A DNA stretch of 64,000 nt, taken from assembly GCF_004210375.1 (NCBI RefSeq), contig NC_134834.1, forward strand, positions 153,779,290-153,843,289, read 5' to 3'. Both the position numbers and the translations under genes were made by a program. Every line of letters starts with the position of its first letter. The first letter of the stretch is position 1. Below are positions 1 through 64,000 of the stretch, piece by piece. Under the pieces are notes generated by a model that saw only the letters and a list, made by a program, of their open reading frames with translations, was not told the DNA's origin and did not search any database. This DNA comes from Tachypleus tridentatus (lineage: Eukaryota; Arthropoda; Merostomata; Xiphosura; Limulidae).

Positions 1-2471
1 TTATGTTGTCCACCAAAATGTGTAGTGTTTTTTTCTCATTTAACTTTATAATAAAACATGAAATGTTAGTGTCATGATTTTATTTAATGCATCTTGCATC
101 TTATCTCTTGTTTAAGAGAATTACTGCTGTTTTGCAGATAAAAATGTATGTAGGTTTGCCTTGTGATAAATGCTTCAATCTATGGGCTAAATCACTGGCT
201 AAAGTGAAAACAAAAAGCAGTATTCTATAAATTTAGAGGATACTTGAATTTAAAGACAAGAAATTTACTGCAATTTTTACATAATTTATAGTACACTGTT
301 AGCAATTTTAGTTACTTGTTGCAAAGGCATATACATTTGCCAGAAATAGTACAGAAACAGGTAATTACAACCACAGGTGAACAGTAGAAAAATTCAATCT
401 ACAGAGACTTGTTTTCTCTGAAGCACTGAACATGAGGTAACATGATTCAAGAGTTTGAAATTGATAGCAACATACTGTTTATGTAAAGTTTTAAGTTTGC
501 CTTTCATGCAGTTATCACAGAATGCATTTTATGATTTACATCACTTACAGTTTGTCTTAATGATACTGAAGTCTGGTTTAAATTCAGCTTCGGTTATAAA
601 TTCATAATGGCTAAAGTGACCACAAGAGGCTTGGTGGAGGGATGAGGTTGGAGATGAACACTTAATTATTAGAAGAAATAAGTGACAGTTATGCAAGCAC
701 AGTGTCTAATCTAATAATTAATCATAAGTTTTCCTCTTGTTAGTTTTTTAACATATGAAATGATTTGCCAAATGATGTAGAACATGTTGGGGTTTGAACT
801 GTTCTATGTTGAGTAATTTGATGGATTCAAAGATTATATTTAATTTCATCTGGCTTTTTATATTCTGGTTCTATCATTATAAGCTCATGACATGATTGAC
901 TTTGTGACAAAAGTAGTAGTTAATTCAACCTAATTGTTTATCAGAAAAGCAAGTTGATGAGAAATAATGACTTGGGGTTATGACAATGCAAATTATCAGA
1001 GTATTTCATGCATGGCATTGCTTGTTTTTATAAAGACTAACTGTTGATAAATATGTACTCAATGGTTTTGATTCATATATGAGCATTCTTAAGTTTCCAT
1101 TTCTAGTACATGTCAATACTGAACTTACATTTTTGAATGACTTACATAGTTAGAAAGCCTTACTAACACCACTTACAGACTTAATTTCCAAATCACAGGA
1201 AATAGAAAATATAAATTAGCATCACATTTGTAACGATTTAGTTAACCTCCAACTCGGTTCATTAAAGTTTGGATAAGAGTCCATATAAAAGATGTCACAT
1301 TATCAGTTTTTAATGCAGTTTATAGTAATGTTTTGTTTTTTTTAATTTATGTGATAAAATGTATGTTCATCCTACATTATTGGTGGTTTCTTTAGTTATG
1401 CTTTAGTTTAATAATTTGTTGAATCATTTTCATGCTATACATAAAATGCATTTTGAGCCCTAATGATATTGAAACTTAAATTACATTTAGCCCCAATTTT
1501 AATAAATAAATTTCTTGAACTCTAAGCATCCACTTCAAATCAGCTGAACTAGTGACTGAAAACTGGTTGTTGTAAATTTAAGAGTTCCATACATGCTGTT
1601 GTATAGATGAAAGCATGTTTAACTTTTTTTTGTATTAGTTTTCCTTAATTCATGTTTCATATGTTCAAGTAATTAAACATATAGTATGCATGGAATAGTA
1701 GTATTCCAAAATGTGTACCTACTCAATCCAGTCCAGGACTTGGTGAAATAAGTTTCCACTCTTGCAGATAGACAGTAGTATCAATTTGTACTAACTACAG
1801 TATAATTTTATACTGACAGAGTTTAATATTTATTTACTTGTACCAAAATTAAGGTTATGCAACTCTTTCAAAGATTTGCTTATGAAGTATTATTATATAG
1901 CACTTCTTACCTCTTAGTCTATACTCGTTAATCCAGAAATATTTTTAATGCACTATTAAATTGTTAATTCATTCCAAATAACACACAATCTTAGTGTTTA
2001 AATTAAAATATAAAATTAAAATTTGTATTGAATATACTTAATTCCATTTATAACTCTTCTAAATTGCACACTGTTTATCATATCAATAATTAGGTAAAAT
2101 TCAACTATATTATGACACTGAAAGTGTAACTTGCAACTTGTGAAATGACAGTACTACTGCTAATATCGCAGTTTATAGCATTTACATCCAACACCAAAGC
2201 AATGTCATTAATATTTGTATTTACCACAGAAATAATGTAGCACCCTATAATTTTGGAACAGAAGCTATTTGAAATTTTATAACACACACACTGATTTAGT
2301 TGCATTTGCAATTAATTTACAGCGCTTTTTTAAAATAATTAAAAGTAAACAAAACAAGTGAAAACAGAGACGCTGGATAAGTCTTCGCTCAAAATAGGCT
2401 AGTTTGTAAATTATAACTGGCGACGCAACAACTTGAAAAAGATTAAGATAAAAATAAAAGTTATAACTCAC
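1..2471. other. AT-rich non-coding stretch, probable intron of the leftward gene
   Basis: No exon with convincing splice borders and no recognisable transposon was found on either strand. The only open frames are short and unrelated to any family I know. Its position just downstream of the splice donor of the minus-strand exon at 2472-2584 makes it most likely the first intron of that gene. Confidence 0.4.
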
Positions 2472-2584
2472 CCACTTTTAGAACTTGTAATGCTTAAGGT
2501 GCCTGACGAAACTCCTGTCTTTCCCTGCCTTAACACCACTTCTACAAATCGCTGAACATGAGGAGCAAACAAACTCCGTACCAT
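2472..2584 (-). CDS. probable first coding exon of an unidentified gene, presequence-like N-terminus
   Basis: On the minus strand an ATG (complement of 2582-2584) opens a frame of 37 codons plus two bases. It ends at a consensus donor, GTGAGT (2471 down to 2466). The peptide starts MVRSLFAPHVQRFVEVVLRQ and continues with a Ser/Thr/Gly-rich stretch. It carries several Arg/Lys and only one acidic residue in an amphipathic pattern, which is what a mitochondrial targeting presequence looks like. That reading is an inference. The exon ends in phase 2, so the gene continues leftward out of the window; no second exon was found in 1-2471. I do not recognise the product. The ATG was chosen because it is the first in frame and the donor follows cleanly. 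The alternative is a chance ORF. Confidence 0.5.
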
Positions 2585-3530
2585 TTTGAAAATGCAAGTT
2601 ACAACAAAACTCGTACTTCTCCCTCCTAACAATTTACGATTTTAGACCTATTGACAAGGCTATCGTCTGAAGACGCAAGTCAACCTTCTTTTTATTTTCT
2701 CAAAACATATTCAATTTTATTTATCACCTAATGAAATTATAACGCTTTACCTGAAAATTATGTAACTGAATTCGACAAATTATGTACAATTTATCGATTG
2801 TTTTGGTCCCCCAATGAGACAGCAATAAGTCTATGAACTTGAAATGTAAAATTCGAGGCTCGACTCACCAAATAACCCAATGTAACTTTGTTATTTATAA
2901 AAGAAAATCTGTCAGTTGTTTTGTTTTGCCTTAGATATTTATTTTTTGATAATACAACACGGGTGAATATCTGCCGGTACTGAGTACTAGAAGTGGAACT
3001 TATTTTTTAAGGTGGTATCAGTATCAAGATTTATTTGACTGCTTCGTTGTTGTTGTTTTTTTACGTTCACACTATGTTGTTCTTTTTGTTTTCAATAGCA
3101 GCCCCACTTCATACAGCTGAGTAACTATATTTCTTCTTGAGAATTTCACCCCTGAATATAACTTATTTAAATATATATACTTTTCTATAGATAGCAATGC
3201 AGATTGGCATTGGTTTACCTACTGTTATCCAATTATTTAATATTTCTTTTAAATTGTTTATGTTGCATCGTTGTCTGACCTAGAATCTTCTACATTATAC
3301 TTTTCATAGCATATCTTCCATTGTCATCCAAAACTTATCTTAGTAAAAACGTCTTTCTTGAAGGTACTTAAAGAACATTGACTCTCCTTTTTTATGGAAT
3401 CCTCTCACCTTTTCGGTACACTAATGAATATTTTATGATAAATGTACATGGTATGAAAACAATGAAGTACTAACTTTGTGGTATTTATATATCTTAGTGC
3501 ATTGTAAATGTGTTGTAACGTATTCCAAAA
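2585..3530. other. intergenic stretch, probable 5' region of the leftward gene
   Basis: Apart from lying immediately upstream of the minus-strand start codon at 2584, nothing here can be assigned. No promoter motif could be fixed with confidence and no transposon was recognised. Confidence 0.3.
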
Positions 3531-3725
3531 GGCCTGGCATGGCCGTGGGTGCGTTATAATGTGACGGTCAATCCCACTTTTCGTTGGTAAAAGAGTACCC
3601 CAAGAGTTGGCGGTGGGTGGTGATGACTAGCTCCCTTCCCTCTAGTCTTACACTGCTAAATTAGGGACGGCTAGCACAGATAGCCCTCGAGTAGCTTTGT
3701 GCGAAGTTCAAAAAAAAAAAAAAAA
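3531..3725 (+). mobile_element. SINE1 copy with the tRNA head deleted
   Basis: The copy begins with the usual first 14 bases (GGCCTGGCATGGCC) but jumps directly to the body at GTGGGTGCGTTATAAT. About 85 bases holding the rest of the tRNA-like head are missing. The body (CCCAAGAGTTGGCGGTGGG-type core, then the block ending TAGCTTTG) is well kept, and it ends in a 16-A run. The deletion lies between two short similar blocks. Confidence 0.85.
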
Positions 3726-4244
3726 GCTTGTCAACCGGATCAAAGAAGTGGATAACTCATCGACTGGCACTATAATGATTCATTTATATACCGACTGCTT
3801 TACTGAGTTTTGTATTTGGATCACACTTTTATTTCTACGTACTCACAAAACTTCTAGGTTCTTAATATTTCTGAAATGTATAGATATTGCATAATAAGTT
3901 AATTCAGGAATAAAATGTCTAAATTAAAACATACTGAAAATATATCTTAAAATACTGTTTCTTCTAACTTTATCCTTTATTCTGTATGCCGTTTTCACAG
4001 AAAACATGATAAAAAAAAAAGCCGCTAAACTTAGTTCATCCAAACTTCCTTTGCTTCAAGGTCACCAGCAATGAAATGTGCCAGATGTTGAAAGAAAGAT
4101 ACAGCCTTTAGATAATGCTTGGGTGTTTCCAGCAGTAAATGGTAGCCAAAAATATTTGCTGATTTAAATGGGTGAAATTTGTAACTAGCACTGATGCCTT
4201 CCTTCTTCTGTGGATGCATTAGAATGTTCCTATTGGCTCAACAT

Positions 4245-5870
4245 ATTTGATCTGACATCTGGATACTGGCAAGTCATGTAGGTCAATGAGAGAAACGCCA
4301 ATATTGTTTTTAACACGGGAGTTGCCTTGTATATGTTCTGTGTTTTGCTATTTGGTCTGTATAATGTGCTAACCACTTTCAAGAGCCCAATAAAACTCGT
4401 GCTGTAAGAAATGCAATGGGAAAAATGCCTTGTCTATGTTAATGTTTTAATATTTAATAACATTTTTGAGTCTGCTACTGAGAACCTGATAACTGTATTC
4501 CAGTGGATAAATAAACCATGCTTGAAAATTAAACTTAGTAAGTGTTCAATCGTGTAAACAGAAGTGGTGTTTCTAAATCACATTGTAGGGAGATATGGAA
4601 ATTTTATGAACTCAGCTAAAATAGTTGTAGCGAGAGATAAGTCTTAACCTGTGATGATGCAAGAAGTCTATAGTTCCCTATTTTTGTTTAATATTACTGA
4701 CTCTATGTGGCCAAAAGTCACGACACATTTTAGACAGTGTGAGGAATGTGACAAAGCATTTCAATTCCTAAAGTTTGTTTTAGCGAATGCTCCAGTATCA
4801 GTCTACCCCCGTTAAGATGATGAGTTCCTGCTAGTTACTGACCCCTATGACAACAGAATTGGAGTTGTTTTGTTAGAGTTACAGAATGTAGCAGAATGTC
4901 TAATCATGTATGCTAATTTTATGTTTATGGCTCCCAAACACAGATACTATACAATGAAAATAGAACATGGAGATGCAAATGGACTATCTCACTGTACAAT
5001 GATGTCCATTTCTAAATATCTTGATCCTGAACATCTTATGAGAGTTGAAACCATAAACGTTAAATATAAGTCATGTAGAATGAGATTCCATTGATAGATG
5101 AATGCTAAAACTAATACTTCAAAAGTTTTGAATAAAATTGGAGGACCCCAAACAAGCATGGGTGCTTCTTGCCACGCAGCGTGATAAAGCTTGACCTGCA
5201 GTAATAGAAGAGTGTCACACAAAGTTATGTTACATGAAGCACATGTATGCTCCATTACAAATGCAGGAAAATGTGCCGATTTATTACCAACTGCCAAGCA
5301 ATGATTCTCAACCTGTCTTGCAGCTATTGTCTCCCAGAGCTGTATGGTGAGAAAATCTCATAATTTTCATAACATAAAGACCTTAGTACACCAATATGTT
5401 ACCTGCGCTCATGATAATATTTAACGGTAGTTCTTCGGGTCACGTTGGAGTATGTATGTTCAACAAGCTGAACGTGTGTAACTCAGATAAAGAACTCACC
5501 AAGGCAGTGTAAACTCCAACAAATAATTATTGGGTACCCTCTGCAGAAGATAATCCTGAATATCATTATTCCACTTCAGAAACTGTCAAGGGTCAACAGT
5601 AGCTACGTTTCACACTATTAACCATTTCATAAAATGAGCTGAGAATTATCCAATAATTGGTACATTATTACATTTTATAGCTGATGTATTGGTGGAGAAC
5701 TAGACGGCACAGTTAGGAGTGTCAGATCACAGAGCTAATTCCAATACTCAACTGTTGAGTTGTGCAAAATGTTATGACTTATTACCCCCAATCTAATGGT
5801 TTGGTAAGATGGGTGTTACAAACTAACAAGTGAACACCTGCGAAGTTTGTTAATCTCGTTCAATGTTTAT
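4245..5870 (+). pseudogene. decayed Ty3/gypsy-like retrotransposon pol relic
   Basis: Fragments in several frames appear in the order expected for Ty3/gypsy pol. First comes a reverse transcriptase piece reading FDLTSGYWQV near 4247. A FGLYNVLTTF block follows, then a degenerate catalytic-loop equivalent CLVYVNVL near 4425. Next is an RNase H-like segment at about 4795-4970, with VTDPYDNRIGVVLLE and then an H-x-YYT block. An integrase-like tail with YYPQSNGLVRW lies near 5780-5812. Stops and frameshifts separate every block, so no functional protein remains. No LTRs were identified, so the true borders are unknown. Confidence 0.6.
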
Positions 5871-6039
5871 AATTGCAATACTGTTCAAACAATCTATTCC
5901 CAGAGTTATGCAGAGGTAGGTCTTCATGCATCACAACCAACTGAAGAGCATTTATACTGAGCAAGGAGTGACCAGAATTAATGCCAAGGCAGCAGCTATC
6001 TCATATTATCCATCCTGAGACATACTGTTAATGACATCT

Positions 6040-7900
6040 GCAACTGTCTTCAGCCGAGGACTCGAATACAAAATCATAAACAGCATTCAGAAATGCAATA
6101 TTGTCAGCATACATCTTGGCATCATTGCCATCCACTACGATAAAGTAAGCTTTGATCACTTTATACATCTGTTCAATGATGGTTTTCACTGCCTCTCATC
6201 CACATGACCATGTCATTATATTAAGAATATTAATATGTAAACGATGTGATCATCATCTGCCTAAATATCCTTGAACAGAACATGATGTTTTAGACTCGCT
6301 TCCAATAAATTATTAAAGGTTTTGGGTTGTTTCAAAGTAATTATAAGTGATTCAATCTCACTCGTAGTATCTTGCAATGCGAGAATGAGAAGATGACCAT
6401 AAAAATGTTTGTATATATATATATTCCTCACTGTAAGTGCTTTCTTATTTCAATCGCGATTCCTTTATAAACACCACTTATATTGGATATTCGATTGCAA
6501 CACTTGTTGACAATGTCCTTCAACTTCAAGCCAATTCCACTAACAAACCATTTAACAAGTTTATATGACACTTCCCCTTCAGTTGATATTGCCAAGAAAA
6601 AATCCACTGAATGCTTCTTTTGTTTTATTCTCCAAAATTTATCTTGGATGGTATCCGAGATTTATTCCATAATTAATCAAAGCTTTCCACTCAACAGCGT
6701 ATCATAGCTGATCTGCTCCACAACAAGATTGTGTTTGTTTGTTTTTGAATTTCGCGCAAAGCTACACGAGGGATATCTGCGCTAGCCTTCCCTAATTTAG
6801 CAGTGTAAGACTAGAGGGGAAGCAACTAGTCATCACTACCCACCGCCAACTCTTGGGCTACTCTTTTACTAACGAATAGTGGAACTGACCGTCACATTAT
6901 AACGCTCTCATGGCTGAAAGGGCGAGCATGTTTGATACGACTTAGATTCGAACCTGCGACCCTCAGATTACGAATCGAACGCCTTAACCCACCTGGCCAT
7001 GCTGGGCCATGAGATTGTGTAAAATTTCTAATATGTCGTTCTGAATGTATGGCAATGTCTATTGAGCCATGTGCCTCAAATTGACTTTGTCGTTTCTTCT
7101 TGAACCACAAGATATCCTTACACCTGAGATACAATAATTTCAGGAGTCTTCCTCTATTGGTGTCAAATATTTCCGCGAAATTTGTTTCGTCCTCCTCATG
7201 TCATTTTATCATAATGATTTTTGTTTGTTTATTTTACAGTAATTGTCATAATTCGGTGATTATACGTAAATATCGCGATTGTAGAGGATCTGCTCTTTAT
7301 GAGTTACATTCAACTGATGCAACACTGAAGCCTGACATTTTGCATTGATCTTCGAACTGATACATCTAGCTATTGTTTTCTTTTCTCGAATACTTTTTGC
7401 ATCTATGACTCTTTTCTCAAATTTTCGAACATAGATGAGCGACCCACCATGATCTCCTGCAGGGAAAGCGCACACACAGACAGACGTTTTCCCCATCAAA
7501 GCTAATCCATGGATGTGTTTTATACAATTGGGACTGAAATGCCTGTAAGTGGTTTTTCTTTATAATTTCATTATAATTGGTTGCTTTGTTGTATTCGAGT
7601 TGGTTGTCAGCGATTGGTTGTGGCAGAGTCTTCTGTTAAATCCTGTGCTGCAACTACTAAAAGTTCGTAACTTTTACCATCATCGTCAGAGCTCAAATCA
7701 ACTTGAGGTGTTACAGCAAACAAATCGTTTGCAATGTCATCCGTCACATGCAAAATATCAGAAGAAGTCTGATCTATGGTTGAGAATGATGTAACAGCTG
7801 AGTCAATATCAATATGAAACACTGGCTGTACTTCTGGAGTAATATTTTCTATAACAAAGTATGAATAATTCACACTGCATTCAGCATCTGCGATCACCTC
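6040..7900 (-). pseudogene. decayed hAT-superfamily (ZMYM/DUF4371-like) transposase relic
   Basis: Read right to left on the minus strand, broken frames resemble transposase-derived DUF4371/hAT proteins. There is an acidic open segment (7897-7607, 96 residues, not itself recognised), then KKKRQSQFEAHGSID near 7090. KLVKWFVSGIGLKLKDIVNK follows near 6540, then GVYKGIAIEIRKHLQ near 6470, a YGHLLILALQD block near 6400 and EAVKTIIEQMYKVIKAYF near 6190. The order (core, G-x-Y block, H-x-L-x-L block, then the all-helical segment) fits the family. Frameshifts and stops lie between blocks, and SINE1 interrupts the relic at 6735-7011. The N-terminal acidic part is the least certain. Confidence 0.45.
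6735..7011 (-). mobile_element. SINE1 copy with 9-bp target-site duplication
   Basis: Minus-oriented, with a GTTTG-rich tail complement at the left and the tRNA-like head at the right, including a B-box equivalent of GGTTCGAATC. The direct repeat AGATTGTGT flanks it at 6726-6734 and 7012-7020. This shows LINE-type insertion into the hAT-like relic after that element had already landed. Confidence 0.9.
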
Positions 7901-8509
7901 TAATCATATTTCTGAATAAACCACTTTTTCGATTGAAACATTTCTTCTGGTGGATTATTTTGTGTTAAAAGATTCACAGAAACAATGTCACTGTTTCCGT
8001 TTGCTCATTCATCAGCATTTTCCAGATCTCGACACTTTACGCGTCCAGTAAAGAAGCCATTAATTTATGATTGATTTGTATTGACCCCTACATTGGATTT
8101 GACCTTTTGCCTTTGTGAATTATTTCCATATAATTGTCTTTATAATTCGAATTAATTTCCTTCCTACTCTTTTCATACACGACCTGCTGGTGGTAATATA
8201 AATTACGAAACTTTTGTGTTAGGACGACGACGATATTTTGGAAAAACCTCAACTCCCAAGGATCTGAAATTAAAAAAACCCTAGCTGTTAGTTTCCTGAT
8301 AGTGTATACGAGCAAGGGAAATTCATTGGAATATATAGGCGATAATCCTTATTAGTAATCATCAGTATATTTATCGCTAAATATTACTAAATCAATTTCG
8401 CAAGTATTTTATGAATTTCACTAACTTTCATCAAAAATCAGTTACATAATGACAAGCTTAACGCACAATTTTGTTGCAAAATATAAGGCATGATAGTTTT
8501 GAAAGAGGT

Positions 8510-8775
8510 TTTGTTTGTTAAGAATTTTGCGCAAAACTATACGAGGGCTATCTGTACTAGTTGTTCTTAATTTAACAGCGAAAGACTAGAGGAAAGGCAG
8601 CTAGTCATTACTGCCAATTCTTGGGTTACATTTTTACCAACGAATAGTAGAATTACCTGTCACATTATAACGCTTCCGCGGCTGAAAAAGCAAAGATCTT
8701 TGGTGGGACAGAAATTCGAACACGTGAACCGTAAATTGCGAGTCGAGAACTCTAATCACTTGGCCATGCCAGGCT
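8510..8775 (-). mobile_element. diverged SINE1 copy
   Basis: A minus-oriented, full-length but diverged copy. It starts at the GTTTTGTTTGTT tail complement, passes through the ACCAACGAATAG core and ends in the tRNA-like head with TTGGCCATGCCAGGC. It lies inside the 8337-10769 composite. Confidence 0.85.
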
Positions 8776-9663
8776 TTTTAAAGCAGAATAAGTGTTAGAT
8801 TCAAGATCAAATGTTTATGCCAATTGTACCATTAAGATTAATTTTTCCATCTATGCTGCCATGGAAGTATACAGGATTCGTGACCTCTGAAAATGAGATT
8901 ACTATTTTCCTCTTTTGCCCGAATCTGAAGAAACAGTTTGCTTCGAAATGTCTGGATTTGAGGAGAAGTTGCATTCTACTTTCTGGTGAGTACGTCTATG
9001 AATATGATGTAGTACTACTAAAATAGAAGCAACAACTATCTCTGACCGTCTGGTATGATATCATTGCCGACCTTCCTGTTATTATTAGTCGGAATAACTG
9101 ATTATCGCCAACTAGGGCAGTTGCTAATCTGTATGATCGTAGACTGAAATGAAATGACTTTCCAAATTATCAACTGATGGAGACACTAAAATATGCTATG
9201 TCTTCTTGATTATCTAATTAAGATAGGTATTTACAACAATAACAACTAAAAGGGTTATGTGGCGCTTACTTTCCAAGCTATCAAGTGATGTTGTCTTCAT
9301 GGTAGAATTATCACTTGAGCATTTGCAGCTAGAAAATTTATATGATTGAAAAGTCAATTATTAAAAGGGTGTTGCGACCTTTCATTCCAAAGCACTCGAG
9401 TAGTAATATAAAATATCATGTGCTTTACATCATATTTTTACAAATCAGTCATCATAAGATCAGACAGTTACAATGAATAGATATAACTTAAGTACCGACA
9501 ATTTCAACAACTGAAGATAAAAGCTCAGAATTCAAAACTTGAGTGAACTTTGTTATGACGTGGCATTTCACATTCCAGAACATCATATGTTTAAAAACTC
9601 AGTTTTCCTAGCCACAGAATAACGTTTCTTATGTGAAAGTTGCCCAGTGTTTCAAGAGAACTA

Positions 9664-10568
9664 CGAGGGCTGTTCCAAAAATACGCGGACTGACGTCATA
9701 AAACAAAATGTACTTTATTTAGAAGTTACAGGTCTGGGACCCCTTCAAAGTACTCTCCTCCCCAACGCACACACTTATCCCAACGGTGTTTCCACTTGTC
9801 GAAACAGTCCTGGTACGCTTCTTTTGTAATGTCCTCCAGCTCCTTCGTCGCATTTGCCTTAATCTCGGGAATCGTCTCAAATCTTCTTCCTTTCAAGGGT
9901 CTTTTGAGTTTGGGGAACAAGAAAAAATCGTAAGGAGCAAGGTCAGATGAGTAGGGGGGTGGGGAAGAACAGTGATCGAGTGTTTGGCCAAAAACTCAAG
10001 AGTTCTGAGGCACAAATTTCGCAGCAACGCGGTGCATCTTCAATTTTTCGGTCAAAATCTCGTAACAAAATCCAACTGCTATCCCACACTCTTCAGCAAG
10101 CTCCCTGACAGTCAGACGTCGATTTGCCCGCACCAGGGTGTTAATTTTGTCGACGTGTGGGTCGTCAGTTGACGTGGAAGGACGTCCAGGACGCTCATCA
10201 TCGTCAATGGACTGTCGACCATCCTTAAAACGTTCATGCCACTTGAAACATGCCGTACGCTTCATAGCAGCATCACCGTAAGCCGTGTTAAGCATAGCAA
10301 AAGTTTCAGTCGCAGATTTTCCAAGTTTAACACAAAATTTCACAGCAAGTCGTTGCTCCTTCAGGTCATTCATTCTGAAATCCGCCAAACGAAAAAATCG
10401 CACTTCACTTAAAACCGCGTAGCTAATACACAAATGAAGATATCTGCAATCGGGAAATGGCGTCGTAATCAGCTGATCTGTGCAAACGTAGCGACACCAA
10501 GCGGATTCCCTGGAACCAACTGGAGCCGCGCAATTCAAACAGTTCGCGTATGTTTTGAACAGACCTCG
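9664..10568 (-). mobile_element. mariner element, internally deleted
   Basis: Terminal inverted repeats of about 30 bases bound the element. The left reads CGAGGGCTGTTCCAAAAATA and the right, on the minus strand, reads CGAGGTCTGTTCAAAACATA. Each is flanked by the TA dinucleotide (9662-9663 and 10569-10570) expected for Tc1/mariner insertion. At 905 bp it is clearly shorter than the roughly 1.3 kb of full-length mariners, and the missing part is the middle of the transposase gene. Confidence 0.85.
9726..10373 (-). pseudogene. mariner transposase remnant lacking most of the catalytic core
   Basis: The reading starts at the ATG complementary to 10371-10373 (MNDLKEQRLAVKFCVKLGKS). It carries the N-terminal helix-turn-helix region and the linker-type sequence DERPGRPSTS, as far as HRVAAKFVP near 10015. 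The sequence then jumps to EFLAKHSITVLPHPPYSSDL in another frame, followed by APYDFFLFPKLKRPLKGRRF and the C-terminal domain ending near 9726. Roughly 120 residues with the first two acidic residues of the DDD triad are absent; the third, in the D-x2-P-x-D-FF block, remains. The product cannot be an active transposase. Confidence 0.85.
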
Positions 10569-10769
10569 TACTTCCATGATCTAATCGAGTCTCTAGAACG
10601 TTTTGGAGCTTATCATTGTGTACTCATTACTATTTATCTGTTAAATTAATATTTCATTACATAATAGATTTTTGATGAAATTTAGTGAAATTCATAAAAT
10701 AATTGCGAAAATGATTTAGTAATATTTAGTGGTAAATATACTGATGATTAGTAATAAGGATTATCGCCT

Positions 10770-11021
10770 ATTACGTTACTTTTCATCTATGAAATATGAT
10801 AGTTCTACAGACTATATGGAAGTTGTGGTTCTTTTGAGTGTTTATTGAGTAGTACAATACAAAATTTTATACTGAAGTAAACATTCAGTTGAAACGTCTT
10901 AGACAGTTTATCAGAGTTCTTCCATCAATTATTTATTTCATGGAGATTGAAATATAAATGAGTCAGTAAAGTTTCACTACCATAGATGATTTTAATACCA
11001 TCACTGAGTGTATCTTCGGGG
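10770..11021. other. unassigned intergenic sequence
   Basis: No gene, repeat or regulatory motif was recognised between the end of the inverted-repeat composite and the next SINE1 copy. Confidence 0.3.
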
Positions 11022-11293
11022 GGTTTGTTTGTTTTGAAATTCGTACAAAACTACACGAGAGCTATCTGCACTAGTTGCTCCTCATTTACTAGTGTATAAC
11101 TAGAAGGAAGGCAGCTAGTCATTACCATCGACCACCAATTCATGGACTACTGTTTTACCAACGAACAGTGGGATGGATGGAAACATTATACGTCCAACAG
11201 CTGAAAGGGCAAGCATTATTGGTGCGACGGGAATTTGAACACGTGAACCTCGAATTGCAAGTCGAGTACTCTAACAACCTGGGCATGCGGGGC
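11022..11293 (-). mobile_element. diverged SINE1 copy
   Basis: Minus orientation. The tail complement GGTTTGTTTGTTTTG is at the left, the core ACCAACGAACAGTGGGAT is in the middle, and the tRNA-like head with its GGCATGCGGGGCC end is at the right. It sits about 430 bases upstream of the PDCD2 start codon. Confidence 0.85.
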
Positions 11294-11722
11294 CAACTTC
11301 TGATGGTAATCTGAGTGTTATTGAGGGATTTATGTGTCAGCCAGAAGTATTCAGTATAAACTGCTAGAATACTTAATGACATGTTTTGGAAGTATGCGTA
11401 AATGGCTATAGATGTATGTATATGTGAAGGTATGTATATGAAAATAAGTTCACGGTTGTGGTTTCACATACATATAAGGATGTTACATGAAGTCATTCGG
11501 AAGTGTTGTATAAGTCAACTGAAACAATTATACACTATTGATGTAAAACTAGTAGGCCTATAATTATTTTTCTGCCTCCCTTGAAAAGAGGAGTAATGTT
11601 AGTCAATTTCAAATTTTCCTTTATTAGAAATTTTGTTTTCAATAATACTTGCTAAAATGTATTTATAAAAATTGTATCGACTTATAGCTCAAACGTAAAG
11701 AGAGGCCGCTTTTCTTGTAAAT

Positions 11723-12302
11723 ATGGCTGAAAATACTATATCTGATAACGAAATTAAAGAAGATTTTTGTGACCAAGCGATTAAATGTCAGCTTGTTGAA
11801 CTAGGTTTTATCGAACATTCGGAATCATCGTATTTAAGTAGTTGCTTTTTTCCTAGCAAAATTGGAGGAAAACCAGCATGGTTAAGTTTGACTGATATTC
11901 CCTCGTCTTCAATGTTGAGATGTAATGTGTGCAATGAACCATTTGTATTTTTACAGCAGGTATACGCTCCATTGAACGAAAAAGAAAGTGCATTTCACCG
12001 TATGATATTTATATTTGTTTGCAAAAACCCCAAATGCTGTTCAAAAAATAGCAATCTAAACTTCAAGGTATTTCGTTGCCAACTTCCTCGAAAAAACAAA
12101 TTCTATGATTATGATCCTCCAAATGAAACAAAGGAAAATTTGAAGAAATGGTCTGTGGACAAATTTCTGATTCTCTGTGATGTTTGTGGCTGTTTAGGAG
12201 ACAAACGATGTGGACGTTGTCATAAGAAGAATTACTGTAGTAAAGAACATCAGATTCTTGATTGGAAATCTGGACATAGAGAACATTGTGGTTTGCAAAA
12301 TA
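11723..12302 (+). CDS. PDCD2: PDCD2 exon 1 (residues 1-193 plus one base)
   Basis: Holds the N-terminal domain and the whole MYND finger. The frame would stop at 12305-12307 (TAG), but a donor GTTAGT at 12303-12308 removes it. The leftover A joins GT at 14230-14231 to make Ser194. This junction gives a linker between the MYND finger and FLLPEFEL of a length comparable to vertebrate PDCD2. Confidence 0.9.
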
Positions 12303-15300
12303 GTTAGTCTAATAAATTTTGTCATAAATATTAAACTTAGTTCTTTTATACTCTTGATTATTTATGTAATATGGTCTTAAGATCTTTTTAATTCGTTTTG
12401 TCTTGAAGAATAGGTTTATTTTTACAAATTCCAGTAAACACAATGAAGGAATAATTATGTCTTGGAATGTAGGATTGAAACTCTAGAATACTAGTTATTA
12501 TATTACTATTCAGAACAGAGATACAGCTTTTGTAAAACATTGTTTATGTGTATTAAATTAATAGTAACAAGAACTGCTATTTATCCAAGTCTCTTGTAAC
12601 ATTCAGTTGCTGGATAAGGCTGGCCAAACTAACAAAAATATTTGAATTGAGGAGGAACTTGGGAGATTTATTTAATGATCAGTCATGAGTAAGATTGTGT
12701 TTGAATACAAAAAAACATGTAAAGTTATATAGGAAAGTTATAAGGAAAAGGTAAAAAAAGTTAGGTGATGTTTATTTGTGTAAGAAAATGTTGGTGTTGC
12801 AAAGAGATTAGAGAACTTTATGTGATTCTTTAGAAAAGCCAGATGATCACTTCTGATTACTAGACTGTATTGCATTGAAGTATACTGGTATTGGCCCTCT
12901 TACTTATACAGGATATATTTTATAGTTATTTACTTCTAAAATAGTTCACTTAATGGTATGGTTTATCATGATATCTTGGTTTTTGTCACGTTTTGATGAA
13001 TTGGTGTGTTTATGGGGGATTTAAAGTGATCTTATTTGGCTTGATAGTAGTACTGATGTTGCTAATGGGAAAGCCCACCATAGGTATTTTGATGCTTTTT
13101 GGGATAGTGGATAGTAAAATATAGAAGTACCTGAAACAAAGTTATGAAGCTTAGTTATTGTAATGTATATTTATATATAAACAATGCTGAGTTATTTTAC
13201 TCTTTTGATAGATCAATGTTACATGAATTACATTTTAAAAACAGTCTGGGAAATGCAAATTTCAAAGAATCAGATTTACCATTTCATTACATATAACTAT
13301 AGTACATAATTTGACCTGTTTCCTACTGATCCATCTGAAACTAGTTTCTTTTGTTCAGCACATATTTCAACATTATTTGTATTAATCGGGATTTATATCT
13401 GAATTATTTCTGTTGGGCAGTTCATTTTCAGCCTTACTTCTTACTTTTACTCGTGATTTAAAAAAAAAAAACCCATTTCTTGTTGTTTAAGAACTAAAAG
13501 CTCATTGGAAATTAAGCATGTGTGTCATCTAATGCTTATATATATATTCTAATGTATTACAATTAAAATTTTTGTTTTAAATCATTAAGGTTCACTTGTA
13601 AGAAATTGTGAGCTAGAAAATATGCTTAATAATTTTCTTTTCAGAATCATGTGACTTTGTACCAAGAAAAATGTTTTTGAAACCTGAGATTTATGTGATA
13701 ACTATAGTACATTTTAGTGTTTGTATTTTAAATATTTGATATTACTTTTGTGAATAATTTTGAATGAAAATTTCATTTCTGTTGGAATCTTTGCACATGT
13801 GAGTAAATATTCAAATCATGTTGTATCTTAACACGATTTTATGAATAATTTGTTTATGAGCAACATATATAAAGGTATTATTATACATGTAGTTGGATTT
13901 TATTTTTCAATAACTTATGAACCAAAAGATTAAAAATTAATATCAATATTAGTACTTTTGTTTCTTATTCATATTAGCATGGGTTTATAATGTGTTCCAT
14001 CATAAACTATTGACAGGCTTAAAGCTTTACATTTTGAATGGAATTCTGACTTTTTTCAGATACCTATTTTTATTTTTATTTATGAACTGTGTTCCATTTT
14101 GTGGTAGTTTGTCATTTATGTACTGTACTGTTGGAATATTTGTGGCAGTACATTGTTTTTGTTACAGGAAAATGCATGTGTTCATTATACTGAAGTGTAA
14201 AATATTGTATTTTTTTTCTTTTGCTACAGGTTGTTCGAATCACACAAACTTTCTTCTACCAGAATTTGAGCTTGTAATGGAACATGAAAAGTATAGTGAG
14301 GAAAAAGAAGAAAAAACTGAGTCACAAAAACTAGAAGAATATCAGAAGTTTCTAACATCTCCTAAAGCTGATGATTTAGTGAAAGACAGCAAACTGTTTG
14401 AAAGTGAATTGGAAGCATTAGCTTTAAAGTCAGATAAGATGTACAACAAGTTTAAGAAAAGAATTGCCAATGAACCTGAACAGGTATAAACATTTCTATA
14501 ACTCTATTATTCATTTATGTTTTATTTTGAAATATTTTTAGTCTTTCAACTGAAATAGATATGAATAGTAAAAAGTGATCTGATAAGTTTTTGTCAGCAC
14601 TTCTCATATTTCTGTTCATTTACAATTGTTGAATCATCAACAATGAATGGTGTACTTTCCCTTGAATTTTGACAAAAATCTGTTGTATAACTCACTTGTG
14701 AATTATCTGCTGGCTCAGGAGCTTAGAAAAAAAAAGTAACAATGTTCTTTGCAACATTCCTGCATGACTGTTTGCTTTATGTTTTCAACAAAAGGTGTTT
14801 TTAACTGATTTTGTACTTGAGCTGAATTTGGTATGTTTTAAACCTTTTGAGATGGGTCACAGGTTAAAGGCTATACCATTGTATTTGTTGACTCACATTC
14901 AAAAGTTTATTGATGTATTATTTCATGAATTTATACCAGTAAGTTTGGTGTCAAACTGTAGATTATAATTCAGATTTTAGTACTACACACTATTCAATTT
15001 CTATTCAAAAAGCACAGTTAAGTGTCACATGGAATTTTGAATGCAACACAGGTTCAAATTAAAGTTTTGTGATGTCAAAATACTAAGTTTATAATTTTAT
15101 ACAAATTACAAACTCAAATTATGAATACTGAAAAGTTAGAATATAAAATAACATAATATCTTTTCATTTTGCTGAGAAATGGCTTATGTACTGAATCACA
15201 CATATTAGCCATTCATCTCTTTCTCTTTTTGTAAATGTTCCCTTGTATGTATATATAGTTAATTTAAAATATATTACAGGTGAATAACCAATCAAAAGCT

Positions 15301-18300
15301 TATAGTTTTTCCCTAGTCACTTTTTTCAGCCATTTTAAAGTGCTTGGAGGCCATTTCATTCTTTCTAACCAAGATTTCAAGCAGGTATATTGTGTCTTTA
15401 TTATTGTAATATTGTGTCTACTTAAAATTTCATATTTTTTAGACTAAAATACAGCTTAGTTACTAAGCTTGATAAATTATAGTGAAATTCTATGGTGCTG
15501 ATTTACTAATTTATGATTTTTTTGTTACTCAACTGTATATCTAAAAAAAATTGTTTGTGTCTTCTACATGTGAAATTTTAAAAAGACTTAGAGACCTGTG
15601 TCAAACAGAAAATGAGTACAAAGGTTGTGGTCAGGAGAGATAATTGTTTACTTCTTTATTTACTGTTTTACATTTTAAGAAAAATGAGTTTTATAATGTA
15701 TTTCAAAATAGTAATAATCTATTTACACATGTATAATAATTGAAATATGAACTGTGCATTATAAAATACTAGTCTACTAAAACCCAGCCAAGACAGGGCC
15801 ACTGTAAAAACTAGAAGTCAGTTTTATGTTATTGGATAACATGAGTGCACATGTGGTGTATTATTGTAACTTGTGTATTGTTAGCCAGGCACAGCTCATT
15901 ATAAAAATAATAGATATGACATTATGAAACTTAAGGTATTTAGACTAAACATCTGTGTTTTCATATTATAGTTTGTTGTCATTCTAAAACATAAGAAGCA
16001 TAATTTATATTTATTTTCTAATTTCTTACTGTGGTTACAAGGTTGGTGAAATCTACCAAACCCATATGGGAATTTGTTAGTGAAAATAACAGATAAAATA
16101 TAATATTTCTTAAGAAATGTTTGATAACTATCTGGACATTATAAAGATCTTGCATGTGAAATTTCAAAATTTACTGGTGCATAAAAGTATTTGAATCTTA
16201 AAATGAAAAATTACTTTGTACATTGGATAGGCAACATGGAAAAAAAAGGCATGAGAAAAATATTGTTTAACAAACCTTAGACTTAATTAAAAAAGTTCAT
16301 ATTTTGCCTGTTAAAGAATTGTAATGTTTACTCATGATCTGCCAAATTTCATTAACATATGCCCACTAATTTAAAAGTAATAGCATGAAAACTATAACAA
16401 TCATAAAATGGGTATCAGTTGGTCCCAAGGACCAAGACTGTGCTGAAAAAGAATTAATACATAGACATTTTATATTTTTATATGTTACAATTAAGTTTCA
16501 TTGTTTTGATTAAATTTAAATTATATTGTACATTTTTTTATTTTTTGTCAAAATTTAATTGTTCTATATTTGAGGATGCACATGCCTTGTGTGGGGCACT
16601 AGTTTTTGTTTGGTTTCACTGTATTGATTTTCACATAGGTGGTTGTGTTAAAATTTTAGTTGTTGACAAAAGTAATAATTTAAATTTATTGTGGGGTTAT
16701 GAGCCTATTACTGTTTATTGTGAGACTATTATGTATACTGCATGTTAGTTAACCATGATTTGAAATTAAAATAGTCATTAAACCAAAGAACAGTACAAAA
16801 TTGAAAGTTTGTTGCAAGTTATGATAAAACTATAAAGTTAAATACATTGTACTTATTTATGTTGTTATCCCTGAGGAAATATTTTAAAAATGACAAGGCA
16901 ATAGAAGGAGTTTCAAATCATCTTTATACAAAAAGAAGAAAAAATATTTGAGTCAGACATTTTAAACCAACATAAATGCAGTTCTTCATGTTGATATATC
17001 TTGCAAAAGGATAATTTAAACTAACAGCACAAACCACATCAGCAGACAAACTAGCCTATAAGTTTATGATTCTAGTGAAAGGGTTCAGAGTATGTCTACT
17101 AAACATTTAGGATGATATTTGGGATGGAAAGTCTGTCATTCAAGTGCAGGTTAATATCTCTTAAATTGCTTTTTCTTGAAATGAGTTAGAGAGGATCAGA
17201 TTGAGATGTTTAAAATTGTTTAGGAAATTGATAGTGTTGCTACATTTTTTTTTTTTTACTTGATGATCAGAATAGTAAAACACAGGGAAAAAGCATAAAT
17301 TCCAAAAAATACTTACTTTCCTACACACTGCAGCTATCACTTGACTGTCGGGGTTTCTTTTACTTTATCCATCCAAATATTGGTCTGATTTTGTCTTGCT
17401 TACTCCAGTCTTTTATTCCCTACTTAACTACCCTTGGCAATATCTGTCTCGTGACACTCTCCACCAACATTAATGTGTCAGCTATCATGGTACTGTATAT
17501 AAGCACTTCCTTCAGATGATATTGTTACTTTTTCTAACCAAAGTGTTGACTAACAGATTTTTCAGTGGTACAGTTGTTGAATGTACTTTGAGTATTATTT
17601 GTGTTACTTATTTTATTTTTGTAAATCTAGAAAAAAAAAACTTCATTTAGCAAGTTGACTTATGTCATGAATTCCTGGATTAATGTGTGCAGCATGGAGG
17701 CAGATCAGGTTTCTTCTATCCAACCTCTGATATCTAATGTTGCTTATGAATCAGGGATAGTCAGTTTAGCTTGTCCTGTTTTTGATATTATTGTGAGATG
17801 GAGATATACATTCAGTTCAATGGTGTTTCTCCAGGAAGCTCTGAGGCAGTACTTACTGGAATTCTTGTCTTTGGATTCAAGGGTTAATATTGTACGTGTT
17901 CATCCTTGTTATTGTTGACATCATGATTTTCCTACAGGTGGTCATAGTTCTGCCACTATTCTAGTGTCTAGACCCCAACATTTGTCCCTTAGTCTATTGG
18001 TACCCAGAATAGATTTTGTCCATATCCATGAGTTTCCTATGCTTGTTCAGAATGCTGCTAGTGGCAACAGTGACTGTTGTACACCTTTGCAGTATGTGAA
18101 GCTAAACTCCAAGGTAGCTGGATGTGTGGTAAACCTTTACTAAATATTTCATGGGTACTACAGATGCTTGCATCAGGATTAGTCATTCAGCACACATCAC
18201 TACCACCAGTATCCCACCAACCTGTTGTGTTTTTACCTCCTATAGATACTCAGATTTTAGAACTTCATTTCACAATTATTAGAAATGTTTTGGTCAGTGG

Positions 18301-21300
18301 GCAGTGCAGAGTATCATTTCAGTTCTTCCTTGGTTTTGTTCCTATTTCTTTGTTGTACCCAAAAAAGATGGAGATTGACGTCTGGTCATTGATCTTTTTC
18401 TTGCAAATCAGTTTGAAGGTCTTCCAAAGTCCATAATGGAGTTATCCCTAACTCTTTGCTGTTTTTTTTTTCTAGGACTGTGGATGATGAAGTTTGATAT
18501 TGTCAATGCCTGTTTGCATGTTCCATAATAGAGTCATCCTACCATTATTTGCATTTTGTGCACAAAAATCTGGTTTTACAGAGCCCTGAACTTGTCACCA
18601 TCATTTTATGGACCCATGGATATCTGTTTACTACTGGCATTATCTCTTCAGTTAGCAGAACATCACACTCAGATACTGCATTTCAGAGCAGCCAAGGCAG
18701 GATTTCTTATGAGAGCTATGATATTTTTTCTTGCTAAAACACAATACATCATTCATCAGAGTGTCTTTTTCAACAGATATCTGAGCTGTGTAACAGGCAG
18801 TCTGACTCTTACACATGTCTCCTCCTCTTATGGTTCTTTCTCTTTAAAGGATTTGGGCATCACTCAAATACCTCATTTTTTTGGAATTAGCACATATGAG
18901 ATCCCTTTAGTCGTCTTTACATGGCCAATAGATCATGAATAACAACCCAATGGGTTTCTTAGTCTCTTTATTCAGAATCAATACATTTGAACTTCAGTGG
19001 TGGCTAGTTCAAAACAATATTATGATCTTCTTCCACCACCTCAGCCAGAGAGGTTTCTTTTCACAGATTCCTTGCTTCATGAATGAGATGTATATTTCAA
19101 CAGTGAGGAAATTCAGGGCCTATGGACAGACAGTAAGGCTTCCCTCCAAATTAATGTTTCAGAACTTCTTGCTGTTTAAAGGGTGATATTGCAAGGTCTA
19201 GAATTATTGAAGGGCACAGCTATTATACTTCCCTCTGACAATTCTACAGGAGTGTCTTGTATTTCTTGTCAAGGGGCATTCAGTCAAGGTCTCTTTGATT
19301 TTTAACCTGAATCTTCTATGTTATGTTCTATGTTGGTTTTTTTTCCCAGATGTTGGTAGGAGCAGCATCAGCCTGTGTGGGAACCTAATTGTGATATTGG
19401 CTCAGATTTGACACTTAGCTATCCAGTTTGGTTGAATGTGGCCCTTCTTTTCATCGCTATTGATTCAGTACATTGTTCATGGAAAAGGGTCCATTGTCTC
19501 ATCATAAACCTGAATACAAAGTGGTTCCATTCTTAGTTTTTGGTTGAGCACCATTTCTTCCACATCTTCCCCATAATTCCAGGGGCAAGTGGAATTTACC
19601 TTCTACATTTCAGTTGGGGAGTGAGCATAATTGTTCATAATTCCAAACTGGATGAGATGTGTTTCTTCAGGTTGAGTGTTACATAGAGGATCCTGTTAGT
19701 TTAAGTTTGTCCACTTTGATGTTGCTTATCTTCTCATTGTGATTCTGGTGGCTCAGAACACATCACACTGTAGCTGCAAGTTGGGATCCACTCACAAATA
19801 TACATATATATATATATATATCACCCAAGTGCCCTACCCACCAACATGGCATTTAGGGGCCATGGCCCTATAATTCCAATGCTGAGCAGTAGGACCTTAA
19901 TTATCTGGTCAATGGTGATGAAGGATCATATCAAGTTTCATCCACAATGCATGATTTAGGTTTTGGGTGAAGAGCATGCATGTTCTTGATATTGTGCAGT
20001 TTATTATAACTAGAATCCCACAGTGATAAGGCAGATGAGCTAGTAAGGGTATTATCCATGCAGAATGTGTAGTAGAAATAAGTGTGTTTTAGAAGTTAAC
20101 ACTTTCTTAAATTGAAAATAATTTCCAATAATATATACCTCCACTTACGCTCTTGTGCCATTCCTTCCTGCTAAGACCCGGTGTTAGAGATTGTGGATTG
20201 AATCAATCTGAAAAAAGTGACAATATTATCTGAAAGAAATGCTTACATACATTATCAAGATAGGGGGTGCATTGACGTAGGTGGAGAGTGCAAATATATT
20301 ATCTGAAAGAGATGTTTATACATAGTACCAAGATAGAGTGTGTATTGACTTAGATGGAGAGCGTCACTAGGGAGTGTTAAAACTGTTAAGTGGGGAATAA
20401 AAGACTGGAACAAGCAAGAAAAAATTAGAACAATGCTTAGATGGGTAAAGGAAAAAAAAACCTAGCAGCAAAGTAATAGCTGTAGTGTGGGAGGACGTAA
20501 GTATTATTGGAAATATATTTCTGATTTTAATAGTTTACTTTTGGCAGGTGTTTGACCTTTGAAATGGATTACTTACAGGTATGATAGGTATAATAAATTT
20601 ACAGGAGTTTAAGAAGTATTGGTAAATACTTAAATAACAAAGGTTGGATTTAAGATTTTTATTGTTTTTAAGTGTTTAATGTAATTGATGAGAGAGGCTT
20701 TTGAGACACATTATGCTACTATATTAAGATAAACAACAACAACAACAAAATTACATTTTTTGACACACTGAAAGGTAAATATTTATTATTATTTACAACT
20801 AACAAGTTTTGGTGGCAAAGCTACCATCATCAGGACTAGTGCCCTCAGTGAGTCAACAGGGCTTTTATTGTCCTTAAATTTTATGTTAAAAAACATAAAA
20901 AACATTTGGTCTAAGAATAAGTCTGCATCTGGATTTACAAACTTCTCATTACAAATATTTAATATTTTGTTTCTAACTTTTGCATTCTCCTTTCAGACAC
21001 ATAACTCACAAATCTTTCCTATTTGTAGTTCTGGACATCTGAATGAAACATTTCAAATAACTATTAGCATAACTGTCCTTTCTTGGTAATTCCTGATTAT
21101 CTGCAACCACTGATATGATTTGGAAATATTCTCCAGATGTTATTTTAAACATTTTATTTATAAACTAGAATGTGGTAAGATTTATGATTTATAAGACATT
21201 ATAGTAAAAATTTAATATTTTTTTCACATAATTGCTTTTCATATATTTATTGTTTCAGGTTCTTCGTTATCATCGAGGTGGTCAACCATTATGGATTTCT

Positions 21301-24300
21301 TCAGAAAACATACCAAAAGCTGGAGACATTCCTTTCTGTCCATGTGGTGTTCCTCGACAGTTTGAATTCCAAGTAATGCAAAATTTTAGTCTTTATTTTC
21401 ATCAATACATTTTGTTAGTTTTGTAGTTGCTATCCTTCAAAAATATTTTCATGTACTTTTATCATGCTCAGTACCTAATCTTCTTTATACTTTAATCATG
21501 TAAAATTATAAAACCGATTATGGCTTATGCACTGTATTCTTATATTTCAACAATTTTTTTTTCTTTTGAGTCACCAAAATGATAAATTTGTTTTTGTTTT
21601 AGTGGGTTTTTTGGTGGCGTTTTTTTTTCTACTGTGTAATGGTAATATGTTTATATTGTAACTGACTTTTAACTTTTCTCAAAATATTTCTCTCATCATT
21701 ACATAAACTCTCTAAACTATTTCAATTTCTAATCTTTATTATTCATGACATTTAATTATTTAAGAATTTTGTCATTTTAAAATTATTTTTGTTGGCCTTT
21801 CACATATTAAAACACAAACTAGTTATTTTGTGTAGGGATTAATTTTTAATCTAACATTAATAGCTTTTATATAATCTTTTTGTACTTCAACTTCTAACTC
21901 TAACTTTGAATTTGCCTTCTATAATATTAATAAGCTTTAGCTGTTAGCCCTCACCCTGAACTTAGTCTCTCTAGTGCCTTATGTGCTCCAACTGTTAGCT
22001 TTGAATCTGAACTTGACTTTTATAGTATTTTTGCTCCCCTGGCCCTGAACTTAGCTTCTGTAGTACCTTATGTTTTTCAACTGGTAGACCTAACTCTGAA
22101 TTTAGTCTTTGATAATTTGTTTGCTCTGTGTTCTAATCTTGACTCTGAACATTGTCTCTGTAGTGCTTTATGTACTCCAACTGCTAGCTGTGACTATGAA
22201 CTTTATCTTTGTAGTATCATATGTTCTCTGACAGCTAGCTCTGACTCTGAACTTGACTTTATATTGCCTTATGTGTGCCAGCTTCTACCCCTGACTTTGA
22301 ACTTGACTTTTGTAGTATTTATTATGCCTCAGCTGGTAGCTGCATCTCTGAACTTGCCTCTTATTGTAATTTCTTATGGTATCCAGGAACCCTTATGTTT
22401 TCCAACTTCTAGCCTCAACCTGGAAAGTTTATTATTGAAACTCATTTATTTACTTTAAAAACAGAATTATTCCTGAATATTTGTTAGATCTAGTTTTGAA
22501 ATAAACTCATTTTCCTGGGTTACATACCTTTTTTTTTTCTTGAAAGAAAAGAGAGCTATTTTATTTCTTCAGAACTTGAGTATCTGTTGCTACCTTAATA
22601 AATGAAAAAAGTAGAGGCTTATATTCTAAAAGCAGAATCTTAATTTGTTATATAAGCCTCTCATTAAAATCAGCAGTTCTCAAAATGAAGACCCCCAGTA
22701 GAACAGCAATATATCTGTGAAATTACATTGCTAAAACCAGATTTTGATACCAGTGATGTCGAGAAAACCCACTTGTAGAGAAATATATATGCAAAAACGG
22801 CTCGTTTGGGTTGAGAAAATATTTTACATAGAAGAGCGAACAACGTTTCGACCTTCTTCAGTCATCGTCAGGTTCACAAAGAAAGAGGTAACTGACCGGA
22901 AGCTGACCACATGTTTGAAAGGGGTTGTGTAACTGAGTGTCGGAATGTAGAGGGCAGTGTTAGATGCTAGAATATGTAATTTTATTTATTTTATTATATT
23001 AATATAGGTATAAAGGCATTCCTTTATATTGGTTTATTTTGGGTTTACGTTGTTGTATAAGTAAGGCTTCTTTAATTTTGCATTTGTTTCTTTATTTAGT
23101 ATTTGAGTGTTTTCTATGGTTATGTTGTGTTTATTTAAAGGAACGCCTTTATACCTATATTAATATAATAAAGTAAATAAAATTATATATTCTAACATCT
23201 AACACCGCCCTCTACATTCCGACACTCAGTTACACAACCCCTTTCAAACATGTGGTCAGCTTCCGGTCAGTTACCTCTTTCTTTGTGAACCTGACGATGA
23301 CCGAAGAAGGTCGAAACGTTGTTCGCTCATCTACGTAAAATATTTTCTCAACCCAAACGAACCGTTTTTGCATATAGATTTTGATACCATTGGTGAGCAG
23401 AACACAAATACACCATTGTGTAGCTTTGTGTTTAACCACAAGGAACTCAAAATGAAATATAAATTACATAGACAACAAGAAGCCTGTTGGTCCATTGAAG
23501 ATGTGCTTTTTATTAAATAAAAAAAGTCAGCAGATACCACTTAAATATTTATATAGCCTTCCTTCAAATTCCTTTAATTTTTCTGCATCTACCATATCTC
23601 AAGGCAAACAATTCTAAAGGTTAATCACCCTGCTAGAAAAGTAAAATTAAGTTAAAAATTACTCCAACCTGCAAATACTTTAATTATTGTCATCTTGTAA
23701 TATTATTCTCAGCATTAAATACAAAATAAGATACATTGATAACGTTAGTTCCTTTAATAATTTTGAACACCTCGGTTAATTCTAATCAAAACAATGTCAG
23801 AGACTGTAACCTGTTTCATCCTAGATATTACATTAGTACATTTCCTATGAACCCTTTCAAAAAATTCTATGCCCTTATTAATGTAAGGAGCTAAATATGA
23901 AAACAATATCCTGAAGGTCTAATTAGTGACATATACAATGAAATTATAATGCTTTTGGATTTATATTCAATATTTCTGTAAACATGATCCAAAATCCTAC
24001 AGTATGTTTTTACTATTAGCAATGGAATACTTCTTGGATGGCTCAAGCAACATTCAACATCATAACCTTTTCATTGAAGTAAATTAAAAAGAGCAAATGT
24101 CCCATTACCAAGACCTGAAATATCATATTCGTGACTTTAATCCAATTTTGCTGAATTCCATTTATAACAATCCTCTACTTTCTTCCTTTCAGACATTTTT
24201 TTGATCCAATTAGCTAATTTATCATGTATTGTTCATATATGTGTGTGTGTGGATATATATCTGGAAAGCATTTGATGAGGAATTACATAAAAGGTTTACA

Positions 24301-27300
24301 AGGTTTAAAGTTTTGTTGATAGTTAACGTGGTTTCATTTAAGAAAATTTTGTCTTGCTAAATAACTTTCTAAGGCATCTTTTATCAGATACTTTTTCTAA
24401 CCACGGATGTAAGATGAATACGTCTATAATTACTGGAATGTTCAAATGTGATAATCCCATCCTTAGATTTTGTGTACTCTTAATGCTCCTCTACATAGTG
24501 CTTTCTCTATCCATACCAGCCATTTTTACATATGCAAGTACTTGTGATATGTTTAAAGAAGTTTTTATTGTCAAGTTTTACATTTTCAGTTAGTTTTTAA
24601 TTACATCTTTTAAACTGTCTAACATCCTATTTGACTAATTCTCTTTTCCTTCTATAATCCTTTAAATCTTTCATTGTTACTATAATCGTAAACTTCTTAA
24701 TCTAATACTCTTTTCTTTAATTTTATCATTTATTCTCCTACTGAGTCAACTTTGTTTTTCACTTGCAGCCTCTATTTTTTACTAAAACTTTTCCACATTT
24801 GAATAGTATATCCAGTTAATTAAATTTTTAATTCTTAATAGATAATTTTTTCCTATCCCTTTAGACTTAGATTTTTTAAAATTTATAACCAAAATTTCAT
24901 CATTCCTTGTTTTCATCTTCAGCAAAACATCATATCTAATTGAGGTCTAATGCTTACCTCACCCTCTTAATATTTTCTTCATAATAATTTAACAATACAT
25001 CCACAATATGTTCCTAATAAGTTCTCCGACCAACTGATGAAAAAAACAACATTTTGAATGGTTACTTAAAACCTTCTAGTTTGACTGAAACTTTCCAACC
25101 TATATGCCTGCAATTAAAATTAAGTGATAAACTTGTTAATAGGTTTAAACTTAATCTCATTGTAAAATATATTATTCATTTTATCAGTTTCTTCTGATGG
25201 TCTTGTAAAAGCTTTCTACTCCTATGTCTAGTAAAAAGTGCTTCTAAAGGTGCAATATTAATATTGCACTGATTTACTTGCCACAAGGACTTGTATTTGT
25301 ATATGATCTCATGAATATGAATTATTTATGTTTCTAATTTAGTCAGTAAGCAAATCATTGCTGCAACAAATTATGTGACTGTGATGATTGCAGATGTAGT
25401 GACTTTTGTAAATAATGTGAGAAAACATATATTAAATCATGTTTGTAGTGTGAAATTGTATATGGAGATAATGTTCAACATACAGTTTGTGTGATCAGAA
25501 GGTGTTATTCTTCAATGTGGGCAGACTAAAATTACCCTTAGGTTTTGAATTGCAGTCATGTAAATCCTTTTCTTGTATTAACTGATGGACTTGTGTATTT
25601 TTATCTTTCTAGCCATAACTTATCTGAATATTTATCAACCTTAATATGCTACTGCTGTTACTTACAATGTCTAAACTAAAATGGTAACCATAAATATCTC
25701 TCTTAACCCATCCCAGACAGGTTGTGGGTTAAAGGTCATGTCATCATATTTGTTGACTCATTCCAAATTTTATTGAACTATTTTATGAATTTATGTCATT
25801 AAGTGTGGTGTCAAACTGTAAATTGTAATTCAGATTTTTATATTATAGATTATTTAATTTTGTAATTTAAAAGTAAATATTAAAAACACAATTAAATATC
25901 AATTTTTGTGTGTCACATGGTATGCTGAATGTAAAACTTGTTCAAATTAGATTTTTGTAATGTCAAAATAGGAAGTCTAGTTTTGCAAAAATTAGGAACT
26001 CAAATTACTGATTTCATCAAGTTTGAATATAAAATAACAACTTCTTTTCTTTTCTCCTTGCTTAGTTATCACTATATTTAGTGAATAAAACATAGTGGCC
26101 CTGCTCAGTTGTTTCTATTTTTATATATTACATGTGAATATCTGTTCAAGAGCTCAGAATGTTCCCTTAGTGATTTTCTCAGTCAGTTTCAAATATAAGA
26201 GTATCCTCTCTCTCAAGACAAACTTTTGTTCTGGTAAGATGAGCTTTTAGCCTGTTTGAAATTTCGTATCTTTTTAGACACAAATGCAGTTTAATTACTA
26301 AACTTGGTAAATTGTAATGGAAGTATATGGTATTGGTAAATTAATTTGTTTTTTGGTTATTCAAATGTATATATAAAACCTTAAAAAAATTATTCTGTTT
26401 CACATTCTCCATGTGCAAAATTTCTTGAGGCTTAGCAATCTATGACAAGTAGCAACTGAGTACAAAGGTCATAACTAGAAGAGATAATTGTTTGCTTTAC
26501 TTCTTTATTTACTGTTCTATGTTTGAAGAAAAATATGTTTAAAAACTTATTTCTATATACATATATAATGTATAATAATTGAAATGTGACTGTATGTTAC
26601 AAAATACTAGTCTACAAAAACACAGCCAACACTAAAGGTCAGTGTTTATACTATTGGATATGGTAACATGAATGCATGTTTGCCACATCAGTGCAAGTTC
26701 TGTAATGTTAGCTAGGCATGACTGAAAGTATTATATAATAAAAATAATAAGTATATATATAAATGTATATTAGGAGATTTAAGCTATTTATTCTAAATAT
26801 TTATGCTTTGTGTTGTAATCTGTAGTAATTCTAGAATGAAAAAGTCATAATTTATGTTTAATTCCTGATTTTTTATGGTGGTTACAAGATCAGTCAAATA
26901 AACTGAGCCAGTACAGAGATTATTATTATTCAAAATAACATAAAATGTATGATGATGTTTATTAAGAAACATTTGAGAAAACTGTCTGGACATTCAAGGA
27001 TTTCACATGTGAAATTTGAAAATTTTCTGATGCATAAAAGTATTTTTAATCTTAAAATCAAAATTACTTTGCATGTTGGATAGGCAGCATGTGAAAAGTA
27101 AAAAGGCATGAGAAAAAATATTGCTTTACAAACTAAGACTTAATAAAAAAAAAGATATTTTGTGTATGAGAGCATTATAATGTTTACTGATAATATGCCA
27201 AATTTCATGAACACAAGCTCACTAATTTAAAGTAATTACATGAAAACTATAACAAGCACAAGATGGTTTCTCGATTGGTCCCAGAGACTGGGTCTGTACG

Positions 27301-28688
27301 GAAAAAGTTAAAGTGGTGATTACCCATAAACTTCCCAGTGTAATTAATACCCATATTCCACTTTAAACCTTTACTACCCAAACTCATTTGATCACACACC
27401 TTGTATATGTAACTATGTATAAGTGAATACATTAATATTTGTTTTACATTTCTGTTAATGTGAGTTTCAAGGTATACATATTTGTATCTGAATAGCATGA
27501 GGATAACAATGTTTTTAAGTTGGAAGAAAAAGTTGATATTACTGTTTTCAGATTGAATTAATAGTGGCTTTTATGTTTGCATGTGTGGTAAAATTTGGTG
27601 TAATTTCTGCAGAGCAGTTGGTTAAGGTTTACTAACTTCAAATGTGAAAGATATGAAGGTACAGAGTATGTGTCTGAACTTTGACTGAATATGTCATGAG
27701 AAAGCTGCAGAGAACAATAATGTTTATTATGAAAAGCTTAAAAGACAAAGCTTAATGTGTGCAGTTGATGTATTGAACCAGCAAGAGAGAGAGATGTGAA
27801 AAAGAAGCCTTTACTGGTTCCCTCTATTGTGAGCTCCCTCTGTAAGCTAAAAGAAAATGTATAAAAACAACCCCTGAAGTTACAGTAAAATAAAACAAAA
27901 TTAACTGTACACCTGAGAAATCTAGCTAAAGTTAGAAAAGCTCTAGAGAGTCTAAATGAATATGACACTTAAAACCTCTTTAGTGGAGACGAATGTGGCT
28001 TGAAACACAATACAAAATAACAAAGCCAACTTGATCTTGCCACATTACTAAGAACTCTACACATTCAACTGTAAGAACATGGAAGTCCTGGGTCATTAAA
28101 CCTAGGGTGATTACTGTATTTTCCTAATTAATTAATCACTTGACTCATTAATCTCTTACATTATATTAACTGATTATCCTAACAAGACTTGTATTGTTGC
28201 AATAGGTGAAAATAATAATGATGTGTGTTAATTAAACTTATTGCTGTTAAAAAAAGTTCCAATATATGTACCTTCACAGAAACATTATTAGCCTAATGAA
28301 CTAAAGTTGATTTATTGGATCAATGACCAATCAGTGAATTTGAGTCTCATGTGCACCAAAGTAAAGGAAGGTTGAATTGCTCACTTTAGTGACTCTCTAC
28401 ATCCAAACAGAATCGAAAGAAATTAGGGAAAAAAAATGTATTAGCTAAGGGAGTAGCAAAAACATGTTACTCTTCTGTACCATGAATGTTAGATTTACAG
28501 TTTATGAAATTTTACTGTATTTTATATAGGTAATGCCTCAGCTTTTGAATTATCTGAACATGGATGAGCTTGAAGACAGTGTGGATTGGGGTACTCTGGT
28601 AGTATACACGTGCAGTGTTAGCTGTGAAGAAGGTCCAGTGTATCATCCTGAGTTTCTATGGAAACAAGACTTTTCAAACTATGAGTAA
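11723..28688 (+). CDS. PDCD2: programmed cell death protein 2 (PDCD2), complete, 4 exons
   Basis: Exons 11723-12302, 14230-14483, 21259-21372 and 28530-28688 join in frame to 368 codons; human PDCD2 is about 344. The N-terminal domain shows FFPSKIGGKPAWLS and QVYAPL, with cysteine pairs C67/C70 and C105/C106. A MYND finger follows at C152, C155, C163, C166, C172, H176, H185 and C189; H176 replaces the usual cysteine, as in other PDCD2 proteins. The C-terminal PDCD2_C block includes LRYHRGGQPLW, CPCG and VMPQLLNYL. In other animals PDCD2 is a nuclear/cytosolic chaperone-like factor linked to 40S ribosomal protein assembly (uS5) and cell proliferation. The start ATG has an AAATATGG context. Introns 2 and 3 (6.8 and 7.2 kb) are filled with mobile elements. 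A possible poly(A) signal AATAAA lies at 28783-28788, with a second at 28877-28882. Confidence 0.95.
12303..14229 (+). other. PDCD2 intron 1
   Basis: A 1.9-kb AT-rich intron from GTTAGT to CTACAG. No transposon or exon was recognised inside it. Confidence 0.8.
14230..14483 (+). CDS. PDCD2: PDCD2 exon 2 (residues 194-278)
   Basis: The acceptor is TTTTGCTACAG. The exon encodes FLLPEFELVMEHEKY, then a Lys/Glu-rich acidic linker, and ends at EPEQ with the donor GTATAA in phase 0. The Lys/Glu linker replaces the acidic linker of vertebrate PDCD2. The apparent ATG at 13992 is intronic. Confidence 0.92.
14851..16452 (+). repeat. dispersed 1.6-kb repeat, copy A
   Basis: Begins near GGGTCACAGGTTAAAGG and ends near GGTCCCAAGGACCAAGACTG. 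Related sequence in the same orientation and internal order lies at 25721-27308 (copy B) and 43341-44570 (copy C). Shared landmarks include TTTGGTGTCAAACTGTA, ATTCTATGGT and GGTTACAAG. It has no coding capacity and no identifiable termini. Confidence 0.7.
17330..19700 (+). pseudogene. decayed DIRS-like retrotransposon relic
   Basis: Fragments in the three forward frames match the layout of DIRS reverse transcriptase and RNase H. PKKDGD followed by RLVIDL lies near 18360-18400. GLWMMKFDIVNACLHVP, near 18478-18530, is the counterpart of the conserved GDWMxKxDLxDAYLHVP block. LQWWLVQNN lies near 18990, FTDSLLHE near 19065, and a SELLAV...SDNSTGVSCIS RNase H-type segment near 19160-19270. Stops interrupt every part. 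No tyrosine recombinase or terminal repeats could be identified. It occupies PDCD2 intron 2. Confidence 0.6.
19799..19821. repeat. (TA)n microsatellite
   Basis: An uninterrupted TATA run following ATATACATA. Similar short TA runs occur near 6411-6424, 44311-44329, 51858-51882 and 56910-56922. Confidence 0.9.
20755..20865 (-). repeat. Penelope-type terminal fragment with hammerhead-like core
   Basis: On the minus strand the segment reads CTGATGA, one extra T, a GGTAGC/GCCACC helix and then AAAAC. This is the spacing of a hammerhead ribozyme core, as reported for terminal repeats of Penelope-like elements. The final GAAAC is altered to AAAAC. The adjacent minus-strand sequence may include degraded coding sequence, but I could not assign it. 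Confidence 0.4.
21259..21372 (+). CDS. PDCD2: PDCD2 exon 3 (residues 279-316)
   Basis: Acceptor TTGTTTCAG, donor GTAATG, both phase 0. Encodes VLRYHRGGQPLWISSENIPK, then the zinc-binding-like CPCG and QFEFQ, the conserved middle of the PDCD2_C domain. Confidence 0.95.
21890..22435 (+). repeat. minisatellite with an approximately 55-bp unit
   Basis: About nine to ten diverged copies of a unit with the core CTGAACTTGACTTTTGTAGT and TTATGTGCTCCAACTG. The 113-codon open frame at 22117-22458 is a by-product of this repeat. It lies in PDCD2 intron 3. Confidence 0.75.
22691..23450 (+). mobile_element. SINE3 copy split by a foldback insertion
   Basis: The two SINE3 halves are 22691-22752 (CCCCCAGT head, then ATTTTGATACCA) and 23376-23450 (repeated ATTTTGATACCA, then GAGCAGAACACAAATAC and CATTGTGTAGCTTTGTG). 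The 14-base direct repeat AGATTTTGATACCA (22739-22752 and 23376-23389) marks the insertion of the intervening 623 bases. Confidence 0.75.
22753..23375. mobile_element. foldback element from two inverted Penelope-like terminal sequences
   Basis: Left arm about 22787-23023, right arm about 23141-23377, near-identical in inverted orientation around a loop of about 120 bases. Each arm carries the hammerhead-like core: the right arm on the + strand (CTGACGA, T, GACC, GAAGAA loop, GGTC, GAAAC at about 23290-23321), the left arm on the - strand. It is flanked by a perfect 14-bp target-site duplication, so it moved as a unit. It has no coding capacity. Confidence 0.65.
23540..24260. repeat. diverged LINE-like dispersed repeat, copy 1
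   Basis: Shares blocks with 54090-54720, such as ATACAATGAAATTATAAT, CTTGGATGG and AATTC-ATTTATAACA, in the same orientation. It looks like a decayed LINE segment, possibly with sense on the minus strand, but no clear protein motif survives. Confidence 0.4.
25721..27308 (+). repeat. dispersed 1.6-kb repeat, copy B
   Basis: Runs from GGTTGTGGGTTAAAGGTCAT to GGTCTGTACGGAAAAAGTTA, in PDCD2 intron 3. Collinear with copies A and C; no coding capacity seen. Confidence 0.7.
28530..28688 (+). CDS. PDCD2: PDCD2 exon 4, terminal (residues 317-368)
   Basis: Acceptor TTTTATATAG, phase 0. Encodes VMPQLLNYLNMDELEDSVDW, then VVYTC and a FLWKQDF end followed by TAA. The VMPQLLNYL and WKQD blocks and the position of the stop match the C-terminus of animal PDCD2. 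Confidence 0.95.
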   Translation, partial: VMPQLLNYLNMDELEDSVDWGTLVVYTCSVSCEEGPVYHPEFLWKQDFSNYE

Positions 28689-28840
28689 CTGCATAACTAT
28701 TTTCTAAAATAGAAAATGTTTGAAATTGGAATGTGCTAATTACAGACCACTCTGCCATTTATGCACTGTTTTCACTTATGGTAATAAATAATGCACTGCT
28801 AAATGTTAACCAGATAGAAGTCTTTTAATTGCACTTTCAG

Positions 28841-31366
28841 ATAACTTGTACTGACTCATGCAAGTGTAAATTATGTAATAAAGTCTGTAAAGAAACAGTT
28901 AACAGGGTAAGGATATGACTTTAAGTGAGTGTTGACTGCAACCATCAAGATAAAAGTTACAATATGGTGTTGCAGGGACAAACCTGAAAAGATGAATCAT
29001 TTGTGTAAAGATGCATGTAGAAGTGGATACCATGTGATGCAGCCACCAGAATGATTAAATGTTTGTTTTTCACTATTAACATTTGGGCTATATATATCTA
29101 ATAATTACAATATTTTGATTAAGACACTTGGGCAGTCTGATTATTAGTGTGTCATTCTTTGTAGTTGAATGTACTTGGTTCATGTCCCATTTGTGAAAAA
29201 CAGTTATTTGTAGGTTGTGGATTCCAGAAGACTGACTTCATGGTGAGTGCTGTTTATTACTTGCTTTCTTTTATCTTGTTTTAGTCATAGAATTGATAGC
29301 CCTAATTCTGACTTCCTATATCACTTGGAAGAACCTAGCTCGCAATCTCTTTAAGTCCAACACTTGAACTGACTGAATTCTCTTAGCCATCACTTAGACC
29401 TGATTGGTAACACTTATAATTCGGGTACATGGATCAGCCTAGTTGTGTCTTTGTTGAGTTGAAGGAGAAATATATTTTTGTGTTGTGATTTGGACATGAA
29501 CTGTAGGAAAGGTATATTTTGTTTCTTGGTTTAAGTGCAAACTGTAGGAAAGATTTTTTTTTCCTTGATTTACATATTAATTTTAGGAATGGTAAATTAT
29601 TTTGTCTTGGATTAAATATTAATTACAGGATGGTGTATTTTGTGCTTTGGTTTAAATCTTAACTGGAGGAAACGTACATCTTGTGCCTTGCTTTGAACAT
29701 GACATAGGGGAAGATAGATTTTGTGTTTAGGTTTGGTGACAAAATAGAGGAATATAGTTTTTTTTTTTTATTTGAATACAAATTAGAGGAAAGTACATAT
29801 TGTGTCTTGATTTGAATATATTGCAGAACTAGTATATTTTATGCTTAGATTTGATACATAGTCTGGTACAATTTTGTAAATTGATTAAAATAGATAACAA
29901 TAATAAAATAATACTGTATTTTACAATAAAGCTAACTTTGGTAGCTGATGTGGGGCAGTAGTGTGAAAAAAGTAGAAACACCATCATCATCTATCAAGGT
30001 AAGGAAAAACATTGCAAGTACAGGTTACCACTTAAATTTAGTTCAGTGAGTTTGAAATATAGGTGAAGGTGTAAGTACAACATAAAGACCTTCAATACAC
30101 AGTTAATATTTGTTTAGCACTTGTAGAGAGCACTAATTTTACCATTATACTCTAATTGAGGTATTTCAGGAAACCTCTGCATACAAAATGGTATGTTTTA
30201 ATGAGTATTATGTCATTCTGCCTGTGTAACAATGTGTATGCCACTTTTGAGCAACTGAGAGAGCTACAATAGGAGAAATTCCTACTATATGTCAACATTT
30301 TCCTTGTGTTTGGTCAAACCATAGTCACTACTACTGAAAACGACAGCAGATAAGTAATACAGATTTTAAATTGAAAACTAGAGGCGTGTGTGCTTAATTG
30401 TGTGTCTATGGAATTAATTTTTCATGAAAGGAGTAGCATCTTCATGCCTGAAGTAATTGCAGTAGTCAGGGGTTCATAAAAAGCAAGAGTTCACAGTTTC
30501 CTAGGTTTCTTGCATTTATTACCAATAATTTGTGGTTAATTTCTGCAATAATGCTGTAACATTGTCTACTGTTATATTAAAATAGTTTTATAGGTTTAGG
30601 TGGATTGCAGGGTGAAGCAAGACCACCAAAGATAGAGAAATAAGGTGTTTAGATATGTAATTATTGGTAATAGTATGAACAGTTATGATTGAAGGAAGGA
30701 TTGCTGTAATTATACTATAAACCACCAAGTCTTGGGGTTCAGTCTGTGCTGTATAGTGAGCAGTTCCTAGAACTCTTAGGCAGGATATACTTCAGACTTT
30801 GCACAGTGTGAGAACCAGGAACCCTAGGTTGTTACAAAGACGTGTTAACAAACAAAAGCAATTTTTGGTTATGCTCACACTGAAACATTGAATAATGTGT
30901 AATGTGCTGCTTGTGTTGTAAAAGTACAGAAAATGGCCATTATTCCCTTCAAACTTTGCTTTTGTGACGTGGATAATAAAATTTAGAAATTAACCTATTT
31001 TCTATGTAAAAACAGGCAAATATGTACATTTTTATTTATAAAACAACATATGAATCATGATTTACATATATTTATACTAAAGTTATACAAAAGTGTTTAG
31101 AAGTGAGTAGTTTTTCGAGATTTGTGACTGTAATGTGAATCACTTTTACATATCAGCCTCCAAATATAGTCTCCCATTATGTTTTCGTTATATGCTTCCA
31201 GGTCAGAAAAGCAAAGTTTGAAGAGAAAAATAGGCCTTTTCCATTTACTTTAGGCATAAGCAATTTGGAAATAACACTTTCTCCTCAGGAACAAGAACAA
31301 GTAAAAATGTTGTTACATAGTGTTATTGGTAAAGCTGCAGATTGTTCTTTAACAACCTGCTTATGA
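28841..31366 (+). CDS. possible 3' exons of an SLX1-like gene (or relic)
   Basis: Five short open segments with splice borders, all phase 0. They are 28841-28906 (Cys-rich, CKLCNKVCKETVNR, donor GTAAGG), 29165-29209 or -29242 (VLGSCPICEKQLF, donors GTAGGT or GTGAGT), 29945-29998 (LMWGSSVKK, donor GTAAGG), a doubtful 21-base exon at 30170-30190, and 31202-31366 ending in TGA. Joining the second and third gives G-x-CP-x-C-x3-L-x2-MWG-x2-V-KK. This resembles the G-x-CP-x-C-x3-LLWGDLI signature of the C-terminal RING/PHD-type finger of SLX1, the GIY-YIG partner of SLX4 in resolving branched DNA. An in-between ORF (28977-29055, LCKDACRSGYHVM) looks like the missing zinc-binding part but is out of phase. 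No GIY-YIG exons were found. It may be a broken copy. Confidence 0.3.
29461..29870 (+). repeat. minisatellite with an approximately 43-bp unit
   Basis: About nine degenerate copies of a unit resembling AACTGTAGGAAAGTATATT followed by TTGTGTCTTGRTTTGAA. It lies in the sequence between two of the candidate SLX1-like exons. Confidence 0.7.
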
Positions 31367-31810
31367 TTTCCACATAAAATTATAAAGAGACTATGGTTAA
31401 GAATAAGAGTTAGACTAGAGAAACTTCTATTCTATTTTAGTTCTCGGTTACTGTTAGTGATAACACTAAAATACTTTACCTAATTATATACTTCTATTAA
31501 TATTAGTAATATTATAATAAACAGTCTTAGCCTACATTGAGTCACAAACTTCAGTAATACTGTTAATAGTATTAGTATTACATTCTAAATCACAGTAACA
31601 TAATGTGATGATAAAATATAGTGATGGTAATACAGTTTTAAGTTACTTCCCTAAAAATTAAACCACCTCGACTAAACGTAAACAGTGCTACTTTTATTGT
31701 CTCTTTTCTCAAATTCTAAAATAATTCTTTATACAAAATTGCTAATTATCTGCAAACACACCTTCATCACCCAAAGTGACGTAAACCCATATAAAGTAAA
31801 AATGTATTGT

Positions 31811-32003
31811 CAAAATGGCTGATATGGATATTAAAACTTTAATTAAAATAAAGTACAAAACAACGTTTTGATCTTCTTAGGTCATCATCAGGTTGACCAA
31901 GAGAGTTGCAATCTTTTTCAACCTGGAGATGACCTAAGAAAGTCAAAACATTGTTTTGTACTTTATTTTAATTAAAATTTTAATATCCATATCAGCCGTC
32001 ATA
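31811..32003. repeat. small foldback of Penelope-like terminal sequence
   Basis: Arms of about 85 bases (31811-31900 and 31916-32003) in inverted orientation around a 15-base loop. Each contains the hammerhead-like core: CTGATGA, T, GACC, TAAGAA loop, GATC on the minus strand of the left arm, and a more decayed version on the + strand of the right arm. Both continue into the same AT-rich tail (AAAGTACTTTATTTTAATTA type). This is the same architecture as 22753-23375 with a different family member. Confidence 0.6.
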
Positions 32004-32044
32004 AGTATACACTTTGACCATTATGTCTGTTTTCACACATGTTT

Positions 32045-32318
32045 GGGTCTGGCATGGCCTGGTGGGTTAAAGCATTCGACTCGTAATCTTAGGGTCGTGG
32101 GTTCGAATCCCCGTCGCATCAAACATGCTCGCCTTTTCAGCCGTAGGGGCGTTATAAGTTATGGTCAATCCCACTGTTCGTTGGTAAAAGAGTAGCCCAA
32201 GAGTTGGCGGTGGGTGGTGATGACTAGCTACCTTTCCTCTGGTCTTACACCGCTAAATTACGGACGGCTAGTGCAGATAACCCTCGAGTAGCTTTGCGCG
32301 AAATTCAAAAAACAAAAC
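32045..32318 (+). mobile_element. SINE1 copy with target-site duplication
   Basis: A near-complete plus-strand copy. The tRNA-like head carries an A-box-like TGGCCTGGTGGG, an anticodon-loop-like CTCGTAA and the B box GGTTCGAATCC. The conserved body follows and it ends in CAAAAAACAAAAC. It is flanked by ACACATGTTT (32035-32044) and ACACGTGTTT (32319-32328), a 10-bp duplication with one mismatch. Confidence 0.92.
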
Positions 32319-32339
32319 ACACGTGTTTTATGCATCCGG

Positions 32340-35165
32340 GGTGCACTGGCTTCCGGGAAACATGAAATCGAAGGCGTGATTCAGCAGACTAACCCAGAAA
32401 TTGTAATATTGGGTGGGACCTTGCTGTGCAAGGCCAGTGGATTTGAAGTATCGTGCTGCATAGCCGTCGGAAGAGACAGATTGGATAGGCGGGATAAAAC
32501 CGGGGGAATGTTGCTGCTATTTGGGGCGAATCTGTCGGTTGCTGAAATTCAGGTTAGCAGTAGCAACGAGGGTGTAACTACCGATATCCTGTTAAATAAA
32601 CGTTCTGTTGTCACAGTAGCAGGAATTTGATTAACAGCATATTTTCCCACAATCAAAATTCCATTTTAATTGGAGATTTAAACAGTAAACATATCAACCT
32701 TGGATGCAATTCAAGAAATGAAAATGAAAGACTTTTCCTCCAATTCATAGATGAACACAACACAGCCTTCCTGAATGACGACACGCCTACGCATATACGT
32801 ATGCCTCTAATACCAGTGACATACTAGACGTATGCCTAAGCTCGTATAACATGAGCCAAAACCTAGTTAAATTTCATGTGGGAAAAGATGTAGACAGTGA
32901 TCATTTACCTATATGGTGCGTCTTCGGTCCCATCCCCCATTAAAATACAAAATATTGAAAAGAAAAAATTGGTTACAAAAAAGCAAATTGGAAGGAATAC
33001 CAAAAAGAATTAGAGCTTTGGTTACCAAACATATTAATGAAAACACCTAAAAATAAAATAGATATTAATAATCAGTGTCAAATAATCACGGAGTGCCTTC
33101 AAACCGCAGCAAATAAAGCTTGTTTGTTTTTTGTTTGTTTTTGGAATTTCGCACAAAGCTACTCGAGGGCTATCTGTGCTAGCCGTCCCTAATTTAGCAG
33201 TGTAAGACTAGAGGGAAGGCAGCTAGTCATCACCACCCACCGCCAACTCTTGGGCTACTCTTTTACCAACGAATAGTGGGATTGACCGTCACATTATACA
33301 CCCCCACGGCTGGGAGGGCGAGCATGTTCACCGCGACGCGGGCGCGAACCCGCGACCCTCGAATTACGAGTCGCACGCCTTACGCGCTTGGCCATGCCAG
33401 GCCGCAAATAAAGCAATACCAAAACAACAACATAAAACTATAAATAATATAGGGAAACCACACAAACAACTAATAACATTAATCAAGCATAGACGTCAAT
33501 TAAAAAGACAATACGTGGAGACAAGAAATAGAGAATTAAAAACACAAATAAGAAACATGGGATCCGAAACAATTTTGGACACACCTAAAAAGATTTACAA
33601 ATGGAGACATAGTAACAAGGAAATACCCACCACTAGAAAATGATACTACTACAGCATATACAAATAAAGAAAAAGCCGAAACATTCAAACAACAACTTCA
33701 AAACACGTTTAAAACACACAACGACCCAGACATGAACGCATACTTTTATAACAAAGTATACAACTCTATAACTAATAAAAGTGAACCATTTGAACTACTT
33801 TTTCTAGTCAACTTAAATAACTATCATCAACTACACAAACACAATGCTAACAAACACATTTTCCGCAAAAGAACTCATAGAAGCAATAACAAAAAATAAA
33901 TTTCCAGGAGAAGATGATATACAAGTCATCCTTTTTTAAAAAGGCACTCCGAAATTATTTGAACATCTCACAGCAATTTTTAATCTATCATTATACTCTG
34001 GTTATATCCCGGTTTCTTGGAAGCATACAAATGTATTGATGTTCCATAAAGAAGGAAAGCCAGCCAATAACCCACGGATCAATCAGCCTGGCCATCTGTG
34101 TAGGCAAAATTCTTAAGAGAATTATCAATAACGGACTCCCCACATTCCTGGAGATAACACCAAATTTACCAGAAGAATAAAATGGTTTCAGAAAATTCAG
34201 ATAAACTACAGACCATTTAGTCAGATTAACCGAAGCAGTTGTTGATAGTTTTAATAAACGAGAATGCACTGTCGCTTGCTTTCTCAATTTTGAAAAGGCA
34301 TTCGACACTGTATGGCATAAGGGTCTCTGGTTCCGAATGTAAGAAATGGAACTACGGTGGGAAACTGTTCGCTGGCTATCTAACTTTTTGGAAAACAGAA
34401 TATGTAGAGTTAATGTTGAAAGGACCTTCTCAGAGTGTTCTACTCCAGAGCTGGTGTCCCTCAAGGAGGGGTGGTTAGTCCTATCCTATTCATCATGTAC
34501 GTGAATAATGTACCTCTAAAGATTCAAATAATGGATACTCCTCACAGTTCGCAGACGATGCGACAGTCTGGAAAAGTACACCAGCAATAGCAACCACAAT
34601 TAAATAGAATAAGTGAATATTGTCCAAAATATAGAATCAAAATAAACAACTAAAACACAGCTAGTAGTATTCACAAAGCTAACAAAAAAAAATCACAACC
34701 ACAGATCTATATGAATGGAGCACTCCTTCAGAGTGGGTAAATCACATAAATAATGTTAAAACAAATATTTGGCGAAGAACAAACTTTGCTAAGAGTCTGA
34801 CTGGTAAAAATGGTAGTGCAACGGCAGACATCATCATAAAAATATATAAAACATACATTAGACCCGTCATTCACTATGCAGCCCCTGCATGGATAAATGT
34901 AAGCAAAAAACTACTTCAAACAATACAAAATACATTACTTACAACAGCTTATAAAGTACCCAGAACATAATCATCAGAGTTCATGCATATATACGCACAC
35001 ATCGACACAATAGCAGATAGATTCCTACATAGTATAATAAATTATTTTGACAAAAATTGGAGAAAAAACAAACTAGTAAGCGAATTAGACAGATACTGCA
35101 TACATGATGAGGACAGTCCTAAACACCTTTCCCCAGTAAATATATATTTTCTAAATAAATAAAAA
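32340..35165 (+). pseudogene. decayed Jockey-type non-LTR retrotransposon (LINE)
   Basis: ORF2 remains are in order but interrupted by stops and frameshifts. Endonuclease pieces come first: PEIVILGGTLL at about 32395, SILIGDLNSKHINLGC at about 32650-32695 and DSDHLPIW near 32900. The reverse transcriptase follows: SLYSGYIPVSWKHTNVL at 33990-34040, NFEKAFDTVWHKGLW at 34288-34332 and FADDATVW near 34548. The 3' end is an A-rich tail near 35155. SINE1 interrupts it at 33120-33403. The first 290 bases (to about 32630) are noticeably more GC-rich than the rest and could come from a different element. Confidence 0.75.
33120..33403 (-). mobile_element. SINE1 copy inserted in the LINE, 11-bp target-site duplication
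   Basis: The best preserved minus-oriented copy. It is flanked by the perfect direct repeat GCAAATAAAGC (33109-33119 and 33404-33414), which belongs to the interrupted LINE. The nesting shows that SINE1 was active after this LINE copy had integrated. The tRNA head is CG-rich, with CpGs still intact, suggesting a fairly young insertion. Confidence 0.95.
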
Positions 35166-36066
35166 AAGGCCACTCATAAACAAAACTCCAAATTAGTTTC
35201 GGGGTTAGCTAATAAACTTTGAAAGGGATTTGTGAATGTTTTATAGTTGATATTTATCTAATGATAGTGCAAATAATTATGGAACTATAAAGAGAAATGA
35301 TTTATTTGCACCAAGTGTATATGTAGATGGTGCATTGACATTGCCCTGAAAGGGGCATGAGTAAGTGCGGGTTACTCTAGCCCTCGTGTACAATGTATAA
35401 ATACACTTGACAGTTGCAAAAATAAATATAAAGGAAGAGGTCGACGAAATCTGATCCCCTGAGTATATAAACATCAATATTCAAGTACCTACGAGAGTAG
35501 CAAGAAGACACTAATCGTCCCAGACAGAAATGGAACAACTCATTTTCACTCATATGTCTAGGAACGACTTATCTATATCCTCCTGATTGTGCCCTAAGCT
35601 GGTTTGATGAGCCATAGTTTCTCTAATTCATACGTTTGTTTTCCTTAAAGCTTTACGAACCATGATTTCCTTTTCAGCAACTTTCGGGCACGGTCAGAGT
35701 AGATTATTCGGCGCCCTAATCGTGAAAGGGTATTTTCTCGGGGTACTCCCGTTTCCCCATACAGCAAATTCTGAGGCTTTTGGATTTACAGATCCCTATC
35801 CTTTTGTTGTTGTTTTTTAAGGTCAGTATTTAACCTCTTCTAGACCACCAACGGACCTTTGTCACCAGTCTGCAGTATAATCTTGTATACTTAAAATTAT
35901 TTTGGTTTAGCTATTAATCACAAGTCCAGTAAAATTTAACTTCACGAGTAGGGCGAAGAGAAGGTCTCTTCTGATTGCCCTCGATTACTTCGTTTTTCTT
36001 TGTGAGGCGCAAAGTGTTAAATCAGAATACCTACTACGAACTTGACCTGTGAAAGAGAGCGAACGT
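35166..36066. other. unassigned intergenic sequence
   Basis: No gene, exon or named repeat was recognised. A short (TTG)n run occurs near 35804-35817. Confidence 0.3.
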
Positions 36067-36080
36067 GTTTGATGAGGACG

Positions 36081-36203
36081 TGTGTTTGTGTGTGTTTTTC
36101 TTATAGCAAACCCACACCGGGCCATCTGCTGAGCCCACCAAGGGAAATCGAACCCCTGATTTTAGCGATGTAAATCAGTAGACTTACCGCTGTACTAGCC
36201 GGG
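36081..36203 (-). mobile_element. SINE2 copy with perfect 14-bp target-site duplication
   Basis: A second tRNA-headed SINE family. On the minus strand it reads CCCCGGCTAGTACAGCGGTA, a B box GGGGTTCGATTTCCC, GGTGGGCTCAGCAG and an AAAAACACACACAAAC tail. It is flanked by GTTTGATGAGGACG at 36067-36080 and 36204-36217. Confidence 0.92.
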
Positions 36204-36412
36204 GTTTGATGAGGACGATTCTTATTTGTAGTATATCCGCAAATTATTTTTATTGCTTTTAATAAAAATATATATAATTTCGAAGTTAGTATACTTATAA
36301 TTCTGACTAGTGTATTTTAAATAATAAAAATTTGTAATCTGTGTACTATCGGTTTTCACACAAAATCCTCATCGACGTCACAGCATTGATTCATGTGGTA
36401 ACAGCAGGGCGG

Positions 36413-36676
36413 CCCGGCATGGCCAAGCGCGTTAAGGCGTGCGACTCGTAATCTGAGGGTCGCGGGTTCGCATCCCCGTCGTGCCAAACATGCTCGCCCT
36501 TTCAGCCGTGGGGGCCTTATAATGTTACGGTCAATCCCACTATTCGTTAATAAAAGAGTAGCCCAAGAGCTGGCGGTGGGCGGTGATGATTAGCTGAGTA
36601 GTCTTGCCCTGCTAAATTAGGGATGGCCAGTGAAGAAAGCCTTTGTGTAGCTTTGCGCGAAATTTAAAAACAGACA
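36413..36676 (+). mobile_element. SINE1 copy
   Basis: Plus orientation. The head is GGCCCGGCATGGCCAAGCGC with B box GGGTTCGCATCC. The body is intact except that part of the CTAGCTGCCTTCCCTCTAGT block is shortened to TTAGCTGAGTAGT. It ends in GCGCGAAATTTAAAAACAGAC. Confidence 0.9.
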
Positions 36677-37013
36677 ATATATTGTTTAAATACTCCTTTT
36701 TCTAGTCCGCTTTGTAAGTTGTTCTTTAAGCAAGTATTCTTGAAGCCATGTTTCAATATAGAATCTCTACATAAAATTTCTTAGCAATAAGCAGGATTAT
36801 GGTAATTTTAAAATTCTTTATTTCATGCTAAAGAAGTTTATCTTACAAACCTGCAACTTATACAGATCATTTGCATTATATATACATTTTTAAAAGTAAA
36901 AAGTTAATTAATAAATATCACGATTCGCTTACAGAAATTAAAAAGAAGAAGAAAAAATTCGAAAGTATGCAAATATTTTACCTTAAAAGCCGAGAATGGT
37001 TTCATTCATCTAG

Positions 37014-37276
37014 CTCGTGGTTCAGCATTACCTTGTGAGTAGGGCGCTCGACTTACAATTTGCAGGTCGCGAATTTGATTCCCTATCCCATCAAACATGG
37101 TCGTGCGGGCATTATTAATTGACGATCAGTCCCATTATTTGTTGGTAAAAGAGTAGCCCAAGAGTTAGCGGTGTGTGGTGATGACTAGATGCTTTTTCTC
37201 TGGTCTTTCACTGCTAAATGAAGGGCAGCTCGTGCATATAGCCCTCGTCTAGCTTTGCGCGAAAATTAAACAAACA
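37014..37276 (+). mobile_element. diverged SINE1 copy
   Basis: Plus orientation and older. The head is degraded (TTCAGCATTACCTTGTGAGT) but the AGAGTAGCCCAAGAGTTAGC core and TAGCTTTGCGCGAAAATTAA end are clear. Confidence 0.85.
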
Positions 37277-38249
37277 ATGTAATTCGTACGCTAAAGAATA
37301 AATTGGTGTTATCAGAAAGTAAAATAGCTTCCATATGTATCACACTTCACACACCTTTTCTTTTGTCTTCTCCCATGATACAGATTTTATCACAGAGCTG
37401 TTCCTTAAAAACAATTTCAGACTTTTGTAATGAAGTATTACACATTTAAATTGAATTGTTCTCTGATAATAATATCCAAAATATTTATAGACAAAAATAG
37501 AATCGTGTAATTTCAAGCTGTGCAATACATAATTAAAATAAAAAAAACAAGCCGGAAATTTCACAGATGGATGTCAAATATTAAAGACTGTTCAGTGTGA
37601 CTAACAGTACTAATTGATTTATTTTGTGTTTATAATTTATTGATGTCGAGGCTGTCGAACTGTGTGCAATCTATTGATATCGAGGCTATAGATATTTCCA
37701 GAATGTCTAAGGGATGACATATGAGTAATGACGACCAGATGAGTGGAAACACAGAAAAAAGTAAAATCATGTGAAAGACGAGACCGGTCAGAGAAAAATT
37801 AAATGTAAAGTTAATCATTGATATATTAAAGTGAGATTAAATTTGAAAAATATAAGGAGGGTAATTTGTCTCGTCAAAGGATGTTCTAATGTTATCGAAC
37901 CAAGTGGAGTTTGACAAAAAAGACAGATGTTTTTGAAGTCCAGGATTTTACTGTAGTAACTCAGTGACAACGTAAGTGAACTATTCATGTACACTATAGC
38001 GATAAGAAATAGAGAAAAATAATTTGGCTTGTCAACTGTATTCTAAAGCAATTGAATTAGCCTAAGTGGACTTTTGACAAGAAGAGAACTGAATAGTGTT
38101 TAAGGTACAACCACAATCTCTGTAGTGTAAATAATTTTTGTACTTACATTTAACTGTAGTACTTCGAATATATCTATATTATTTAAAAACAAAACAAGTG
38201 GAGTGCGTGGTATTCGTTTATTATCTACTTTATCTCCAACAAGTCACAG

Positions 38250-38460
38250 ACACCTACTATAGAATAATTTGCGAGACACATCTATCAAACTGCATTCACC
38301 AGTTCTAAACTTATTGAACCATCTTTGACACCTTCTCAGATTCAGAATGTCATTCCCATACACCTCTTGAATGCTTCGCGTAGCTTCAGTAGCACTTTTT
38401 CCTTCACTGAACTCGACTCGTAAAACGTTATGTGCCTTATGTGCTCCTCTGATACCTCCT
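38250..38460 (-). pseudogene. N-terminal fragment of a second mariner-type transposase
   Basis: Minus-strand frame with KAHNVLRVEFSEGKSATEAT, then YGND and RCQRWFNKFRTGECSL. This matches the N-terminal helix-turn-helix of mariner/SETMAR-type transposases, from the LxFEFxxGxSAxEA block to QRWFxKFRxGDxSL. The frame then leaves the family where the GRPS motif should be. No terminal repeats were found. Confidence 0.65.
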
Positions 38461-38897
38461 TGATAAATGGGGCTTCTAAAATAAATTAAAAACAAGTAAA
38501 GGAAAGAAAAGGCTTACACTAAATACAATCAAGTCATCGTATATAACTTATACGACTTTGAGAATAACTTCATTTTGTCAAGAAATATGAATTTAAACTT
38601 ATCCTATGCTAAAAATCGACATTACTTATGGTATGACCTGATACATTACTATATACTACTCTAAAATAAGTTTTTGACAATGGTTATTTGTGTTCTATAA
38701 GCTGCAGGTATCGAAACCTAATATTAGCGTTATACTCGTACACCCTCAGACTTCCCTATGAGCAATTGGGGGGGGGACGTTTCTGATAAACATTCGGGTA
38801 ACACAGTCTACCAGAGCTGATATGTTACCCTTACCTCAGCTTCATTATATGATTTTTCAGGAATTAATTTTATGAAAATTTATTCCTTTCAGTTATT

Positions 38898-39023
38898 CCC
38901 GCAAGTGGCACAGCGATATGTCTCTGGACTCATACTACGTAAAACCTGATTTCGATACCCGTGATAAGCAGAGCACAGATAGCCCATTGTGTAACTTTGT
39001 GCTTAATTCCAAACAAACAAGTC
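38898..39023 (+). mobile_element. SINE3 copy
   Basis: Third short repeat family: CCCGCAAGTGGCACAGCGAT head, B-box-like TTTCGATACCCGTG, then AGAGCACAGATAGCCCATTG and a TTGTGCTTAATTCCAAAC end. Confidence 0.85.
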
Positions 39024-39108
39024 TTTCAGTTGCGATTCAGAAATTACGGCGAATAAAATAGTTATGAGTTAAGTTATAAAAGCAATTAAATTCGCTTTTT
39101 TTTTATCC

Positions 39109-39379
39109 AGAAGCCTGTCATGACCAAGTGGTTAAGGAACTCGATTCGTAATCCGAGGGTCGCGGGTTCGAATTCACGTCACACCAAGCAGGCTCGCCCT
39201 TTTAGCCGTGGGGCGTTATAATATAAAAGTCAATCACACTATTTGTTGGTAAAAAAGTAGCTCAAGAGCTGGCGGTGGGTAGTGATGACTAGCTACCTTC
39301 CCTCTGGTCTTACACTGCTAAATCAGGAACGGCTGGACCAGCTAGCCTTTAAGTAGCTTTGCGCGAAATTCAAAATAAA
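39109..39379 (+). mobile_element. SINE1 copy
   Basis: Plus orientation. The head is CATGACCAAGTGGTTAAGG with B box GGGTTCGAATTC. The body is intact, with the AAAGTAGCTCAAGAGCTGGC core and the GCGCGAAATTCAAAATAAAA end. Confidence 0.9.
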
Positions 39380-39774
39380 ATTCTTTATTCAGTTATTTTT
39401 GGAGTTTCTTCAGACACTGTTATAACAAGAAAAGTATGAAAACTCATCAGTAACTAACTGTTTATATAAATATAAAATTAATGTCTGTTGTATGCCAATT
39501 TAACTACTTCGCAAGATGGTGGATGGATCTTCACCAAAATTTAGGATGGAGGTTTACTGGATCCATGGAGAAATGAATATAGAGTTCAAGTTTTGGGTTT
39601 TAATGAACATTTTTGCGTTTTTTTACCAGTAATTCGCCCCTCTTGATGGATTTTTTCCAAACTTGGCATGAAGGTTTTTTGGAAAACCATGTATTTCCCA
39701 TGCGGAAATACATGCATATTTGCAGTTTCGTATTTTACAGTTTTAATGGGCGTATTTTACAACTGCACATAAGG

Positions 39775-40047
39775 TTTGTTTGTTTTTTAATTTCTCACAT
39801 TGCTACACGAGGGCTATCTGCGCTAGCCGTTCCTATTTTAGAAGTGTAAGACTTGAGGGAAGGCAGCTAGTCATCACCACCCACCGCCGACTTTTCGGCT
39901 ACTCTTTTACCAACGAATAGTGGGACTGATCGTAACATTATAGCGCTCCCATGGCTGAAAGGGCGAGCATGTTTGGTGTGATGGCGATTCGAAAATACGA
40001 CCCTCGAATTACGAGTTGAGCGTCTCAACTACCTGGCCATGCCGGGA
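39775..40047 (-). mobile_element. SINE1 copy with target-site duplication
   Basis: Minus orientation, complete. It is flanked by TGCACATAAGG (39764-39774) and TGCATATAAGG (40048-40058), an 11-bp duplication with one mismatch. Confidence 0.92.
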
Positions 40048-40119
40048 TGCATATAAGGAAACAACGTTTTTTTTTTGTGTTTTTTTTTTCAATCCTCTGC
40101 TGGGACAGCAGTAAGTTTG

Positions 40120-40447
40120 GTTTTGTTTGTTTGTTTTTTTGAATTTCGCACAAAGCTACTTGAGGGCTATCTATGCTAGCCATCCCTAATTTAGCAGTGT
40201 AAGACTAGATGGAAAGCAGCTAGTCATTACCATCCATTACAATATCTTGGGATATTCTTCTATCAATGAATAGTGGAATTGATGGTATAATTATTATACC
40301 CCCACGGCTGAAAGGGCAAGCATGTTTGATGTAATGGGACAGCGATAAGTCTACGGGTTTAAAATGCTAAAATCATGAGTCTGGTTCCTTTCGGTGAACA
40401 CAGCAAATAGTCCGATGTGGCTTTGCTTTACGAAACACAAACAAACA
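40120..40447. mobile_element. head-to-head SINE1/SINE2 chimera
   Basis: From 40120 to about 40343 the sequence is minus-oriented SINE1, lost within its tRNA head after GCAAGCATGTTTGATGTAAT. From about 40344 to 40447 it is plus-oriented SINE2 (GACAGCGATAAGTCTACGGG, then TTCGGTGAACACAGCAAATA and the AAACACAAACAAACAAAAC tail). Both heads are truncated at the junction and both tails point outward. Confidence 0.75.
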
Positions 40448-40572
40448 AAACTTTTATTGTAATAAAAAACCTTCCATTAATCATTAATTTACATAACTTT
40501 CATAAGGATGGAAGTACTTAACTTAGTTAACAAATAGAAGTTAAATAAAAATATATCTATACATTAGAGACC

Positions 40573-40692
40573 CAAAATCCCCCCCAGTGGCTCAGCGGTA
40601 TGTCTGCAGACTAAAACCGAGTTTCGATAGCTGCGGTGGGCAGAGGACAGATAGCCCATTGTGTTAGCTTTGTGCTTAATTCATAACAACAA
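40573..40692 (+). mobile_element. SINE3 copy
   Basis: CCCCCCAGTGGCTCAGCGGT head, GGTATGTCTGCAGACTAAAAC, GGTGGGCAGAGGACAGATAG and a GTTAGCTTTGTGCTTAATTC end. About 20 bases around the anticodon-like region are missing compared with the 38898 copy. Confidence 0.88.
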
Positions 40693-41592
40693 TGATACCA
40701 AAAAGTATCTTCTATATATGAATTTACATAACTTACATGAGGAGAAGTACTCAACTTAGTTAACAACTAGAGTATTAAATAAAAATATATCTATACATTT
40801 TGATACCAAATATTATATTCTATATATCTATTTTACGTACTAAAATGCATCAAGATTCAAATACCATTTGTAGTTTTTTGTTGTTGTTGTTTATTTTTGC
40901 AAATGTTACGGATATTGTTTTTAACATCTACAATTTCTGCTTGGAGAGTATACCGCCGTTGTTTTCCATTTTATGGTGTTTAGATTGGAATATACTAACC
41001 AGGCGTATTATTTAATAGAAATAGGCTTAACTTAGTTTTCGGTTAATATATAAATTATATTTAAAAATATTCGATGTTTGCCAAATTTTATAACATTTAA
41101 AATTCAGTATTTCGAACTGTACAAAAATTATAGCATCGTGAACTACGAAATAGTTTTAATAAAGAACATTGGACTGATGTATAATTTCGAAATTGGTGTC
41201 ACTGTGCTGATAGTACTTTATTCCTTACTGAGTTAGGCTTAAGCGTTACTTGACCGTAGTTTTCAAATGCAAATTTCGTAGATGATAATTTCCACTGTGT
41301 TTAATATATTCCAGTATTATATTAAAACAGTATTACTGAGTTCTAAGTTATTGCGTAGCTAGTTGAAAGTTTTCTGCGTTTTTTTTTTTTTAATTTCATC
41401 GCTTCTGAAATGCACTAATAACAGTTCGATAATTAGAATTTATGTTATTCATTACTAATATTAGGTTTTAATCTGTATATTAGGCTTAACGAAATAGCAT
41501 TAATAAAGCTATTTTGTGTTACTGTGGCCTACGCATTTTTCTTCGAAATTGTTTATGTTACAACGACGACAGTTAGGAATAAAGGCCAAGTA
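40693..41592 (+). other. intergenic region, probable promoter/5' UTR side of PAP
   Basis: Unassigned AT-rich sequence. The last 100 bases before 41593 probably belong to the poly(A) polymerase 5' UTR, because the first coding exon ends at a consensus donor just downstream. No TATA or initiator element could be fixed. Confidence 0.35.
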
Positions 41593-60689
<19,097 letters not shown>

Positions 60690-60711
<22 letters not shown>

Positions 60712-61110
60712 GTAAGTAAACAACTCAATCAGTAAAGTTTGATGTGTTATGTAAATTACTCATAATCAATAAAGTTTGATGGGATTAAGGTGAGTAAATA
60801 ACTCATGAATAAAATGAAAGTTGATGGTATTGAAGTACATAAATTAGTTGCAAGTTTGATGAAATGTGTACATTACTGATTCTAAATGACCTTTGATGGT
60901 ATAGGGGTATGCAAATTACTTGTAATCATAATAACGTTATGATATTGAAGTGTGTGAATCATATTTAACTAAAATTAAGTTTGGTGATACTAAAGTTTGT
61001 AAATCACTCATAACCAAAATTTGATTTGATGAAGGTACATATGTTATTTGTAATAAAAATGATTATTGATGGTACTCAGTTATGTAAATCACTTTCTACC
61101 AAGTTTGATA
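60690..61110 (+). repeat. minisatellite derived from the exon 6/intron 6 junction
   Basis: About ten degenerate copies of a roughly 40-base unit. The first is the exon end plus donor itself (TTTGATGGAATTGAGGTAAG, then TAAACAACTCAATCAGTAA). Later copies include GTTTGATGGGATTAAGGTGA at about 60773 and TTTGATGGTATAGGGGTATG at about 60893, each followed by an AATTACTCATAATCA-like block. Confidence 0.75.
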
Positions 61111-64000
61111 TTCATTGCACTGTCTCATAAAGCTAATAACTATACCTAAACTGTATTGCTCTCTTAGTTTATTAGACTGTAGAAAATTGTAACTTAATAT
61201 TTTTTATGATAAAACTTGTTTTTAACTTTAATTAATGTTCATGTTATAGAAGAAGAAAAAAAAACAGTTCAGCATAAGATAACCCACATATTCCAAGTTT
61301 GCTATTTAGTAACCTGTAAACTACAACAAAGCTGTATGAGTTCTTTTCATGTTTGTGATATTTTTTATGTATGTGTAGTGGTCATGATATATAAACATCC
61401 ATAGAAATTCTGGTAGTAAAAATACCTGAATTCAGAAAATTTTCAGTAACTTCAACATATTTTACCAACCAAGCTCGAAATCATGTTCATTTGGTTTTTT
61501 TATGTAGTACAAAAAAGTTTAGCTTTGCCAGAAGTGCCTTATGATCACTGTAGCTAACAAGAGTTATTTTCACTATCTCCAATAATGCTGTGATTTCTTT
61601 CAAAAATTGTATGTCTTAACATCATTCAGAGAAGAATTGTATGAAGCAAACATTTTCTTATTTAGTGAACTTTCATCTGGATTATTTAGGACCTAACATT
61701 TCATTTACAGGTATAATAGAAGCCAGATGCCTAGGATTTTCTAATAATTAAATTATGCCACAATTTTCTGGTGTTTCGCTACTTCCCTCATTCAACCCTA
61801 TCCACCTGGATATTTTTTTATCTGCATGACACAAAGTTTTAGTGTCTTACATTTAAAATTTTATTAAACTACTTTTTGTTTATGTTATACCAATTAGAAT
61901 AACATAAAATCTTAGCTAATAATCCATATTTTAATAGTATACAAATTTTAAGTTTTTAATTCTACAAGACAATAATAATAAAACTGTTTCATGGGGCATG
62001 CATTGAGCTGCTTTTACTAGTTGCAGTAGCTTGTTGGTAATGTAATTTAATACCATAACATAAGCTTTTTGGTCCAAAGGGCAAGAAAACAATAAAATTC
62101 ATTTATAAGTAGAGGTAAACTATTATGGACTTGGAGCTAATTAGAATAAACAGATGTGGTCTTATATTACAATGTGAAGTCATCGTAAAAAGAAAAAAAA
62201 GTAATTTAGAATTATTATTATTTGGTTTGGTGTTTACAAGGTTTGTCAGGAGGTTTTAGGAATTACAAAAAGGAAGCTTGAGATTTTTAAGATAAGGAAA
62301 AGTATTTTTATCTTTAACATAAAAATTAATTTGCATATGGACTATTCAAAACAAATACTCAATACATTCATGGACAAATGTTTTATTTTATTAAAATACT
62401 TTACCAAAATTATGATTTTTTTGTATGTTAAAGACTTGTAATATTAAGTTAAATGATGCCAACTTTTGTGAAGATATATACACTACATTTAAAGCTAGAA
62501 GTATTAAATCTAGAAAGAGGTCGTGTGGTTGGTTGTAAAAACTGATTCCATTTTGAGAGAATTAAAACCAAATCTTTTTCTCATAATAAAAATTTTAACT
62601 GTCTTTATCTTTAGTTTCATTTTTATTGTTTCTTAGAGCTATATGCTTGAATTTATATTAAAACATTATCCTGTGTGATTAAGTTTATAAAGAATCTGAA
62701 TGTTATATTATTTTATTATTTGCACAAACTTGTCAGGGTGTACCAATCCTGGAACAAACAAAACGTTTATGAAAACTTAAATATCATCAGGTACACTTGT
62801 AAAAAGTACAAGATTCCTGGCTGGAAACAGTTAAGAAGGGGCTACCATAATTCTGGTGTGATATTTAAAAATATTTAACAGTTGTATTAGAATGACTTGA
62901 TATTTTAATGAAGTACATACTACACTGAAATTGAGCTCCCATGTAAAGTAGGGAACAAATATATGTTTTAATAAAATTGGTAAGGAAGATTTATAAAATC
63001 TTGATTAACGTGGTAAGATTAACAGTATAATGAGCTTTAACAAATTTTTAGATGCTATTTTTGTTGCAAATATTAACTCTTTCCATGCAGGTATCCTTGT
63101 CTACACGTCATGAAGTTTTACAGAGATTCATAACTTAATTATATTACTTTATCATCATGATATTTGAGTAGACTTGGTCTCAAAACATATCTAATAATTC
63201 ATATTTTAATATCCTAGAAATTTAAGTTATTAATTTCATGAGAAAATACTTTGAAAGATCTTCAATTTCCCATTGTATGAAAACTGATATTTGATCTTTA
63301 TGTCTTCCTCTTTAATTTATTTGTGTAGAAGTATAGAATTTAATGTGAATTACCTATTACAATATAGTTATTACTCATGTAAAGCATACATTTATAGCCT
63401 TCAATCTTCTTTGGTTTCAGAGCCATAAACTAAAATATTTATAACCAGTAGAAAACCAGAGTTTTAGTCTGTGAAATAATTTTTACATTTTTTATGTATA
63501 AAGAATTGTTCGCTTTGCTTCGAGATTTTATTCCTATTGGAATCACATTAATAAGCTTAGCTGAATTTTTAAACGCTCTCATTACATTGTTGGAAAGCCA
63601 GAAAAACTGTGATAGTTGTAGGTCACATCTGCTTTTTATGTGTTTTTCTTCTGTATTTGTTGATGCATTATCTATTTCAATACACAATTATTTTATGAAG
63701 TAATACCATAAGTTTAAAAAAGATTCATCAAGAATCTACAGAAAAAGAAAAAAACATCCATGAAAGTAATGTTTTTTTTTTTATTGAAACGTGAAAATTG
63801 CAAACTTTTTAAGTTAAATTAGTTAAAGGAAAAGGAAAAAATATTATTTTTCAAGTAAAATACTTGTGAGTAGCCTGTGCCTTACATAATATGATAGGAT
63901 CACATGGGCTTTTACAACTTGTATGGCAGGATTACTATTTGGATACTGTTCAAAGGGCAATAAAACATAATTAAGTATAAAGAGTTGTATATTGTTATGA
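61111..64000 (+). other. start of PAP intron 6, no further exon recognised
   Basis: I searched by eye for the expected next exon (beginning Ile-Asp-Ile-Leu-Phe) and did not find it. The sequence is AT-rich with short chance ORFs on both strands. No transposon family was recognised. Confidence 0.5.

Follow-up and report, generated by a model that had tools for sequence, protein, structure and literature searches.

At least two human genes contain repeats that run across an exon-intron border and duplicate the splice donor; for one of them, the use of a copied donor is reported. The copies of the CBS VNTR serve as alternative donors, and the VNTR is reportedly associated with reduced activity, to judge by the title of a study by Lievers from 2001. 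The 31-bp VNTR of human CBS has the notation c.1444_1467+7(16_21) (PMC2630376) and is tabulated as 'exon 13-intron 13' (PMC1395315). The VNTR in intron 18 of human ABCA7 has a 25-bp unit whose first bases are the GT of the exon 18 donor (PMC5954066). In the tissues listed there, use of a cryptic donor retains one 25-bp unit at a level of about 2 ± 1%; the retained unit is out of frame and introduces a premature stop. This retention is constant across VNTR size; skipping of exon 19 grows with length (PMC5954066). New introns can also arise by tandem duplication of exon segments containing AGGT (PMC4974935); for fission yeasts, the same article cites several AGGT duplications of 24 bp.

The repeat described here lies in a window of 64,000 nucleotides of Tachypleus tridentatus, the whole stretch of DNA that was analysed. 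Judged by sequence homology, the locus is a canonical eukaryotic poly(A) polymerase (PAP) gene, the identity given by the first-pass annotation. All five exon pieces matched PF20750, the PAP nucleotidyltransferase domain, three of them above the curated cut-off. A 138-residue part of the joined reading matched bovine PAP alpha 1q78 with a phmmer E of 1.9e-60, and the joined exons match this protein as far as residue 165. Four upstream exons were located at 45448-45611 (start not fixed), 47191-47257, 58543-58624 and 59784-59893. The fifth coding exon recognised, 60658..60711 (+), which the first-pass annotation numbered exon 6, has 54 nt, a ttctcag/GCA acceptor, a GAG/gtaagt donor and phase 0 at both ends. 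On its own it matched Pfam PAP_NTPase with an E of 0.00049, under the curated cut-off for so short a piece. Joined, the five exons form 477 nt without a stop, with the start of the first exon not fixed. The reading frame is intact here and a pseudogene is not evident. The third catalytic Asp, Asp167 in bovine PAP, would fall in the following exon. One motif scan of 60712-64000 gave no match to this exon, which probably lies past the window end.

A degenerate tandem array extends from about 60681, within the fifth exon, to about 61100, with head-to-tail units of about 34-46 bp. The start inside the exon had been claimed before; it lies slightly earlier in the exon than was thought. One unit consists of about 31 nt of exon end and about 15 nt of intron start, so the unit does cross the exon-intron border, as proposed. 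Both parts are assigned to the unit because the exon bases 60681-60711 alone match the array, and unit 5 agrees, retaining the exon's AAATGACCTTTGATGG adjoining AAAATGACATTTGATGG. A narrow register starting at TTTGATGG was dropped: units 3 and 5 resemble exon bases further upstream, and the register was widened. The first-pass annotation had counted about ten copies of a roughly 40-base unit. A hand split combined with nhmmer gave nine intronic units at 60738-61101; a tenth, to about 61130, is doubtful and was not recovered by the HMM. Unit limits, and hence the split for the HMM, were set by hand. The features are as follows.

60681..60726 (+): unit 0, the presumed source copy, with 31 nt of exon end, the authentic donor and 15 nt of intron start; hand-set limits
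60727..60763 (+): unit 1, about 6 nt missing ahead of the donor position, without a good donor
60764..60803 (+): unit 2, the copy closest to unit 0; the best local match has 33 of 40 columns and runs partly past the unit
60804..61090 (+): units 3-9, degenerate copies in the wide register
61091..61130 (+): unit 10, a doubtful partial copy, absent from the HMM recovery
60709..60717 (+): authentic 5' splice site GAG/GTAAGT, GT at 60712
60733..60735 (+): in-frame TAA, met when a transcript extends past 60711; position read off the sequence
60787..60795 (+): decoy 5' splice site AAG/GTGAGT, GT at 60790, 78 nt past the authentic site

Tandem Repeats Finder (minimum score 40), a type of check that had been proposed, detected a period of 45 and reported only 60752-60844 with 2.1 copies. 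Since the units are strongly diverged, the program catches only the best part of the array and misses most of it.

The relation between array and exon border was assessed by alignment. The exon and donor unit, 60697-60737, aligned to 60738-61110 with a local score of 43 and 33 identities in 40 columns. The maximum was 31 in 2000 dinucleotide shuffles and 24 in 628 other segments of equal length. Exon likeness no greater than expected for AT-rich sequence had been named beforehand as the outcome that would count against a shared origin; the likeness exceeds this expectation. With the donor omitted, the exon part 60681-60711 scored 33 against the array, which was reached by 1 of 5000 shuffles. 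For an HMM of the nine intronic units, the best non-member match in the 64 kb, both strands, was the exon/donor unit at 60698-60727 (9.7 bits, E 0.11), followed by a runner-up with 5.0 bits and an E of 3.6. The strongest self-match was found at lag 45, with an autocorrelation of 0.444 (maximum of 300 shuffles, 0.415). Global alignment of unit 0 with unit 2 scored 42, and the maximum of 500 shuffles was 33.5. This likeness identifies the exon-intron border as the putative origin of the array. The other four PAP donors bear no likeness to their own introns; of the five donors tested, only 60712 was positive. Junction likeness as a general trait of the PAP gene was sought at five donors and four acceptors and was not found.

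Copying in blocks of three units was considered and rejected. The autocorrelation at lag 117 was 0.411, under the shuffle maximum of 0.415. Units 1-3 aligned with units 4-6 with a score of 66 (maximum of 500 shuffles, 47), and no block order is shown because the remaining block pairs scored 40-77. Gapped percent identities of units and blocks were discarded as evidence; shuffled units average 77% at equal settings.

The PAP array shares head-to-tail units that include a 5' splice site with both ABCA7 and CBS, and exon sequence within the unit with CBS. The ABCA7 array starts at the authentic donor, and the PAP array also includes the authentic donor. The ABCA7 unit begins at the donor, with no exon part in the description cited, whereas the PAP unit includes about 31 nt of exon (PMC5954066). 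The ABCA7 array is described as length-variable and able to expand greatly (PMC5954066). The PAP copies, represented here by one sequence, are diverged. The CBS unit spans the border in the same way as the PAP unit: the notation, as we read it, stands for 24 nt from the exon end and 7 nt from the intron. CBS units are given as invariably 31 bp, with substitutions, in 16 to 21 copies; the about nine PAP units have 34-46 bp and are strongly diverged. The PAP array and the described AGGT duplications are both tandem-copied exon sequence bearing GT splice signals. The AGGT duplications create new introns, whereas the PAP copies sit inside an existing intron and a new intron is not evident. By analogy, the PAP array has the anatomy of the ABCA7 and CBS minisatellites and would act likewise; what sets it apart is that the copies are diverged and the units irregular, and that another gene is affected.

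All 3819 GT sites on the + strand were scored for donor strength against a matrix of vertebrate type, on an AT-rich or a uniform background. With the AT-rich background, the decoy at 60790 ranked first and the authentic donor at 60712 second; with the uniform background, they ranked second and third. In pairing with the 5' end of U1, the two sites were joint first on the + strand, both with -10.2 kcal/mol, and the opposite strand has one better site with -10.9. The decoy scores above the authentic donors of the PAP exons at 47258, 58625 and 59894; the authentic donor at 45612 is under the listing score of 2. These models predict that the decoy is as strong as the authentic donor. Local RNA structure gives unpaired values of 0.003 for the real and 0.002 for the decoy donor; both are predicted to be about equally buried, so structure predicts no preference.

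A donor-like sequence had been noted near 60786, and AAGGTGAGTAA is located at 60787-60797. Decoy donors in the plural, as the first-pass annotation had it, were not recovered: 60790 is the one strong site, 60907 (GGG/GTATGC) is moderate with rank 70 of 3819, or 176 with the uniform background, and the other sites in the intronic copies are weaker (for example 60950, rank 181; 61035, 252; 60835, 1191; 60995, 1218). The proposed scoring of the donors thus put one copy on a par with the real donor and found that most other copies have lost donor quality.

An exon spliced at 60790 would be 78 nt longer, a length divisible by three. Translation of the extra stretch gives VSKQLNQ-stop, and the decoy would thus cause a premature stop and no in-frame insertion. 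The expected disruption of the protein just ahead of the third catalytic Asp is therefore also predicted here, by an in-frame stop that goes beyond mere extension of the exon.

Conservation of the copies was gauged by counting, in ten intronic rows, the cells that agree with the exon copy. Agreement was 84 of 99 cells (0.85) for the exon core 60697-60708, 83 of 133 (0.62) for the exon part 60681-60696 and 45 of 79 (0.57) for the intron tail. The donor 9-mer agreed in 52 of 88 cells (0.59), and, taken as a set, the donor columns show no higher conservation than the other parts of the unit, at 0.57-0.85. The pattern across the unit parts fits drift. Selection for decoys across the array is unsupported because the donor columns are not the best conserved and most copies have lost donor quality.

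The most likely reading is an old minisatellite, grown by slippage, with one live decoy that is a candidate site for probably rare use. We give a probability of about 0.7 to an old, decaying minisatellite that arose from a duplicated PAP exon end and 5' splice site and in which one decoy, 78 nt on, has kept its donor strength. Tandem duplication of about 45 bp across the exon end and the 5' splice site would have come first, and the array may then have expanded into the intron via slippage or unequal exchange. The exon sequence is presumably the older one because its FDGIE is common to bovine PAP. Selection on the protein would hold the exon copy, and the intronic copies would drift. The real donor at 60712 would end the 54-nt exon, leading on toward the catalytic Asp and to a working mRNA. 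In a minority of transcripts, the decoy at 60790 may pair with U1 snRNP as well. Such transcripts would meet a stop seven codons past FDGIE and may enter nonsense-mediated decay or yield a protein without the third catalytic Asp.

Alternatively, 60790 may be a retained and regulated alternative 5' splice site, a poison extension, with the rest of the array inert. A shift between 60712 and 60790 would then adjust, by way of nonsense-mediated decay, how much active PAP is made. In line with this, 60790 and the real donor both rank among the highest of the 3819 sites, and the extension has an in-frame stop. The real and the decoy donor differ by two changes that both keep the strength, and 6 of 324 two-step variants score as high. 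This is a weak hint of constraint on 60790, a site that is the best of nine and was chosen afterwards. However, with nine copies it is not rare for one donor to survive by chance: a simulated copy retains a donor score at the level of the decoy with a probability of 0.16 at 20% divergence and 0.06 at 30%. Regulation at this site is considered unlikely.

Quite improbable is a polyadenylation feedback switch formed by the duplicated junction, in which U1 would pick between two equally strong donors 78 nt apart and the PAP level would govern its own pre-mRNA. The second donor leads to a stop codon and sits between AATAAA motifs. Very improbable, too, is an array that works through intronic poly(A) signals or the binding of U1: U1 on the decoy would protect the adjacent AATAAA motifs, and when U1 is scarce or PAP activity high, transcripts would end in the array intron and a short PAP would result. 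AATAAA is present in the array at 60768, 60808 and 61052, against an expectation of 0.68 at the rate of the whole window (Poisson P 0.03). However, this excess is mild, was sought afterwards and lies in an AT-rich intron. The poly(A)-like motifs travel with the copied sequence, since an ATTAAA is already present in the exon, at 60685. A chance likeness of junction and array, due to AT-rich sequence and the donor consensus, is hardly credible: short pieces are indecisive, with 9 of 1000 shuffles reaching the score for 60697-60711, 49 of 1000 for 60718-60737 and 36 of 1000 for 60659-60696, but the longer stretch beats all shuffles and other segments, the exon part alone is almost never reached, and the units keep their register along some 400 bp.

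The old, drifting minisatellite would be a diverged case in a gene that encodes an essential enzyme of RNA processing and would show that such arrays can persist. It would also show the loss of donors copy by copy, leaving perhaps one live competitor. Two near-equal tandem donors offer a natural case for studying the choice of the spliceosome.

Other repeats and mobile element-like sequences are present in the PAP introns. A second repeat with a 45-bp period and 2.6 copies is located at 58991-59104 in the intron 58625-59783. The junction at 58625 has no likeness to the following 450 nt, which cover this repeat up to 59089. The acceptor at 58543 aligned to the preceding 450 nt with a score of 26, reached by 2 of 500 shuffles, which is suggestive and unconvincing over nine tests. 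The long intron between 47257 and 58543 contains broken retrotransposon-like frames at 48465-50433 (+), with weak matches to reverse transcriptase (PF00078, E 0.00048) and RNase H (PF00075, E 0.018), both under the cut-off. An open frame of 150 codons at 54973-55425 (+) has a Cys-rich stretch that resembles a gag-type zinc knuckle by eye; Pfam had no match to it at an E of 0.1. Another open frame of 145 codons at 57232-57669 (+) matched Pfam with just two weak, implausible hits under the cut-off. It shows by eye a Cys/His pattern like that of a BED finger and, by this resemblance, may be a relic of a hAT transposon.
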